Assembly: GCA_031266915.1 (NCBI GenBank) | Contig: JAISAB010000006.1 | Coordinates: forward strand, 1 to 61,241 | Source of the DNA: Rickettsiales bacterium | GTDB lineage: Bacteria > Pseudomonadota > Alphaproteobacteria > Rs-D84 | Length of the DNA stretch: 61,241 bases | Reading direction: 5' to 3' | Shown: piece after piece, positions 1 through 61,241 of the stretch | Numbering within the stretch: position 1 is the stretch's first letter | How the letters are laid out: each line of letters begins with the position of its first letter | The notes under the pieces: model-generated | Seen by the model: only the letters and a program-made list of their open reading frames with translations | What the model was told of the DNA's origin: nothing | The model's database searches: none | Made by a program: the position numbers and the translations under genes

Positions 1-1067
1 CCGTTATTATCGCAGAATTTTGTGCAATTTCCATCCGGGGCGCTGCATGCAGTGGCAGTGCCACCCTTCATATAACAATCGGCTATCTCATCAGAGTCCG
101 CATCACTGGTCGTCCCACGCGGACAGGGATATTTACCTGAATCACTTGTTGTACTTTGGTTTCCTTGGCCTTCGGAACAATAGTAACCTACCGGACAGTT
201 TTCGCATTGTCTATTCGTATGATTCCAATATTTGGCATTACCGCAACTAATGCTCCACGGACAATTGTTAGTTGTACCGCCCGTGCCAGTATATGGGTTG
301 GAATTGTAATTGGGCGCATTTGAGCAATCAGTCAGACCAATAATATTATTGACGTCGGTACCATTATTGTATGCCTTGCATTGGTTCCCACCCGGACAAT
401 ATTTACCAAGAGCATTGTCTTTCGTGCAATTTGTGCAAGAACCTTTGTTCCAAAATTGACCCTGCGAGCATTGCGCATAGCAAGCTGCACTGCTGGTCGC
501 GGTCACGCCACCGTCGCTTTTGGTATATGTTGATGATGACGATGAACATAATGTCGAACCGCCGGTGTCGCCGTAGAATACACGTGCACCGCCAGGGCAG
601 TAACTGTTTGCAATGCAATCTGCCGGGTTGGCGCCCGCTGTTGGGACATATTTTCCGCCGGCTAATGTTAAAAAGCAATCATCCTGGCTGTCCGCGCCGC
701 CTGTCGTGCTTGTTGCAGTGTGTTCCGGGCTACTCTCATTGTAGTCACCCGGGCATTTGGTGCATGCGCCACTATTTTTATAATAACCGCTGTCGCATTT
801 CCAACTACAGCTATTCGACTCGTTGCCCCCATTTGATGTAAAGATTGAGTTGGAAATTGAAGTACAATTTCCACATACGAAACTCCCATTAGTCTCACAA
901 TTACAGTAAAAGCCTGTATCACTGGGACAGGTGATTGATTTAGCAGAACAATTTTTACCGCCACTTACATATTGTGAGCAAGCAATCGTAGCTCCGAACG
1001 TATTAGCAGACGGCAGTAAAAAGACAAAAATTGAAAATATTATAGTTAACAATCTTCTCATAAACAT
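1..1067 (-). CDS. Cys-rich secreted protein, 3' end beyond the window
   Basis: An open frame runs without a stop from ATG 1067 (or ATG 1061, same frame) off the left edge, about 355 codons. The N-terminus is a signal peptide (MFMRRLLTIIFSIFVFLLPS, then ...FGA). The mature part is dense in Cys, Gly, Asn and Ser, with repeated modules of the type C..C..GYYK, CPGG, CPVGYYC and NCTKDN, resembling the EGF- or ephrin-receptor-like Cys-rich repeats of bacterial surface proteins. It is probably exported and disulfide-bonded in the periplasm or on the surface. The gene at 29100-29690 has the same style. No strong Shine-Dalgarno sequence is visible. The function is unknown. Confidence 0.7.
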   Translation of the reverse strand, partial: MFMRRLLTIIFSIFVFLLPSANTFGATIACSQYVSGGKNCSAKSITCPSDTGFYCNCETNGSFVCGNCTSISNSIFTSNGGNESNSCSWKCDSGYYKNSGACTKCPGDYNESSPEHTATSTTGGADSQDDCFLTLAGGKYVPTAGANPADCIANSYCPGGARVFYGDTGGSTLCSSSSSTYTKSDGGVTATSSAACYAQCSQGQFWNKGSCTNCTKDNALGKYCPGGNQCKAYNNGTDVNNIIGLTDCSNAPNYNSNPYTGTGGTTNNCPWSISCGNAKYWNHTNRQCENCPVGYYCSEGQGNQSTTSDSGKYPCPRGTTSDADSDEIADCYMKGGTATACSAPDGNCTKFCDNN

Positions 1068-1154
1068 GAGAATAGAAAAAACATAATAAATATGCAAGTC
1101 TAAAAAATGACAATTGATTTTGTTTGACGGGTTTTGTTGTCAAGACTTGAGGAT

Positions 1155-1275
1155 TAAAAGCTCTACCTTGTCATTGCGAGCGCAGCGAAACAATCCAGTC
1201 AAAAGTAAGTGCGGCAAATCCGCGCTCTATATTATCTGGATTGCCGCGGGGCTGACGCCCCTCGCAATGACAACC
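1155..1275. repeat. REP-like palindromic element
   Basis: Arms of the type TGTCATTGCGAG...GCAATCCAG face each other, with the right arm inverted (CTGGATTGC...CTCGCAATGACA), about 35-40 bp each. The same arm recurs near 1980, 3297, 13475, 35357 and 38540. Confidence 0.75.
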
Positions 1276-1373
1276 CAGTGTTTGTGTTATTAATTCTCAA
1301 TTGTTACATGCGACGGCATGATGAAGATTTTGGTTCTCGCACTAACATGTGCTGGATGTTATTGTATATGAAT

Positions 1374-1401
1374 AAAAAAATGCCCATTCGGGCATTTTTT
1401 T
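1374..1401. terminator. bidirectional Rho-independent terminator
   Basis: A short perfect hairpin TGCCC-attc-GGGCA is flanked by A7 on the left and T7 on the right. It lies three bases beyond the stop of the minus-strand lipoprotein gene. Confidence 0.85.
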
Positions 1402-1404
1402 AAA

Positions 1405-1839
1405 TTATTTCTTTCTGGACCATAAATCAATGGTCAGCGCCAACTGCTGCTGTGCCCTGATACTGTCTGCTTCGTCAAAATTATTAACGTATATTTTACC
1501 TGGTTCAAACATAACGCCCATTGGTTTTATCGTAGTAGTCATATAATTGACCAAATCATTTATACTAGACACCGGCGGCCCGCGACCATCCTCATTGTAC
1601 ACATACGCGTATATATTCCCGGTGGTCGGTTTGCTTTTCAATTTATTTATCGCTTCGGGATACAACACGGTCGCAAAATCGTGCTCTTTCCCTTTAAGGT
1701 CCCATCCGATTCTGACGTCCTGTTTTACAATCGGTTCGTCGTCTTTGTCGCATGACATAAACGCGGCAGGGGTCAAGGCAAGCATGGCCATGGGGATAAG
1801 TTTCTTCCAGTTATAGGGAACGGTTTTCTTAGTAGGCAT
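1405..1839 (-). CDS. putative lipoprotein of unknown function
   Basis: This is a 144-residue protein. A short basic N-terminus and hydrophobic segment end in a lipobox-like FMSC (Cys about residue 30), followed by the acidic run DKDDEP that often follows a lipidated Cys. The rest is soluble, with no domain I recognise. Start ATG 1839 is supported by an AAGGAG-type ribosome site upstream, and a sigma-70-like promoter lies at 1883-1911. A terminator follows the stop. It is probably a membrane-anchored periplasmic protein transcribed alone. Confidence 0.65.
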   Translation of the reverse strand: MPTKKTVPYNWKKLIPMAMLALTPAAFMSCDKDDEPIVKQDVRIGWDLKGKEHDFATVLYPEAINKLKSKPTTGNIYAYVYNEDGRGPPVSSINDLVNYMTTTIKPMGVMFEPGKIYVNNFDEADSIRAQQQLALTIDLWSRKK

Positions 1840-1882
1840 TTTAGACTCCTTAATTTTGGTTAGTCAGTTGAGCTTAGTTCAA

Positions 1883-1911
1883 ATAGTATATACAAACAAA
1901 CCGTTTGTCAA
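1883..1911 (-). promoter_or_regulatory. sigma-70-like promoter of the lipoprotein gene
   Basis: Read on the minus strand: -35 TTGACA (1906-1911), 17-base spacer, -10 TACTAT (1883-1888). An overlapping TATACT gives a 15-base spacer. It lies about 45 bp upstream of ATG 1839. Confidence 0.6.
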
Positions 1912-1923
1912 GGGAAAAGTAAA

Positions 1924-2230
1924 TAGTAGCTAGCCGCTAGTAACTGGTAGCTAGTAAGGGCCGAGCTTAAAGCTCTACTTTGTCATTGCGAGGGGCGTCA
2001 GCCCCTCGGCAATCCAGTAAAACAAAGTCGCGCACAATTGGCGCACTCTTTTTTTGTCTCCCCCCCTCTTGGAGGGGAGTACCGTCGCGCCGTAGCGGAG
2101 CAAAGGCGGACGGGGAGGGGGAGCACCCCCCAGTCGCCTACGGCGCCAGCCCCCCTCAATAAGGGGGGCAAATAAAGACGAGCTTATTTTACTACTGGAT
2201 TGCCGCGCCCTGCGGGCTCGCAATGACAAT
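1924..2230. repeat. nested palindromic repeat element
   Basis: A tandem word array (TAGTAGCTAG-like, 1924-1957) precedes an element bounded by GTCATTGCGAG/GCAATCCAG (about 1980) and its inverted copy (about 2205-2228). The core has GC-rich inverted arms around 2060-2170 with cores like CCCCCCTC and GAGGGGGAG. The gap carries no credible gene. Confidence 0.7.
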
Positions 2231-2248
2231 CCGGCAAAATTAAATATG

Positions 2249-2277
2249 TTGACAATAATTAATTTAGTGTATATAAT
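2249..2277 (+). promoter_or_regulatory. consensus sigma-70 promoter
   Basis: TTGACA (2249-2254), 17-base spacer, TATAAT (2272-2277), a full match to both hexamers. It drives the outer-membrane protein starting at 2303. Confidence 0.85.
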
Positions 2278-2302
2278 ATACAACATTACAAAGGAAAAAC
2301 TG

Positions 2303-3220
2303 ATGAAAAAGATAAATTTTACAGGTTTAACAGACAATAAAATTGTCAGAAAGATATGCATGTCTCTATTGGTGCTTAGTCCCATTTTCTTTACGGGCAC
2401 GAACGCCCAGTTTAAGGATACGAAAAAAGGGAACAAAATTTCGGTAAGCGCGGACATCTCAAATTTGGACTACTCGTATAAAAACGAGGCAAATTCAATC
2501 CTTACTTGGCGCGATTTAAATATGATGGGCGCATCGGTAGATTTTGAATCAAAAAAAGGCTGGGGCTTGCGCGGAAATTTTGCGACATCGCTTGGATACG
2601 GATATTCCACAGATGATGATATTGATAATCATTTAAGGGCACTGACCCAGCATTTTACCAAAGCGTTTAACATAGGCGCCGCGGCATATAAAAATAAGCG
2701 CGATGGGAATCAAAAGATAGGGATTGCGGCGAATTATACGTATTTTAATAATTGCAAAGCGGGCGAATACATGGTTTCCAGATATAACGACCAGAAGATT
2801 TTGGAGCTGGCGAACTATATTTCCCATGGATTTACCTTAACAAAACAAGACCAGGCGCAAAGATACCATCTGATTCAAATAAAACCTTGGTATGAATATC
2901 AAAAGAATCTGATGGAAAATGCCAACTGTTCTATTGAAGTCTCGCTGGCTGGGAATCCGATTGCTTACGTCGGGATTGGCAATTGGAACCCAAGAAAAAA
3001 ATTTATTAAGTGCGGACTGGAACTTGGGGGAAGTGCTTCGCTAAAATTGACGTATAAAAAAAGTTTCTTTATTAAAGTTTTCAACCAGGCAAGCTTTGGC
3101 TATGGCGGACTTTCTTTTAATAATTTTTATTCAAAGAAAAGTTTCAGTTATTTAAGAAACACAAAAAGCAATACACTGGGAATGTCTGTCGGCATTTCAT
3201 TCAGAACAAAAAACAGATAA
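2303..3220 (+). CDS. outer-membrane beta-barrel protein (SILTW / DDD family)
   Basis: This is a 305-residue protein starting at ATG 2303 (AAAGGA upstream, consensus promoter behind it). An uncleaved or late signal segment occupies about residues 20-36, ending ...TGTNA. The mature part shows alternating beta-strand patterns. Diagnostic motifs are NSILTWRDL near residue 70 and YSTDDDID near residue 100. Both reappear in the protein at 47910-48845 (DSILTWQDI, YSSDDDL), so the two are paralogues. The W and acidic-cluster arrangement is reminiscent of omptin-type barrels, but I cannot place the omptin catalytic residues with confidence. Function unknown; location probably outer membrane. Confidence 0.6.
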   Translation: MKKINFTGLTDNKIVRKICMSLLVLSPIFFTGTNAQFKDTKKGNKISVSADISNLDYSYKNEANSILTWRDLNMMGASVDFESKKGWGLRGNFATSLGYGYSTDDDIDNHLRALTQHFTKAFNIGAAAYKNKRDGNQKIGIAANYTYFNNCKAGEYMVSRYNDQKILELANYISHGFTLTKQDQAQRYHLIQIKPWYEYQKNLMENANCSIEVSLAGNPIAYVGIGNWNPRKKFIKCGLELGGSASLKLTYKKSFFIKVFNQASFGYGGLSFNNFYSKKSFSYLRNTKSNTLGMSVGISFRTKNR

Positions 3221-3225
3221 GTCTA

Positions 3226-3416
3226 CAAGTAGGTATTGGGTACTGGGTATTAGGTACTGGTGATTGTTGAATTATATACCCAGTACCCGCAACCGTGTCA
3301 TTGCGAGGGACGTCAACCCCGCTATCACCCCTCCGCCGGAGGGGAACTTTTCGTTTCGCAATGACAATCCGGCGATTCAATGCCCAATACCCAGTACCTA
3401 GTACCCAATACCATCC
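3226..3416. repeat. palindromic element with word-repeat arms
   Basis: The outer arms are tandem variants of GGTATTGGGTACT (3228-3272) and its complement (3378-3415). The inner part is the GTCATTGCGAG/CGCAATGACA palindrome with a CCCCTCCGCCGGAGGGG hairpin. The whole unit can fold back on itself. Confidence 0.75.
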
Positions 3417-3484
3417 AAAAGATTTTATCAATTGCATTTTTATTTCCAACTTGATACGATTACCCCTGCTTAAAAGGATTGGAA

Positions 3485-4570
3485 ATGTCGACGAGGGTGA
3501 AACGCATTTTTAAGAAAGTTATAAGCTGGGCGGGAATTTTCTTCTTTCTGCTGGCGGCGGGCATGCTGTATTGGCAGTTGCGCGATTATTCGCTGATGGA
3601 CATCGCCCGCGCGCTGTGGTCTATTCCGTTCGTGAATCTGGTGTATGCGTCGCTGGCTTGTCTGGCAGGCTATGCGACTTTGTCCGTTTACGATTATCTG
3701 GCACTGCGCTATGTCGGCAAAAGGGTGTCGTGGTGGAAATGGATGCTGGCTGGCACCTTGGGGTTCGCAATCAGCAACAACGCCGGCCACGCCGTGGTCA
3801 GCGGCGGCGCCATCCGGTACCGATTATACACGCGCTGGCGCATACGTGGCGGCGAGATTGTGAAAATGCTGGTGTTTTCCGGCTTTACGTACTTTCTGGG
3901 GTGCACCGCGATTATGGTTTTAGGATATGCGCTGGTCCCGCATTCAATGTTTGAACAGTCCATGGGCGCCAGAATCGGAATTCATGGACTGTTCGCATTT
4001 TGCCTGGCGTCTTTGGTGGCTTATTTTTCAATGGCGGTGTTTTTTCCGAAAAGAAGCATCCGTCTGGGGCAAATCAAATTCCAAATTCCGACGACTTGGA
4101 CGGCCTTGGCTCAGACAAGTCTGGGCATGGCGGACAGTGTTTTGGCCGGTTTGGTTTTGTATTTCTGCCTGATTCCGTTTGTGCAAATTCCGTTTGGGAC
4201 GTTTATCGGCCTGTTTGTGATTGCCCAGACGGCCGGCGTGTTCAGCCAGGTGCCGGGCGGAATCGGGGTGTTCGAGAGTATTTTTCTGCTGGCGCTGCCG
4301 GACGATGTCAGCAAGGCCAGCATTTTCGGGGCTTTGCTGGCATACAGGATTATTTATTACGTTCTGCCTCTGATGGGGGCAGGCGGGTTGTTCTTGGTCT
4401 ATGAAAGATGGCTGAGGGCCCGCATGAAGCGCTGGATGGAAGAGGCGAAAATGAAGCGTTGGCTGGAAGAAGCCGCAGCCAAAGCAAGACAGCATTTACC
4501 GCGTTTCCCACGCCGCGCGAAAACGGTCAACGCGGCAAAAAGCGCCAGAAAGACCCGGAAGAAAAAATAG
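3485..4570 (+). CDS. LPG-synthase-TM / UPF0104 membrane protein
   Basis: This is a 361-residue polytopic membrane protein with about eight hydrophobic segments. Family features visible are SNNAGHAVVSGGAIRYRLY near residue 100 and VPGGIGVFESIF near residue 255. These are the hallmarks of the lysylphosphatidylglycerol synthase transmembrane family (the flippase-like part of MprF, YbhN-type proteins). It probably acts in the inner membrane in lipid translocation or envelope homeostasis. The catalytic aminoacyl-transfer domain of MprF is absent. The C-terminus ends in a long, very basic tail (many K and R). ATG 3485 is chosen because AAAAGGA precedes it. Confidence 0.8.
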   Translation: MSTRVKRIFKKVISWAGIFFFLLAAGMLYWQLRDYSLMDIARALWSIPFVNLVYASLACLAGYATLSVYDYLALRYVGKRVSWWKWMLAGTLGFAISNNAGHAVVSGGAIRYRLYTRWRIRGGEIVKMLVFSGFTYFLGCTAIMVLGYALVPHSMFEQSMGARIGIHGLFAFCLASLVAYFSMAVFFPKRSIRLGQIKFQIPTTWTALAQTSLGMADSVLAGLVLYFCLIPFVQIPFGTFIGLFVIAQTAGVFSQVPGGIGVFESIFLLALPDDVSKASIFGALLAYRIIYYVLPLMGAGGLFLVYERWLRARMKRWMEEAKMKRWLEEAAAKARQHLPRFPRRAKTVNAAKSARKTRKKK

Positions 4571-4571
4571 C

Positions 4572-4662
4572 TATTAGTCATTAGTGAAAGTGTCGCGCAA
4601 AGCGCGACGGCTTTATTAACTATTGACTATAGACTACCGACTATTGACTAATGACTGAAAAA
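4572..4662. repeat. word-repeat palindrome
   Basis: TAGTCATTAGTG-type words on the left and ACTATTGACTAATGACT-type words on the right surround a GTCGCGC-aaa-GCGCGAC hairpin, immediately after a stop codon. Confidence 0.6.
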
Positions 4663-4679
4663 AATTGCCTTGCCTAATT

Positions 4680-4902
4680 ATTATCCCCGTGCTAAGCTGT
4701 AATGAGAAACCGTGCGGTAAATCATCATGCGGTTTTATCTATGTATAATATGGGGTAAATTGGGTGTTTTTATCATCCCTGATTTTCTTAATCTGCTTTG
4801 CGCTGTTCGTCACTGTTGCGCAATCCCTTGGCATGGGCGGTGTCGCCCCATGGGGACGGATTATGTCCATTGCGTACGCGCTTGAAACAAAAGGATTACA
4901 AA
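4680..4902 (+). promoter_or_regulatory. leader region of the RNase E/G gene
   Basis: A TATAAT (4744-4749) with only a weak -35 suggests a long 5' UTR of about 150 bases before ATG 4903. The RNase E family often controls its own mRNA through such a leader. That is family knowledge and is not shown here. A short reading frame in the leader (from 4764) overlaps the gene start and has no ribosome site, so I do not call it. Confidence 0.35.
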
Positions 4903-6702
4903 ATGTCAAAAAAAATATATGTGGATGCCGTCCACCCGGAAGAAACCAGGGTGGTGGTGGTGGAAACAGCCAACAACCGCGTTTCTGATTTCGATGTAGA
5001 AACAACGACAAAACCGCAAATCAAAGGAAATATCTATCTGGCCAAGGTCATCCGCGTCGAACCGTCGCTACAGGCGGCGTTCGTGGACTATGGAACCGGC
5101 AAGAACGGATTTCTGCCTTTTTCCGAAATCCATCCGGATAATTATCAGGTCAATGCGGAACAGAAGAAAAAGCTGCTGGAACTGGCGCATGCCAATATCG
5201 TGGATGACGACGATGACGACGAGGATGGCGAGGTCGCCGAATACGACGACAATTCCGCCGGCGAAGATAACAAGGAATTCGCCAAGCGCGCCCGCGAGTT
5301 CAAAATACAAGACGTCATAAAGCCGAAACAAATTCTGCTGGTCCAGGGCGTCAAGGAAGAACGCGGACAAAAAGGCGCGTCTATGACGACTTATTTGTCG
5401 CTGGCGGGCCGCTTTGCCGTTCTGATGCCAAATTCCCGCAAGCGCAACAGCTATGGCATTTCCAAAAAGATTTCCGATAAGCCCGAACGCGCCCGTCTGC
5501 GCAACATCCTACATGGGCTGAAGATTCCCAAGGGCATGACCGCCGTCCTGCGCACGGCGGCGTTCGGCGCGACGCCGGCCGACGTCCAAAACGACTATGA
5601 TTACCTGGTGGGCCTGTGGAACGAAATCCGCAAGACGACCTTTGAATCCATCGCCCCCGCGACAATCCATACCGAAGATTCGCTGCTGCGCCGCGTCGTG
5701 CGCGACTTTTTGTCGGACAAGGACGACACTCTGGTTATTCAGGGCGAGGCTGCGTTCGACGAAGCCAGGGCCAATTTCCAATCCATGTACGGCCACGCGC
5801 CCAAAAAGCAGCTGGTGCTGTACAAGGACGTCGCCGTGCCGCTGTTCGTCAAGACCGGCGTCGAAAAACAGCTTGAGGGTCTGCATGGTCCGTACGTCAA
5901 TCTGCCATCCGGCGGGTCGCTGGTCATCAATCAGACCGAGGCCATGGTCACAATCGACGTAAATTCGTCCCGCGCGATTAAGGAAAAAGACATCGAGCAG
6001 ACCGCCCTGAACACCAATCTGGAGGCCGCCGAGGAAATCGCCCTGCAGCTGCGCCTGCGCGATTTGGCCGGGATTGTCGCCGTCGACTTTATCGATATGG
6101 AGGAAGAGCGCAACAACCGCAAGCTGGAACTGAAAATGCGCGAGGTTATGAAGCGCGACCGCGCCCGCACCCAGGTCACCAAGATTAACAACTTCGGCGT
6201 GTTGATGCTGTCCCGCCAAAGGCTGCGCAGCAGCTTTACCGAATCGTCGTATGTCCAGTGCCCGCACTGCCTGGGCGCGGGCATCGTGCCCAGCATACAG
6301 ACTGCGTCGATTATCATGTTCCGTCATCTGCAGGAAAAGCTGTTGGCGAAAAGCGCCCAGAAAATCATCATGACGGTGCCGACGGACGTGGCCATATATC
6401 TGCTGAATCATAAAAAGGAAGAACTGTCCGACATGGAATCCAAGTTCGAAACGGAAATCATCATCGTCGGCGACGACAGCATGATGAGCATCGAACAGTA
6501 CTCAATCCAGCGCGTCGCCCCTGAAACGAACAAGACCGAAGAAGTCTTGGGCGCGCATAATCCGTCGACGGACGCGAAAAAGAAAAATCCCCAGCATGCC
6601 GAGGCGAAAAAGACGACCATGACCGCGCCGCGCCACAAGCGCCGCCGCCGAACGCAATCGCCAAAAAAGCCCAAGACATTCTGGCAGAAGATAGTTGGGT
6701 AG
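4903..6702 (+). CDS. ribonuclease E/G family endoribonuclease
   Basis: This is a 599-residue single-strand-specific endoribonuclease for mRNA decay and rRNA/tRNA maturation. The S1 domain (about residues 35-215) is interrupted by a strongly acidic insert, mostly Asp/Glu at residues 101-126. The catalytic core shows TIDVNSSR and VAVDFIDME, carrying the Mg-binding aspartates, and the Zn-link CPHCLGAG. The protein stops soon after the core in a basic tail (KRRRRTQ, KKPK). It therefore lacks the long scaffold of E. coli RNase E but is longer than typical RNase G. ATG 4903 follows AAAAGGATT. A GC hairpin terminator follows. Confidence 0.93.
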   Translation: MSKKIYVDAVHPEETRVVVVETANNRVSDFDVETTTKPQIKGNIYLAKVIRVEPSLQAAFVDYGTGKNGFLPFSEIHPDNYQVNAEQKKKLLELAHANIVDDDDDDEDGEVAEYDDNSAGEDNKEFAKRAREFKIQDVIKPKQILLVQGVKEERGQKGASMTTYLSLAGRFAVLMPNSRKRNSYGISKKISDKPERARLRNILHGLKIPKGMTAVLRTAAFGATPADVQNDYDYLVGLWNEIRKTTFESIAPATIHTEDSLLRRVVRDFLSDKDDTLVIQGEAAFDEARANFQSMYGHAPKKQLVLYKDVAVPLFVKTGVEKQLEGLHGPYVNLPSGGSLVINQTEAMVTIDVNSSRAIKEKDIEQTALNTNLEAAEEIALQLRLRDLAGIVAVDFIDMEEERNNRKLELKMREVMKRDRARTQVTKINNFGVLMLSRQRLRSSFTESSYVQCPHCLGAGIVPSIQTASIIMFRHLQEKLLAKSAQKIIMTVPTDVAIYLLNHKKEELSDMESKFETEIIIVGDDSMMSIEQYSIQRVAPETNKTEEVLGAHNPSTDAKKKNPQHAEAKKTTMTAPRHKRRRRTQSPKKPKTFWQKIVG

Positions 6703-6705
6703 TTT

Positions 6706-6732
6706 AAAGGGGCGCAAGTATGCGCCCCTTTT
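6706..6732 (+). terminator. Rho-independent terminator
   Basis: AGGGGCGCA-agta-TGCGCCCCT stem followed by T4, directly after the RNase E/G stop. Confidence 0.85.
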
Positions 6733-6734
6733 CA

Positions 6735-7042
6735 GTTAACAATTAACAGAGCAGAGATAACAATTGTTAAATAATAAAGAATAGAGAATAAAGAATAAAT
6801 GATGTGCTCGGTATAAGTTCCCCTCCGGCGGATGGGTGGCATGCGAAGTATGCCGGGGTGGTTCGAGATTTTGAGATTAAACTCTGATTCTCTAACCACC
6901 TCCCAGTCCGCCTGCGCTTCGCTACGGCGAGACGGTACTCCTCCATAGGAGGAGAACTTAGACCGAGCGTATATTTATTCTTTATTCTCTATTCTTTATT
7001 ATTTATTAACTGTTATCTGTGCTCTGTTATTTGTTAATTGTT
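6735..7042. repeat. about 300-bp MITE-like nested palindrome
   Basis: The left arm (GTTAACAATTAACAGAGC words, then AATAAAGAATAGAG words) is mirrored by the right arm (TTATTCTTTATTCTC, then TTAACTGTTATCTGTGC). The core is a TCCCCTCCG...GGAGGAG palindrome around 6815-6960 containing GGGGTGGTTCGAG and CTAACCACC. A very similar element sits at 11205-11535. No coding capacity is seen. Confidence 0.8.
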
Positions 7043-7068
7043 AAAAAACCGCCATCGGGCGGTTTTTT
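7043..7068. terminator. bidirectional terminator
   Basis: A6-CCGCCatcgGGCGG-T6 lies at the 3' end of the minus-strand gene that stops at 7067, and also ends the repeat element on the plus strand. Confidence 0.8.
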
Positions 7069-7615
7069 ATTTATGATTGTTTTTTGCCAAAATCTTTTCA
7101 AACGCGGCGTCCGTCACGGTCAGAAATTGTCTGGTCTTGTAATCCGGCATCTTTTTATTTTCGGATTTTCGAAGTTTTTTTGCGAATTCAGTCAGGGTGT
7201 TGCGTGCCTCTGGGCTGTCATGAATCAGGTCGTATATATATTCAATTCGGATGCGTTCGAATTCGTCCGTGCTCAGCGTCAGCGGTTTTTGAGTATTCAC
7301 AGTTTGAACTTTTTCGATAGAAATATTGGCTATATGGCTTATAAAATCCAGCTTTTCTTTTTTCAATTCCAGCTTTTTAATCCGGACAAAATCATACTTG
7401 TACGGCAAATCGGCGGTTATGCTCTGCGACAGCATGGTCCCAATCGCCGTCAATAGGGCACTCAGGATATTCGGATTGTTAACCAGAATGCCCAAGGATA
7501 TTCCAATAACCAAAAGGCTTAAACAAACAGATTGCCCCGCGTCCACGCGAAACTTGGAAAGCTCTTGTTTATAGTCCAATTTCATCTGGTCTAAATCAGT
7601 TAATTCATAATCCAT
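7067..7615 (-). CDS. small membrane protein with helical tail, unknown
   Basis: This is a 182-residue protein from ATG 7615; a TTG at 7633 in frame is the alternative. Soluble charged N-terminus, then one hydrophobic hairpin at about residues 27-60, then a long charged helical region, as in many two-TM bacterial hypotheticals. No Shine-Dalgarno sequence is visible. It resembles the gene at 21459-22130 only in layout (TM hairpin plus cytoplasmic helices). No function assigned. Confidence 0.6.
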   Translation of the reverse strand: MDYELTDLDQMKLDYKQELSKFRVDAGQSVCLSLLVIGISLGILVNNPNILSALLTAIGTMLSQSITADLPYKYDFVRIKKLELKKEKLDFISHIANISIEKVQTVNTQKPLTLSTDEFERIRIEYIYDLIHDSPEARNTLTEFAKKLRKSENKKMPDYKTRQFLTVTDAAFEKILAKNNHK

Positions 7616-7653
7616 GGCCGGACTGTAGCGCAAATAATAGTTTTGTCAATAAA

Positions 7654-7782
7654 AAGTAGTTAGTAGCTATTCGCTAGTAACTAGTAGCTAGTGGTTAGTC
7701 GCCAAAGTCGTCGGCCTCGCTGATACATTCACTATTGACTACTGACTAGCTACTAACGACTAGCTACTAACTACTATTTGAC
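7654..7782. repeat. word-repeat inverted element
   Basis: Tandem TAGTTAGTAGC/TAGTAACTAG words (7656-7700) are mirrored by CTAGCTACTAACTAC words (7740-7775), with a short unrelated centre. Confidence 0.7.
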
Positions 7783-7806
7783 TAAATCGCGCGTTTCTAT
7801 TACATT
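7778..7806 (+). promoter_or_regulatory. recG promoter, nearly leaderless
   Basis: TTGACT (7778-7783), 17-base spacer, TACATT (7801-7806). ATG 7816 lies only nine bases after the -10, so the transcript should begin at or within about three bases of the start codon. The -35 lies at the edge of a word-repeat element. Confidence 0.6.
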
Positions 7807-7815
7807 TCTGAATAT

Positions 7816-9891
7816 ATGAAGAAAGAATTAGTCGATTTTCTGAATACCGACCTGCAGTTTATCAAAGGCGTGGGGCCGGTCTTGGCGTCCCGATTCAACG
7901 AAGTTCTGGGCGGCCGCCGGGTTCTGGACTTCATGCTGCACAGGCCGGCTTACGTCCGTTCGCGTGAAATCATCGACGGCGCGCATTCGGCAAAATCGGG
8001 CGATATTATCACTGTATCGGTCCAGGTAAAATCGCACAAGCCGGGCGGGACATTTCGTGGTCGCCGCACGCCGACCCAGATTGTCTGCCATGACAAATTG
8101 GGCGGCAATGTCGTGATACAGTTCTTCGGCTCCAGTTTTTTGGATTACTGGCTGGGAAAGCTGCCAATCGGCGAATGGCGCGTCGTCAGCGGACGAGTCG
8201 ACTTCAACGGCCGTGGCGACGCGGTCATCAATCATCCTGAATTTATCGAGACGCCCGAAAACGCAGCCAAAATTCCAACCGCCCAGGCGGTGTATCCGGC
8301 GGGCGACGGCGTCACGCAGAAATCGTTCACGAATGTGCGCGACAGCGTTTTCGCGGTCCTGGCGGATAAAATGGCGGCTGGGAATCAGGAACCGGAATCA
8401 ACAGAATTCTTTGCAGCGCTGCGTCAGGTGCACTTTCCGCAAAGCGCCGACGACCTGGCACCGACATCCGACGCGATGATGAAGCTGGCGTATTGCGAAT
8501 TATTCGCGCATCAGTCCGCAATCGCAATCAGCCGCCGCGCGCGCGCGACCGAACGCCACCAGCAACCGCCGCGCGATAAAAAACACGACTTGCTGCCAAA
8601 GTTCTATTCGGCGCTGCCGTTTTCGCTGACCGGCGCCCAGGAACGCGCATTGTCGGAAATTTTCGACGATATGAAAAAATCCGTTCCAATGATGCGCCTG
8701 GTCCAAGGCGACGTCGGCAGCGGCAAGACCGTCGTCGCCCTGGCCGCCGCGACCGCGATGGCCGAATTCAGCGCCCAGACCGTATTGTTGGCGCCGACCG
8801 ACACGCTGGCGCAGCAGCATTATGCCAAGCTGAAACCGATCTGCGATTCTATCGGGATTTTCTGCGACATCCTGACCGGCCGCGACAAGGGCAAGCCGCG
8901 CGGCGAAAAGTTAATATCATTGCGTTCGGGCCGCACCAGGCTGGCCGTCGGAACACACGCGCTGTTTTCCGAAGACGTGGAATACAAAGATTTGGGCTTG
9001 GTCGTTATTGATGAACAGCACCGTTTCGGCGTGGCCCAGCGCGAGGCCATGCGCGCCAAGGGCGCGAACCCAGATTTGCTGGCGCTGTCGGCAACGCCGA
9101 TTCCGCGAACGCTGTCCATGACCGTTTACGGCGATATGGATATTTCGATTATCAATGAAAAGCCCGCGGGCCGGCTGCCGATTAAAACTACCAAATTGTC
9201 CGCGATACGCGCGGGCGAACTGGCGGGCCGATTGGCCGCGCAGGTTGCTGCCGGCGCGAAAGTTTTCTGGGTCTGTCCGCTGGTCGAAGAATCCGAAGCG
9301 TCCGACCTGATGGCCGCCGAAAAAAGATATGAATTTCTTACATCATCCATCATCCATCATCCATCATCCATAGGAATCGTGCACGGCAAAATGGATAAAA
9401 AACAGCGCGACCGGGTTATGGACGAATTCGCCGCCGCGGATTCCAAAATGCGCGTCTTGGTTTCCACCACCGTGATAGAGGTCGGAATTGATGTCCCCGC
9501 CGCGACGATTATGGTCATCGAAAACGCCGAGAGATTCGGCCTGGCGGCATTGCACCAACTGCGCGGGCGCGTGGGCCGCGGGTCGGCGAAATCGTTCTGC
9601 ATTCTGATGTTCGGAAACAATATCACCGAAGAAGGGCTGAAGCGTTTGGATGTCTTGTGTGAAACTGACGATGGATTTCTGATTGCCGAACAGGATTTGA
9701 TGATGCGCGGCGTTGGCGAATTGCTTGGGACGAAACAGTCCGGCTGGATAGCGTATCATTTCGTTGATTATCGCGAGCATCGCGACCTGTTCAAACTGGC
9801 CGGCCTGCGCGCCAGCGAAGCTGACGGGGTTTCCCCATGGCCGCGCGATTTGATGTTTATCTTCGGCCAGGAACTGACGGTGAAAGCATGA
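7816..9891 (+). CDS. recG: ATP-dependent DNA helicase RecG
   Basis: This is a 691-residue superfamily-2 helicase that regresses stalled forks and processes branched DNA. Seen in order: N-terminal wedge/OB domain (about residues 55-170), Walker A GDVGSGKT (about 298), DEQH box, ALSATPIPRT (motif III), STTVIEVGIDVP (motif V), HQLRGRVGRG (motif VI). Length matches the family. Around residue 510, between helicase motifs, there is an inserted Ser/Ile/His stretch encoded by a tandem CATCATC word array (9340-9373). The stop overlaps the start of the next gene (ATGA). Confidence 0.95.
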   Translation: MKKELVDFLNTDLQFIKGVGPVLASRFNEVLGGRRVLDFMLHRPAYVRSREIIDGAHSAKSGDIITVSVQVKSHKPGGTFRGRRTPTQIVCHDKLGGNVVIQFFGSSFLDYWLGKLPIGEWRVVSGRVDFNGRGDAVINHPEFIETPENAAKIPTAQAVYPAGDGVTQKSFTNVRDSVFAVLADKMAAGNQEPESTEFFAALRQVHFPQSADDLAPTSDAMMKLAYCELFAHQSAIAISRRARATERHQQPPRDKKHDLLPKFYSALPFSLTGAQERALSEIFDDMKKSVPMMRLVQGDVGSGKTVVALAAATAMAEFSAQTVLLAPTDTLAQQHYAKLKPICDSIGIFCDILTGRDKGKPRGEKLISLRSGRTRLAVGTHALFSEDVEYKDLGLVVIDEQHRFGVAQREAMRAKGANPDLLALSATPIPRTLSMTVYGDMDISIINEKPAGRLPIKTTKLSAIRAGELAGRLAAQVAAGAKVFWVCPLVEESEASDLMAAEKRYEFLTSSIIHHPSSIGIVHGKMDKKQRDRVMDEFAAADSKMRVLVSTTVIEVGIDVPAATIMVIENAERFGLAALHQLRGRVGRGSAKSFCILMFGNNITEEGLKRLDVLCETDDGFLIAEQDLMMRGVGELLGTKQSGWIAYHFVDYREHRDLFKLAGLRASEADGVSPWPRDLMFIFGQELTVKA

Positions 9892-11186
9892 AAAAATTTT
9901 TGATTTTTTGTTCCTTGTTCCTGTTCCTTGTTCCTTTTTGCGCAGCGTCCGCGGCGCACGCAGCGACATTAATCAACGATACGGAAACGGAAAATCTGCT
10001 GATGGAATTGGTTCTGCCGTTGGCCCGGGCGGCCGGCGTTCCCGATGGTCGATTGAAAATACATATCATTAACAGCAATGAATTCAACGCGTTTGTAACA
10101 GGCGGCGAAGGGGTCTATGTCTACACGGGACTGCTGACCCAAATCCGCTCGCCCGGCGCGCTGCAGGCCGTCATCGCCCATGAAATGGGACATATGCTGG
10201 GCGGGCACATCGTTCAGATGTCCGCGCGCATGGATGCCGAGATGAAACGCGCCATGATTATCCAAGCCTTGGGAATCGGCATGATGGTGGCGGGCGGCAA
10301 TCCGACGGCGGGCGTCGGCGTGCTGGCCGGTTCGGCCGGAATCGCCCAGCAATCCATGCTGGCGTTTTCGCGCGACGAAGAACGCATGGCCGACACCATG
10401 GGCGTGGATTTAATGACGCGGGCAAATCTTGACCCGCGCGGCTTTATAGACGTATTCGAACAGATGCGCGACATGACTGGAGTGGTGGAATCGAAAATAA
10501 ATCCGAATAATATCAACCATCCGCTGACGTCCGAGCGCCTGAAAAACATAAAGGAAAAGTTGAAAGGAATCAGTTATAAAGAATCAAAATCAAAAATCAG
10601 AAATCAGGAATATGCGCTGGTGCGCGCCAAGCTGATTGGGTATCTGGATAATGCGTCGCACGTCATGGACGTCTATCCGAATTCCGACAAATCCGACCCG
10701 GCGATTTACGCGCGCGCGATTATGAATATGAAATCAGGAAATCTGGCGGACGCCAGAACGGGAACGCTGACGCTGATTTCGCGCGATTCGAAAAATCCGT
10801 ATTTTTACGAGTTGCTGGGCGACATCGAATATCAGTACGGCCATTATGACGACAGCGTGGACGCGTACGAAAAAAGCTTGGAATTATCCAAGAACGCGCC
10901 TCAGATTCAGACGGCCTTGGCCTTGGTATTGTCCGAACGCGCCAAGCCCGGCGACGCCGCGCGCGCGATTGAATTGGCCAAGCGCGCGATTCTAAAGGAA
11001 CCGATGCCGCTGACCTATTGGGTTCTGGCGCGAACCGAGCAGGGCGGGAAATCCGATTGGGCCATGGCGGAATATTACAACATGATTGACAAGAAAAAAG
11101 AAGCCAAGCAATATGCAAAAAAGGCGCAAAAATCCCTGCCCAAGGATTCGCCCGAGTATATCAAAGCCGGCGATTTGCTGAAGTAG
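9888..11186 (+). CDS. M48 metalloprotease with TPR domain (BepA-like)
   Basis: This is a 432-residue periplasmic zinc protease probably involved in outer-membrane protein quality control. The signal peptide MKKFLIFCSLFLFLVPFCA is cleaved near AHA. The peptidase motif HEMGHMLGGH (about residue 100) gives two Zn-binding His and the catalytic Glu. EERMADTMG supplies the third ligand. C-terminal TPR-like helices span about residues 250-430. ATG overlaps the recG stop (ATGA), so the two are translationally coupled. The signal-peptide DNA is a TTCCTTG/TTCCTG word array nearly identical to that at 37882. A second word array (AAATCA-type) lies at 10566-10610 in the linker before the TPRs. Confidence 0.85.
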   Translation: MKKFLIFCSLFLFLVPFCAASAAHAATLINDTETENLLMELVLPLARAAGVPDGRLKIHIINSNEFNAFVTGGEGVYVYTGLLTQIRSPGALQAVIAHEMGHMLGGHIVQMSARMDAEMKRAMIIQALGIGMMVAGGNPTAGVGVLAGSAGIAQQSMLAFSRDEERMADTMGVDLMTRANLDPRGFIDVFEQMRDMTGVVESKINPNNINHPLTSERLKNIKEKLKGISYKESKSKIRNQEYALVRAKLIGYLDNASHVMDVYPNSDKSDPAIYARAIMNMKSGNLADARTGTLTLISRDSKNPYFYELLGDIEYQYGHYDDSVDAYEKSLELSKNAPQIQTALALVLSERAKPGDAARAIELAKRAILKEPMPLTYWVLARTEQGGKSDWAMAEYYNMIDKKKEAKQYAKKAQKSLPKDSPEYIKAGDLLK

Positions 11187-11204
11187 CGGTTAGTGCGGGC
11201 GCTA

Positions 11205-11535
11205 TTTTTCAGTTAACAGAGCACAGATAACAGTTAACAAATAATAAAGAATAGAGAATAAATAAAAAGCTCGGTCTAAGTTCTCCTCCTTTGGAGGAGT
11301 ACCGGCGTAGCCGGGGAGGTGGTTAGATAATCAGAGTTTAATCTCGAAGCCTCGAACCACCCCGTCATCCGCCTTCGTCCGTCGCCACCACCGCGGCGTC
11401 CGGACTGCGGCGAGATGCCACCCCTCCGTCGGAGGGGAACTTAAACTGAGCACATCCATTTATTCTTTATTCTCTATTCTTTATTATTTATTCTTTTGTT
11501 AACTGTTATCTGTGCTCTGTTAATTGTTAAGTGAA
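11205..11535. repeat. about 320-bp MITE-like nested palindrome
   Basis: This is a second copy of the element at 6735-7042. GTTAACAGAGCACAGATAAC and AATAAAGAATAGAG words on the left are mirrored on the right (11455-11530). The core has TTCTCCTCC-ttt-GGAGGAG and CCCCTCCGTCGGAGGGG. Confidence 0.8.
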
Positions 11536-11591
11536 ATATGCTCCCACTCTTTTTTATAGATTATTTAAATAAAATTCTTTACAATGTAAAT

Positions 11592-11752
11592 TGACACTTG
11601 TTAGAAACGGGTTTAGCCACCCAATTATTGCTAACAAACTGACTTTGTCCTGACTTTTTGGTCGGGATGCCCCTGCTATATATTGAAAGCAGTGGAAGTT
11701 TGCAATATAACTTGGCTAACTCCCGACCACTTAACTTTTTGTGGTCTTTTTT
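11592..11752 (+). ncRNA. structured RNA family, copy A
   Basis: A -10 TACAAT (11580-11585) precedes it. A hairpin GGGU..ACCC near 11610-11622 carries a loop (11613-11619, TTAGCCA) complementary to 11713-11719 (TGGCTAA), which makes a pseudoknot. Segment TCCTGAC pairs locally with GGTCGGGA. That strand can instead pair with CCCGACC downstream, which itself forms the 5' arm of the terminator GACCAC...GTGGTC-T6. The ATG of the surface-protein gene follows 54 bases after the terminator. Three further copies share this architecture. I do not know the family. Confidence 0.6.
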
Positions 11753-11806
11753 AACCAAGCCGCAACAAGACCAATACTCCGTTATAAGTTATATTAGGTG
11801 GGAATT

Positions 11807-13456
11807 ATGAATACAAAGATTAAATTTATCGCGATGCTGGCGGTTTCGATATTCGGAATTATTTTTAATGCCGGCGCGAATATTTCATCTGTGGGTTATT
11901 TGCATAAGACCATTTTGGATTTAAAAAATATCTCGGTTCCAATCGATTCGGGCGTTCGCAGCGAATCGGTCCACAGCGTCAAGTACATGATGACGCAAAT
12001 CGATTCGGCGAACAAACTCTTGAACGGATTCGCATCGTCCAATTACGCGGCCAGCGCCAACGTCGGTTCAATCGTCGCAACAACAAAAGTCGAATCCGCC
12101 GTTTCGGAGCTTATAAAAAAAGTATCCCAAGGATTTTCACTGCAATTGACGAATGCCGACACATTTGATTTCAGAATATCGGCGCGCGGGAATTTCTCAA
12201 TCTATTGGGGCGACGGCACCATCGATGAAGTAAACAAACAAAATACGACCAATACTACATACACGCATAATTATGCAAGCGCCGGGAATTACACCGTGTC
12301 GGTATCCGGATTGGCGACGGAATACAACACGGGGACATCAACGGCGGCGATTTCATTCGGCAGTTCGACAGTCAAAACAAAGATAACCGGAATTTCGGGC
12401 AGCTTAAGCAACATATTCCCGACCCTGGCCAATGGTGCAAACCCCAGATTTTATCGAACCTTTTATGGTTGTACTGGCTTGACCGGTTCAATCCCGCCGA
12501 AACTGTTCAACGGTCTGTCCGGCGCCTATGTGGCAAACATGTTTGATAGTACGTTTCGCGATTGCACTGGCCTGACGGGCAGTATTCCGCCTGATTTGTT
12601 CAACGGTCTATCCGGTGCCCCGGCGTCATACATGTTTAATTATACATTTGCTGGTTGCACCGGTCTGACCGGCAAAATCCCCGCGGAACTGTTCAAGGGT
12701 CTGTCCGGTGCCCCCGCGGAACGCATGTTTAATTCTACATTTTCTAGTTGTACCGGCTTGAGCGGTTCAATCCCCAGCGGTCTGTTCAGCGGTATATCCG
12801 GCGCCCCGGCGTCATACATGTTTTATTGGACATTTAGCGGTTGCAAAGGCCTGACGGGCGCAATCCCCAGCGGTTTGTTCAGCGGTATATCCGGCGCCCC
12901 GGCAAACCAGATGTTTATGAGTACATTTAGTGATTGCACTGGCCTGACGGGCGCAATCCCCGCTGGTTTGTTTGGCAATATATCCGGCGCCCCGGCAGCC
13001 TATATGTTTACTGGTACATTTGATAATTGCAAGGGCCTGACCGGCAAAATCCCTAGTGGTCTGTTTGGCAATATATCGGGCGCCCCGGCGGTATATATGT
13101 TTAGTGATACATTCAATGATTGTTCCGGATTGACCGGTGAAATCCCCAGCGGTTTGTTCGGTAATTTATCCGGCGCCCCGGCGTCAAACATGTTTTCTGG
13201 TACATTTTCTGGTTGTTCCAAATTGGAATCTTTTGGGGATGGCATATGGAATTTGACCAGCGTCAACAATTCAAGCGGCAATAGTTTATTCACAAACTTT
13301 TGTCATTTGTGTATGAAAATAACGTCTGCATCGCCGTCGATTGCGTCGGGCAGCAATGTAAAGCTGTGGCAGCATTTCACAAACTATTCCACCAAGGCGT
13401 TTACCAGCGCCACGAGTTTGGCGGACTATGCGGATATTCCGTCAACCTGGAAGTAA
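11807..13456 (+). CDS. BspA-like surface protein with PKD-like domain and 31-residue repeats
   Basis: This is a 549-residue exported protein from ATG 11807 (AGGTGGG upstream; in-frame GTG at 11798 rejected). Signal peptide at residues 1-25. An N-terminal domain (about 26-110) shares the pattern SV.YL..., YMMTQIDSANKLLNG, KVE.A with the protein at 60077. A PKD-like segment (YWGDGT...TYTHNYASAGNYTVSV) lies at about 130-165. Eight near-perfect 31-residue repeats of the CTGLTGSIPPDLFNGLSGAP type follow, resembling BspA/Treponema leucine-rich surface repeats. Probably a surface adhesin or ligand-binding protein. It sits directly behind structured RNA copy A. Confidence 0.8.
   Translation: MNTKIKFIAMLAVSIFGIIFNAGANISSVGYLHKTILDLKNISVPIDSGVRSESVHSVKYMMTQIDSANKLLNGFASSNYAASANVGSIVATTKVESAVSELIKKVSQGFSLQLTNADTFDFRISARGNFSIYWGDGTIDEVNKQNTTNTTYTHNYASAGNYTVSVSGLATEYNTGTSTAAISFGSSTVKTKITGISGSLSNIFPTLANGANPRFYRTFYGCTGLTGSIPPKLFNGLSGAYVANMFDSTFRDCTGLTGSIPPDLFNGLSGAPASYMFNYTFAGCTGLTGKIPAELFKGLSGAPAERMFNSTFSSCTGLSGSIPSGLFSGISGAPASYMFYWTFSGCKGLTGAIPSGLFSGISGAPANQMFMSTFSDCTGLTGAIPAGLFGNISGAPAAYMFTGTFDNCKGLTGKIPSGLFGNISGAPAVYMFSDTFNDCSGLTGEIPSGLFGNLSGAPASNMFSGTFSGCSKLESFGDGIWNLTSVNNSSGNSLFTNFCHLCMKITSASPSIASGSNVKLWQHFTNYSTKAFTSATSLADYADIPSTWK
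12470..13213 (+). repeat. eight tandem 93-bp repeats within the surface-protein gene
   Basis: Each unit encodes C-x-GL-x-G-x-IP-x-x-LF-x-x-x-SGAP-x-x-x-MF-x-x-TF-x-x. Units 4-8 are closest to each other. Such arrays can change copy number by slippage or recombination. Confidence 0.85.
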
Positions 13457-13469
13457 AACCAAGTCAATT

Positions 13470-13657
13470 GTCATTGCGCGGCGCAGATGGGTACTTGGTA
13501 TTAGGTATTGGGTACTGGATACTAAATCGCCACCGTGTCATTGCGAGCATAGCGAAGCAATCCAGTAACCACCCCGTCCGCCTTCGTCCGTCACCACTTG
13601 CGGCGCCAAGATTACGGCGCGACGGTACTCCTCCACAGGAGGAGAACTTACCACTAA
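13470..13657. repeat. composite intergenic repeats
   Basis: A REP-like GTCATTGCGCGG start, GGTATTGGGTACTGG words (13490-13525), a second GTCATTGCGAG/GCAATCCAG arm, then part of the CACCCCGTCCG...TACTCCTCC-aca-GGAGGAG core seen at 6735 and 11205. It fills the convergent gap. Confidence 0.7.
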
Positions 13658-13673
13658 CACTAACCACTCGTTC

Positions 13674-14915
13674 CTACTTCGCGAACGAATATTTCATCTT
13701 CAAATGGTCCGGGTTATAGGTACCGTTCATAATCGCAATTGCGTCTTCGGCCAAGACCAATTCTTCGTTCGTTGGAATCATAAAGATTTTAACCTTGGAA
13801 TCAGGCGCGCTGATTTCGGTCTCGCCGCTGCCCAGAAACGTCATAGTTTTGGCGTTCAGCTCTTTGTCCAGCTTGATGCCCAAGTGTTCCAGGCCGTCGC
13901 AGATTTTCTGACGGATAAGCGTGTCATTCTCGCCGACGCCTGCGGTGAAGACGATGGCGTCAAGGGGCGCCTCGATTGCGGCCATGTACGACCCGATGAA
14001 CCTTTTCGCGCGCGACGATTCCATGTCGGCGGCCAGGCGGCATTTGTCGTTGTCATTGATATGTTCGCCCACGTCGCGGCGATCGGCGTAGCATTCAGTG
14101 ATGCCCAGAATACCGGATTGCCGGTTCAATGCCTCCATAATCAACGTATCTGACAGCCCCAGCTTTTCTTTTACATAGAACGGCACAGATGGGTCCAAAT
14201 CGCCCGAACGTGTTCCCATCACCAGCCCGGCCAGCGGCGTCATCCCCAGGGACGTATCAATGCTGTTGCCGTTTTTTATCGCGCACGCGGACGCGCCAGA
14301 ACCAATGTGCATCGTGATGATATTGCATTGCGACGCGGGCCGACCCATCAGTGCAGCCGCGCGCTTGGAAACGTAAAGGTGCGATGTTCCGTGGAATCCG
14401 TATTTGCGCACGCCCAGCTCGCGATACCAGGCGCCCGGCACAGCATAGCGGTAATTGTAATCGGGCATCGTCTGGTGGAAAGCTGTGTCGAATATGGCGA
14501 CCTGGGTGGCGCTGGGTAAAACTTCCTTGGCCGCAACGATGCCGACCAGATTGGCGGGATTGTGCAAAGGCGCCAAGTCCGACAAATCTTGAATCGTTTT
14601 GATGACTTCTTCGGTCGCTTCGACGGAAGATGCGAACTTGTCGCCGCCGTGGACGACGCGGTGCCCGACGGCGCCGATTTCATTCAACGGGATATTGTTT
14701 TCTTTTAACAGGTCGATGACGGCCGCCAAAGCTTCGGAATGATTAGCCAGCTGAATGTCTTTTCGGAATTTTCCGTCATTGGATTTGAAATTTATAAAAG
14801 ATCCGAACTCGTTGATTTTCTCGACATTTCCCTTGAACACAGGCAAAAGCGTTTTGATGTCGAATACCTGGAATTTCAGAGTCGAAGAGCCGCAATTCAA
14901 AGCCAATATATACAT
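13674..14915 (-). CDS. ackA: acetate kinase
   Basis: This is a 413-residue enzyme converting acetyl phosphate and ADP to acetate and ATP in the cytosol. The N-terminus (M)YILALNCGSSTLKFQ, VGHRVVHGGDKF, the catalytic-loop HGTSH, GTRSGDLDP and FTAGVGEN are all ASKHA acetate-kinase signatures. Start ATG 14915 is preceded by AAAGGATATACG; a longer frame upstream lacks a ribosome site. No phosphotransacetylase gene adjoins it. Length is normal for the family. Confidence 0.95.
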   Translation of the reverse strand: MYILALNCGSSTLKFQVFDIKTLLPVFKGNVEKINEFGSFINFKSNDGKFRKDIQLANHSEALAAVIDLLKENNIPLNEIGAVGHRVVHGGDKFASSVEATEEVIKTIQDLSDLAPLHNPANLVGIVAAKEVLPSATQVAIFDTAFHQTMPDYNYRYAVPGAWYRELGVRKYGFHGTSHLYVSKRAAALMGRPASQCNIITMHIGSGASACAIKNGNSIDTSLGMTPLAGLVMGTRSGDLDPSVPFYVKEKLGLSDTLIMEALNRQSGILGITECYADRRDVGEHINDNDKCRLAADMESSRAKRFIGSYMAAIEAPLDAIVFTAGVGENDTLIRQKICDGLEHLGIKLDKELNAKTMTFLGSGETEISAPDSKVKIFMIPTNEELVLAEDAIAIMNGTYNPDHLKMKYSFAK

Positions 14916-15000
14916 CGTATATCCTTTTTCTGATGTTGTACGGGGCAGGATAGCAGACAACAGGCTTGCTTTGCAACCGCTAAAAAAACGGATTTTGGAT

Positions 15001-15029
15001 TTGATTTTTTGAAAAAGATTCTGTACAAT
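15001..15029 (+). promoter_or_regulatory. promoter of structured RNA copy B
   Basis: TTGATT (15001-15006), 17-base spacer, TACAAT (15024-15029). It lies in the gap divergent from ackA. Confidence 0.7.
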
Positions 15030-15035
15030 GAATCC

Positions 15036-15215
15036 CGTGGCGGCGTGTTGCCGTCACAGAGTGTAGTAGCTCTATTATACGCGTCAATGATGACGTTAAA
15101 CAGCTCCAACCACAGGTTGGGGGGCCGGTGCCATAAGGACATGTCCAAAAACACCGCACTATTCGTGTAATAGCTACTAACCTCCAACCGCCTTTTCTAT
15201 TTAAGCGCGGTTTTT
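15036..15215 (+). ncRNA. structured RNA family, copy B
   Basis: The RNA starts with hairpin GTGGCGGC-gtgtt-GCCGTCAC. Next is a hairpin whose loop TAGTAGCT (15064-15071) is complementary to AGCTACTA (15172-15179). Then come CGTCA-atga-TGACG and CCAACC-aca-GGTTGG. After these, CGGTG...CACCG encloses GGACATGTCC, followed by CTATT...AATAG. Finally CCTCCAACC overlaps the terminator arm ACCGC...GCGGT-T5. Every helix is also possible in the other copies with different bases. No plus-strand gene follows, so here it is probably a free RNA. Confidence 0.65.
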
Positions 15216-15217
15216 AC

Positions 15218-15273
15218 CTTTGGGTGTTCGGTATTTCTCTCCCCAAGACGAAATGTCTTCCGCACCCAAAGAC
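15218..15273 (+). other. hairpin module downstream of RNA copy B
   Basis: CTTTGGGTG...CACCCAAAG encloses a TTTCTCTCCCC segment. A comparable hairpin with TTTCTCTCTCCA follows RNA copy D at 55272-55324, so the module seems to travel with two of the four RNAs. Confidence 0.45.
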
Positions 15274-15277
15274 CATT

Positions 15278-15315
15278 TATTCTCTATTCTCTATTCTCTA
15301 TTCTTTATTCTTTAA
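15278..15315. repeat. TTATTCTCTAT word array
   Basis: Tandem TTCTCTA/TTCTTTA words, the same family as the arms of the 6735 and 11205 elements, here without a mirrored arm. It abuts the stop of the next gene. Confidence 0.6.
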
Positions 15316-15897
15316 TTAGTGCCAGACAATGAATTGTGCTTTCCAATTATCGTTATTGATTAATACTTTTTCGCCAGTTGTTTTATGCGATACCCAAAAG
15401 CTTTCACCGCCAACCATTAATCGCACATGCAGGCCGTTCGTGTCTGAAAAACTATTCGGCGCCGGATTCGCGCGCGCCCCGATTCCAAAGGCTGCCACGA
15501 CATCGCTGACGGAATATCCGCCTTCGGGCGTCTGACAGACCAGAACAACACGGGCGAATTGCGCGTCGGCACCAGCAATATCGAAGATGTATTCCATATA
15601 GCTGTTGTTGGCGATGAATGTCAGCGTGCTGGCCGACATCTGGGTCTGTTTCGGGGCATAGGCGGCGATGATATTTTCCCAGAATTCGGCCGGGACGGAA
15701 TCGATGTCAAATTCCGCCCCGCCGTCGCCGCCTGTGGCGATTTCGTCGGCGCGGGCCAAGGCGAATCCGCCCAGCGTTTCGCCGTCGTGAACGCGCAAAG
15801 TCTTGGCGGTCGTGTCGAACGACAGTTCCCCGGCCATGCCGGTAAAGTCATTGTTTTGCGCGGTTGTTCCGCGCCTGATTTGTAAAATTCGTGTCAT
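15316..15897 (-). CDS. protein with Mtd-N-like (phage tail fibre) N-terminal domain
   Basis: This is a 193-residue protein. Residues 1-50 (ILQIRRGTTAQN, FTGMAGELSFD, LRVHDGETLGGFALAR) match the short beta-prism domain that opens the Bordetella phage tropism protein Mtd and many tail-fibre proteins. The rest is beta-rich and unrecognised. AAAGGAAACAAA precedes ATG 15897. No other phage genes surround it, so it is either a domesticated fibre fragment or a secreted protein using this domain. It contains no variable repeat related to the DGR of this window. Confidence 0.6.
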   Translation of the reverse strand: MTRILQIRRGTTAQNNDFTGMAGELSFDTTAKTLRVHDGETLGGFALARADEIATGGDGGAEFDIDSVPAEFWENIIAAYAPKQTQMSASTLTFIANNSYMEYIFDIAGADAQFARVVLVCQTPEGGYSVSDVVAAFGIGARANPAPNSFSDTNGLHVRLMVGGESFWVSHKTTGEKVLINNDNWKAQFIVWH

Positions 15898-16080
15898 TTT
15901 GTTTCCTTTTTTAAATCCCCTTCGCGCCGCACAAGGGGTGGATGCGAGTGAAACGAGCAGACGGGGTAGTGGTTATAAAGATTACTCAAGATAGATTCCG
16001 GTCACTTGAGCAAAAAATTATTCTAATATCTCGTCCATTCATTTTGTTTGTATTCATCATTTCGATGCAAAAAGGGGGGT
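15898..16080. other. intergenic region with repeat remnants
   Basis: It contains CCCCTTCGCGCCGCAC...GTGGATGCGAGTG remnants and a TCACTTGAGC / ACTCAAGATAG end similar to those of the elements at 28138 and 50143. No gene seen. Confidence 0.4.
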
Positions 16081-16103
16081 AAAAAAACACCGCCATGGCG
16101 GTG
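16081..16103 (-). terminator. Rho-independent terminator
   Basis: CACCGCCATGGCGGTG stem followed on the minus strand by T7, about 40 bp after the stop of the gene at 16144-18546. Confidence 0.8.
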
Positions 16104-16143
16104 CGTCGATTTACATGCATTATATCACAATTTTACATAAAAA

Positions 16144-18546
16144 TCAAGATGCCATTTGATACCTGTTGTAAATAGGCAGCATGGCCGCCGGATTATGCGC
16201 CGCCATAAATTTTTCTTGTTTCTTTTTGGCGCGGCCAAACGCGTGGCTTTTTGTCTGACCACTTTCCAAGAAATCCCAATGCGCCATCAAGTCCCTGTAC
16301 TGGTCGCGGTGCTTTTCATCCCAGGTCAACAGCTCCGCGTCGCGTTTGGTTATTTGCGCGTTCAGGGATGCAACCTGATCGGTCGCATCATGCCAATTGC
16401 TCAGCTTAATATCCATGGAATTTATGCTGCCCATGCCGCTATACGCTGTTTTCTTGGTGTCGCGGGTTGTCGCCAAGGTCGTGCGATTGCCAGTCGCGGT
16501 TGCAACAGCAGTGTTTTTTGCACCACTTGTCGAGATTTTGTCAGCACGCGTCTGCGTAGCGATTTGAAGCTGTTGCGTCTTTTCTTGAATCTGGGTGCTG
16601 ATGTTTACGGCAAGGGCGCTGGCGGCTGGCGCAGGCATTCCAGCATAGGTCGCCGGGTCGTTCAATGTTGCATTTAACGTCGCAATGTCACCAGTCAGCG
16701 TTGTAATTTGTCCGTCCAGGGCGGTTATTTCCGCATTTAATGCGCCTATCTCAGTGTTACCATCGTTAATGGCCGTTTCGTTGTCGTCATAGGCCTTGGC
16801 CGCGGCGTCGTATTCTTGTCTTCGGGTTTCATGTGCGCCGATGTTTCCGGCATTAATGCCGTGCATGGTATTCAGATTATCCAGCGTCGTTTGATTCGCG
16901 TCGCGGTTCGTGGTGTCTTGGTCGCGCAAGTTTGTTATGCGCGTTTTTTGCGCCGTGTCATTTATCTTCCAATCATTCCGCGCGCCGGTCATGCGGTCGC
17001 CTGGTTTTCCGTTGAATTTGCTGCGCGACCGCTGGATGCCGTTGACCCCAATCGTGATTCCGTATCCGACGCCCAGAAACGCGGTCTTGATGCCTTTGTC
17101 CAGCGCGGTCGTCACGAATTTCAGGCCCGCGGTTTTATTCCAAGTCAAACCTGGGTCGGAAAACACGGTGAACTTTTCTTTGCGCAATGCGTCCATAATT
17201 TTGCTGGTGGTGTATCCGTATTTGATGACGGACAGGACCTCCATCGCGACCTTAGCCTCTTCGACTTTGCCGTTTTTGACGGCGTGCAGTATCATTTCGG
17301 ACACCAGGGCGCGCAGTTGCCGCCCGTTCTGCAGCGCGCCGGCAAAGGCCTTAGGCATGGCCGTCTTCAGGTCGTTCATAATGCTGGCGAAGTATTCGAA
17401 TTTCTTGCGTGCAACCGGCGGCAGGTTTTTCTTGATATTTTCCGCTTCGCTCAGAACCTTGGCCAGCCCTTCGGTCGGCTTTATCTTCGCCTTGTCCAGC
17501 GCCTTGATAATCAGCTGGGCGTCCGGCGACACGTACATTCGGTCGCCGCGCAGAGACGTGTATTTCTTCAGGCAATCTTCATACGTTTCGCCCGCGAATT
17601 TCGATATTTGTTGCGCCAGGTTCAATTCGTCGTCGCGCTTTGGCGTCAGATAGTTGTCGCTTTCCTTGTTATTATAGCTGATTTTGTCGCGCGCGGTCTT
17701 CAGCGGGCCGGAAATCTTGTCCTTGTCATATTTCGCGAATTCTTCCAAGGCCTTGTCATTCTTGTACAAGTCCCCCAGGATTTCGCCGTAATCGCGCTTG
17801 AATTGCGCCAGCTTGTGCGGATTGATGTTGCTGTCTTCAAATCCGCTGGCGATGTTAGAAAATTCTTTTTGACCGAATCTATCCTTTACATCTTCGTCGT
17901 GTATGGAATAGTACTCGATATATTGCGCGACATTTTTTAAAGTTTCTTGGGCTTTTCCGTCAAAGTTGTATTTTTTGTCTTTTAAGCTTTTCAGCAAATC
18001 GGCATATGAAAAATCGGAACTGGTCAATCCCCATTCTTTAAATTTGAATACCAATAGGTCCTGGTTTGATTCCAGCAGGGTTATCAATCCCGTTATTTCT
18101 GTTTCGGCGGCGGCGCTGGCGACGCTGTAATCGAACATCTTGCCGGTGCCGAAATGTTCGGCCAGGAATTTTTGCGCCTTGTCGTTGTCAGCGAACGATT
18201 TCTTGTTCGCGGCCATCCCGCGCAGGCCAGCCTGGGCCGCCATAAACATGCTTTTCCAATTGTCGTCGGTCAGCTGGGCATGACCGCCCGCAAGATTTGG
18301 GTCGGGCAGGTCGTTGTTCAGCATGGTGTTCGCCCATGCGTCCCGGTCGGTGGGAATCAGCGGCGGGATTTTGGGCGCGCCGGTCAGTTTGTCTTCGGGT
18401 TTTCCATTGACCCAGGTCAGCATTTCCCGGGTCAGTTGGCCGGTTTTTTCAGCCTCGACAAATGCGGCGCGAGCCTCCACCGGCATGGCGTTTACATGCA
18501 TTTGCATATAGTATTGAGTCAGAAAATTCTTTACATCCAGTGCCAA
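16144..18546 (-). CDS. large helical protein of unknown function, paralogue of its divergent neighbour
   Basis: This is an 800-residue protein starting with TTG 18546 (TTG GCA, with GGTGGT eleven bases upstream). Mostly soluble, highly charged helices. About residues 350-515 (KPTEGLAKVLSEAENIKK, AFAGALQNGRQLRAL, EEAKVAMEVLSVIKY) are similar to the neighbour at 18640 (SPTKGLAGILEKRADIEK, AFNGGLKNGKQCEAI, EKAKVALETLAVMRY). A hydrophobic stretch (IKTAFLGVGYGITIGV) follows, then coiled coil at about 560-720 rich in A, T, N and Q. No signal peptide. Possibly an effector- or scaffold-like protein; function unknown. Confidence 0.7.
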   Translation of the reverse strand: MALDVKNFLTQYYMQMHVNAMPVEARAAFVEAEKTGQLTREMLTWVNGKPEDKLTGAPKIPPLIPTDRDAWANTMLNNDLPDPNLAGGHAQLTDDNWKSMFMAAQAGLRGMAANKKSFADNDKAQKFLAEHFGTGKMFDYSVASAAAETEITGLITLLESNQDLLVFKFKEWGLTSSDFSYADLLKSLKDKKYNFDGKAQETLKNVAQYIEYYSIHDEDVKDRFGQKEFSNIASGFEDSNINPHKLAQFKRDYGEILGDLYKNDKALEEFAKYDKDKISGPLKTARDKISYNNKESDNYLTPKRDDELNLAQQISKFAGETYEDCLKKYTSLRGDRMYVSPDAQLIIKALDKAKIKPTEGLAKVLSEAENIKKNLPPVARKKFEYFASIMNDLKTAMPKAFAGALQNGRQLRALVSEMILHAVKNGKVEEAKVAMEVLSVIKYGYTTSKIMDALRKEKFTVFSDPGLTWNKTAGLKFVTTALDKGIKTAFLGVGYGITIGVNGIQRSRSKFNGKPGDRMTGARNDWKINDTAQKTRITNLRDQDTTNRDANQTTLDNLNTMHGINAGNIGAHETRRQEYDAAAKAYDDNETAINDGNTEIGALNAEITALDGQITTLTGDIATLNATLNDPATYAGMPAPAASALAVNISTQIQEKTQQLQIATQTRADKISTSGAKNTAVATATGNRTTLATTRDTKKTAYSGMGSINSMDIKLSNWHDATDQVASLNAQITKRDAELLTWDEKHRDQYRDLMAHWDFLESGQTKSHAFGRAKKKQEKFMAAHNPAAMLPIYNRYQMAS

Positions 18547-18645
18547 TCTAAACCACCGTTTTTATTGTACAATGTATTATACCTTTTTTTGCCCAGAAAA
18601 TCAAGCCTGGACCACCGCTAATCCAAACGGTGGTTTAGATTGGCA
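18541..18645. repeat. mirrored gene-start duplication (21-bp inverted repeat)
   Basis: Positions 18541-18561 and 18625-18645 are perfect inverted repeats of 21 bp. Each contains the ribosome site GGTGGT and the TTG GCA start of one of the two divergent genes. On the plus strand, ACCACCG (18611-18617) can also pair with CGGTGGT (18628-18634) and hide that ribosome site. Confidence 0.85.
18576..18604 (-). promoter_or_regulatory. promoter for the 16144-18546 gene
   Basis: Minus strand: TTGATT (18599-18604), 17-base spacer, TATAAT (18576-18581), within the inverted repeat loop. No equally good plus-strand promoter is seen. Confidence 0.65.
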
Positions 18646-21333
18646 GACCCAAAGTCGTTGAAAGAGTATCTAAAAGATTGGTTCAAGGTGTACCATTTGC
18701 ACATGGCGCCGGAACCGATTCGCAAACAGCTGGAGAAGATTCACGGCGATGATTTTGACGTCGTAAACGAAGAAACCCAGGAATCTTTCCGCGCAATGAT
18801 AGAGGCGACCACCCCCACGGCGCCATTCCCCTACGACAAAGACATCGCGATTCACGCAGGCAATATCGACCGAATTCGCGGGATTTCAGGCCTGAGCGCC
18901 GAAGACTTTGACAAAGCATACCAACTGGGCGATACCTACAAATTCACGGTCAGCGATGCAAATTCGCGCGATACGTATCTGCGTGTTTTTTCGCCGAAAT
19001 TGGGCGAGAAAATCTATTACAACGATTTGACGTCCGGCGGGCAAAAATTATACTTCAACAAAATATCAGGCAATCTGGACGACCGGCCTTTGCCGAAAAT
19101 ATATGAAATGAGCGAAGCCGAACAAAGGCGTTTCTATCGTATTGTTCGCACCACTTTGCGCAATATCAATGACAACAAGCCAGAATATACCGACCCCGCG
19201 TCGCCGCCGCGGGTCGCGACGTTTCTGGGCAAAGGCAAAGCGTTTACGGAATTCAAGCTGACCGGTATCGCAGGCGAAATGGCGGATGAAAAGCTAAAAG
19301 AATTCGCAACGGCGATAACTGGCGGGGAATTTACGCCAAAAGGTAAAAACCCAGTCCAATACAAGGCCGATGAAATACTTGCGCAGAAGTTGGAAGATTC
19401 ACTGGGGCCGCGTCTGGGCGCTGATTATTCGGTATCGGAATTTATGGAGGATTTGAAAAAATCGCCAATTCGTCAAAAGGCGCTGAACTTTGTTCAGCCC
19501 TTGATGACCATACTGGGCGGTTGGATTAACAGCTATGCGTCGGAACTAAGCCAGGAATCCAAAACCAAATTAAGCGGCATATTCGGCGATTCCGAGAATA
19601 TGGAAAAAATTACCCGCGCGGCCAGTCAAGAGGGCGAACTGATAGACGAGCAATTATTCCAACAATTTCTGGATCCGCGCGTTCACGACAACCTGTTAAA
19701 AGCGTTGTACGACCCGTCGAAACCCGACAGAAAATCAGGGTTTGCCAGCGAGTTTGAAAAGCATGGCGGCGGGCCGGCGATAATAAATCCGATGCAAATC
19801 GCGATTGATCGCTTCAAATACGACCACTTGACGGGTACGTATAAGAAAAAAGATGTCCGCACGTTTTCGCAAAAAATAAAAAAGGGCTGGGAAGACTGGA
19901 CCGAAGAACATGTTATAAAGCTTTGGAAGCGAAATCTGCGCCACAATTATGTCGAACCGCTGGCCAAGCCTGTGGTCGACGCGTTGTGCAAGGCCGAAGT
20001 GTCGCCGACCAAGGGTCTGGCAGGAATCTTGGAAAAACGCGCGGATATTGAGAAAAAGCTGGAAGGCGGCGCGTCGCCTGGCGCGTTGGACGGATTCAAA
20101 TTCCTGTGCGACACGCTGCAGAAAATCGCTGGTGCGGACGATATGAAAAACGCGTTCAACGGCGGGCTGAAGAATGGCAAGCAATGCGAGGCAATCGCCA
20201 AGGAAATCATAAAGGCTGCGCTGGCCAATGTTCCCGTCACGAACACAGTGCTTGAAAAGGCAAAGGTTGCGCTGGAAACGCTGGCGGTTATGCGCTATGA
20301 CACGTTCAGCAGCGCGCGCGGCGCCGAGATTCAAAAATCCTTGCTGTCCGCCGATTTCCTGAAAGGCACAAAAGTTATGGAATCGCCCGGCGCCAAGATT
20401 GTTTTCGGCGCGGCCCAGAAACTGTTCAATTACGGCTTGACGGGCGCGTTCTGGATGACGACCGCAATCCGTAATACAATTCAGCAAGCGCGTGGAAAAA
20501 TGGATGAATCCGAGATTGCGGAACTTGTCGGCGCCATGGATAAAATCCAGGAAAACGCCGATGAAAATATGACCGTCGAAAGCGCGGCCGCGGATTTGGA
20601 AACCGCAAAACGGGCGCTGGCGGAATTCGAACAAAAATTGGGTTATTCGCCGGGTGGATTCAAGACAAAACTGGACCAGCAGGAAAAAATCAAAACAGAA
20701 AGCCGTGAACAATTGGACGAAGATGCTCAATTCGATGAATATCGCGACCAACAAAAAATTGTCGATGACTTTAACAAGGGAAAAATACAGTATGACGCTT
20801 TGCCGGACAAAGTGGTACAGTATGCCAACCATTACGTCCAGCAAAAGGTCGGCGCAATCGCCATGAACAATCTGCCCAACGAAGATGTGATAAAGCGTTA
20901 CGGGCCGATTCTGGTTGAAATATTGAAATATGCGTTAAGCCCGGCACAACATACTTCTGTAAAGGGCCAGTTTAATGTTGCGGACAAATGGCTGACTGAT
21001 GATGCGGGGCCCCATCTTAAAGAATATTATCGCCTGCAGGCCGGCGTAAATATCGCGACCGACGGATATGACTATCAAATGTTAAAGCGCAAGCAGCGTC
21101 TGGAAAGAAAGACAGAACATAACGATGCCTTTGACCCGCATAACGAAGTGCAGGCCGCCAGAACGCTTATGCATTTTTGGAACGCCTGTAATGGCTACGA
21201 TTTCGGGTTGAATATAAACGATTACAATTTCTTTAAGAAGTACGAGCATCAGTCGCAAAAAACACAATTCAATGTTATGCTGAATGCGCGTTTGGGCAAG
21301 TTCGACCCGAATTCTTATTCGAATGCCGCATAA
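18640..21333 (+). CDS. very large helical protein of unknown function, divergent paralogue
   Basis: This is an 897-residue protein starting with TTG 18640, again TTG GCA behind GGTGGT. Mainly charged alpha-helix. The region at about residues 440-620 matches the divergent neighbour, including the hydrophobic LFNYGLTGAFWMTTAI patch. A coiled coil follows (about 640-720), then a C-terminal segment rich in aromatic and charged residues. No signal peptide or known catalytic motif. The two genes appear to be products of an inverted duplication that later diverged strongly. Confidence 0.7.
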   Translation: MADPKSLKEYLKDWFKVYHLHMAPEPIRKQLEKIHGDDFDVVNEETQESFRAMIEATTPTAPFPYDKDIAIHAGNIDRIRGISGLSAEDFDKAYQLGDTYKFTVSDANSRDTYLRVFSPKLGEKIYYNDLTSGGQKLYFNKISGNLDDRPLPKIYEMSEAEQRRFYRIVRTTLRNINDNKPEYTDPASPPRVATFLGKGKAFTEFKLTGIAGEMADEKLKEFATAITGGEFTPKGKNPVQYKADEILAQKLEDSLGPRLGADYSVSEFMEDLKKSPIRQKALNFVQPLMTILGGWINSYASELSQESKTKLSGIFGDSENMEKITRAASQEGELIDEQLFQQFLDPRVHDNLLKALYDPSKPDRKSGFASEFEKHGGGPAIINPMQIAIDRFKYDHLTGTYKKKDVRTFSQKIKKGWEDWTEEHVIKLWKRNLRHNYVEPLAKPVVDALCKAEVSPTKGLAGILEKRADIEKKLEGGASPGALDGFKFLCDTLQKIAGADDMKNAFNGGLKNGKQCEAIAKEIIKAALANVPVTNTVLEKAKVALETLAVMRYDTFSSARGAEIQKSLLSADFLKGTKVMESPGAKIVFGAAQKLFNYGLTGAFWMTTAIRNTIQQARGKMDESEIAELVGAMDKIQENADENMTVESAAADLETAKRALAEFEQKLGYSPGGFKTKLDQQEKIKTESREQLDEDAQFDEYRDQQKIVDDFNKGKIQYDALPDKVVQYANHYVQQKVGAIAMNNLPNEDVIKRYGPILVEILKYALSPAQHTSVKGQFNVADKWLTDDAGPHLKEYYRLQAGVNIATDGYDYQMLKRKQRLERKTEHNDAFDPHNEVQAARTLMHFWNACNGYDFGLNINDYNFFKKYEHQSQKTQFNVMLNARLGKFDPNSYSNAA

Positions 21334-21458
21334 AAATGTTGGCTCAACCGACAGGAATATATCAGGACTGGAAAGACAATGACATATGCTCGCGGCGCGG
21401 GGGAATATAGGATAACAATCGCCTTTTATCTTTCCGCGGCTTTGTCGATAATGCGCGC

Positions 21459-22130
21459 ATGAGACTGTCCGAAATCTTGCTGCGCGCCGTGCCCTATGTG
21501 TTGTCCTTTGCGGGCGGAATCGTCATATTCCTGATATCGGTCCACGTCACAAAAGACGAAAATTGGATAGGGCTGCTCAGCAATGTGGCGGCGTCTCTGC
21601 TGGCCATACCGCTGATATTCTTCTTCTATGATTATTCGAATTACCGTGTCTCGGGCAAAGTCAGTAAAACTCTGGCCGACAGCATGACTTTCGATATAAA
21701 CTCGCTAATGTTAAAGCTGCTGCTGTCGCTGCGTCAGGCGATGGGCATAAAAGAGAAATTCACATGGAAATCCGTTTGGAAAATGCTGAATCTCAAAGCG
21801 CAATCGATTCGCTTGCGAATCACTGCCCAGAATCTAGACGATATGCGAAATTACAGGAACGAACTGGACGAATTGGTCCATCGGGCAGTCAAAATATCCG
21901 TTCTGGACCCTCAGCAGATTCAGACTATCGAGGCCCTGGTGAAAGAGTTGTCGCACCTGATAAACGAACGTGATATCGGCGAGGTGCGCGGGCGCGCGCC
22001 CAGGCGCATGGAAAATATTTTGTCTTTAATCGACGACTGGTTTGACTCTTGCGAGCGCGAGGCGTTGCGGTCTCATCGGCAATTCCGGCTGGCCATGGAG
22101 CAGGATACGTCTGCGGCGGACATGAAATAA
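21459..22130 (+). CDS. two-TM membrane protein with helical cytoplasmic tail
   Basis: This is a 223-residue protein. Hydrophobic segments lie at about residues 10-28 and 36-57 (LLSNVAASLLAIPLIFFFYD), followed by a charged helical domain ending in SCEREALRSHRQ. ATG 21459 has no convincing ribosome site. No family recognised. It stands alone between the large divergent pair and tRNA-Lys. Confidence 0.6.
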   Translation: MRLSEILLRAVPYVLSFAGGIVIFLISVHVTKDENWIGLLSNVAASLLAIPLIFFFYDYSNYRVSGKVSKTLADSMTFDINSLMLKLLLSLRQAMGIKEKFTWKSVWKMLNLKAQSIRLRITAQNLDDMRNYRNELDELVHRAVKISVLDPQQIQTIEALVKELSHLINERDIGEVRGRAPRRMENILSLIDDWFDSCEREALRSHRQFRLAMEQDTSAADMK

Positions 22131-22234
22131 TTTGAAAACTGGATTATTTTTGCTTGCATTTTGGTTTCTGTTATGTCAAAATTCGCCCCGAATCTTGGGA
22201 AAAAGAACAGTGTTTTTATTCCCGGTTCCGTTTC

Positions 22235-22310
22235 GGAGACGTAGCTCAGTTGGTAGAGCAAATGACTTTTAATCATTGGGTCCAGGGTTCGAATCCCTGC
22301 GTCTCCACCA
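22235..22310 (+). tRNA. tRNA-Lys (TTT)
   Basis: 76 nt, all arms present, anticodon loop CTTTTAA, T-loop GGTTCGAATCC, CCA encoded. An AT-rich accessory stretch begins right after it. Confidence 0.95.
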
Positions 22311-22508
22311 CTTAAAAACCTTGAATTCTGCGGCTTTCCGCAGAATTTTTATTTTCTGACGCGGTCCTGAATTTCGTCAAGAACTTTCATAAGTTTGCAC
22401 AAAATGACATATTTTTGCATAAAGTTGTATTTAATTTAGCACATTTTTTACACAATGCTTGATAGCTTACTATGCACAAACTATATTATATTCAAAAGGA
22501 CATATAGT

Positions 22509-22592
22509 ATGAAAGAAATTTGGAAACCGATCCAAGGATATGAAGGGGATTATGAGATTAGTAATTTTGGCGATATAGAGGATTTAAAATGA
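22509..22592 (+). pseudogene. NUMOD4 fragment of an HNH homing endonuclease
   Basis: A 27-residue reading frame, MKEIWKPIQGYEGDYEISNF and a few more, then stop. W-K-x-I-x-GYEG-x-YE-[IV]-SN is the NUMOD4 signature found at the start of phage and intron HNH endonucleases. Everything downstream of the motif is lost, so it is a remnant. Confidence 0.6.
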
Positions 22593-22771
22593 ATAAAAAG
22601 TACCTTGAAAATAAATCCGTTGGCGAACTAATGGAAACTGTGTGAAAAATGTTTGAGCCCAAAGGCAATGACCGCTTTTTCTGGACTGCGCCAGATTTAG
22701 AATCATGGTATATTGAAACTAACAAACTCAATGACAAAGAATGGCTTGTTAAGAATCAGCTTGGCGGGTAA
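22589..22771 (+). pseudogene. broken small ORF with in-frame TGA
   Basis: ATG 22589 overlaps the previous stop. The frame reads MNKKYLENKSVGELMETV, TGA (22643-22645), then KMFEPKGNDRFFWTAPDLES to a TAA at 22769-22771. The continuous charged and aromatic content across the TGA suggests a single original protein interrupted by a nonsense codon. Family unknown. From 22772 to 22955 I see nothing. Confidence 0.4.
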
Positions 22772-22955
22772 CTTTTTCCGCCAGTGCAGTATTCGTTAGA
22801 ATCCGTCACCATATTTAACTTTGGTCAAAAAATATTTTCTAAATAAAATCTTAAATTTTGTATTTATAATTTATATCGGACTGCAGGATGAGAGTAAATA
22901 AATGATTATAAAAATGTCAGATATATAAATTTGTTATGGCTTTCTTATAGAATTT

Positions 22956-24461
22956 TTAAATTCGAATCTTTTCTTCAAAGAAATCCGGCAAGTCGTTCTC
23001 ATACAGAATTACATCGCCAGGTTGCGCGTTCTTAGCCAGCCAATTGTCAGCGTCGCGCTTTGTCATGACCGTTACCAATTTTTCAGGGCTGATTTCATTT
23101 GTAAAATCTTTAATCCTGTCAAACGCGACGGCAATCACGACATCCATAAGTGCAGAAGCTCTCTGTCCGATAATTTTATGATATTCGGCGTGCTTTGCGC
23201 CAAGCTCTACTATTCCGGGCGTTATGATAATCGTGCGCCCGCCTGATTCATTCGCCAATATCTTTGTAGTATTCAGCGCGGATAAAAAACCGTCCAGATT
23301 TGAGTTATATCCGTCGTCTATGATTGTAATATCTCCGCGCCGCAATACTTCCGATCTGTGCGATGTTTGCGGCAAAGTGCGCAATGCCAAGATGATGTTG
23401 GATGCAGGCATGCCAATTTTTCTCAGCATCATGAAACTAAGTGCGATATTGTACGCCTGGACTGTGCTGTACACAGGCGCGAAAATTTTATGCCCGTCAA
23501 AATTAAAATGTAATCCGTCAGATTTTATTTCAATATCGGAAATCGTATCGCTATAAAAAACGTCCGCATTGTCCGCCGCATATTCTTTAATATATTTCTG
23601 TGCGACTTGCGCGCTGTTTATAATGGTCTTGCCGGACGCTTTTAATAACTTCGCCTTTTCCGCCGCCAGCTGGTCAAGGCTTTTATAATTCTCTAAATGA
23701 GCGCCGCCGATCGCCGTCAGTATTCCATATTGCGGCTTTATCAGTTCGCATAATTTGCCAAGGCTTCCGTTCGGTCGGTCTGTCCCCATTTCCACTACAA
23801 AATATTTATGCGATGGCAATAATTCTTGGTTTATAACGCGCACGACGCCCATGACGGTATTTATTGACTTTGGTGTGGCGTATGAGCTTTCCATCGCGGA
23901 TAATACGTGCTGGATTATGTTTTTGACGGATGTTTTTCCAAAGCTGCCCGTTATTCCTATTGTTATCGGATTTATTTCGCATAATTTCTTTTGCGCTTTG
24001 CGGATATATCTGAAATCGTGCGCGACAGATTCGATCGGTTTCCAGAATGCATTTGATATCATCAGCAGAAAAGGCAATAAAACAACCAGCATCGGCAATG
24101 TCCATAAATTCGGCATCAGCCAAAACAATATGGCGGCGGCAAGCAAAGATCCGTAAAAAATACGCTGCCAGCGGCGCGTTCTTGCTAATTTTTTCTTGGA
24201 TTGTTTTAATGGATTTTTTTCAATAATCGCGCCGGCCGACAAAATAATGCACGATAAAATCCAAGCGTGACTCCACAATAATCCAACGCCGGCCGTAATC
24301 AATAATGCGGGCGCGACGCGTTTGTCTACCAGCTGCGCTTTGTGAAATATAAACTTCATAAACCGCTTGTTATTGTAATCGTCTTGCTGCTGAAACTTTG
24401 ATATGAACATTAGCCGCCGGTATGCAAAAATAATGAATGCTGCGAATAAGGCGTATATCAT
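22956..24461 (-). CDS. membrane-anchored Mur ligase (MurF-like)
   Basis: This is a 501-residue protein. It has several N-terminal hydrophobic segments (about residues 1-15, 52-75, 105-140), then a Mur ligase core: ATP loop GITGSFGKTSVKN (about 170), TPKSINTVMGV, VVEMGTDRPNG, the GGAHLENYKS region, and a C-terminal domain with IDDGYNSN and TPGIVELG. This fits UDP-MurNAc-tripeptide/D-Ala-D-Ala ligases, in an unusual membrane-anchored form. The start overlaps the upstream hydrolase stop (ATGA). Together with the divergent D-Ala ligase it suggests synthesis of an alternative peptidoglycan stem or a related peptide. AT-rich, so probably acquired. Confidence 0.8.
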   Translation of the reverse strand: MIYALFAAFIIFAYRRLMFISKFQQQDDYNNKRFMKFIFHKAQLVDKRVAPALLITAGVGLLWSHAWILSCIILSAGAIIEKNPLKQSKKKLARTRRWQRIFYGSLLAAAILFWLMPNLWTLPMLVVLLPFLLMISNAFWKPIESVAHDFRYIRKAQKKLCEINPITIGITGSFGKTSVKNIIQHVLSAMESSYATPKSINTVMGVVRVINQELLPSHKYFVVEMGTDRPNGSLGKLCELIKPQYGILTAIGGAHLENYKSLDQLAAEKAKLLKASGKTIINSAQVAQKYIKEYAADNADVFYSDTISDIEIKSDGLHFNFDGHKIFAPVYSTVQAYNIALSFMMLRKIGMPASNIILALRTLPQTSHRSEVLRRGDITIIDDGYNSNLDGFLSALNTTKILANESGGRTIIITPGIVELGAKHAEYHKIIGQRASALMDVVIAVAFDRIKDFTNEISPEKLVTVMTKRDADNWLAKNAQPGDVILYENDLPDFFEEKIRI

Positions 24462-25159
24462 TTTATGAACTCTTTTATCAATGCGGCGACTTGATACTTT
24501 CCGGCAGTTAGTACGGATTTATGATCTTGATTTGGCAATATATGCAACCTGGAATTTTTTATCAACCGGTGCAATTTCCGACCCATCCATGGCGGGGTGT
24601 CGTTATCGTCCGCACCATAAATAATCAGTGTCGGCGTGCATATTTTTCGCGCCGCTCCGCCCGTATCATGCATCAGGCTGGCTCCCATAATTTTTTTCAT
24701 ATTTTGACTGACCTGTGAATAGTCGGGCGAATTATATTTTGAACCGTCCCATTTTATGCCAAGCGCAGTCTTGATTTTTTTAAGATTTCTGAACCAGATT
24801 CGTCGCAACAGTGTCTTGGGCTTTACAAAGCAGGCCGCGTCCAACAATATCACACCTGCGCACCAGTCAGGATTTTTTGCGGCCATTTCAATGGCGGATC
24901 GTCCGCCAAAAGAATGCCCGACCAAATAAACCGGTCGGTTCAGCGACTTTATAAAATCTGCAACATGCTGCACATATTCCGCAAAACCCGCATTGTCCAG
25001 TTCCGCGGATTCCCCGAATCCCGGCAAATCCAATATATACTTGTTATAATCGGGTAGATTTTCTGCAATCGGCGTAAAACTGGCGGCAGAACCACGCCAG
25101 CCGTGCATAAACACGACGGAGATATTTTTAGTGCCTTTTAGAAATTTATAGTTTATCAT
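24458..25159 (-). CDS. alpha/beta hydrolase
   Basis: This is a 233-residue cytosolic hydrolase. HGWRGSAASF forms the oxyanion-hole region, and VGHSFGGRSA carries the nucleophile Ser (about residue 103). YGADDNDTP gives the acidic residue and PNQDHKSVL the catalytic His. The -10 box ends seven bases before ATG 25159, so the mRNA is probably leaderless. It overlaps the Mur ligase start by four bases, so the two form one operon. Substrate unknown; the company of Mur and D-Ala ligases hints at a cell-wall peptide or ester. Confidence 0.85.
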   Translation of the reverse strand: MINYKFLKGTKNISVVFMHGWRGSAASFTPIAENLPDYNKYILDLPGFGESAELDNAGFAEYVQHVADFIKSLNRPVYLVGHSFGGRSAIEMAAKNPDWCAGVILLDAACFVKPKTLLRRIWFRNLKKIKTALGIKWDGSKYNSPDYSQVSQNMKKIMGASLMHDTGGAARKICTPTLIIYGADDNDTPPWMGRKLHRLIKNSRLHILPNQDHKSVLTAGKYQVAALIKEFIK

Positions 25160-25166
25160 GACACTT

Positions 25167-25194
25167 ATTATACATAGGAAAAATCAATGAGCAA
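25167..25194 (-). promoter_or_regulatory. leaderless promoter of the hydrolase/Mur operon
   Basis: Minus strand: TTGCTC (25189-25194), 16-base spacer, TATAAT (25167-25172). The -35 lies inside codons 1-3 of the divergent ligase gene. Confidence 0.55.
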
Positions 25195-26350
25195 ATTAAA
25201 AATAGGCGTATTTTTTGGAGGCGGGTCTTTTGAGCATGACGTAAGTATTCTTACAGGTCTGCAAGTGTGCCAGGCAATGGATATAACCAGATATGAACCG
25301 ATTCCATTTTATGTGGATCTGCACGGGAACATTTGGACCGGCGGCGCGCTGGCGTCACACAAAACATATCCTTTGACGGATAACGCGAAAAGCAAATTGA
25401 CGCTGGTTGTAATCGGCAGCGATGGCAAGATACTGTCCGCCCACGGCATGTTTCGGCGCGAAATAAAAATTGATGCGGCTTTGTTGGCGTTTCATGGCGG
25501 CGCCGGAGAATCGGGCGCATGGGCCGGATTATTGGAGGTCTCCGGTATTCCGTTCGCAGGCGCAAAAAACATGGCGTCCGGCGTTTATATGAGCAAATAT
25601 GCGACTAAATTGATCTGTCGTGCACTGGGTATAAAAGTATTGAACGAGATAATCGCAAAGCGGCCGGCTGCAAATACGGACATATTGGTTTTTGCAAAAA
25701 ATCTTGGTGTAAAATTTCCAGTGATTGTAAAACCAGAATCGATGGGCAGCAGCGTCGGCGTATCGCGCGCGAATAATAATGAAGAATTGGCGGCTGGTCT
25801 GATGTCCGTTTTCAAGCTTGGCGATAATGCGATGATTGAGCCGTTTGTAGAAAACCTGGCGGAGTACAATGTTGCAGTTATGCGGCGCGGACGCGATATT
25901 ATCACAAGCGCGATAGAAATGCCGAAGAATGGCGGCAGATTATTAACCTTTGCCAATAAATACATGTCCGGCGGCAGCGCAAAGAAAAAAATAGACGCAG
26001 ATATTGACGTAATGCCATCTGACGGACTACTAAGCATGGGACGCGACCTTGAGCCGGCGCTTTCGGAAGAACAGGAGTCTTTTATTCGAGAATCCGCTAT
26101 AAAACTTTTCGGCGCATTGGGTACCGACGGCGCGCCGCGCATAGATTTTTATGGCGATAAAAATACCGGGGAAATATGGCTGAACGAAGTTAATCCGATA
26201 CCGGGCGCATTCGCATTCTATCTGTGGCGCGCCGCGAAGGATCCGATGACTTATACCGATATTATCACGAATTTGATAGAAAATGCTTTGAACAATACGC
26301 GATCGAAAAGCTATGACTTAAATTCCAGCAATTCGCGGGTGTTTAATTAG
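25187..26350 (+). CDS. ddl: D-alanine--D-alanine (or D-Ala-X) ligase
   Basis: This is a 387-residue ATP-grasp ligase. N-terminal GVFFGGGSFEHDVSILTG is the Ddl signature. ATP-grasp elements VIVKPESMGSSVGVS, PFVENLAEYNV, RIDFY and LNEVNPIPGAFAFYLW follow. The usual Ddl ends LNTLPGMT after EVN; here the sequence NPIPGAF and the omega-loop region differ, so the C-terminal substrate may not be D-Ala (D-Ser or D-lactate are possible). ATG 25187 is preceded by AGGA. It diverges from the Mur/hydrolase pair with only 27 bp between starts. Confidence 0.8.
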   Translation: MSKLKIGVFFGGGSFEHDVSILTGLQVCQAMDITRYEPIPFYVDLHGNIWTGGALASHKTYPLTDNAKSKLTLVVIGSDGKILSAHGMFRREIKIDAALLAFHGGAGESGAWAGLLEVSGIPFAGAKNMASGVYMSKYATKLICRALGIKVLNEIIAKRPAANTDILVFAKNLGVKFPVIVKPESMGSSVGVSRANNNEELAAGLMSVFKLGDNAMIEPFVENLAEYNVAVMRRGRDIITSAIEMPKNGGRLLTFANKYMSGGSAKKKIDADIDVMPSDGLLSMGRDLEPALSEEQESFIRESAIKLFGALGTDGAPRIDFYGDKNTGEIWLNEVNPIPGAFAFYLWRAAKDPMTYTDIITNLIENALNNTRSKSYDLNSSNSRVFN

Positions 26351-26489
26351 GGTCAGGACTCAATGGATTTTGGCGCAGTGTTGCCGCCGGTTTTGGACGG
26401 CAAGATTTACAAGCAGTTTCCGGAATTTCAGCGCGGGAATCTTAGTATGAATTCAGGTATGGAAAATTAGGCAACAGAATACCGACCCG
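26351..26489 (+). pseudogene. short ORF remnant after ddl
   Basis: ATG 26363 to TAG 26470 encodes 35 residues (MDFGAVLPPVLDGKIYKQFP, then EFQRGNL...). No family assigned. It looks like the amputated start of a gene. Confidence 0.3.
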
Positions 26490-26528
26490 CCAAAATTAAA
26501 ACCGCCCTTGTGGCGGTTTAAATTTTGG
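26490..26528. terminator. long intergenic hairpin, probable terminator
   Basis: CCAAAATT-AAACCGCC, loop cttgt, GGCGGTTT-AAATTTTGG. The stem is about 16 bp with a T-rich right side. The remaining bases to 26734 hold no recognised feature. Confidence 0.65.
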
Positions 26529-26734
26529 TTGGAAAAGCAAGATGAGAATCCCAGTTCGACAATGGGTCAGTAAGCTATGGGCGCGACGGTGCGGCAGAGG
26601 TTATACCGGCCAATATTGAAAGATAGTATCTATAAAATATAAGTTTACTTTTTAAAACATTATCGTTACAGTGCGTCGCAGGACAACGTGTTCCTGTTGC
26701 CTGTCTAATAATGCCTTTATTCTATAGGTTAAAA

Positions 26735-27493
26735 ATGAAAAAAATATTTATGAATATCGTGTGTTCGCTTATTCCGGTACCAAAATGGCGCCGACAGGTT
26801 AGAACATTAATGTATAAACACCTCTTTAAATCCGAGATTTTATGGAAACAGAGATATAAGATGTTACTTGGGGCGGTCGCTGACCCCGATGGTCTGGGAA
26901 TGATTAACGCCATGATGTATAATGCGCGCGTTCCAGAACAATATGGATACATCTTTAAAAAGATGCCGGCAGGCAGTGTCTGTATCGATTGTGGCGCAAA
27001 CGTCGGTTTGATAAGCGATTTGATTTTAAAACGCGGGGGCGTTGTGTTTGCATTTGAGCCCGCACGCGAATCAGCGGAGCTTTTACAATATAAATATAGA
27101 GATAATAAACAAATAACAGTTATCTCAAAAGCTGTATCAGATAAGAATAGTGTCGCCGTTTTTCACACTGGTGGCAACTTTGACCTTGGGGCGACCCTTA
27201 TGAATAGAACAAAGAAAGATTCTGATTACAGAGTTGGAGTTATTCGGCTGGTCGATTTTATCCAAGATTTATTATCAAAACAAGAATCTATATATTTATT
27301 AAAACTTGATGTAGAGGGTGTGGAATTCGAGATACTTGAGGATATTATAAAATCCAATGTTTATAAAAAGATAAAATATATAGTCTGTGAAACCCACGAA
27401 TGGATAAATAAAGAGCTTGAACCAAAGCTCGCTCATATAAAAAATCTTATACAAGAGAATAAAATTGAAAATATATATCTTGATTGGGTTTAA
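26735..27493 (+). CDS. FkbM-family SAM-dependent methyltransferase
   Basis: This is a 252-residue protein from ATG 26735 (AGG nine bases upstream); ATG 26711 would add eight residues. Rossmann SAM-binding motif VCIDCGANVGLISDLI (about residue 85), FAFEPARES acidic loop, ISKAVSD, and LKLDVEGVEFEIL near residue 190 are typical of FkbM O-methyltransferases acting on sugars or polyketides. AT-rich and isolated, so probably part of the acquired island. Substrate unknown. Confidence 0.8.
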   Translation: MKKIFMNIVCSLIPVPKWRRQVRTLMYKHLFKSEILWKQRYKMLLGAVADPDGLGMINAMMYNARVPEQYGYIFKKMPAGSVCIDCGANVGLISDLILKRGGVVFAFEPARESAELLQYKYRDNKQITVISKAVSDKNSVAVFHTGGNFDLGATLMNRTKKDSDYRVGVIRLVDFIQDLLSKQESIYLLKLDVEGVEFEILEDIIKSNVYKKIKYIVCETHEWINKELEPKLAHIKNLIQENKIENIYLDWV

Positions 27494-27520
27494 TGTTTTT
27501 AATTCTATACGTATTTCCGC

Positions 27521-27549
27521 TTGACATTTGTTTGTAATGTTGGTACATT
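27521..27549 (+). promoter_or_regulatory. brnTA-1 promoter
   Basis: TTGACA (27521-27526), 17-base spacer, TACATT (27544-27549). The upstream sequence (TACGTATTTCCGC) is repeated at the second brnTA promoter. Confidence 0.75.
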
Positions 27550-27567
27550 AAGAATAGAGGCAACGAT

Positions 27568-27837
27568 ATGCAATTTGAATGGGATGAGGTTAAAAATAAA
27601 AGCAATATAGTCAAACATGGACTTGATTTGATTCTCGGCGCCCTTGTTTGGCGCGATGAAAAACACCTTGTTATGCCAGATAAACGCAAAGACTATGGCG
27701 AGGATAGATTTAACTGCACAGGAAATACGGAATACGGTGTTTTGACGGTTTGTTACACGATGCGCGGCGAAAACATAAGAATCATATAGACGCGTCCCGC
27801 CAGCAGGAAAGAACGGAGGTTCTACAATGACAATTAA
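27568..27837 (+). pseudogene. brnT: BrnT toxin 1, interrupted by TAG
   Basis: Residues 1-73 (MQFEWDEVKNKSNIVKHG, DYGEDRF, TVCYTMRGENIRII) are a BrnT ribonuclease toxin. The frame meets TAG at 27787-27789 where the family has Ser of the IRIISAR tail. Beyond it the frame still reads TRPASRKERRFYND up to TAA 27835-27837, overlapping brnA as usual. A single nonsense change therefore removes the conserved C-terminal basic motif. The truncated 73-residue product is probably inactive, although readthrough could restore it. Confidence 0.75.
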
Positions 27838-28132
27838 AAGAATGACCCTTGAACAAATAGAACGCAGCATAACGCCCGCAATGAAGCGTCGCGCTCGCGC
27901 CGCCATGTTGCGCGAGCCTGATTTGACAGACCCGGATGCGCCCGAGGTAACGGACGCCATGTTCGCCGTCGCGCGCCGGCCTGGCCGCGTCAGTCCTGAA
28001 ATGAAAAAGGTATCGCAAAATATACGGTTTGACCGTGATGTGCTGGATGGTTTGAAAAAAACCGGACGCAATTGGTCGACTCGCGTTAATGCCGTTATGC
28101 GCGGATATTTGTCAGGGCTTGGCGTGTTATAA
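27827..28132 (+). CDS. brnA: BrnA antitoxin 1
   Basis: This is a 101-residue protein. The N-terminal half is charged and carries RRPGRVSPEMKKVSQNIRFD, the ribbon-helix-helix DNA-binding part of BrnA, followed by GRNWSTRVNAVMRGYL. GGAGG precedes ATG 27827. It should bind and neutralise BrnT and repress its own promoter (family knowledge). The reading frame is intact, although its toxin has a nonsense codon. Confidence 0.85.
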   Translation: MTIKRMTLEQIERSITPAMKRRARAAMLREPDLTDPDAPEVTDAMFAVARRPGRVSPEMKKVSQNIRFDRDVLDGLKKTGRNWSTRVNAVMRGYLSGLGVL

Positions 28133-28137
28133 TTTTA

Positions 28138-28262
28138 GGCCCAAGTTACAAGAGTGTATCTTTTTGGCCACAAAACCTCAAGACTCGTCATGCCGTCCTG
28201 CAACGGCATGACGCCAAGTGAGAAGAATGTCGAAAAAGGTACATTCCTGTCAGTTGAGCGAA
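28138..28262. repeat. palindromic repeat with AAGTGA...TATCTTT ends
   Basis: The left end resembles the element at 50143 (...GTATCTTTTTGGCC, AAAACCTCAAGACTCGTCAT). The right end carries the inverted AAGGTACATTCC...TTGAG. The middle is a GTCATGCCGTcctgcaACGGCATGAC hairpin. Confidence 0.65.
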
Positions 28263-28289
28263 TATTTTTAATTATATATGTATTTCTGC

Positions 28290-28317
28290 TTGACACTTGT
28301 AATTATTGATATACAAT
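28290..28317 (+). promoter_or_regulatory. brnTA-2 promoter
   Basis: TTGACA (28290-28295), 16-base spacer, TACAAT (28312-28317). Preceded by TATGTATTTCTGC, the diverged twin of the brnTA-1 upstream sequence. Confidence 0.75.
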
Positions 28318-28340
28318 ATTTGCGAACATTAAAGGTGCAA

Positions 28341-28628
28341 ATGGTGAAAGAATTGCAATTTGAGTGAGATGAATCAAAACAGCGTTCTAACCTGGAAAAG
28401 CACGATATTGATTTTATTGATGCCCGCTTGGTATTTTATGACAAAGCACGCATGGAAAGAATTGATGACCGCAAGGATTATGGCAAAACCAGATTGCAGA
28501 TAATAGGGAAAATTTCTGATGATGTAATAGTATTCGTAGTGTGCACAAATCGCGGCAACATTATACGAATAATATCCGCCAGACGCGCAAATAGCAAAGA
28601 AAGAGGTAAATATTATGGCAATAGTTAG
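28341..28628 (+). pseudogene. brnT: BrnT toxin 2, interrupted by TGA at the conserved Trp
   Basis: From ATG 28341 (AAAGG upstream) the frame reads MVKELQFE, TGA (28365-28367), DESKQRSNLEKHDIDF and on to a normal C-terminus (IIRIISARRANSKERGKYYG). BrnT1 has Trp at this position (QFEWDE), so a TGG-to-TGA change is the simplest explanation. All else is intact. Restart at ATG 28428 would lose the first third. Confidence 0.75.
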
Positions 28629-28914
28629 ATATACCGAATCCCAGTTGAAAACCATGAAAGGTAAAACTGATTGGAAGCGTGTACGCGCTATGCGTGACGC
28701 CGATATTGCATATGATGATGACGCGCCGATGATTTCGGATAGCGACTTTAAGCTGTTTAAGCGTCCAGGTCGCCCAAAGTCCGCCGAAACGCTACAAGGG
28801 GTTTATTTGCGGCTGCCACGCGATACCGTTGAAAAGCTGCGTTCTCATGGTCGTGGGTGGCAATCGATATTACGCGAAAAGATTCGCGAAATGATTCGTC
28901 TTGGTATGTTTTGA
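28615..28914 (+). CDS. brnA: BrnA antitoxin 2
   Basis: This is a 99-residue protein overlapping the toxin frame by 14 bases, as in brnTA modules. It carries FKLFKRPGRPKSAETLQGVY and LPRDTVEKLRSHGRGWQSIL, the BrnA ribbon-helix-helix part. The open frame is intact. A terminator follows at 28927-28956. Confidence 0.8.
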   Translation: MAIVRYTESQLKTMKGKTDWKRVRAMRDADIAYDDDAPMISDSDFKLFKRPGRPKSAETLQGVYLRLPRDTVEKLRSHGRGWQSILREKIREMIRLGMF

Positions 28915-28926
28915 TTAAATAATTTG

Positions 28927-28956
28927 TAAAAAACAAGCCCCATTTGGGGCTTGTTT
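28927..28956. terminator. bidirectional terminator
   Basis: AAACAAGCCCC-attt-GGGGCTTGTTT stem flanked by A and T runs, just after brnA-2. Confidence 0.85.
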
Positions 28957-29099
28957 GATAACTGTGCAAACGGGTGTTTTTTAAGTTACAAAAATGAAAA
29001 AACAAATAATTTTGTTCATGGGGAATTTGACGGTACCACAAGGGCGCATGCTTGCGCCCCGGAAAACACCATGGTTGCCGGGATGCAGAATCTCGGGCA

Positions 29100-29690
29100 C
29101 TAGTATATGCAGCTGTCGCCGCTTACCTCGAACGTTCCGCCTGCATCGGTAAACTTGCCCTGGATATAGCAGTCGTTTATCGATGTTCTGGGGCTCTTGC
29201 TCTTTACTCCGCCGTTTACGACAGTCGAGCTGCTGCCGGGACAAGTGCTGCAAGATGTGGCGTTGCTGGCGGATGCCTTATACGTCCCGTCTCCGCACGC
29301 TGCGCACACATTCCCGTTTTTGTAATACCCCGCGTCGCACGATGTTGCAACGCAAGCGCTGTACGTGCAGCCCGCACCGCAGCTGTCGCCCCCGGTATTG
29401 TTTTTCGCGCCGGTGCCGCCGGCCATCGTGCACGGCGTCGTCCCGCTGGATGCGCAGATATTCGTGCAGCACATACTTGAGCTTATATAGGGATACCCGG
29501 AATTAGCGCAAACATCCACTACTCCGTTGTCTTTACAACATTGAATTTCCGGATAGGTGGAGCAACTGCAGACAGAACTGCAATTGCTTATGTCGCCGTA
29601 GTCTGAACAAGATATTGCAAAACCGGTCTGTATATGAACAAACTGGCAAACTGCAATGATTAATATGAATTGTGATATTTTGATATTCAT
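29100..29690 (-). CDS. Cys-rich secreted protein
   Basis: This is a 196-residue protein from ATG 29690 (AGAAGG upstream). Signal peptide MNIKISQFILIIAVCQFVHI..GFA. The mature region has more than 20 Cys, with ADVYKNGNVCAACG-like modules (CDAGYYKNGNVC, CGDGTYKAS, CSTCPGSSS) as in TNFR- or ephrin-like repeats, the same style as the partial gene at 1-1067. The start lies 29 bases after the terminator of structured RNA copy C. Probably a periplasmic or surface disulfide-rich protein of unknown role. An upstream in-frame extension runs through the RNA and is not used. Confidence 0.75.
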   Translation of the reverse strand: MNIKISQFILIIAVCQFVHIQTGFAISCSDYGDISNCSSVCSCSTYPEIQCCKDNGVVDVCANSGYPYISSSMCCTNICASSGTTPCTMAGGTGAKNNTGGDSCGAGCTYSACVATSCDAGYYKNGNVCAACGDGTYKASASNATSCSTCPGSSSTVVNGGVKSKSPRTSINDCYIQGKFTDAGGTFEVSGDSCIY

Positions 29691-29718
29691 TCCAACCTTC
29701 TTTTGTTTTTGGTAACGC

Positions 29719-29896
29719 AAAAACCACCAGGAACTGGCGGTTGGAGGTTCGTAACAATTGTTGGAATTGTGCGGCGTATTCAATATATTCCGCCGGCCCT
29801 CCAACCAATAAAGGTTGCGGGCTTTGACATTTTCGCCGACAAATAACCGGCGCCAACAAGAGGTTACGATACCTCGCGTCTGGAACACCCAGGCGC
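29719..29896 (-). ncRNA. structured RNA family, copy C
   Basis: Minus strand. The opening hairpin GCGCCTGG-gtgtt-CCAGACGC keeps the loop GTGTT of copy B with different stem bases. GAGG...CCTC has a loop whose CGTAAC (29863-29868) pairs with GTTACG (29750-29755). Then CGCCG...CGGCG, AACC...GGTTGGAGGGC, GGCG...CGCC with inner AATATATT, CAATT...AATTG, CCTCCAACC, and terminator ACCGCCagttcctGGTGGT-T5. The Cys-rich protein gene follows at once. Confidence 0.65.
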
Positions 29897-29902
29897 AACG
29901 TC

Positions 29903-29931
29903 ATTATATTGCATAAGCAGGTAGATTGCAA
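29903..29931 (-). promoter_or_regulatory. promoter of structured RNA copy C
   Basis: Minus strand: TTGCAA (29926-29931), 17-base spacer, TATAAT (29903-29908). Confidence 0.75.
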
Positions 29932-30075
29932 ACGAATAAAAAATTTCTTGGTACGATGAAAGAGTCCAAGCCGATAATTTCATGTTGAAAAAACATATTT
30001 AGTTTTGTAAGTTATATTTCGCCGGGACGTTACGTGCCGGCAGTGGCATTCCAAACTCAATCTAACAGGTGCGTC

Positions 30076-30666
30076 ATGAAATCCGACAGACTAAGCCGCA
30101 ACAAAACTTTGAAAGTTCCGAAAATCGTCAAAAACGAAGCCGGTCCGGCGAACAGCGCGGACGATTTGTTTTCTGTCAAACAAGGCTCTGCCATGGGGTT
30201 CGGCGTGAAATTCGACAAGAAAAAAGAACAGGCCCGGGCCGTGGCCGTCGACGCGGAACTGGACATGGTTTCGAAAATATCGGACGAATCCAGCGACCTG
30301 GCGGTCGTGACGCGCGCCAAAAAACTGGGCGCTTATATATTGGCAATATCGATGAAATCGCCGCAAAAATTTCGTGCGACGTATGTGGCGCGGATGCAGA
30401 ATCTATGCCTGGACGCAATATCCGATATGTTTCGCGCAAACACCGTCCGCGCGGACAGCGTGGAAAACAAGACAAAGCGCGAACAGTTTCAGACCGACGC
30501 GATAATCAGGCTGAAAATGCTGGGCTATATCGCGCTGCTGGCGGAAAACTCAGGATGCATACTGTTGCGCCAGTACAAGCAAATATCGCTGCAGCTGGGC
30601 GATGTCATCGGTCTGTGCGCCGCGTGGCGCAAAAGCGACAACGATAAATGGGGGGCCAGGCAATAA
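30076..30666 (+). CDS. avd: DGR accessory variability determinant (Avd-like)
   Basis: This is a 196-residue protein from ATG 30076 (AACAGG upstream; ATG 30034 also in frame). Residues about 85-196 form the four-helix-bundle pattern of Avd: KKLGAYILAISMKSPQKFRA, QNLCLDAISDMFRAN, RLKMLGYIALLAENSG, ISLQLGDVIGLCAAW. In known DGRs Avd forms a ring that binds the reverse transcriptase and template RNA. An extra basic N-terminal arm of about 80 residues is unusual. It sits 46 bp before the template repeat and 370 bp before the reverse transcriptase, the standard order. A weak promoter (TTGAAA 29985-29990, 17 bases, TAAGTT) lies upstream. Confidence 0.8.
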   Translation: MKSDRLSRNKTLKVPKIVKNEAGPANSADDLFSVKQGSAMGFGVKFDKKKEQARAVAVDAELDMVSKISDESSDLAVVTRAKKLGAYILAISMKSPQKFRATYVARMQNLCLDAISDMFRANTVRADSVENKTKREQFQTDAIIRLKMLGYIALLAENSGCILLRQYKQISLQLGDVIGLCAAWRKSDNDKWGARQ

Positions 30667-30712
30667 AAATTCGAAGCCTTGGGGCTTTGAACAAGGGAAA
30701 GCTTGTTTTTTG

Positions 30713-30833
30713 ACGGGTTATCTGTGGTCGTCTTCTGATAATGGTAATAATAATGTTCGCACCGTGAATGAAAACGGTAACAAGAACTAAAACAATCCTA
30801 ATAAACGGAAACTGGCCGCCCGTCCCGATTTGC
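30713..30833 (+). repeat. DGR template repeat (TR)
   Basis: 121 bp matching 38851-38971 with no gaps. I count 20 mismatches, of which 18 are at TR adenines (A to T, C or G). The other two are T at 30788 and G at 30808. In the target's frame it reads TGYLWSSSDNG, NNN, VRTVNENGNKN, stop, NNPNKRKLAARPDLL, with the adenines clustered in AAT/AAC codons. Non-coding in itself. Confidence 0.95.
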
Positions 30834-31039
30834 TGCTGTAAAAAACGCCTGAAATGCGGACTGGACGCACAGCCCGCCCGCGCGCAGAGCAAAGGAAGCT
30901 TTCTCTTTTCCATATGCGGGTGAGACCCGCGGCGGAAGAACGAAAAACGACGACAATCGTTTCAAGGAACACCACGCGCGTTGACGTGAAAATTTTAACG
31001 CCGCTATTTGGTGTTCCTTTTTTCTTGATAAAACGAAAA
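30834..31039 (+). other. DGR spacer RNA region between TR and reverse transcriptase
   Basis: About 200 bp rich in foldback: GGAAGCTTTC.., GCGGGTgagACCCGC, and a perfect 11-bp inverted repeat AAGGAACACCA (30964-30974) / TGGTGTTCCTT (31009-31019) ending 20 bases before the reverse-transcriptase ATG. In characterised DGRs the TR-RT spacer RNA is needed to prime cDNA synthesis, so this is the candidate priming structure. Confidence 0.6.
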
Positions 31040-32077
31040 ATGAATCTAAGCGAAATATTCACGTTTGAAAATCTGCACGCGGCGCATGAATTATGCCGCC
31101 GCGGCAAGCAGCACAAGCGCGGCACGATAATGTTCGAACTGGACGCGGGTCCGGCGATTGCGAAACTGGCCGCTGAACTGGCGACGCGGAAATACAAAAT
31201 CGGAAAATATCGCGAGTTCAAACTGTATGACCCCAAGGAACGCAAGATAAAGGCATTGCCCTATCGGGACCGCGTCGTGCAGATGTGTTTTTGCAAGAAT
31301 GCGCTGGAACCGCGATTGGAAAAGCGCCTGATTCATGACAACGCCGCGTCGCGTGCTGGCCGCGGAACGGACTTTTCGGTGCGGCGCCTGCATCGATTCA
31401 TTCGGGCGTCGTTTATAAATGCCGGCGGCAACGGCGCGTATTTTCTGAAATGCGACGTCGCGAAGTATTTCCCCAGCATCAATCACGACGTCTTGTTATC
31501 CAAATTGTGGCGCTGCGGCTTTTCATCGGACGAGATGTGGTTCATGGAAATGGTAATCAAATCCCACGGAGACGCTGGCGTTCCGCTGGGCAATCAGACC
31601 AGCCAGTGGTTCGCGCTGCTGTATCTGGACGATGTCGACAGATTGATTAAGGAAAAGCTGCGCGTCGCGCACTATGTGCGGTATATGGACGATTTCGTGC
31701 TGCTGCATCCGGACAAGGATTTTTTGCAAAAATGCCGCGGCGAAATCCAGCGTTTCTGCGCGGACAAATTAAAGTTGAAACTGAATGCGAAGACGCAAAT
31801 CGGCCGGTTGAAAAACGGATTGGATTTTCTGGGATTCAATCACAAGCTGACGGCGACGGGGCGCGTCGTCAAGCGCATGCGGGCATCGGCGCGGGCGCGC
31901 CAGCGGCGGTACTTGAAAACCCTGTCGCATTGTTATCTGAACGACGTTGTCGACGACGAGTATCTGGCCGCGCGTCGTGCATCGTTTCGCGCGCATATGG
32001 CTGGCACCGCGGACAGAAAGTTCGTAATGAACAGAATCAACACGCTGCGACGCATAAAAAAGATGAAAAACCAATAG
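31040..32077 (+). CDS. DGR reverse transcriptase
   Basis: This is a 345-residue protein from ATG 31040. Palm motifs: KCDVAKYFPSI (catalytic Asp about 139), VPLGNQTSQWFALLYLDDVD (residues 181-200, DGR-type GxxxSQ where group II intron enzymes have QGG), YVRYMDDFVLL (residues 212-222, catalytic YMDD), and LDFLGFNH thumb start. No maturase or endonuclease domain, as in DGR enzymes. Together with Avd it should copy TR RNA with adenine misincorporation and write the cDNA into the variable repeat at 38851. A longer in-frame start at 30854 would run through the spacer and is rejected. Confidence 0.93.
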   Translation: MNLSEIFTFENLHAAHELCRRGKQHKRGTIMFELDAGPAIAKLAAELATRKYKIGKYREFKLYDPKERKIKALPYRDRVVQMCFCKNALEPRLEKRLIHDNAASRAGRGTDFSVRRLHRFIRASFINAGGNGAYFLKCDVAKYFPSINHDVLLSKLWRCGFSSDEMWFMEMVIKSHGDAGVPLGNQTSQWFALLYLDDVDRLIKEKLRVAHYVRYMDDFVLLHPDKDFLQKCRGEIQRFCADKLKLKLNAKTQIGRLKNGLDFLGFNHKLTATGRVVKRMRASARARQRRYLKTLSHCYLNDVVDDEYLAARRASFRAHMAGTADRKFVMNRINTLRRIKKMKNQ

Positions 32078-32155
32078 TGATTAGTGCTCAGTTTATAGTG
32101 CATAGTTAACTAGTTCACTAATAACTAAGCACTACTCACTATGCACTAGTGACTG
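32078..32155. repeat. word-repeat inverted element
   Basis: TAGTGATTAGTGCTCAG words mirrored by CACTACTCACTATGCACTAG. Confidence 0.65.
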
Positions 32156-32208
32156 CCAAATATTCTTCTTGCCCCAAATTCGGCAAATTTGCTAACATGA
32201 CCCTAAGG

Positions 32209-35200
32209 ATGAAAAAGTTACTGACGTTATTAATGTTCTGCGCGCTGTGTTCTGCGCTTTTCGTGCCGTTCGGCGCGGTGGCTGACGACGCGTCCGACAT
32301 CGCGCGCGCGGCGCGGCGCCCGGCGTCGAACGTTGTTTCCGCCACGACGTCCAGACAAAAGCCGGATGTTACCGCGACGCCCGTTTCGGGCGGCACGGCC
32401 CGTCCCGCCGGCGGCGGCGTGTCTGCGACCGCCCGCGGCTCAGGTACTGCGCGCGACGGCGTCGTCGTACAGACTGAAAAATCGCGCGCCGCCCAGGTGA
32501 CTGTGCCCGCGCAATCCGTTACGTCGCGCTCGGGCGCAGTTCAATCGCGCGCCGCGGTCGGTCAAAGGGTTTCAGGGCGGGCCTTGGGCGCGGCGCGCAC
32601 TGCGGTCGCCCAACCGGTCGTCCAATCGGCGGCCGCGCCGGCCAGAACCGTGGTCCCTGCCGCCGCGCCACGCACCGCGTCCGTCGCGCGCGCCGCCGTT
32701 CCGAAATCGACCGCGCGCAGCGCCGCGAACATGAGTGTTGCGCGCGCAGCGGTCAATCCCGACGCGGCCGCCGCGATTGCCGCGACGGATTACAAAAAAT
32801 GCCGCGAAATATTTTACAGCTGCATGGACGAATTTTGCGCGGCCAAGGACACGCAGCTGAAAAGATGCGCCTGTTCGTCGCGAATCCGCGATTTCGACAA
32901 CATCAAAAACAGAATGACGAATGTCGAGGACAAGATTCTGACATTCAACGAACGCCTGCTGACCGTTAACATGGACAAGGAAGACGCCGCGGCGATTTCC
33001 GTCGCGACTGAGGGCGAAACCGCGTACCAGAAAACTGACAAATCCGCGTCCAAGAAAATCCTGGATGAAATTGCCAAGAAATTAAAGTCCAGCACCGCCG
33101 ATACCGACCTGGGCCGCAATTTGTCCGCAATTTCATTGTCGTTGGATGCGGATTCCGCATTCGACAACATCGATTCCATGATGGGCGCGTCCACCGCGAC
33201 CAAAGAGGGCGCCGCCCTGTACAACGCGGCGCTGCCGATATGCCGCGAAATGGTGGCCGAGGTCTGCGATGACCAAGGCGCGTCGATTGCGGAAAGCGGA
33301 TATATGATGGCGGTCGAACAGGACTGCAACACCGTTTCCAAGGCCTATTCGACGATGCAGGACCAGGCTTTGGAAAAAGTGCGCGAAGGCGGCGCGCTGC
33401 TGGACATGGCGCGGCTGGACATTCATCAGCAGCGCAATGCCGACGATATTCTGACATGCAAAAAGAAAATGCTGGACGCGCTGTCCAATTCGTCCGTTTG
33501 CGGAACAAATCTGGGCAAGTGTCTGGATACGACCGGCAAATACATCGACCCGTCCACGGGCCAGGCTTTCCTGACCGTGAATCTGGCCGATTTAAGCGGC
33601 CTGATTACCCGGCCGACCGGCGACCAGAAATGGACGTCCGTTTCGAACAACAAGGCCTTTGTCACTTTTTTGGATTCCAAGAAAAAATATCTTGAGCCCG
33701 CGATGGACAGCTGCCAGGACATTTCCGACCGCGTCTGGACCGAGTTTATCGAAGACGCGCTGTCCCAAATCAAACTGGCCCAGGACCAAAAGCTGGAAGA
33801 AATGCGCCAAAGCTGCACGTCGCTGACGACGCAGTGTTTGTCCGCGTCCGCGAAATCGATTTCTGAATTCGACGCGCGCGCGCTGTCGGTCTTCGGTGTG
33901 CAGGCCGACAAAACCGTGAATGAAATGTGTTCCGGCATCAAGGTCGCGTGCACCGCGCTGTTGGAAACGACCAGCGGCGACCAGGACTGGGTCGGCGGCA
34001 TGACAGAAATCGAAACCGACAAAACGTACGACACAATCATCAAGACCTGCCGCGAAATCGGCAAGGCCTGCATCATCCAGGTATGCAAATCCATTTCCGG
34101 AAACTTCGGATTGTGCGAGGACATCGACAAGTCCATCAACAGAAAATCGGTTATCAACCGCGATGCTTGCTGGAAAGAAGTCGTGCAGTGCGTCCAAAGC
34201 GCCGGCAACGATTCTATTGCCGAAATTATGAAAAAGTTTAATAAAAATGTGACGAATAACAGCGCGGATAACTTTTATGAAGAAAATTATAAAAGTAATA
34301 AGTCTATTTCCGTGACAAATAATGATATTATAAGCTGTATCCCAAATAACAATTCTTGTGTGTACGACATCTGTGCGGTTGATGGTACAAACAATGCGAC
34401 ATGCCGTCTGGCTGAAAAGATTTGGGGCAATTGCGAATTCAAACCAAGCAAACTGCTGAATAATGAGGATGATCAGAACTATATTAAAATCCCAAGCGAT
34501 ACATCCGTCGAAACTTTGCTGTCGTGGTTTGCGATAAACACGGGAACATCGTTGAGGCCGGACAGCTGCAAGGATACATCGTGTGCGGCCGGCTTAATAC
34601 CAATTAGTGGCAAATGCGTTTCGTCGACTAGAGTTACTTCTGACACCGTAGAATGCGATGTGAATGACCAAATTATTGTCGAAGACAGAAGTAACCCAAA
34701 ATGGACAAACTGCTGCAAGTTTAAAAACGCTTCGGGAGGATTTGATAAGGGAGAACTTGATTATAACGGCAATTGTTGTGAGAAGACTGAAGTATTAACT
34801 GGTTATGATAAATTGGTAACAGAAAGTTATTGGAATGAAAAAGGTAACATGCAGGAAAATGCAAAGCTCAAAGTCTGCCGCCAAAACGCTGCCGGCGTGA
34901 AATTCATGGCCATGTATTTCACGGGCACGGACCAGAACAAGATCAAACATGTTTTGTTCTGCAGGGGGACATTAACTGCCACGGCACTAAACGATGATAG
35001 TTATCCGGACGGTCAGACCTTGAATTGCGACGGCAACTATGTGGTTATCAATGAAGCTACCGGTGCCTATGTCAATCCCGATTACGTTTCAAGTGAGAAT
35101 GGGTTATCCGAGCCTGAAGTTTATTCGTACAATTATTACAATCTGGATAGCGAAAATAGCGTTATCTCCTGCGTTTATGATTCTAACTCGTGGTCAGGGT

Positions 35201-35337
35201 TTAACTCAAGTAATATCAGCAGAATTTCTAATGTAAACTGTAATAAGGTTCTCGACGTGGATCCTAATACGTTTAACAATGGTAATAATAACATGTTTAT
35301 TATGTTTGGTCCGCTACTGTCAACGCCATCGCCGTAA
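32209..35337 (+). CDS. large exported protein, Ala-rich then Cys-rich, unknown
   Basis: This is a 1042-residue protein; ATG 32209 preferred (ATG 32197 also possible). Signal peptide MKKLLTLLMFCALCSALFVP, cleavage near AVA. Residues about 25-170 are low-complexity Ala/Val/Thr/Arg. A helical domain with scattered Cys pairs follows (CREIFYSCMDEFC, CACSS, CREIGKACIIQVC, CWKEVVQCVQ). From about 34230 (residue 675) both base composition and residues change: AT-rich codons, Asn, Tyr, Cys and beta-type sequence to the end. It ends with PLLSTPSP. Probably a periplasmic or surface scaffold with an exchangeable C-terminus. Confidence 0.7.
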   Translation: MKKLLTLLMFCALCSALFVPFGAVADDASDIARAARRPASNVVSATTSRQKPDVTATPVSGGTARPAGGGVSATARGSGTARDGVVVQTEKSRAAQVTVPAQSVTSRSGAVQSRAAVGQRVSGRALGAARTAVAQPVVQSAAAPARTVVPAAAPRTASVARAAVPKSTARSAANMSVARAAVNPDAAAAIAATDYKKCREIFYSCMDEFCAAKDTQLKRCACSSRIRDFDNIKNRMTNVEDKILTFNERLLTVNMDKEDAAAISVATEGETAYQKTDKSASKKILDEIAKKLKSSTADTDLGRNLSAISLSLDADSAFDNIDSMMGASTATKEGAALYNAALPICREMVAEVCDDQGASIAESGYMMAVEQDCNTVSKAYSTMQDQALEKVREGGALLDMARLDIHQQRNADDILTCKKKMLDALSNSSVCGTNLGKCLDTTGKYIDPSTGQAFLTVNLADLSGLITRPTGDQKWTSVSNNKAFVTFLDSKKKYLEPAMDSCQDISDRVWTEFIEDALSQIKLAQDQKLEEMRQSCTSLTTQCLSASAKSISEFDARALSVFGVQADKTVNEMCSGIKVACTALLETTSGDQDWVGGMTEIETDKTYDTIIKTCREIGKACIIQVCKSISGNFGLCEDIDKSINRKSVINRDACWKEVVQCVQSAGNDSIAEIMKKFNKNVTNNSADNFYEENYKSNKSISVTNNDIISCIPNNNSCVYDICAVDGTNNATCRLAEKIWGNCEFKPSKLLNNEDDQNYIKIPSDTSVETLLSWFAINTGTSLRPDSCKDTSCAAGLIPISGKCVSSTRVTSDTVECDVNDQIIVEDRSNPKWTNCCKFKNASGGFDKGELDYNGNCCEKTEVLTGYDKLVTESYWNEKGNMQENAKLKVCRQNAAGVKFMAMYFTGTDQNKIKHVLFCRGTLTATALNDDSYPDGQTLNCDGNYVVINEATGAYVNPDYVSSENGLSEPEVYSYNYYNLDSENSVISCVYDSNSWSGFNSSNISRISNVNCNKVLDVDPNTFNNGNNNMFIMFGPLLSTPSP

Positions 35338-35340
35338 TCA

Positions 35341-35757
35341 GAATAAATAACATTTGTCATTGCGAGGGGCGTCAGCCCCGCAGCAATCCAGTGAAACAAA
35401 TTCGTGCGCCCGTTGGGCGCACACTCTTTTTGTCTCCCCCCCTCGGGGGGGAGTACCCGCGGCGTGTCACCCGTAGCCTTGGCGAAGGGTGAAGCGGGGG
35501 AGGGGGAGCCTCCCCCCAGTCGCCTGCGGCGCCAGCCCCCCTCAAAAAGGGTGGCACATAGAGACGAGCTTAAAGTTCTCCTCCTGCGGAGGAGTACCGG
35601 CGACAGCCGGTGGGGTGGTTAGAGAATCAGAGTTTAATCACGAAGTCTCAAATCACCCCGTCCGCTGTGCGTCCACCCCTCCACAGGAGGGGAACTTTAC
35701 ACCACGCAATGACAAAGCGGGGGTAATAAAGAATAAATAGTAAAGAATATAAAATAA
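35341..35757. repeat. composite nested repeat region
   Basis: GTCATTGCGAGGGG/GCAATCCAG arm at 35356-35393, an inner palindrome with CCCCCCTCGG and GAGGGGGAG, the TTCTCCTCC-tgc-GGAGGAG...GGTGGTTAGAG core (35575-35690), closing GCAATGACA, then AATAAAGAATAAATAG words. Similar to 1924-2230 plus part of 6735-7042. Confidence 0.75.
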
Positions 35758-35988
35758 ATGACGCGGTCCGCCCGTCCCGTCACACTTCGTGCGCCGCGGC
35801 CGAGACACTCAATTTTCTTAATCGGCAAAGCCGATAACGAAAATTTGCGGAACTTGGCTGATTATTTTAGAACTTTTGACCAGCCCCGCTTCGCCCTGCG
35901 GGCTTCGCAGGGCACTCGATTTTGTGTTCCTCACTTCGTTCGGACAAAAACGGTGGCCTGCCACACGAAGCTGCGCAGCAGCGAAGTG
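35758..35988. other. intergenic tail before tRNA-Leu
   Basis: It contains a TTCGCCCTGCGGGCTTCG palindrome near 35890 and the GTGCGCCGCGGCCGAGACAC sequence that recurs at 37780. The plus-strand frame here is open into the next gene but has no start signal; I do not treat it as coding. Confidence 0.45.
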
Positions 35989-36073
35989 TGGTGGGACCAA
36001 GGAGACTCGAACTCCTATGGATTGCTCCACTACCACCTCAAGGTAGCGCGTCTACCAATTTCGCCATGGTCCC
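35989..36073 (-). tRNA. tRNA-Leu (GAG)
   Basis: 85 nt including encoded CCA, class II with a short variable arm. Anticodon loop TTGAGGT, T-loop GAGTTCGAGTCTC. Confidence 0.93.
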
Positions 36074-36156
36074 GGTTTGTCCGACATCCTACAATTAACC
36101 ATTTTATTTTTCAACTATTTTATGATATAATACTACGTATCATAAGGGGGTGGGAG

Positions 36157-37665
36157 ATGAAAAAAATATCGAAATTTCTGTTTGGCTGGTCTTTGCTGGC
36201 ATGCGTGCCGCTGGCCGCCGGTGCCGCGGGCACTTACTATAACGGTTCTTACCAGAATCCGCAAACGGCACGCCAGGGATACAACACGACGGGTTATTAT
36301 TCCCAGCAGCCGCAACAACAGCAGGGCTACTATCAAAATACCGGATACGCCGGAACGGGGACTTATTCCAGCGCTGGATATTCCAGATACGGCCAGGCCG
36401 CGCAGCCTCAATCCGCCAACGCCCAGCAATCCAACACGCAGCAGAGAACGGCCCCGGCCGCGCCCGCCGCGAACACCGCCAAGAACGGATTTTATCTGGA
36501 CGGCGGAATTTCCCGCGAAAGCGCGATGTGGCAATTCGAAATGAAAAAAGCGGGCAGCAAGCTGCACTATGACAACGTCGCCTGGAACGTGTTGGACGCG
36601 AAAGGCGGATATGTCTTTGACCTGGGCAATACCAAGGCGCAAATCGACGCCGGGGTAAAATACGGCATGCAAAGCGGGGAATCGTCCATGGTGGACGACG
36701 ACATCAGCAACGGCGGCTATTTCGTCACGGAATGGGTTGACGGCGGCAACAATGTCATCGGCAGCCAGATTGGCCACGCGTTATCGGCCGGCACCAGCAG
36801 CGGCGGCAGCATGCTGGGATTTAATTTCGGATTCGGCCTGACGGATTTCTTTTCGGTCGGCAAGGCCAAAATCACGCCGTCGGTCGGTTATCGTCATTTC
36901 TCGTATAAATTGGAAACCAAGCAGAACTTTGGCTTGTCGATGAACACGGCGCAGTGCTTCATAGGGGCAGAAGGCGAAAAACAATGCGACCCGGCGATTA
37001 TAATTCATTATGCCGACGGCACCAAGCAAATTTTGTGGCGCGAAAAATCCGATGATAAGTTAGAGGTCGTCGGCACCCCCCAGACCGTGGACGCCGGCGA
37101 CACATATTATTTCCAACAGCCCGGAACCAGTCATTCTTATGACGTGTCGTGGTCCGGTCCGTACGCTGCGCTGGATATGGTTTATGCGGCTGACCAGAAT
37201 AATTCGGTCGACGCGCGCGTTGAATTGGGATTTCCCGGATACACTGCGACGGGCAACCAACCGTACAGATTTGACTGGCAGCATCCGAAATCAGTCGAAG
37301 ACACTGCAGGCATGTTTTCCGCATTCCATTTGGGATTGGGCGCGAATTGGCGCACGGCCATGACGGATACGGTTATGTTGTCGGTCGGTCTGACATACGA
37401 TTATTATACGGTCGACGGCGCGGATGCCAGCACGTACCTGAGCGAGAGCTATCACGACGGCATTTATAATGCTTTGTTGAAACAGTGGCAAGAGAAGGGC
37501 AAGCAAGAATCTGATATGATTGACCCGAACAGCGGCGACCCGGTCGCGCTGAATATTATCAATTTGAAAAAAGAATGTCCGGGATGGGTATGCAAATCCG
37601 ACAGCGAGATAAAGTCTTTTTATAAATCCATGGGTATACGCGTCGGGCTGACCGCAAAGTTTTAA
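36157..37665 (+). CDS. outer-membrane beta-barrel protein with Gln/Tyr-rich N-terminus
   Basis: This is a 502-residue protein from ATG 36157 (GGGGGTGGGAG upstream; TATAAT at 36126-36131). Signal peptide ends ...AAGAA. Residues about 25-105 are low complexity rich in Tyr, Gln, Gly and Asn (GYYSQQPQQQQGYYQNTGY). The remainder alternates hydrophobic and polar residues with many aromatic strand ends (GGYVFDLG, VGYRHFSYKLET, FHLGLGANWR) and closes with GVRVGLTAKF-type terminal Phe, the outer-membrane barrel signal. Acidic loops (SSMVDDDISNGG) recall the DDD motif of the other barrels. Substrate unknown. Confidence 0.75.
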   Translation: MKKISKFLFGWSLLACVPLAAGAAGTYYNGSYQNPQTARQGYNTTGYYSQQPQQQQGYYQNTGYAGTGTYSSAGYSRYGQAAQPQSANAQQSNTQQRTAPAAPAANTAKNGFYLDGGISRESAMWQFEMKKAGSKLHYDNVAWNVLDAKGGYVFDLGNTKAQIDAGVKYGMQSGESSMVDDDISNGGYFVTEWVDGGNNVIGSQIGHALSAGTSSGGSMLGFNFGFGLTDFFSVGKAKITPSVGYRHFSYKLETKQNFGLSMNTAQCFIGAEGEKQCDPAIIIHYADGTKQILWREKSDDKLEVVGTPQTVDAGDTYYFQQPGTSHSYDVSWSGPYAALDMVYAADQNNSVDARVELGFPGYTATGNQPYRFDWQHPKSVEDTAGMFSAFHLGLGANWRTAMTDTVMLSVGLTYDYYTVDGADASTYLSESYHDGIYNALLKQWQEKGKQESDMIDPNSGDPVALNIINLKKECPGWVCKSDSEIKSFYKSMGIRVGLTAKF

Positions 37666-37675
37666 ATAGCAATAG

Positions 37676-37815
37676 TTCTCCTCCTATGGAGGAGTACGGT
37701 CGAAGACCGGGAGGTGGTAAGATAATCAGAGTTTAATCTCAATGTCTCAAACCACCCCGTCCGTCCCGTCGTACTTCGTGCGCCGCGGCCGAGACACCCC
37801 TCCGCAGGAGGGGAA
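37676..37815. repeat. palindromic repeat core
   Basis: TTCTCCTCC-tat-GGAGGAG...GGTGGTAAGATAATCAG...AACCACCCCGTCCG...CCCCTCCGCAGGAGGGG, the core of the 11205 element without its word arms. Confidence 0.75.
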
Positions 37816-37881
37816 CCGTCGCGAATACATGGCTTGATTCTTTTCGCCCAGTTGTTATTATGCAGGGCACAGAGGTTTTTC

Positions 37882-38496
37882 ATGAAAAAATTATTAGTCT
37901 TTTGTTCCTTGTTCCTGTTTCTGGTTCCTGTTCGGGCCGCACCGAATCTGACCGGCGTCGCGTCAGTGAATGTCACCAGCGATACGGCCGCAACCGCCAA
38001 AAACATGGCCCTGGGCGAGGCGCGCCGCCAAATCGCCGCGGATGTACTTGGCAACTATTCCAATCCGGCGCAGTTGGCGGATTTGATAAAGAATACGGGC
38101 GATTCCGTTTTGACTAATCTGATTTCGTCGACCAGCATCGACGGCGAGCGTTTGTCTGCAACGACTTATTCCGCGAACATCAGGATGACGGTCGACGCCG
38201 TCGCTGCGAAAAAGTGGCTGGCCGAAAACGATGTTCAAAACTGGCTGGGCGCTGATGACACCGTAGCCGCGGACCAGTCCGCCGTGATAATCAATTTATC
38301 CGCCGGGCTGCGCGATTGGATTGAATTAAGCCGCGCCTTGCGGGCCGAGAATGTGAATCTGAGCATCAAAAGAATTTCCGGTGGCCAAATCACCGCGAAT
38401 TTTCCGGCCGTCGCGCGCCAGAAATTCATCGCCGCAGTCCAGGCCGCCGGATGGAAGTCTTCCGACACCGACGGGTTCCTTGAAGTTTATAAATAG
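37882..38496 (+). CDS. exported protein, unknown, with shared signal-peptide cassette
   Basis: This is a 204-residue protein from ATG 37882 (AGAGG upstream). Signal peptide MKKLLVFCSLFLFLVPVRAA is almost identical, in protein and DNA, to that of the M48 protease at 9888. The mature domain has repeated alpha/beta units (VTSDTAATAKNMALGEARRQ, ADLIKNTGDSVL, GERLSATTYSANIRMTVDA), reminiscent of LPP20/FlgT-type lipoprotein domains, but this is uncertain. Probably periplasmic. Confidence 0.65.
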   Translation: MKKLLVFCSLFLFLVPVRAAPNLTGVASVNVTSDTAATAKNMALGEARRQIAADVLGNYSNPAQLADLIKNTGDSVLTNLISSTSIDGERLSATTYSANIRMTVDAVAAKKWLAENDVQNWLGADDTVAADQSAVIINLSAGLRDWIELSRALRAENVNLSIKRISGGQITANFPAVARQKFIAAVQAAGWKSSDTDGFLEVYK

Positions 38497-38620
38497 GTAC
38501 TGGGTATTAGGTATTGGGTACTAAATCGCAGGATTACCACGGGGCTGACGCCCCTCGCAATGACAAAGTGGTGATTCAGTACCCAGTAACTAATACCTAG
38601 TACCCAATACCCAGTTCCCA
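38497..38620. repeat. palindromic element with GGTACTGGGTATT arms
   Basis: GGTACTGGGTATTAGG words (38497-38525) are mirrored by ACCCAGTAACTAATACC words (38579-38618), enclosing GGGGCTGACGCCCCTCGCAATGAC. The right arm touches the promoter of the DGR target. Confidence 0.75.
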
Positions 38621-38621
38621 C

Positions 38622-38650
38622 TTGACTAATATCCCAAAATAAGATAGCAT
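38622..38650 (+). promoter_or_regulatory. promoter of the DGR-target operon
   Basis: TTGACT (38622-38627), 17-base spacer, TAGCAT (38645-38650). The leader holds CTCCccttGGAG and a perfect 12-bp palindrome GTACGATCGTAC (38668-38679), a possible operator. Confidence 0.65.
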
Positions 38651-38697
38651 CTCCCCTTGGAGAGAGCGTACGATCGTACATATCAAGAAGACGGCTC

Positions 38698-38949
38698 ATG
38701 GACATCACATTTCTAAAAGAAGAACAAATCTGGGGCAGCAACGCCTTGGATGTTATAAAAGAGTATGGAACCAAAACAAATCTGACCGATTTGGCCATTG
38801 TTTTGGGCGGTTATATGGGGTCGAATACGATGACTAGTGACGGTCTTCGGTCGGGTTCTCTGTGGTCGTCTTCTGATAATGGTTATACTTATGTTCGCAC
38901 CGTGTTTGCTAACGGTGACAAGAGCCGCTCCGATCCTAATAAACGTTAA
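38698..38949 (+). CDS. DGR target: C-type-lectin-like domain protein, cut by a VR-encoded stop
   Basis: This is an 83-residue protein from ATG 38698. The N-terminal part IWGSNALDVIKEYGTK, TDLAIVLGGYM and GLRSGSLWSSSDNG follows the pattern of the lectin-like domain that precedes GEYPQ-type domains in gut bacterial proteins (recalled family knowledge). The C-terminal 33 codons are the variable repeat: YTY, VRTV, FANG, DKSRSDPNKR, then TAA 38947-38949. The frame stays open beyond the TAA (LAARPALPKSV...) straight into the ATPase at 38968, in phase. The TR codon at the stop is AAA, so the stop looks like a product of DGR mutagenesis in an originally fused protein. Confidence 0.85.
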   Translation: MDITFLKEEQIWGSNALDVIKEYGTKTNLTDLAIVLGGYMGSNTMTSDGLRSGSLWSSSDNGYTYVRTVFANGDKSRSDPNKR

Positions 38950-38971
38950 CTGGCCGCCCGTCCCGCTTTGC
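38851..38971 (+). repeat. DGR variable repeat (VR)
   Basis: Counterpart of TR 30713-30833 at a constant offset of 8138. Changes hit AAT to TAT, ACT, TAT and TTT; GAA to GCT; AAC to GAC, AGC and TCC; AAT to GAT; AAA to TAA. The invariant 3' block CTGGCCGCCCGTCCCG is the likely initiation-of-mutagenic-homing region. One A to C change (38966) lies just downstream of it. Confidence 0.95.
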
Positions 38972-40662
38972 CAAAATCTGTAATCCAGCAAATCCGCCCG
39001 AGCGCAGCGAGGGCCCCGGCGACGAAGTCGCCGACGCGCAAAATTGGTAAAATCGAAATTCGTCAATTCGGCGAATATCCCCAAACAATCGCCCCAGACA
39101 ACATCGGCAGGGAACTAGAGGGTGCCTTAAAGGCCAAAATCCTGCGCGCGACGGGCGACAAATATACCTTTGACGGCGAGGCCTATGATGCCTTTGACAA
39201 ACCGTTCAAACCGGTCGATTACCCCGAATACGAATACCATGGCGAACGGTATATCCGCGTTCTGGCCGACCCGCGCGACAGCGATTCCATTCTGTCGAAC
39301 GGCAAAGTGCCAAAAAAGGGCGAACCGTGCTGGGTTCAAGTCCAGCCCATAGAATGGATGGTCGACCCGGGTGGATGGTGGGTGGCGTACAAGGCCTTGT
39401 TCGCCGGCGTGCAGTTCGATAACGCTAGCAGTTACGACGGCGATTTTTCCAAAACTAATATGAAAAAGTATTTGGACAAATACTTCGCGCCGCAAATGCA
39501 GCATGGCCGCGTACCGCGGCAAAGCGCCCAGGAATTCGGCGAAGCGACGCGCAAGATTTCGCACGGTGTCACCATAATCGACGAACCCATGTCCGTCGGC
39601 GAACAGATTGGCGTTTACATCAAAAACGGAAAATCGTTCATGCTGCACGGGCCGTCAGGCGTCGGCAAAACCGCCCGGGTCGAGGCTGTAGACCCCAACC
39701 TGACCGCCGTGCCGCTGTGGAACGGCGTCTTGCCCGAAGACATCGTGGGCAAGGTTCGCTATCCCAGCGGCCAGGTTGCCCCGCTGATGGCGCCGGACGA
39801 ATCCGGCGAAGCCGCGCTGGAAAAACTGGCCAATGGCGGCGTTTGGGTTCCGCCGGACTGGTATGTAGAACTGGTCAAAAAATGCGATGCCGAACCGAAC
39901 AAACAGCATGTCCTGTTTATCGATGAAGTTACGAACGCCAAGCCGACAACGCAATCGCTGATATTCCACGTCGTGTTGAAAAAATCCATCAGCCCGTCCA
40001 AGGGCAAACTGCCCGCCAACGCGGTCATCGTGCTGGCCGGAAACGACAAGACCGAATCGGGCGCTGCGTACAACATGCCCGCGCCGCTGTTCCGGCGCAT
40101 GTCGGGACATATTTATCTGCAATTGAATTTGCCGGAATGGCTGGAATGGGCGTCAGAAAAATCGCGCAAATACCCGGACGATCCGAATCGCCTGAATGCG
40201 CATCCGCTGGTGGCGGCGTTCCTGTCTACATACCCCGATGCTTTTTATTCCGACTATGACGAAGACAATCCTGGTCAGTGGGCCATCGACCCACGCGGAT
40301 GGGAACAGATTTCAGATATAATTTACGACAATGGCAATACTATCCGCCGCGAACTGATTGAAAACAAAATCGGCGTGGAAAACGCCGCGACGCTGCTGGC
40401 CTTTGCTCGCGAGCCGTTTTTAACGGCGGAAAATGTCCTGGACGGCAATTACAATAAAAATGACGTGCCCGAAGACCAAACACGACGTCTGGCGACTGCG
40501 CTGGGGATGCGCCATGTGTCCCCGCGTCAGGTCGAGAAAGTCCGAGAATTTATCGGCAAACATCTGGGCGCGGAAAACTTGGCGATATTCGATTCCAAGT
40601 GGGTTGGCGACAATGACGAGCGCGCGATTCAAATCTCGCAAATGAAAGAAAAGGACAGATGA
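38968..40662 (+). CDS. MoxR-type AAA+ ATPase with N-terminal GEYPQ domain (downstream part of the DGR target)
   Basis: 564 residues if started at TTG 38968, which lies inside the VR and has no ribosome site. Residues 30-185 are the GEYPQ domain (IRQFGEYPQTI, EYEYHGERYIRV, WVQVQPIEWMVD, LFAGVQFDN). The AAA+ core has Walker A GPSGVGKT (228-235), Walker B VLFIDE (315-320), sensor 1 VLAGND (355-360) and the Arg-finger region PLFRRM (373-378). No ATG occurs before residue 131. It is in phase with the lectin-like ORF, so the natural product is probably one protein of about 654 residues: lectin-like VR domain, GEYPQ domain, AAA+. It is followed one base later by the next gene. MoxR ATPases remodel complexes together with VWA partners, and one is encoded here. 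Confidence 0.85.
   Translation: MPKSVIQQIRPSAARAPATKSPTRKIGKIEIRQFGEYPQTIAPDNIGRELEGALKAKILRATGDKYTFDGEAYDAFDKPFKPVDYPEYEYHGERYIRVLADPRDSDSILSNGKVPKKGEPCWVQVQPIEWMVDPGGWWVAYKALFAGVQFDNASSYDGDFSKTNMKKYLDKYFAPQMQHGRVPRQSAQEFGEATRKISHGVTIIDEPMSVGEQIGVYIKNGKSFMLHGPSGVGKTARVEAVDPNLTAVPLWNGVLPEDIVGKVRYPSGQVAPLMAPDESGEAALEKLANGGVWVPPDWYVELVKKCDAEPNKQHVLFIDEVTNAKPTTQSLIFHVVLKKSISPSKGKLPANAVIVLAGNDKTESGAAYNMPAPLFRRMSGHIYLQLNLPEWLEWASEKSRKYPDDPNRLNAHPLVAAFLSTYPDAFYSDYDEDNPGQWAIDPRGWEQISDIIYDNGNTIRRELIENKIGVENAATLLAFAREPFLTAENVLDGNYNKNDVPEDQTRRLATALGMRHVSPRQVEKVREFIGKHLGAENLAIFDSKWVGDNDERAIQISQMKEKDR
39017..39033 (+). other. hairpin/cruciform downstream of the VR
   Basis: CGGCGAC-gaa-GTCGCCG, a perfect 7-bp inverted repeat with a 3-base loop, 46 bp after the VR end. 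Characterised DGRs need a hairpin or cruciform just after the VR for efficient homing. This one is also within coding sequence. Confidence 0.5.
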
Positions 40663-40663
40663 C

Positions 40664-41035
40664 ATGGCGGCAATATCATCCCGAAAAATAAAACTGAAAA
40701 CAGTTCTGGCAGGCAACACAAAATGGCCGCTGGTCATCGTGGGCGCGATTGCCGCGGATTTCGATGCGCCGGTCATGCCGGCCATAATTCCAGAGCGCGA
40801 TTTGAACACCGGCGGGTGGGTCGGCGAATTAATCGATATGCGTGCCGCGCGGATGGTTATCGGCGGGCTGGACAAGCTGTCGGACACGCAGCAGCAAAAA
40901 TTCGCGCGTCTGTTAAAAGACCGCCGCGCAGGGACGCGCCGGATGCCCGACAATATTCAGATTATAATCCTGGTTGAATCCGCGAATGTGCTGTCGAAAC
41001 AAATACGCGATTTGTGTCTGGTGTGGAATGTTTGA
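40664..41035 (+). CDS. degenerate AAA+-like small protein
   Basis: This is a 123-residue protein, ATG one base after the ATPase stop. The middle (GWVGELIDMRAARMVIGGLD, then KLSDTQQQKFARLLKDRRAG, RRMPDNIQIIILVES, LSKQIRDLCLVW) mirrors the Walker B to sensor 2 stretch of MoxR-like ATPases. However, there is no P-loop, and Walker B acidic residues are replaced (MVIGGLD). Probably a non-catalytic partner or regulator in the ATPase ring. The stop overlaps the VWA gene start. Confidence 0.65.
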   Translation: MAAISSRKIKLKTVLAGNTKWPLVIVGAIAADFDAPVMPAIIPERDLNTGGWVGELIDMRAARMVIGGLDKLSDTQQQKFARLLKDRRAGTRRMPDNIQIIILVESANVLSKQIRDLCLVWNV

Positions 41036-42542
41036 TTCGTTCAAAGAAAAACTTTTCGGAAAATCGATTGAAAAGCTGCGCCAGGCGGAAGACATTGAAT
41101 ACGTCCGCAACGCGGTTTTGCGAAAGTTTCCGCTGCTGGGGACAACCATGGCGCGATTGAAAACCGTGTCTGATGACGGTGTCGGAACGGCCGGCACGGA
41201 TGGGCAAACGGTTTATTATTCGCCGACATTTTTCGAAACACTTTCCGACCAGCAAAAGGTTTTCGTCTATGCGCACGAGGTCATGCATGTCGCGTTCGAC
41301 CATATCCTGCGCAGTGGAAACCGCGACCACAAATTATGGAACCAGGCGACCGACGCGGTAATCAACCAGATGCTGAAATCCGAAGGGTTGCCCATGGCCG
41401 ACGGCGGCATCGACATTGCCGAGGCCATCAATCATTCCGCCGAAGAAATGTATGAAAAATTATTAAAAGAAAAAGAAGAAAAAAAGAAAGAAAATAAAAA
41501 GGAAAAGAAAAAAGAAAAGCAGGGTGGCCAGGGCCAGCCGGACGACTCGCAAGACAATGATGACGGCGGCGACGACGACGACAATGAACAGGCTGGTCAC
41601 GACAATCACGAAATCTGGAAAGACGCCGTGAAAAAACACGAGCGGCAAGAACGCGAAAAAGAAGAAAAATCCAAATCAAAGCCAAAGCCGCAACCTCAAC
41701 CTAAACCGCAACCTCAACCGTCATCAGCCGGCGACCAGTCACCGAAAAACGCGCCGGACGGTGGAACGCGCCAATTCGACGGCTGGTCGCCCGCCGATGA
41801 CGGCGAGTTTGAAAAAGGATTCCGAGAACACAACCGCGGCACAAGGCAGGCCGCCGCAGACGCCGCCAAAAAGCAACTGGCCATCGAAAAAAACCGCGCC
41901 ATGGACGCGCAGATTGCGGACAGCGCGCGCTCGTTCGGCGATGTCGGAAAATCCGACGCCGCGATGAACTGGAAACGGGTTTTGAAAAAAAGCCTGGAAA
42001 CCGAACACGACAGATGGTCCTATCGCCGGTCGGAGGCCGACAATGATTTTATGGCGCGGGTCGAAGAAATCGACGATGAAGATAAAGCACAGACTCAGGT
42101 TCTGCTGGACACATCCGGTTCGGTCAGCGACGAATTCCTGCGCGAATTCTTGCGGCAATTAAAACCGCTGCTGAAAAATTCCGAACTGGGCGTCGGATGC
42201 TTTGACCACCGGTTTCATCCTTTTGTCGAAATAAAAACCGACCGGGACATCGACAGTTTCAAAATCCCGGACAAGGGCAACACGGACTGGGACCTGGCCG
42301 TGAAATCTTTTTCACAGAAAAAACATGTCAACAAAATCGTATTCACCGACGGCGAAACGCCGGGCCGGATGCCGGGCCCGGAAACCGCCGGAATAAATGT
42401 TATCTGGCTGGTGTACGGCAACGAAGAATTCAATCCCGTATGCGGCCGCGTCATACGCGTGCAAAAAAAATCAATCGAGCAGAACTTTATCCGCGCGCCG
42501 TCCGCCGAACAAATCGCCGCGGCGCGCCGCCAAAAAAATTGA
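41028..42542 (+). CDS. DUF2201-type metallopeptidase-like / VWA-like protein
   Basis: This is a 504-residue protein from ATG 41028, overlapping the previous gene by eight bases. N-terminal domain contains AHEVMHVAFDH (HExxH at 83-87), as in the putative metallopeptidase part of DUF2201. A long Lys/Glu-rich then Asp-rich linker follows (about residues 145-250, with PQPQPKPQPQP). The C-terminal VWA-like domain has LLDTSGSVSDEF (DTSGS at 361-365, partial MIDAS) and TDGETPG. MoxR plus VWA pairs act together as chelatase-like remodelling machines. This operon adds a DGR-diversified sensor. Confidence 0.88.
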   Translation: MFDSFKEKLFGKSIEKLRQAEDIEYVRNAVLRKFPLLGTTMARLKTVSDDGVGTAGTDGQTVYYSPTFFETLSDQQKVFVYAHEVMHVAFDHILRSGNRDHKLWNQATDAVINQMLKSEGLPMADGGIDIAEAINHSAEEMYEKLLKEKEEKKKENKKEKKKEKQGGQGQPDDSQDNDDGGDDDDNEQAGHDNHEIWKDAVKKHERQEREKEEKSKSKPKPQPQPKPQPQPSSAGDQSPKNAPDGGTRQFDGWSPADDGEFEKGFREHNRGTRQAAADAAKKQLAIEKNRAMDAQIADSARSFGDVGKSDAAMNWKRVLKKSLETEHDRWSYRRSEADNDFMARVEEIDDEDKAQTQVLLDTSGSVSDEFLREFLRQLKPLLKNSELGVGCFDHRFHPFVEIKTDRDIDSFKIPDKGNTDWDLAVKSFSQKKHVNKIVFTDGETPGRMPGPETAGINVIWLVYGNEEFNPVCGRVIRVQKKSIEQNFIRAPSAEQIAAARRQKN

Positions 42543-42584
42543 CATTTATCGCCAAACTGTTGTATGCTCTTCATCAAGAGAGCG

Positions 42585-42956
42585 ATGAAATATTTATATC
42601 AATTTTCAATCATAATGATTTTCGTGTTCCTGGGCCAGGTTATGGAACACCTGATTCCGCTGCCCATCGCGGGCAGCGTTTACGGCCTGGCGCTGCTGTT
42701 TTTAGCGCTGGTATTCAAGATTGTAAAATTGGCTTGGGTCCAGGACGCGTCCGATTGGCTGCACAGTATTATGGCGCTGTTCTTTATCGCGCCGGCGGTC
42801 GCCGTCATCGATATTTGGCCGGATATTTCAGGAATTTGGTGGCAGCTGGTTCTGTTGCTGGTGGCGGCGTATCTGGTCACGATGATTACGACCGGCGTCA
42901 CCGCCCAGGCATTGATGAAAGATAAAAAGAAAAAATCGGGCAGGGTGCAGGAATGA
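42585..42956 (+). CDS. lrgA: LrgA/CidA family holin-like protein
   Basis: This is a 123-residue membrane protein with four hydrophobic segments from ATG 42585 (AAGAGAG upstream; ATG 42564 adds seven residues). The pattern FLGQVMEHLIPLPIAGSVYGLALLFLAL, split by loops, and FIAPAVAVIDIWP are diagnostic of LrgA/CidA. Acts with LrgB in control of murein hydrolase activity or pyruvate/overflow metabolite transport. Overlaps lrgB by four bases. Confidence 0.9.
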   Translation: MKYLYQFSIIMIFVFLGQVMEHLIPLPIAGSVYGLALLFLALVFKIVKLAWVQDASDWLHSIMALFFIAPAVAVIDIWPDISGIWWQLVLLLVAAYLVTMITTGVTAQALMKDKKKKSGRVQE

Positions 42957-43648
42957 TACAAACGTTATCGACTTCGCCATATTTCGGCGCAGCATTGACG
43001 CTGAGCGTGTTCTGCCTGGCATATATTTTGAACAAAAGGTGGCCCGGTCCGCTGTCGACGCCGCTGTTGGTCGGGACGGCGGTTGTTGCGACGGTGCTGC
43101 TGCTGTGCGGTATTCCATATTCGGCGTACAACAACGGCGCGAAGTATCTGACTTATTTTCTGATGCCGGTGACAGTTTGTTTTGCAGTGCCTATGTATCG
43201 GCAATTGCCGTTGCTGAAAAAGCATGCGCCGGCGATTCTGTTGGCGATTTTTATCGGATGCGTCAGCTCGGTTATGGCGGTCTGCATTCTGTGCGTCTTC
43301 TTTGGTCTGGGCGATATTGTCGCCAAGTCCCTGGGCGCGATTTCAACGACGACGGCGATTGCAATCGGCATTACGGAAAAGCTAGGCGGCGCGGTCTCGC
43401 TGACGGTGTCGGCCGTGATAATCACCGGCGTTCTGGGCGCGTCCGTCAGCGATAGGGTCTGCCGCGCGATGGGGCTGACCAATCCGGTCGCGCGCGGATT
43501 GTCCATCGGCAACGCGTCGCATGCGGCCGGCACGGTCAAGGCCATGGAAATGGGCCCTGTCGAAGGCGCGGCCAGCAGCCTGGCCATCGTCCTATCGGGT
43601 CTGATGACGGCCGTGCTGGCGCCGCTGATTATCCGTATGTTTTTCTAA
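42953..43648 (+). CDS. lrgB: LrgB family membrane protein
   Basis: This is a 231-residue polytopic inner-membrane protein. KSLGAISTTTAIAIGITEKLGG, ITGVLGASVSDR and GNASHAAGTVKAMEMGPVEG are LrgB signatures. ATG overlaps the lrgA stop (ATGA), so the pair is translationally coupled. Length is typical. The gene converges on the hydrolase at 43656 with only a few bases between stops. Confidence 0.93.
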   Translation: MIQTLSTSPYFGAALTLSVFCLAYILNKRWPGPLSTPLLVGTAVVATVLLLCGIPYSAYNNGAKYLTYFLMPVTVCFAVPMYRQLPLLKKHAPAILLAIFIGCVSSVMAVCILCVFFGLGDIVAKSLGAISTTTAIAIGITEKLGGAVSLTVSAVIITGVLGASVSDRVCRAMGLTNPVARGLSIGNASHAAGTVKAMEMGPVEGAASSLAIVLSGLMTAVLAPLIIRMFF

Positions 43649-43655
43649 GGGTTTG

Positions 43656-44366
43656 TTACCACCCATGGCCGGCGTCCGACACGACGATAACGTTCGCGCC
43701 GTCCCCGACGAAATCCGTCACCAGTTTCGGCGGAATGACTTTATCATGTTCCCCAACGTAATGCGTGGCGGGAATCTTCAGATATTCATCCCGGTAATCG
43801 GCCAGATTCAAAGATTCGTTCAGTGGCGCCAGTTTGTGATGGGCCGTCCATGCTGCATGTTCCAGATTGCCGGCGTATGTCATGATTTTTTTAACTTTGA
43901 TTTCTGGATGCAACACTGCGACCAGTCCGGCGACCTGGGCGCCGCCGGAAAAACCAATCAGCGTCACGCCGCGTCCGCCGGATATTTTTTCGATGGTGCG
44001 GGCCGTCGTGTCGATGACTTCGGGCGCAAAGCGCGCCGAGGTCCAATATTTTTCCGAACATTTTTCATTTGACACGAACTGGCACGGACGGGCGATGTAC
44101 GCGACGTTCGCACCGGTATCGCCACGCGCCAAACGCCGGACGAAGTCGCCGCGGGGCGTCGGGTCGCGTGTCGGGTCGCCGCGCGCGTTGAACGCGTGTC
44201 CATCGCCCTCGATATATATTGCAAAGTCTGCCGCGGCGTCGGTGTCGCGCACCAGCGCCGCTATTGGAAAATCGCCGGTGTCGACGACTTCAAAGCCCGG
44301 CGGCAGCGAAGACATCGCGCATCCGGCCAATTGCATAAAAAAAAGAGGATAAAAACAGAATCTCAT
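43656..44366 (-). CDS. alpha/beta hydrolase lipoprotein
   Basis: This is a 236-residue protein. Short N-terminus with lipobox QLAGC (Cys about 16). IYIEGDGHAF gives the oxyanion-hole strand, LIGFSGGAQVAG the nucleophile Ser (about residue 143), VGEHDKVIP the acid and DAGHGW the catalytic His at the very C-terminus. Envelope-anchored esterase or lipase-like enzyme; substrate unknown. Confidence 0.75.
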   Translation of the reverse strand: MRFCFYPLFFMQLAGCAMSSLPPGFEVVDTGDFPIAALVRDTDAAADFAIYIEGDGHAFNARGDPTRDPTPRGDFVRRLARGDTGANVAYIARPCQFVSNEKCSEKYWTSARFAPEVIDTTARTIEKISGGRGVTLIGFSGGAQVAGLVAVLHPEIKVKKIMTYAGNLEHAAWTAHHKLAPLNESLNLADYRDEYLKIPATHYVGEHDKVIPPKLVTDFVGDGANVIVVSDAGHGW

Positions 44367-44429
44367 ATCACGCGCGCATCATACATGGTTCGCGGATGTT
44401 TTGTCATGCGCATATATTCCTTGCGTTTT

Positions 44430-44702
44430 TTATCTTTGCGGTTTTGCGCCCAGCTTTCTCATAATCGGTCCAATCCAAGACGAATAAAAAATCGCCAGCG
44501 GCGCCGCAATAACCAAGCCCGTCAGCCACGACGCCCAGAAATTCTGACTGTGGCCCAACATATAGTGGATAAACGTAACGGATAATGTCATGCATAGAAT
44601 CATGTATGCCTGCGGAACAAAGCGGATAAATTTTGTCACAAAAAGCCTCTCTATAGTTTTATAGTTAATGTGTTTTTTGTAGATTTGCAAAAAGGCTGAC
44701 AT
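44430..44702 (-). CDS. DUF2798-like two-TM protein
   Basis: This is a 90-residue protein with two hydrophobic helices (YMILCMTLSVTFIHYML and LTGLVIAAPLAIFYSSW) joined by a short polar turn, ending in PIMRKLG, as in DUF2798 proteins. Initiation at 44702 or at the internal ATG (residue 34) is uncertain. Role unknown. Confidence 0.6.
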   Translation of the reverse strand: MSAFLQIYKKHINYKTIERLFVTKFIRFVPQAYMILCMTLSVTFIHYMLGHSQNFWASWLTGLVIAAPLAIFYSSWIGPIMRKLGAKPQR

Positions 44703-44792
44703 CTATAAACGCCCGAAAACATACGGGTGATATGTTTTAGCCGGGTCACTATATCATAAAATAAAAAAATGAAAGAATTTTTTTTCGACAAT

Positions 44793-44816
44793 AAAAAAAT
44801 GGCGGTTTCCCGCCAT
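44793..44816 (-). terminator. Rho-independent terminator
   Basis: ATGGCGG-gaaa-CCGCCAT on the minus strand followed by T7. It ends the transcript from 45480. Confidence 0.8.
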
Positions 44817-44818
44817 TA

Positions 44819-44940
44819 TCACCGCGCGAACAACGGACTCGGGTATTCACCACGGTCGACCAACTCGCGCAGTTTCCAGACCACCGCGCATCCGGCCAAT
44901 AGTATAAATAAAAGAAACGCGGCACCGGCTATTCCTTGCC
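44819..44940 (-). CDS. possible tiny lipoprotein
   Basis: Open frame on the minus strand overlapping the end of the 44929 gene: ...FLLFILLAGCAVVWKLREL, then VDRGEYPSPLFAR and TGA 44819-44821. LLAGC is a good lipobox and the DNA of this box is shared with the hydrolase lipoprotein at 43656. However, no ATG, GTG or TTG lies in a suitable place (only ATA). Either an unusual start or a fragment. Confidence 0.3.
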
Positions 44941-45480
44941 CTGATTCATGAACTTGGCCAGATATGCGGCATCCACGTCAATAGATTTTTCCTTCACGAT
45001 TTTTTGAGTTTTTTCAATTTTTTCGAATTTCGGTGCGGCATATATCCTTTTTAATTCTTCTAATTTGAAATTTTCGGCCGTGGCGATTTTATACAAATCC
45101 CCGTCTTCATCGGCAAAAGTCTTTCCGTTGAATTCCACTGAAAACTCAGTCTTTTTCTCGGTGAAAGAATTCTTCGTGACATGCGCATTCAAAGACAATA
45201 TAACGTCTTTTACGGATGCCAGCAGCAAGTCTTCCAAATGCCATTGTTTTTCCGAATTCGCCCCGACATCTGCGGCCGTTTCGGCGTTGAGGAAAAGTTC
45301 GTCCAGATACTTTTTCGTGATAGTTTCAACCGCCTGCCTTTTCATGATGACATAATCCTTGTCCCATGCGGTTTCCGTTTTTCCGTCTTTGCCAAGATAA
45401 GCCTTGAATCTGTAGACCGGTATGTTTTCATATATAAGCTTTTGAATCATATCCTTGATATGCGGCGGCAATACGTTCAT
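44929..45480 (-). CDS. hypothetical soluble protein
   Basis: This is a 183-residue protein from ATG 45480 (AAGGAG upstream; TTG 45486 also in frame). Charged, Lys/Glu-rich, helix at both ends, beta-type centre (TEFSVEFNGKTFADEDGDLY). No signal peptide. No family recognised. It runs in one transcript with the possible tiny lipoprotein and ends at the 44793 terminator. Confidence 0.65.
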   Translation of the reverse strand: MNVLPPHIKDMIQKLIYENIPVYRFKAYLGKDGKTETAWDKDYVIMKRQAVETITKKYLDELFLNAETAADVGANSEKQWHLEDLLLASVKDVILSLNAHVTKNSFTEKKTEFSVEFNGKTFADEDGDLYKIATAENFKLEELKRIYAAPKFEKIEKTQKIVKEKSIDVDAAYLAKFMNQGKE

Positions 45481-45607
45481 CGTCAAACTCCTTTGTTATG
45501 AGAACTAACACCTTTATTAATTTAATAATAGCAGCATTTATAAGAACATTCAAGTGAAAATAACGGAGTATGGCAATGCAGCGCGGTCATTCGGCTTATA
45601 TATTACG

Positions 45608-45655
45608 AATTATCCAATACCCAGTACCCAATACCTAATACCCAGTACCCACAAT
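45608..45655. repeat. word array, CCAATACCCAGTA type
   Basis: Tandem ACCCAGTACCCAATACCTA words, same family as 3226 and 38497, single arm only. Confidence 0.65.
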
Positions 45656-45659
45656 TAAC

Positions 45660-45687
45660 TTGCTTTTAATACCGTGGGCGATAGAAT
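45660..45687 (+). promoter_or_regulatory. ogt promoter
   Basis: TTGCTT (45660-45665), 16-base spacer, TAGAAT (45682-45687), 48 bp before ATG 45735. Confidence 0.55.
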
Positions 45688-45734
45688 CAAAGGTGTTGGT
45701 TTTATTCGACCAAATTCAACGCAAGGGGCGTACG

Positions 45735-46211
45735 ATGTCCTATTCTACACATTACAAATCGCCAATCGGCGAAATTCTGTTGGCGTCCGACGGCCGGAAT
45801 CTGACCGGCCTGTGGATGGCAGGGCAGAAGTATTTCGCAGCCACTGCGGCCAATGCCGTGCGCAAAGACGACCTGGCGATATTCGACCAGACGCGTCGCT
45901 GGCTGGACAGATATTTTGCCGGGGACAAGCCGAAAATCTCGGAATTGCCGCTGGCGCCCCGGGGCACCGATTTCCGCCAGTCCGTCTGGAAAATATTATG
46001 CGAAATTCCGTATGGCGAAGTTACGACCTATGGCGACATTGCGCGTCGGTTGAGATGCACGTCCGCCCGGGCGGTCGGCGGCGCCGTAGGTCATAATCCG
46101 ATTTCGATTATCATTCCGTGTCATCGCGTAATCGGGACGGACGGTGGCCTGACAGGCTATGCCGGCGGCCTGGACAGAAAGGTCAAGTTGTTGGAATTGG
46201 AAAGGGCGTGA
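45735..46211 (+). CDS. ogt: methylated-DNA--protein-cysteine methyltransferase
   Basis: This is a 158-residue suicide repair enzyme removing alkyl groups from O6-alkylguanine. The DNA-binding part FRQSVWKILCEIPYGEVTTY, GDIARRL and ARAVGGAVGHNP precede the active-site PCHRVIG (Cys about 126) and GLTGYAGG. ATG 45735 follows AAGGGG; longer in-frame starts lie before the promoter. Length is normal for Ogt without an AdaA domain. Confidence 0.94.
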   Translation: MSYSTHYKSPIGEILLASDGRNLTGLWMAGQKYFAATAANAVRKDDLAIFDQTRRWLDRYFAGDKPKISELPLAPRGTDFRQSVWKILCEIPYGEVTTYGDIARRLRCTSARAVGGAVGHNPISIIIPCHRVIGTDGGLTGYAGGLDRKVKLLELERA

Positions 46212-46607
46212 CACGCCAACCACTAGCGAATAGCATATAGCACGTAGCGTATAGCCGTCCGGTTCGACGCTATAAACTAAACACTATAGATTACCGACTA
46301 TAGACTATTGACTAAACAGTAATCTTCCCGAAAATCTATGGCAACAAGTTGCCAAGATTTTCACCCCTCTTTAACAAGAGGGGCGGGTGTCATCTTGGCT
46401 CTTTGTCCCACTTGGTAAAGGGGGAAAGAGTTGGCTTGCGCGCAGGGCGCGCTTAGCAACTCTTGGGGGATGTCAGGTGAAACAATCAACAAATAGCAAA
46501 TAACAGATAGCAGATAGCGAATAGTGCATAACATGTAGTGCATAGTGAGTAGTGTTTAGTTTATAGCACCGAACCGGACGGCTATCCGCTAGTGGTTATA
46601 TTTAGGT
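46212..46607. repeat. about 380-bp palindromic element with word arms
   Basis: Left arm: CTAGCGAATAGCATATAGC words then CCGTCCGGTTCGACGC and TAAACTAAACACTATAG. Right arm is the complement (AGTGTTTAGTTTATAGC, ACCGGACGGCTATCCGC). The centre has CCCCTCTTTAACAAGAGGGG and GCGCGCAGGGCGCGC palindromes. Confidence 0.8.
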
Positions 46608-47762
46608 TCACGTGTTATGTTTCTTCCCAAAAAAACGCTGCCAGGGGCGGACTTTTTTATTTTGCCGCGGCGATTCTGTTTCATTTTTCAACAATCGGCA
46701 AATATCGCGCCATTTTCCGCGGTCCTTGGCGGTCAACAGATTTATGGCCGCTCCGTGCGCGCCCGCGCGCGCCGTTCGGCCGATGCGATGGATGTAGTCC
46801 TCGGGACTCTGCGGCAGGTCGTAATTGATAACGGTGCCGATATGGGATATGTCCAGACCACGCGCGGCGATGTCGGTCGCCACCATGATATTGCATTTTT
46901 TGCCTTTGAATTCGGCAATCGCCTTTTCGCGTTTCGCCTGGCTTAAATCGCCGTGCATCGCGCAGGCCGAAAAATTGTTCTTTGTCAGGCGTTTCATCAG
47001 ACGCTCTGTTCCGTATTTTGTTTTTACAAAGACAAGAACGGAATCGGGCTGTTTGTCCAACAGGTCGGTCAATACGGAATATTTCAATTCGTCAGTCGTC
47101 TGTATCAGTTCCTGGGTCAGGTTGTCCGTGACGGCGTTTTCCTGGCCGATGGATACGCGCTTGGGATTATTCAAATACTTGCCGGCCAAATTCATAATGT
47201 TTTTTGGCAGCGTTGCGGACAGCATCAGCGTCTGCCTGGCGGGCGATACATCGGCGATGATACTTTCCAGTTGCTTGCCGAATCCCATGTCCAACATCCG
47301 GTCCGTTTCGTCCAACACCAAAAAGTTGGTCAGCCCCAGGTGCAGTTTGCGCTGGCGCAACAGGTCGTTGATGCGGCCCGGCGTGCCGACAATCAATCGC
47401 GCGCCCAGTTTGATTTGCTTGATTTGCCTGTCCATCGGTGCGCCGCCAATCAGCAGGGCGGTCGGAATGGATATGGATTTGCCTATAATCTTTTGGGTTT
47501 CCGCCAGCACCTGGGTCGCCAGTTCGCGCGTCGGCAACAGAAACAAAACGCAATCCGTGCCGTTTTTCAGCATATGCGCGATTGCGGGAATGGCAAAGGC
47601 CGCGGTCTTGCCCGTGCCGGTTTGCGCGTTGGCCAATATGTCTTCGCCGGCCAGGGCCAGGGGAATAACCTGTTGCTGGACAGGGGTTGGTTCAATGTAT
47701 TTTGACGACGCCAATGCAGTCAATATCTTGTTTGGGATTCCCAAACTTTCAAAGTTGTTCAT
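46608..47762 (-). CDS. DEAD-box RNA helicase (RhlE-like)
   Basis: This is a 384-residue protein from ATG 47762. Q motif NFESLGIPNKI...PTPVQQQVIP, Walker A AQTGTGKTAA, PTRELA, GTPGR, VLDETDRML (DETD instead of DEAD), SATLP, VFVKTKYGTERL, ATDIAARGLDI and HRIGRTARAG are all present in order. Short basic tail (KKVRPWQRFFGKK). Remodels RNA, probably in ribosome assembly or decay. The longer upstream frame has no ribosome site. Confidence 0.93.
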   Translation of the reverse strand: MNNFESLGIPNKILTALASSKYIEPTPVQQQVIPLALAGEDILANAQTGTGKTAAFAIPAIAHMLKNGTDCVLFLLPTRELATQVLAETQKIIGKSISIPTALLIGGAPMDRQIKQIKLGARLIVGTPGRINDLLRQRKLHLGLTNFLVLDETDRMLDMGFGKQLESIIADVSPARQTLMLSATLPKNIMNLAGKYLNNPKRVSIGQENAVTDNLTQELIQTTDELKYSVLTDLLDKQPDSVLVFVKTKYGTERLMKRLTKNNFSACAMHGDLSQAKREKAIAEFKGKKCNIMVATDIAARGLDISHIGTVINYDLPQSPEDYIHRIGRTARAGAHGAAINLLTAKDRGKWRDICRLLKNETESPRQNKKVRPWQRFFGKKHNT

Positions 47763-47909
47763 ATTTTTATATCTTATTATCTCAAGGGCTATATTAAAAA
47801 CCCAAAAAAACAGACGCATTTGAATGAGCGTCAAATGGCGTTTGATATATTGTATTACAAAGCTGTGAAAAATCAAGTTCTAAAAACTTCCCTGTCGAAG
47901 ATTCTTTCT

Positions 47910-48845
47910 TTATATCGAAAATCTGACCCCGACCCGCGAATAGAATTCATTGGTGGATAGGTCTTTCAAAACTCTTCCGATCTGCTTGGCGGGGCCGTCT
48001 TTCCGGGGGTCGTTGGGGCCCAGAACGTCCTTGTTTGCGGTCACGGTCGATGAATCAATTCCGGCAAGGACGGCGCCTTTGTACCCCATGGCTAACCCCA
48101 GCGACATGCGGGAAAAAATGGCATAGTCATATGTCGCCTCTGTTTTGAACTGCAGCATCGGCAGGGCGAAAGTGGTCGTGCTGATTCCGGTTTTTCCGCT
48201 GGGGACCAGCCATTTCTGGCGGCCATAGAACAATCCGGCGCCGACCCGGCCGTCAAGATGAAAAGTGTGCTTGCCGTTCTCGCTCTGGCCGATAATTACA
48301 TTCGCGCCGACATAGGGGATGATGCTGTTGAACGAATAATCTTCGGATTCCGCCCCGTCGGCGTATTCCACGGTATCCATGGGAAATTTGTCCGTTCCGG
48401 CCGCGGGCTTGCCCTGGGCCGCCATGCGGACATAGCCCTTGAACGCAAGGCTGGATAATTCCATGCCCCAGCGGGCCTTGACCGGGCTGCGCATCTCTAG
48501 CGGGGCCCACGCGTCGAAACCGAAATACCGCGTATCGACGTCGAACGCCGATACAGCGTAGAACTTGTTGTAAAGGTCGTCGTCGCTGGAATATCCGCCA
48601 TCGCCGTCGGCGTACCACAGCTTTGCCCCGTAGCCGTTTTTCTCGACGCCCAGCATGGCGCCGCCCAGACGTATGTCTTGCCAGGTAAGGATGGAATCGG
48701 CTTGATTCCTCCATCTGGCGTTATGAGAAGAATGGATATATTCCGCAGATACGACATACCTGTTTTCCGCGTCGAATCCCTGCGCCGCTGCGCCAGATGC
48801 AAGCAGGCTTGCAAACAGAAATATAAAAAGTCCCGTTTTTATCAT
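47910..48845 (-). CDS. outer-membrane beta-barrel protein (SILTW / DDD family)
   Basis: This is a 311-residue protein from ATG 48845 (CGGGA upstream). Signal peptide ending ASGAAA-QG. ADSILTWQDIRLGGAML near residue 50 and GGYSSDDDLYNKF near 85 match NSILTWRDL and YSTDDDID of the protein at 2303. C-terminus FYSRVGVRFSI ends with beta-barrel-like aromatic alternation. Probably outer membrane; function unknown. Confidence 0.7.
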   Translation of the reverse strand: MIKTGLFIFLFASLLASGAAAQGFDAENRYVVSAEYIHSSHNARWRNQADSILTWQDIRLGGAMLGVEKNGYGAKLWYADGDGGYSSDDDLYNKFYAVSAFDVDTRYFGFDAWAPLEMRSPVKARWGMELSSLAFKGYVRMAAQGKPAAGTDKFPMDTVEYADGAESEDYSFNSIIPYVGANVIIGQSENGKHTFHLDGRVGAGLFYGRQKWLVPSGKTGISTTTFALPMLQFKTEATYDYAIFSRMSLGLAMGYKGAVLAGIDSSTVTANKDVLGPNDPRKDGPAKQIGRVLKDLSTNEFYSRVGVRFSI

Positions 48846-48880
48846 AGTTATTCCCGCAAGTTGATTTAACTATGAAGTTA

Positions 48881-48908
48881 ATTTTATAGTGATAAAAGAC
48901 ACTGTCAA
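48881..48908 (-). promoter_or_regulatory. promoter of the 48845 barrel gene
   Basis: Minus strand: TTGACA (48903-48908), 16-base spacer, TAAAAT (48881-48886). The leader contains GTTAA repeats around 48855-48885. Confidence 0.6.
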
Positions 48909-48934
48909 GGGAATAATTCCTGTTCCCGGCCTTA

Positions 48935-49102
48935 TCATCTTGCGCGTAATTTGTTTTCGATTTGTTTTTGAATCTTTTTCAGGTCCAGGTCTTTATTTTC
49001 ATTATCCGACACGGTATTGCCGGACTTTAAATCGATTGTGTGATACGACAGCTGTTTGCCCCATACGGGTAAAATTTTAAAAATGTTTTTGATAGCTTTC
49101 AT
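48935..49102 (-). CDS. small basic hypothetical protein
   Basis: 55 residues from ATG 49102 (weak AGG upstream): MKAIKNIFKILPVWGKQLSY, then a polar segment and a charged helix ending KLRAR. The upstream frame is open further but without a start signal. Could be a real short protein or chance. Confidence 0.35.
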   Translation of the reverse strand: MKAIKNIFKILPVWGKQLSYHTIDLKSGNTVSDNENKDLDLKKIQKQIENKLRAR

Positions 49103-49209
49103 AATCCGGCCTGTTTTCGCAATTTTTATTGTGCCGTGAAAAAACTGAAAGTACAGTGAAAGTTGGTTTATTTCAAATATGGGGGGATACGCGACTTCGA
49201 AGACAAGCG

Positions 49210-49235
49210 AAAAACCGCGCCAAATGTGCGCGGTT
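49210..49235 (-). terminator. Rho-independent terminator
   Basis: AACCGCGC-acatttg-GCGCGGTT on the minus strand followed by T5, downstream of the 49357 gene. Confidence 0.75.
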
Positions 49236-49356
49236 GGTAAACTTTTCCAGGGGTAAAATACAATCATCAAACCAAGAATATAAATGAATTTGCTGAATTA
49301 GCAAAGTAAATCAAAATCTATAAAACATTATAAGTCACATAATGCAAAATAAAAAT

Positions 49357-50067
49357 TTATTTTTCGTTCTGCTCTTTGATTTTTCTGGTGGCTATTTCAT
49401 TGGCTTTTACAACACCCGATTTATAAAATGGCGACACGCCCGAAGAACGAAGATTATTCCCGGCTTTTTTGAATAATTCTTCAGTCTTTTTTATACCATC
49501 CAACCCTTGTTCTTGAATCATTTTCTTTACAGCATCCATAACAGCAACACGTATAAATTGCTTAACTTTTTGATATGACTCATCTGGTGTTTCGGAATTA
49601 GTTTCCAAAGCATCTTGAATCTTCTTCATATCTTCAAAAGGCGGCTTTTGTATATTTACAGTTTTCGATTCATAAATGCCCCAATATTCCATTGGCATAT
49701 GTGCTTTATTCTTTATGAAATCTTGTCTGTCAGGCTCATATGCGAAGCCGGAATTCTTTTTCTGGTCTCTTTTATTCTCATCTATAAGACCATTGAGATA
49801 ATTATCAAATTGCTCGTCCATAAATTTATCAATATCTTTTTCGGCTTTCAGATTTTCCAATCCTGACAAAAATCTATCCAGCGATGATAAAGAGATACCA
49901 GATGAAAACATTTGCTGCGTCTTTCCATTCGGCATTTTAATTGCGATATTATATGCGTCATAACGGTTGTTTTTATCAACAGCCGGTTCTTCCAGCCAAA
50001 CAAATTCAATCCCTTTTGGGGCGTATTTATTTAAGTTTGTTAAAAAATTATGTCTTATAAACTTCAT
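49357..50067 (-). CDS. hypothetical AT-rich gene
   Basis: This is a 236-residue soluble protein from ATG 50067 (AGAGGTC upstream). Strongly charged, Lys/Asn/Asp-rich, helical in the second half. No signal peptide and no family recognised. Its AT-rich codon choice differs from neighbouring housekeeping genes and suggests acquisition. The gap 50068-50142 holds no other gene. Confidence 0.65.
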   Translation of the reverse strand: MKFIRHNFLTNLNKYAPKGIEFVWLEEPAVDKNNRYDAYNIAIKMPNGKTQQMFSSGISLSSLDRFLSGLENLKAEKDIDKFMDEQFDNYLNGLIDENKRDQKKNSGFAYEPDRQDFIKNKAHMPMEYWGIYESKTVNIQKPPFEDMKKIQDALETNSETPDESYQKVKQFIRVAVMDAVKKMIQEQGLDGIKKTEELFKKAGNNLRSSGVSPFYKSGVVKANEIATRKIKEQNEK

Positions 50068-50142
50068 ATAATGACCTCTTTTAAACGAATTATATCATAC
50101 AATTTGTAAGAATGCAAAAAACAACACATATCATTTTATTTG

Positions 50143-50262
50143 GCTCAAGTGAAAGGAATGTATCTTTTAGGCCCCCAAAACCTCAAGACTCGTCATACCG
50201 GCGCAGGCCGGTAGCCCCGACCTGCGCCGGGGTGACATCGGTGCTTGCGTGCCTTGACCCGT
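50143..50262. repeat. palindromic repeat with CTCAAGTGA...TATCTTT end
   Basis: The left part is closely related to 28138-28175 (AAAACCTCAAGACTCGTCAT shared). It then has CCGGCGCAGGCCGG and CCTGCGCCGGGG inverted segments. Confidence 0.65.
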
Positions 50263-50342
50263 TTTGCGTTTGCAAAACTGGTCCATCCTCATCACGCCTA
50301 AAGCAAAAATTAAAACGCACCACAAGGGTGCGTTTGAATTTC

Positions 50343-50418
50343 TGGCTCGGGCAGTTGGACTCGAACCAACGACCTGCGGATTAACAGTCCGATGCTCTAC
50401 CGACTGAGCTATGCCCGA
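50343..50418 (-). tRNA. tRNA-Asn (GTT)
   Basis: 76 nt, anticodon loop CTGTTAA, T-loop GGTTCGAGTCC, CCA encoded. The duplicated fabI leader begins 45 bp to the right. Confidence 0.95.
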
Positions 50419-50462
50419 ATAGCGTTGCCCATCTTATACTGGATTAAATCCAAATTCAAGCG

Positions 50463-50613
50463 GTTTTTTTAACTGTTGCGCATAGGCAGGCAAAGTGCCA
50501 TATTCCGCCTTAGTCTGGCCTGGTTTCGATTTGGTCGCATGCGATGTGTATGATGCGGGCCGCGGGGCAGGCGCAAACAAAAAAGGAAGTAAAATGTTAT
50601 TAAAAGGTAAAAA
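50463..50613 (+). repeat. duplicated fabI promoter/start region, left copy
   Basis: About 150 bp nearly identical to 51440-51591, including AAGGAAGTAAA-ATG and the codons for MLLKGKK, after which the frame hits a stop. The -10 reads CATATT instead of TATATT, so this copy is probably silent. Confidence 0.9.
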
Positions 50614-50738
50614 AACCAACATTTTCCACTGATTCGTGTCTATTTGTCTCATTTATACAAATAACTTGAATTTGCAAATATTTTGTTTATATTTCATCTT
50701 GAAATATTGGAGAGAGGTACAAATATAAAGGTCCATGC

Positions 50739-51215
50739 ATGATTGCGCAAGATGTCACTTATACTATTAAGAAAAATACAATTAATTTTTCTTTTCACGG
50801 TGAATCAATGAGTATATCCCAAAATTCTGATAAAAAAGCTTCCTATGCGGTTACAATTGATGCAAAAACATATGATATATTTCATGAAAATCTCATAATT
50901 CTAGAGAATTGTGACAGATTACTGGAAGATGTATGTAATCCGGCAAAAAATACTATGTGTGACCATAGATGCGTTATATTGGACCATGAAGAAAGATATT
51001 GGATGACCGGACCAAGGCATTTATTAGGCAAAAGCAAAAACATTACTCATATTGGTCAAAAATCTGCTTCAATTTTTCATGACATTCAGGAACTTTTTAC
51101 AAAAGTAAACCATCCAGAAATAAATAGTGAAATACTTGACGCCCAAAGACTGCTCGTCATAAAAAGACAATTTGTAAATTTGTTGCCAATTGATAGAAAG
51201 AAAAAACAAGCTTAA
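50739..51215 (+). CDS. hypothetical AT-rich gene between the fabI leader copies
   Basis: This is a 158-residue protein from ATG 50739 (AAAGG upstream). Polar, with a Cys cluster in the middle (ENCDRLLEDVCNPAKNTMCD, HRC). No membrane segments, no recognised domain. Base composition is much AT-richer than fabI. Followed by a terminator at 51313. Flanked by 150-bp direct repeats, it appears to be inserted cargo. Confidence 0.6.
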   Translation: MIAQDVTYTIKKNTINFSFHGESMSISQNSDKKASYAVTIDAKTYDIFHENLIILENCDRLLEDVCNPAKNTMCDHRCVILDHEERYWMTGPRHLLGKSKNITHIGQKSASIFHDIQELFTKVNHPEINSEILDAQRLLVIKRQFVNLLPIDRKKKQA

Positions 51216-51312
51216 ATCACTTCTTGAAATTCTGACATATTTTCATCTCGATAATTGCAAGCCCACCTGAGCCATCCGCTTTCGCGTTGCTACAGCGCTA
51301 CAAGAGTTTTAC

Positions 51313-51338
51313 AAGACCCTTGAGAAAGGGTCTTTTTC
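51313..51338 (+). terminator. Rho-independent terminator
   Basis: AAGACCC-ttgaga-AAGGGTCTT-T4 after the 50739 gene. A second hairpin CGCACCgaatGGTGCG-T7 lies at 51426-51447, right at the start of the fabI leader repeat. Confidence 0.8.
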
Positions 51339-51439
51339 TATGGTGGTGGGCGAAGGTGGAAACCAAGATTATTTCCTCCCGTGGAGGGGGTGAATTTTTA
51401 CTTTGCAAAAAATCTGGGGGGCTTCGCACCGAATGGTGC

Positions 51440-51591
51440 GTTTTTTTAACTGTTGCGCATGGGCGGGCAAAGTGCTATATTCCGCCTTAGTCTGGCCTGG
51501 TTTCGATTTGGTCGCATGCGATGTGTATGATGCGGGCCGCAGGGCAGGCGCAAAACAAAAAAGGAAGTAAAATGTTATTAAAAGGTAAAAA
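51440..51591 (+). repeat. fabI promoter/start region, right (functional) copy
   Basis: Direct repeat of 50463-50613 at an offset of 977-978. Confidence 0.9.
51453..51481 (+). promoter_or_regulatory. fabI promoter
   Basis: TTGCGC (51453-51458), 17-base spacer, TATATT (51476-51481). Confidence 0.65.
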
Positions 51592-52381
51592 GATTTTAAT
51601 TTGCGGTGTCGCGAACGATTGGTCCATGGCCTGGGCAATTGCCCGCGCGGCCGCCGAACAGGGCGCTGAAATCGCCATGCCGTACGCGATGCCTGCCTTG
51701 GAAAAGCGCGTGCGTCCGCTGGCCGACAGCATCGGCGCAAAATTCGTTCAAGAGGTCAACGTCCAAAACGACGAACAGATGGACGCCTTGTTCGACGCCA
51801 TCGAAAAGGAATGGGGTCATCTGGACGGCTTGGTGCACGCCATAGCCTATTCCGACAAGAATGAGTTAACCGGCCGCTATGTCGACACATCGCGCGAGAA
51901 CTTTAAAAATACAATGGATATTTCGGCCTATTCATTGGTCGATTTGACACGCCGCGCGTCCAAGCTGATGACCGCCGGCGGCAGCGTCGTAACTCTGACG
52001 TACTTCGGCGGCGAAAAGTCCGTTCCGAACTATAACGTCATGGGCGTCGCAAAATCTGCTCTGGATTCTTCAGTTCGCTATTTGGCGGCCGATTTGGGCA
52101 TCGACGGCATCCGCGTGAACGCCATATCCGCCGGCCCGATACGCACCTTGGCATCCAGCGGCGTCGGCGGCATCGGCGACATGCTGAGGCTGAATGCCGA
52201 GGTCACGCCACTGCGCCGCAACATGACGTTGGAAGACGTCGCGGGCGCAGGCGTTTATCTGCTAAGCGATATGTCGTCGGGCGTGACAGGCGAAATCCAT
52301 CACGTGGATTGCGGATACTCGTCGACCGGCATGATTCCGAACAAAATGAATGACATACTGGTCAAACATTTGGAAGACTAA
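51572..52381 (+). CDS. fabI: enoyl-[acyl-carrier-protein] reductase FabI
   Basis: This is a 269-residue short-chain dehydrogenase catalysing the last step of each fatty-acid elongation cycle with NAD(P)H. GVANDWSMAWAIA is the FabI nucleotide-binding loop. HAIAYSDKNEL, the Tyr-x6-Lys pair in YNVMGVAKSAL, and ISAGPIRTLASSGVGG are typical FabI features. ATG 51572 follows AAGGAAG. A terminator follows the stop. Confidence 0.95.
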   Translation: MLLKGKKILICGVANDWSMAWAIARAAAEQGAEIAMPYAMPALEKRVRPLADSIGAKFVQEVNVQNDEQMDALFDAIEKEWGHLDGLVHAIAYSDKNELTGRYVDTSRENFKNTMDISAYSLVDLTRRASKLMTAGGSVVTLTYFGGEKSVPNYNVMGVAKSALDSSVRYLAADLGIDGIRVNAISAGPIRTLASSGVGGIGDMLRLNAEVTPLRRNMTLEDVAGAGVYLLSDMSSGVTGEIHHVDCGYSSTGMIPNKMNDILVKHLED

Positions 52382-52386
52382 GAACA

Positions 52387-52411
52387 AAATCTCGCCCCAG
52401 CGGGATTTTTT
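52387..52411 (+). terminator. fabI terminator
   Basis: AATCTCGC-ccca-GCGGGATT-T4 hairpin just after the stop. Confidence 0.7.
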
Positions 52412-52412
52412 A

Positions 52413-52512
52413 ATCAGTAGTGAATAGTGTTTAGTTTATAGTGCATAGTGAACTAGTTTACTAATCACTAAGCACTACTTACTATGCACTACTCACTACT
52501 GACTATTAAGTT
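52413..52512. repeat. word-repeat inverted element
   Basis: AGTGAATAGTGTTTAG words mirrored by ACTACTTACTATGCACTAC words, same family as 32078. Confidence 0.65.
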
Positions 52513-52551
52513 TTCGCTTGCTTTCACAAAAAAACCGTTTATAGTCAATGA

Positions 52552-52779
52552 TACAAAGCCGACGAGGTGCTAACAACACTTAGGCGAAAGAAGAACGGTG
52601 ACCGCACAGGCGCTTATTAGAACTTTCCGGGTATGCCCGTCACAGCAAAAAATCTCTTTAATGGAACCAAGGCGAACCAGCGAGAGATGAAAAGGCCATG
52701 TCCGGCGACGGACGGGCAAAGCAAGGTGGCATCGCGCCACGCATTCGATTTCGATATGCGCTGCGTCCTTGTGTTCTGA
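52552..52779 (+). other. candidate structured RNA upstream of aspS
   Basis: A promoter TTGCTT (52518-52523), 16 bases, TATAGT (52540-52545) precedes 230 bases without a reading frame. They contain many short perfect hairpins (CGGGtatgCCCG, GTCCGgcgaCGGAC, GTGGCatcgcGCCAC). No known RNA family recognised. aspS has its own TATAAT at 52780-52785, so the two may be separate units. Confidence 0.3.
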
Positions 52780-52809
52780 TATAATATGCAAAACACAAAG
52801 GAGGCAAAA

Positions 52810-54135
52810 ATGATACTCAGAACGCATATCGCCGAACTCTCTACAAAATTAGGCGAAAAAGTAAAACTGGCTGGGCACGCCCAGATTATCCGCGCGCAAT
52901 CCAGCGTCGTGTTCATAATTCTGCGCGATATAACCGGCATCGTCCAATGCGTCATAGCCAAGGGACATCCAGAATTCGAACTGGCCAAGACGATAACGAC
53001 TGAATCGGTTGTCAGAATCACCGGCACCGTGGTCGAAACCCAGGTCGCCGCCAGCACCCCGAACGGTGTGGAAATCCAGGTCGAAAGTCTGGAAATCCTG
53101 TCGATGGCCGAACCGTTGCCGATACCCGTCGTGGCCAAGGGCGAGGCCGAGGTCACGGACGAAAAGCGCCAGGACTGGCGGTATCTTATCCTGCGGCGCG
53201 AACGCGACGCGACCATCATGAAAGCGCTGGGCGCGCTGAACCAGGGATATGCCGAGGCTTTACAGCGCGAAGGATTTCTTGAAATCCATTCGCCGAAACT
53301 TATGGGTTCGGCCAGCGAAGCGCACTTGAAACTGTTCAAGCTGGATTATTTCGGCGCCACCGCGTATCTGGCGCAATCGCCGCAGCTGTTCAAGCAGATG
53401 GCCATCGCGGCGGGCCTGGAACGTGTGTTCGAGGTCGGACCGGTCTTCCGCGCCAACCCGGCGTTCACAACTCGGCACCATACGGAATACACCAGCTATG
53501 ACGTGGAAATGGGATATATCGAAAGCTTTGACGAAGTCATGGATGTCTTGGAAAAAACGGTTGCCTATATCCTGACCAGCATAAAAAAATCCGTCGGCAA
53601 GGATATAAAAAAGCACTTTGGGATTTCCGAATTCCAGCTGAAAAAACCGATTCCGCGGATGACCATGCACCGGGCCAAGGAAATTCTGCGCGCCCGCGGC
53701 ATCGCGTCCGAAAAAGCCGACATGACCACGGAAGAGGAAAAGGCAATCGGCGAATACGTCAAGGAAAAGCTGGACAGCGATTTCGTGTTCATCACGGAAT
53801 TTCCGTGGGCGTCGCGGCCGTTCTATCACAAGAAAGGCGTGTCGTCGGATACGGGCGAGCCGATTTCCGTCAGCGCGGACTTGATTTACAAAGGCTTGGA
53901 AATCACGACCCTGGCCCAGCGCGAAGAGGATTATAAAACCCTATGCGCCCAGGTCGCTGAAAAGGGCCTGAAGCAAGATGGCCTGCAATGGTACCTGGAT
54001 TGCTTTCGGTTCGGAATGCCGCCGCACGGCGGATTCGGCCTGGGCGGCGGACGCTTGATAAAGCAGCTGCTGGATTTGCCATCCGTGCGCGACGCGGACT
54101 TTCTGTACCGCGGCCCAAACAGGATAATGCCGTAA
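52810..54135 (+). CDS. aspS: aspartate--tRNA ligase, archaeal/non-discriminating type
   Basis: This is a 441-residue class II synthetase. N-terminal OB anticodon domain (about residues 1-100). Motif 2 region AQSPQLFKQMAIAAGLERVF, then EVGPVFRANPAFTTRHHTEY, TSYDVEMGY, FVFITEFPWASRPFY and motif 3 PPHGGFGLGGGRL. These fit AspRS of the archaeal-type branch; AsnRS would carry a different motif 2 context. Such enzymes often charge both tRNA-Asp and tRNA-Asn, with GatCAB completing Asn-tRNA. ATG 52810 has the ideal AAAGGAGG; ATG 52786 overlaps the -10 region. Confidence 0.88.
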   Translation: MILRTHIAELSTKLGEKVKLAGHAQIIRAQSSVVFIILRDITGIVQCVIAKGHPEFELAKTITTESVVRITGTVVETQVAASTPNGVEIQVESLEILSMAEPLPIPVVAKGEAEVTDEKRQDWRYLILRRERDATIMKALGALNQGYAEALQREGFLEIHSPKLMGSASEAHLKLFKLDYFGATAYLAQSPQLFKQMAIAAGLERVFEVGPVFRANPAFTTRHHTEYTSYDVEMGYIESFDEVMDVLEKTVAYILTSIKKSVGKDIKKHFGISEFQLKKPIPRMTMHRAKEILRARGIASEKADMTTEEEKAIGEYVKEKLDSDFVFITEFPWASRPFYHKKGVSSDTGEPISVSADLIYKGLEITTLAQREEDYKTLCAQVAEKGLKQDGLQWYLDCFRFGMPPHGGFGLGGGRLIKQLLDLPSVRDADFLYRGPNRIMP

Positions 54136-54136
54136 T

Positions 54137-54171
54137 GTTATTCTGGCGGGGCGGTGCCCCGCCAGAATAAC
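54137..54171. terminator. perfect 16-bp hairpin after aspS
   Basis: GTTATTCTGGCGGGGC-ggt-GCCCCGCCAGAATAAC. There is no T-run, so it may be a 3' stabiliser or a Rho-associated end. Confidence 0.55.
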
Positions 54172-54206
54172 AAATAGCAAATGGGTGTCTACAATAGAAA
54201 CGTATA

Positions 54207-54246
54207 TAAAAAATACCTATATTTTAGAAATATAGGTATTTTTTAT
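54207..54246. terminator. bidirectional terminator
   Basis: A6-TACCTATATTT-taga-AATATAGGTA-T6, after the hicAB operon on the minus strand. Confidence 0.8.
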
Positions 54247-54261
54247 TGATTTTTATTGTAT

Positions 54262-54693
54262 TTATTTTGCGCCAGACATTCTGAATGATGGCTTTTGATT
54301 TCCCATCAGAATATATTCTGCCGCGCTGGACAGAAATGCTGAACGATTGCTAGAAACAGAATCAATTCTTGCCATCAATTCCGGATTCATAGTCAGTGTA
54401 TAGCGTTTTGCTTTTAATGACGGCAGTTCGGAAATAAGGGTTGTGGTCCATGCGGCGTCGCCAATATCGTCCCATCCCCACCAGTTTTTACGAACTTCCG
54501 CCAAAGAGCTTGGATTAGGAATATCCAATCCGTCTTCGCGCATACCTTCAACATGCACGGACAAAGCTTCGTGCGCCATACGCAACGCATCGTCATAAGT
54601 ATCGCCCTGTGACACCAATCCGTCAAAGTCGGGAAACAATACGTTAAACTTTCCCTTATGCTGAATAAATACTGCGATATATTTTTTTACCAT
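54262..54693 (-). CDS. hicB: HicB family antitoxin
   Basis: This is a 143-residue protein. N-terminal HicB partial-RNase-H-like fold (KYIAVFIQHKGKFNVLFPDF, VSQGDTYDDAL, MAHEALSVHVEGM), then a C-terminal DNA-binding helix pair (LTMNPELMARIDSVSSNRSA FL). AGGTGAT precedes ATG 54693. It binds HicA and represses the operon. Confidence 0.9.
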   Translation of the reverse strand: MVKKYIAVFIQHKGKFNVLFPDFDGLVSQGDTYDDALRMAHEALSVHVEGMREDGLDIPNPSSLAEVRKNWWGWDDIGDAAWTTTLISELPSLKAKRYTLTMNPELMARIDSVSSNRSAFLSSAAEYILMGNQKPSFRMSGAK

Positions 54694-54720
54694 TTTATCA
54701 CCTCTTATGTTCGGCGGGGG

Positions 54721-54912
54721 CTATTTCAACCCCGCCTGTTTTAAAATTGACTTTGCCGTCACGCTGTCCAAATCTTTCTTTGGGTGCGGAACGGTTACAC
54801 GTCCCAGCTTTGTCGTATGCTTGAAATTATGGTGCGAACCGCGAACACTAACTTCAACCCATCCATCCGCCGTTATCAGACTAATCATCTCTTTGCTTGA
54901 ATAACTTTTCAT
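54721..54912 (-). CDS. hicA: HicA family mRNA interferase toxin
   Basis: This is a 63-residue dsRNA-binding-fold toxin. GWVEVSVRGSHHNFKH carries the catalytic His, and VTVPHPKKDLDSVTAKSILK the conserved HP.K and helix. Located upstream of hicB with a 27-bp gap. Length and motif spacing are normal, so it is probably active. Confidence 0.9.
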   Translation of the reverse strand: MKSYSSKEMISLITADGWVEVSVRGSHHNFKHTTKLGRVTVPHPKKDLDSVTAKSILKQAGLK

Positions 54913-54924
54913 TATCTTGCCTTC

Positions 54925-54967
54925 TGTTCATGTTGAACATTATACATATATATTTATGTATTGTCAA
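54925..54967 (-). promoter_or_regulatory. hicAB promoter and probable HicB operator
   Basis: Minus strand: TTGACA (54962-54967), 17-base spacer, TATAAT (54939-54944), full consensus. A perfect palindrome TGTTCA-tgt-TGAACA (54925-54939) covers the start site. Confidence 0.8.
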
Positions 54968-55027
54968 ATAAAAAAATGTCCAAAATCCGTCAAAATCGAA
55001 CGTTTAATATTTGCTAATTGCTATTTG

Positions 55028-55053
55028 AAAAAACCGCCAACCGGCGGTTTTTT
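55028..55053. terminator. bidirectional terminator
   Basis: A6-CCGCCaaccGGCGG-T6, upstream of RNA copy D. Confidence 0.8.
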
Positions 55054-55092
55054 GCTATGGATTTATCAAAATGTTTTTGATATAATGCCTTT

Positions 55093-55269
55093 CGTGGCGG
55101 TGTATTGCCGTCACGGGGCTTAAGAACCCTACGTGAGCGTCCGAAGGACGTAAAACCTCCAAGCCATGGTTGGAGGGCGATGCCATAAGGACATGTCCGA
55201 AAACATCGCGCTATTCTTACGATAGTTCTTAACCTCCAACCGCATTTATATTTTAAGCGCGGTTTTTTT
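55093..55269 (+). ncRNA. structured RNA family, copy D
   Basis: -10 TATAAT at 55081-55086 (weak -35). Opening hairpin GTGGCGGT-gtatt-GCCGTCAC. GGG...CCC hairpin with loop TTAAGAAC (55120-55127) complementary to GTTCTTAA (55225-55232). CGTCC-gaa-GGACG follows, then CCTCCAA (55156-55162) / TTGGAGG (55170-55176), CGATG...CATCG enclosing GGACATGTCC, and CTAT...ATAG. CCTCCAACC (55233-55241) can capture GGTTGGAGG, and its end is the terminator arm AACCGC / GCGGTT (55259-55264)-T7. ligA lies 200 bp downstream with its own promoter. Confidence 0.65.
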
Positions 55270-55271
55270 CG

Positions 55272-55324
55272 TGGGGCGCATGATTTGGTTTCTCTCTCCA
55301 AACTGAAACAAGGTCGCGCCCCAC
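55272..55324 (+). other. hairpin module downstream of RNA copy D
   Basis: GTGGGGCGC...GCGCCCCAC encloses TTTCTCTCTCCAAAC; counterpart of 15218-15273. Confidence 0.45.
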
Positions 55325-55384
55325 TCATAGTGATTATGTTTCGCTTGTCGCTTACGCGACTGCGCGTATTCTCGTACTACGCTC

Positions 55385-57478
<2,094 letters not shown>

Positions 57479-57606
57479 TAACGCATCTGCTTGCTGTTGG
57501 CGATGCTCATGTACCTGTGTGTACACCACGCCCGCCGACCACAGCGCATCTGCATTTTTGATATTATGACCCAAAGTGATGTTTTGTTAAGTGGTAAAGT
57601 CGAGAA

Positions 57607-58230
57607 TCACAATCCGAATTTATAAGCGGCGCCGAAATAGAATTCCGTGGCATCAATATCGGTCGTGCCCATGGCTACGCCGGACTTGGCAAATTTGACA
57701 TCGCCATAGTTTTGGTATTTGAATCCGACATTCAAATCCACGCGCTCGTTCAGCGCAAAGCTGACGCCCGCCATCAATTGCCATGACAGCTCAAGTGCCG
57801 TTTCCCGCAGATTACCGGCGGCGCCCCGCGCGTCCGCGAATATGGCCGAAATCCCCAGCCCCAATCCGACGTACGGCTCGACGACTCCGTCGATTGCCGA
57901 GAACATGTACATGTTAATCATATTCGACCATATGTCGTAATCGTGCACGTATCCGTCCAGCCAGAAGTTCGCGCCGGTATAGGACGTTTCGAATTCGACC
58001 TTGACGTGTTCGGTCAATTTGTTGCCAATCGTCGCGCCAAAGCCGAATTGGTCGTCTTTGACATGCCTGTCGACAATTCCGTTTTCGAATTCGAAATCCA
58101 TGCGCTCGTTCTTATGCAGGCGGATGCCGATAGAGTTGTCTCGTGCGGATTTTGTCGGGGTTTCGGCGGCTTCTTCCGCGAATGCGGGCATGGCGATAAA
58201 CAATGCCAGGATAATGGTAAGTTTTTTCAT
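57607..58230 (-). CDS. outer-membrane beta-barrel protein
   Basis: This is a 207-residue protein from ATG 58230 (AAGGAAAG upstream). Signal peptide MKKLTIILALFIAMPAFA. Eight-strand barrel pattern typical of OmpW/OmpA-like or Msp4-type porins: GFGATIGNKLTEHVKVEFET, VEPYVGLGLGISAIFAD, VSFALNERVDLNVGFKY, ending FGAAYKFGL. Divergent from the penicillin-binding protein gene. Function probably structural or porin-like. Confidence 0.75.
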   Translation of the reverse strand: MKKLTIILALFIAMPAFAEEAAETPTKSARDNSIGIRLHKNERMDFEFENGIVDRHVKDDQFGFGATIGNKLTEHVKVEFETSYTGANFWLDGYVHDYDIWSNMINMYMFSAIDGVVEPYVGLGLGISAIFADARGAAGNLRETALELSWQLMAGVSFALNERVDLNVGFKYQNYGDVKFAKSGVAMGTTDIDATEFYFGAAYKFGL

Positions 58231-58296
58231 TTCTTATCTTTCCTTGTGGACTTAGACTGATTATACTTGGTAATATAAACCTATGGCAAGATAATT

Positions 58297-60066
58297 ATGA
58301 CGAAAAAAACAAACCCAATCGAAGATAAGAAAAAGCCGTCGCGGCGGGCGCGTATGTTTGCGTTCGCCATTAACAGCGTCATGGTTGCGCTTGCGGCGGT
58401 GGCTGTATATGTCCTGATAGTATTTCTGCAAATGCCGTCTTTGGATTTGATATTAAAGGAAACGCGTCCGCCGGCGATAACCTTTTTGGACAACAATGGC
58501 CACGAAATCCGCAGCAGCAACAAAATCATGGGAAGTCCCGTGTCGGTCGCCAAGCTGCCGCCGCACGTATGGCAGGCGATAATCGCCATCGAAGACAAGC
58601 GTTTCTTTGAACATGGTGCCATTGACATCCGCGGCATTACGCGCGCGCTGCTGTTGAACATGGTACACGGCCGGATGGCGGCCGGCGGCTCTTCGATTTC
58701 TCAGCAGACCGCCAAGAATATCTTTCTGTCTCGCGACAAGAAACTGTCGCGCAAGATTCAAGAGCTGATATTGTCCTATTGGTTGGAAAACCGTTTCGAC
58801 AAGAACCAGATTCTGGACCTGTATATGAACCGCGTGTCTTTGGTTGGCGGTCTGCGCGGCATCGACGCCGCGTCGCGCGCTTTGTTCCAGACGTCCGCCG
58901 ACCGGATGACAATCGCGCAATCTGCCCAGATAGCCGCCATGCTAAAGGCGCCGACCAGCTACAGCCCGCTGCGCGAACCCGCCCGGAACATCGCGCGCGC
59001 CAGAGCGGTATTAAAAGAAATGGTCCGCCAGGAATATATAACATTGGACACCGCACGCGCGGCGAACAAAGAACTAAAAGCGGCGACGCCGGCCGCCGAC
59101 ACGAACATCTATCGTTACTGGACGGACTTTGTTCTGGACGAGGTCAAATCACGAATAGGCGGATTTGATTCGGATTTGCTTGTCCATACCACCATGAATA
59201 CGGTATTACAAGAACGTATTGCCGTGAAATTAAGCCAAAAAGTGGGTAATTATCAGGGCGCCGCGGTCGCGATGTCGCGCGACGGCGCCTTGCGCGCGAT
59301 GGTCGGCGGGGCCGATTATCAGTCCAGCCAGTTCAATCGCGTCACCGCGATGCGCCAGCCCGGCAGCAGCTTCAAACCGGTCGTCTATCTAGTTGCGCTG
59401 GAAAACGGAATGACGCCGGACACGTATGTGAATGATTCTCCGTTCGCGATTGGTGATTACAGCCCGCGGAATTATAATGAAAAATATTACGGCGATATTT
59501 CGCTGGCGACGGCGTTCGCCAAAAGCGTGAATTCGGTGCCGCTGAAACTGACCGAAACCTATGGTATCGACCAGGTCCTGTCCATGGCGGGCCGGCTGGG
59601 CGTCGGGTCACGGCTGCGCCGCGAATATTCCACCGTTCTGGGCGCCAGCGAAATGACTCTGCTGGATTTGACGACCATCTATGCAGTTATTTGGAATGAC
59701 GGGGAATCCGTGCGGCCTTATTCAATTACCAAAATCAAATCGCCGGACGGCCGGGTATTATACGAACGCAATCCCTCGGACAGTTTGAGATTGCTGTCGC
59801 CGCCCACGGTCGCGCACATGAACACATTGCTGGCGGACGTTATCAGGCCGGCCGGCACGGGACACCGCGCGGCGGCGCCGGGCGTTCTGGGCGGCAAGAC
59901 AGGAACCAGCAACGAGAATCGGGACGCTTGGTTTGTCGGTGCGACGGATTATCTGACCATCGGCGTTTGGGTCGGGAACGATGATTTCAGCCCGATGGGC
60001 AACAAGATAACCGGCGGCACAATTCCCGCCGAGATATTCAGGGAAATAGTAACAGATAACAATTAG
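58297..60066 (+). CDS. class A penicillin-binding protein (PBP1-type)
   Basis: This is a 589-residue bifunctional peptidoglycan synthase. One N-terminal TM helix (about residues 24-45). Glycosyltransferase domain with AIEDKRFFEHGAIDIRGI (catalytic Glu), GGSSISQQTAKN and the second catalytic region ILDLYMNRV. Transpeptidase domain with PGSSFKP (SxxK Ser about 355), SVNS (SxN) and GGKTGTSNENRD (KTG). Shorter than typical PBP1a, lacking the OB insert, closer to PBP1c/Pbp2d-like lengths. The stop is 11 bp before the next ATG. Confidence 0.94.
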   Translation: MTKKTNPIEDKKKPSRRARMFAFAINSVMVALAAVAVYVLIVFLQMPSLDLILKETRPPAITFLDNNGHEIRSSNKIMGSPVSVAKLPPHVWQAIIAIEDKRFFEHGAIDIRGITRALLLNMVHGRMAAGGSSISQQTAKNIFLSRDKKLSRKIQELILSYWLENRFDKNQILDLYMNRVSLVGGLRGIDAASRALFQTSADRMTIAQSAQIAAMLKAPTSYSPLREPARNIARARAVLKEMVRQEYITLDTARAANKELKAATPAADTNIYRYWTDFVLDEVKSRIGGFDSDLLVHTTMNTVLQERIAVKLSQKVGNYQGAAVAMSRDGALRAMVGGADYQSSQFNRVTAMRQPGSSFKPVVYLVALENGMTPDTYVNDSPFAIGDYSPRNYNEKYYGDISLATAFAKSVNSVPLKLTETYGIDQVLSMAGRLGVGSRLRREYSTVLGASEMTLLDLTTIYAVIWNDGESVRPYSITKIKSPDGRVLYERNPSDSLRLLSPPTVAHMNTLLADVIRPAGTGHRAAAPGVLGGKTGTSNENRDAWFVGATDYLTIGVWVGNDDFSPMGNKITGGTIPAEIFREIVTDNN

Positions 60067-60076
60067 GAGTTAAAAA

Positions 60077-61033
60077 ATGAGAATAAATAGTTCGCTATTA
60101 CCTAATAAAAACCCTGGTTTTTTCTGGCTGTCCGCCGTGGACGTAATCGCATTGTGCTGCCCCGCATCCGCCGACATCGCCAGCACCAGTTATATCAAGA
60201 ACGCCATACAATCCAATTGGGGCGTTAACTTGACGTCCGGTGACGGCATCGCATCGTCGTCGTACCTGTTCGCGATGATAGATGCGGCGAATCTGGCGCT
60301 GAACGGGCGGGCCACTACTTATGGGCAAGGCGTCACGGGCAGCAATATTATCTCCAAAAGCAAAGTCGACATAGAATTGGAAAAAATCAAATATTGCGTG
60401 CCGGGCACTTATCTGCCGCCGGATGAAAACGATTGTTCCGATTGCGGTATTGGGTATTATTGCACTGGCGGGATTCACCGCGCACCGTGCACGGGCGGCG
60501 TGATTGCGTGCAGTGGGATGAACCATGACGCGGACGAATTCGTGTCGGATAATCTGATGAACCGCGTTCTGACCATGGACGAAGTGAACACATATGTGCC
60601 CGCAACCGATATTGCGCAGTGGCGGCAGTTAAGCTGCTGTGCCACCCAATATTCGGAATCGTACGACATAGGGATAGGTAACAATCTGCAATTGGTCAAC
60701 GATTACAAAGGCTGTGCGACAAACACGATTGGTCCCGGGACCTATCTGTTTACCGTCCGCACAGGGACTTTTTGCACCGGAAGAACGGATATATTCAACG
60801 GCCAGGCGAATTCGGCGTCGAATTTTTACATCGCCGTGTTCGACCAACCGTCGTCTTATAAAACCTTTCACGCGAACAACGTTTTTTGGAATTTTGTCGA
60901 TGTTGGGAATGCGACGTTCACAACGTGGGATTTCCACGTGCCGACCGTAAGTTACTGCACCAGCGTGAATCAGACGAACGTATCGAACTTGGCGTCCGTG
61001 CCGCGCGAAATCTGCGTTTTTGAGTTGAAGTAG
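60077..61033 (+). CDS. exported protein with Cys module and shared N-terminal domain
   Basis: This is a 318-residue protein from ATG 60077 (AGGAG upstream). Signal segment FFWLSAVDVIALCCPASA. Residues about 38-110 (IASTSYIKNAIQSN, SYLFAMIDAANLALNG, KVDIELEKI) match the N-terminal domain of the surface protein at 11807. A Cys-rich stretch follows (CVPGTYLPPDENDCSDCGIG, YYCTGG) in the style of the Cys-rich secreted genes, then a beta-rich C-terminal domain. Probably a surface protein. Runs as an operon behind the penicillin-binding protein gene. Confidence 0.7.
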   Translation: MRINSSLLPNKNPGFFWLSAVDVIALCCPASADIASTSYIKNAIQSNWGVNLTSGDGIASSSYLFAMIDAANLALNGRATTYGQGVTGSNIISKSKVDIELEKIKYCVPGTYLPPDENDCSDCGIGYYCTGGIHRAPCTGGVIACSGMNHDADEFVSDNLMNRVLTMDEVNTYVPATDIAQWRQLSCCATQYSESYDIGIGNNLQLVNDYKGCATNTIGPGTYLFTVRTGTFCTGRTDIFNGQANSASNFYIAVFDQPSSYKTFHANNVFWNFVDVGNATFTTWDFHVPTVSYCTSVNQTNVSNLASVPREICVFELK

Positions 61034-61241
61034 AAGAATAAATAATAAAGAATAGAGAATAAAGAATAAATGTGCTGCGCAGCAGCAAGCCGCAATTCTT
61101 AACTCTTAATTCATAATTCTTAATTAAAAAAACATCTTGAATCCGTGGCGGATTTCTGCCAAAATTTATGCATAATAACTGCGCTAATCCAAACCAGCCT
61201 TTGCTTTCGGCAGTTTTTCATTTCCTAAAATCGCGGATTTC
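61034..61241. repeat. word arrays at the window end
   Basis: AATAAATAATAAAGAATAG words, then CAATTCTTAACTCTTAATTCATAATTC words (61094-61124). A probable terminator-like or element core follows to the edge. No gene seen. Confidence 0.55.

Follow-up and report, generated by a model that had tools for sequence, protein, structure and literature searches.

A stop codon almost certainly written by a diversity-generating retroelement into a MoxR-type ATPase fusion gene

The fusion gene and its operon

The window analysed here is a stretch of 61 241 nt from a Rickettsiales bacterium (assembly GCA_031266915.1, contig JAISAB010000006.1, positions 1–61 241). As had been predicted from the sequence alone, the reading frame at 38698–40662 (+) is open apart from a single TAA at 38947–38949 (+); without this codon the frame runs for 654 codons into a MoxR-type AAA+ ATPase. 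The stop shortens the N-terminal domain to 83 codons (38698–38946, +), the start of which is conserved in relatives. The remainder of the frame (38950–40662, +) encodes a GEYPQ/IEW domain and the ATPase, which was matched weakly by Pfam AAA_5 and other AAA models and carries a Walker A motif (GPSGVGKT) near 39650–39673. A model of the read-through protein (mean pLDDT 74) gave NorQ, a MoxR-type ATPase, as the best PDB match at a low TM score, and the assignment to the MoxR clade is based on this fold match together with the weak Pfam AAA models. The N-terminal domain modelled alone (pLDDT 77) had no PDB match and gave weak matches in a viral library, some of them to DUF6273 proteins; the original description of this domain as lectin-like was therefore not confirmed and stays a guess by analogy with other targets of diversity-generating retroelements (DGRs).

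The fusion gene is the first in a tightly packed operon. The ATG of the second gene (40664–41035, +) lies 1 nt past the ATPase stop; its 123-residue product, of unassigned family, is kept at four related loci (L022, L023, L034 and L035) and matched no Pfam, PADLOC or NCBIfam model. The third gene (41028–42542, +), the ATG of which overlaps the end of the second, encodes a DUF2201_N metallopeptidase-like and DUF2201 VWA protein (Pfam E = 3.1e-33 and 1e-9, respectively).

The N-terminal domain, the GEYPQ/IEW domain and the AAA+ ATPase were found in one unbroken frame in six relatives of the same class (L022, L023, L025, L027, L084 from genome G493, which ends at a contig edge, and L085 from G589), all of which have a sense codon and never a stop where the window has TAA. 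The prediction that the natural gene is one fusion is borne out by these uninterrupted relatives, and the TAA was rejected as an ancestral gene end because they are open there; a TAA common to all relatives was sought as evidence to the contrary and is not what they carry. The part of the domain lost by truncation holds an RP motif that is invariant in 21 aligned domains. In the samples searched the fusion family was seen only in small-genome members of the same class, the named relatives of which are mostly Alphaproteobacteria metagenome-assembled genomes (MAGs), and one distant ATPase relative was found in a Clostridia MAG. No further relatives of the N-terminal domain were found in a 399-genome sample of the phylum. 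Scans of IMG/VR returned no relatives of the ATPase part and no copy of the template core or of the repeat-end and hairpin motif described below; a phage collection gave no match to the N-terminal part and a plasmid collection gave distant ATPases only.

The retroelement and its variable repeat

A complete DGR, consisting of the accessory protein Avd, a template repeat (TR) and a reverse transcriptase (RT), spans 30076–32077 of the window. The Avd gene (30076–30666, +) was matched by NCBIfam DivGenRetAVD (E = 1.9e-4, below the model cut-off) and weakly by Pfam bAvd; although the profile score is under the cut-off, the gene was assigned as Avd from its position and its conservation in relatives (51–65% identity to the Avd of L022, L029 and L033). 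The TR (30711–30833, +) was identified by its ungapped, adenine-biased match to the variable repeat (VR). The RT (31040–32077, +; RVT_1 E = 8.5e-18) contains LGNQTSQ and YMDD and thus carries the DGR RT signature of an (I/V/L)GxxxSQ motif plus YMDD (PMC3521204); DGR RTs of the same family share 61–63% mutual identity. The RT and Avd frames are both intact.

The VR (about 38851–38970, +) aligns with the TR without gaps at an offset of 8138; its 3′ part is conserved and resembles an initiation of mutagenic homing (IMH) site, with a GC-rich segment at 38950–38965. In the VR core 17 of 38 template adenines are changed, versus two of 77 other bases (38926 T>C and 38946 G>T; binomial P about 5e-7), the pattern of a near-identical repeat pair with substitutions at template adenines that characterizes DGRs. 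A further difference, 38966 A>C, was considered as mutagenesis and rejected, as it belongs to a fixed 3′ difference (GAT/GCT) common to seven of eight TR/VR pairs. The TAA faces a TR codon AAA (30809–30811, +) of which the first adenine is mutable, in agreement with the original prediction.

Within the TR itself an in-frame TAA, a feature beyond the original prediction, is present at 30788–30790 (+, in the VR reading frame), where the VR has CGC and relatives have TGG. The modelled chance of a stop at this codon is 0.49 per new copy, and because of it 61% of new window VR copies are modelled to carry a stop of some kind. This template TAA fits relaxed selection and a mostly-off locus alike. 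The second RT locus of the same genome yielded no further TR for the window VR.

A covarying hairpin (38996–39014, +) lies in the coding frame 35 nt past the GCTTTG at the 3′ end of the VR and has the form stem-GA-RC-NNN-GY-GA-stem. Across 11 loci 97% of pair cells are standard pairs, with changes on both sides in four of the six pairs; shifted registers gave 20–42% standard pairs over the same loci. A combined search for the VR 3′ end and the hairpin gave one occurrence in the genome of the window and no more than one in any of twelve others, and a reversed control gave no match in the same genome and twelve chosen genomes. L023 and L025, for which the searches gave no matching TR (in the case of L025, among the loci examined), have a shorter stem.

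The cassette resembles that of Bordetella phage BPP-1 (mtd) in having Avd, TR, RT and adenine-specific transfer from TR to VR, as well as a GC-rich 3′ end with fixed mismatches (the IMH) and a hairpin downstream of the VR (PMC3240598). In BPP-1 the VR is C-terminal and the hairpin follows it at the gene end, whereas in the window the VR is N-terminal (residues about 52–91 of 654, with about 560 residues including the ATPase following). The window hairpin resembles the BPP-1 homing hairpin by position and form, yet it is translated here (PMC3240598). A C-terminal VR is near-universal, although not strictly defining, in DGR targets, and Roux et al. explain this by the freedom of such elements from coding constraint outside genes (PMC8144416); the fusion family, with an in-frame hairpin and an N-terminal VR, is an exception to this explanation.

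The same genome contains a second DGR (L045, contig C14) with its target at 4953–5501 (+), RT at 6818–7831 (−) and TR at about 8320–8445 (−). It is conventional, with a C-terminal VR and with only AAC and AAT as template AAN codons. Similar TR/VR pairs lie near related RTs in G072 (L046) and G001 (L047), and neither these nor L045 have lysine codons in their variable parts. Within one genome, therefore, one DGR keeps both usual rules (a C-terminal VR and no stop-prone codons) and the other does not.

Other repeats in the window comprise six or more tandem copies with a 93 bp period at 12446–13210, inside an open reading frame at 11798–13456, and dispersed intergenic repeats at 3356–3412, 38555–38611 and 45579–45649 with short tandem words, e.g. 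TACCCAGTACC.

Stops in related repeat pairs

A codon-level comparison covered eight TR/VR pairs from seven genomes; the compared genomes are draft assemblies, most of them fragmented, and the allele counts are small. Opposite the position of the stop codon, AAA stands in the TR of seven of the eight pairs (the window and six others). The VRs of these six others all have a sense codon there (ATA in L022, AAA in L033, GAA in L100, CCC in G620, AGA in G493 and ACG in G589), mutated at adenines in five. The TAA is therefore a DGR product, and we conclude from the alignments that the DGR almost certainly wrote 38947–38949 into the fusion gene. In G493 the adenine of the following codon is also changed, which places the mutable region beyond the stop codon. 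G620 has a non-adenine mismatch at the base before this codon, as does the window at 38946 (G in TR, T in VR), so some homing events may leave this 3′-most codon as it was.

Two of the related genomes have DGR-made stops elsewhere in the VR: one in L033 (AAA>TAA) and three in G620 (AAA>TAA, AAG>TAG and AAT>TAG, the last of which needs a T>G change besides the adenine change). The original prediction that the DGR made the stop is upheld by the adenine position, its mutability in relatives and these two further independent cases, which also indicate that the retroelement can disable, and in principle restore, its own target. Pooled over the eight pairs, 128 of 270 template adenines are changed versus 11 of 603 other bases. 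Six of these 11 mismatches, all of which lie in the VR cores, turn a template T into G, in many cases beside changed adenines, and are possibly a secondary error of these RTs. The template of L033 has a second target on another contig (L100, 5596–5900, in G420), the VR of which is open and is followed immediately by a 1 nt frameshift.

The G493 and G589 loci (L084 and L085) are 99.3% identical over 5.8 kb and have identical TRs. Their VRs differ at 29 of 122 sites, 28 of these at template adenines, against four of 1822 sites in the rest of the gene; divergence focused in this way on the VR indicates that such DGRs act in nature, homing activity being seen in this pair only. The two loci are labelled as different genera, which points to recent transfer or a mis-binned contig; one of them is a lone 5.8 kb contig, so mis-binning is possible, and the two alleles stand regardless.

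The expected number of stopped VRs was calculated from pooled rates (A>T 0.17, A>G 0.20, A>C 0.10). Three of the eight VRs carry stops, against 2.39 expected under random adenine mutagenesis. A significant excess was rejected [P(3 or more) = 0.45 for alleles; P = 0.19 for AAA/AAG codons], and there is thus no clear sign that stops are either favoured or purged. Of the 22 related genes without a matching TR in the parts of their genomes searched, not one carries a stop in the region equivalent to the VR (Fisher P = 0.014; this test is indicative only because the compared genes are related to each other).

DGR templates are reported to avoid nonsense codons (PMC10907252), and the BPP-1 RT makes fewer stops from AAA and AAG than expected (PMC12875486). 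Stop-proof template codons are usual, not strictly defining, for DGRs (PMC10907252, PMC12875486), and in the eight templates examined here 26 of 94 AAN codons are stop-capable (17 AAA and nine AAG). The BPP-1 template is almost all AAC, whereas that of the window has AAA, AAG and TAA. The original statement that most templates place AAC or AAT at mutable sites agrees with the literature in general; it has exceptions, as mutated template lysine codons have been reported in the Treponema denticola DGRs (TvpA family; PMC4891356). The window is like these in this respect and unlike them in position: there the VR is a C-terminal C-type lectin domain, in which a stop would remove the end of the protein only.

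Origin and meaning of the stop

Taken together, the comparisons of sequence indicate that the gene is very probably a fusion by descent, that its TAA was written by the DGR and that the simplest explanation of the stop is as a recurring by-product of the AAA and AAG codons kept in the templates; a reversible loss of function as by-product is the best supported reading. The RT would have miscopied the first adenine of the template AAA during mutagenic homing, giving TAA. Translation would then end after residue 83 and reach neither the conserved RPALP segment nor any of the ATPase, so that the allele would yield an 83-residue fragment with neither ATPase nor fusion protein; expression of the two coupled partner genes may also be lowered. 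As the template has AAA at this codon, further homing would usually remove the stop (the model gives about 0.09 for a stop arising there anew), and the loss should be reversible in principle. The in-frame TAA of the window TR lowers the chance of full restoration, and a fully open VR would be the minority outcome of homing.

Decay of the locus, with the TAA codons of VR and TR as early steps of pseudogene formation, is unlikely. The template TAA would fit it, as would the frameshift just after the VR in L100 and the history of L026, which has lost the DGR and the ATPase part although its N-terminal domain is 82% identical to that of L022; on the other hand the RT, Avd, about 570 further fusion codons, the 123-residue gene and the VWA gene are all open. 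An evolved on/off switch is rather improbable. Under this reading selection would maintain template codons that can turn into stops, since a population would gain from some cells having the ATPase module switched off (bet-hedging). It would account for the 26 of 94 stop-capable AAN codons and the AAA at the stop position in seven of eight pairs, set against the sister DGRs of this genome and of two further ones, which lack lysine codons at variable sites, and with an N-terminal VR each stop is a full knock-out. The share of stopped alleles, however, does not exceed what random mutagenesis would give (P = 0.45; for AAA/AAG codons P = 0.19), and lysine may have been retained for its role in the protein. 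The retroelement had originally been proposed as a possible switch: that it writes stops into its gene holds, and use as a switch is a possibility only, stopped alleles being as many as expected at random. It is likewise doubtful that a DGR with an N-terminal VR is both diversifier and reversible switch, with the AAA and AAG codons of the template (in the window also TAA) setting the off-probability of each homing round.

It is very unlikely that the stop is harmless because an internal start or reinitiation provides the ATPase on its own. A TTG at 38968 lies 18 nt past the stop, and many relatives share a methionine immediately ahead of the AAA+ core. This TTG is the sole ATG, GTG or TTG before 39307 and, as foreseen, has no ribosome site (Shine–Dalgarno match 1/6); moreover, it belongs to the conserved 3′ end of the VR and is also present in the TR. 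The first in-frame ATG after the stop is at 39358, the 137th codon, in line with the predicted absence of an ATG for 130 residues, and no Shine–Dalgarno match exceeds 3/6 until that point. A search for an independent ATPase start, which would have spoken against a single fusion, found none led by a Shine–Dalgarno sequence, and relatives keep the single long frame. Slighter still is the chance of an assembly artefact, in which the assembled VR would combine different alleles of the population and the TAA would be present in no actual cell: all of the genomes are assemblies, most of them fragmented, the VR is hypervariable and G620 has runs of N in its ATPase, but a single-codon TAA must exist in some reads and such stops occur in three separate assemblies.

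The locus can be set beside two further kinds of known system. Like a phase-variable gene, the fusion gene could be put out of action in part of a population by a frequent local change that is in principle revertible; the difference is that this change comes about by template-directed retrohoming and goes together with diversification, and reversibility here is in principle only. In gene content the operon is like the DGR-linked MoxR–vWA (VMAP-type) ternary conflict systems, in which a DGR-diversified domain, a MoxR ATPase and a VWA protein are combined (PMC7159879, PMC10907252), the VWA partner here being the DUF2201 VWA-like domain. The third component of these systems is a VMAP, an inactive STAND, an FtsH or a beta-propeller with an effector, and a PADLOC search of the module gave no VMAP or known effector. 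In the ternary systems of multicellular bacteria the diversified domain forms a C-terminus, often that of the VWA protein, the ATPase has its own gene and the templates avoid nonsense codons, whereas in the window the diversified domain precedes the ATPase in a single fused frame. By analogy with these systems, the N-terminal domain most likely binds a ligand and would pass a signal to the MoxR ring and the VWA partner (PMC7159879, PMC10907252).

A search of freely accessible papers found no DGR-made stop that cuts off a fused enzyme and no DGR on/off switch. The fusion family breaks two rules drawn from surveys, the C-terminal VR and the stop-avoiding template. Whether switching is within the reach of a DGR becomes here a question about a single 120 bp stretch, and the stopped alleles, occurring at random frequency, provide a natural and countable measure of the cost of diversification by a retroelement.
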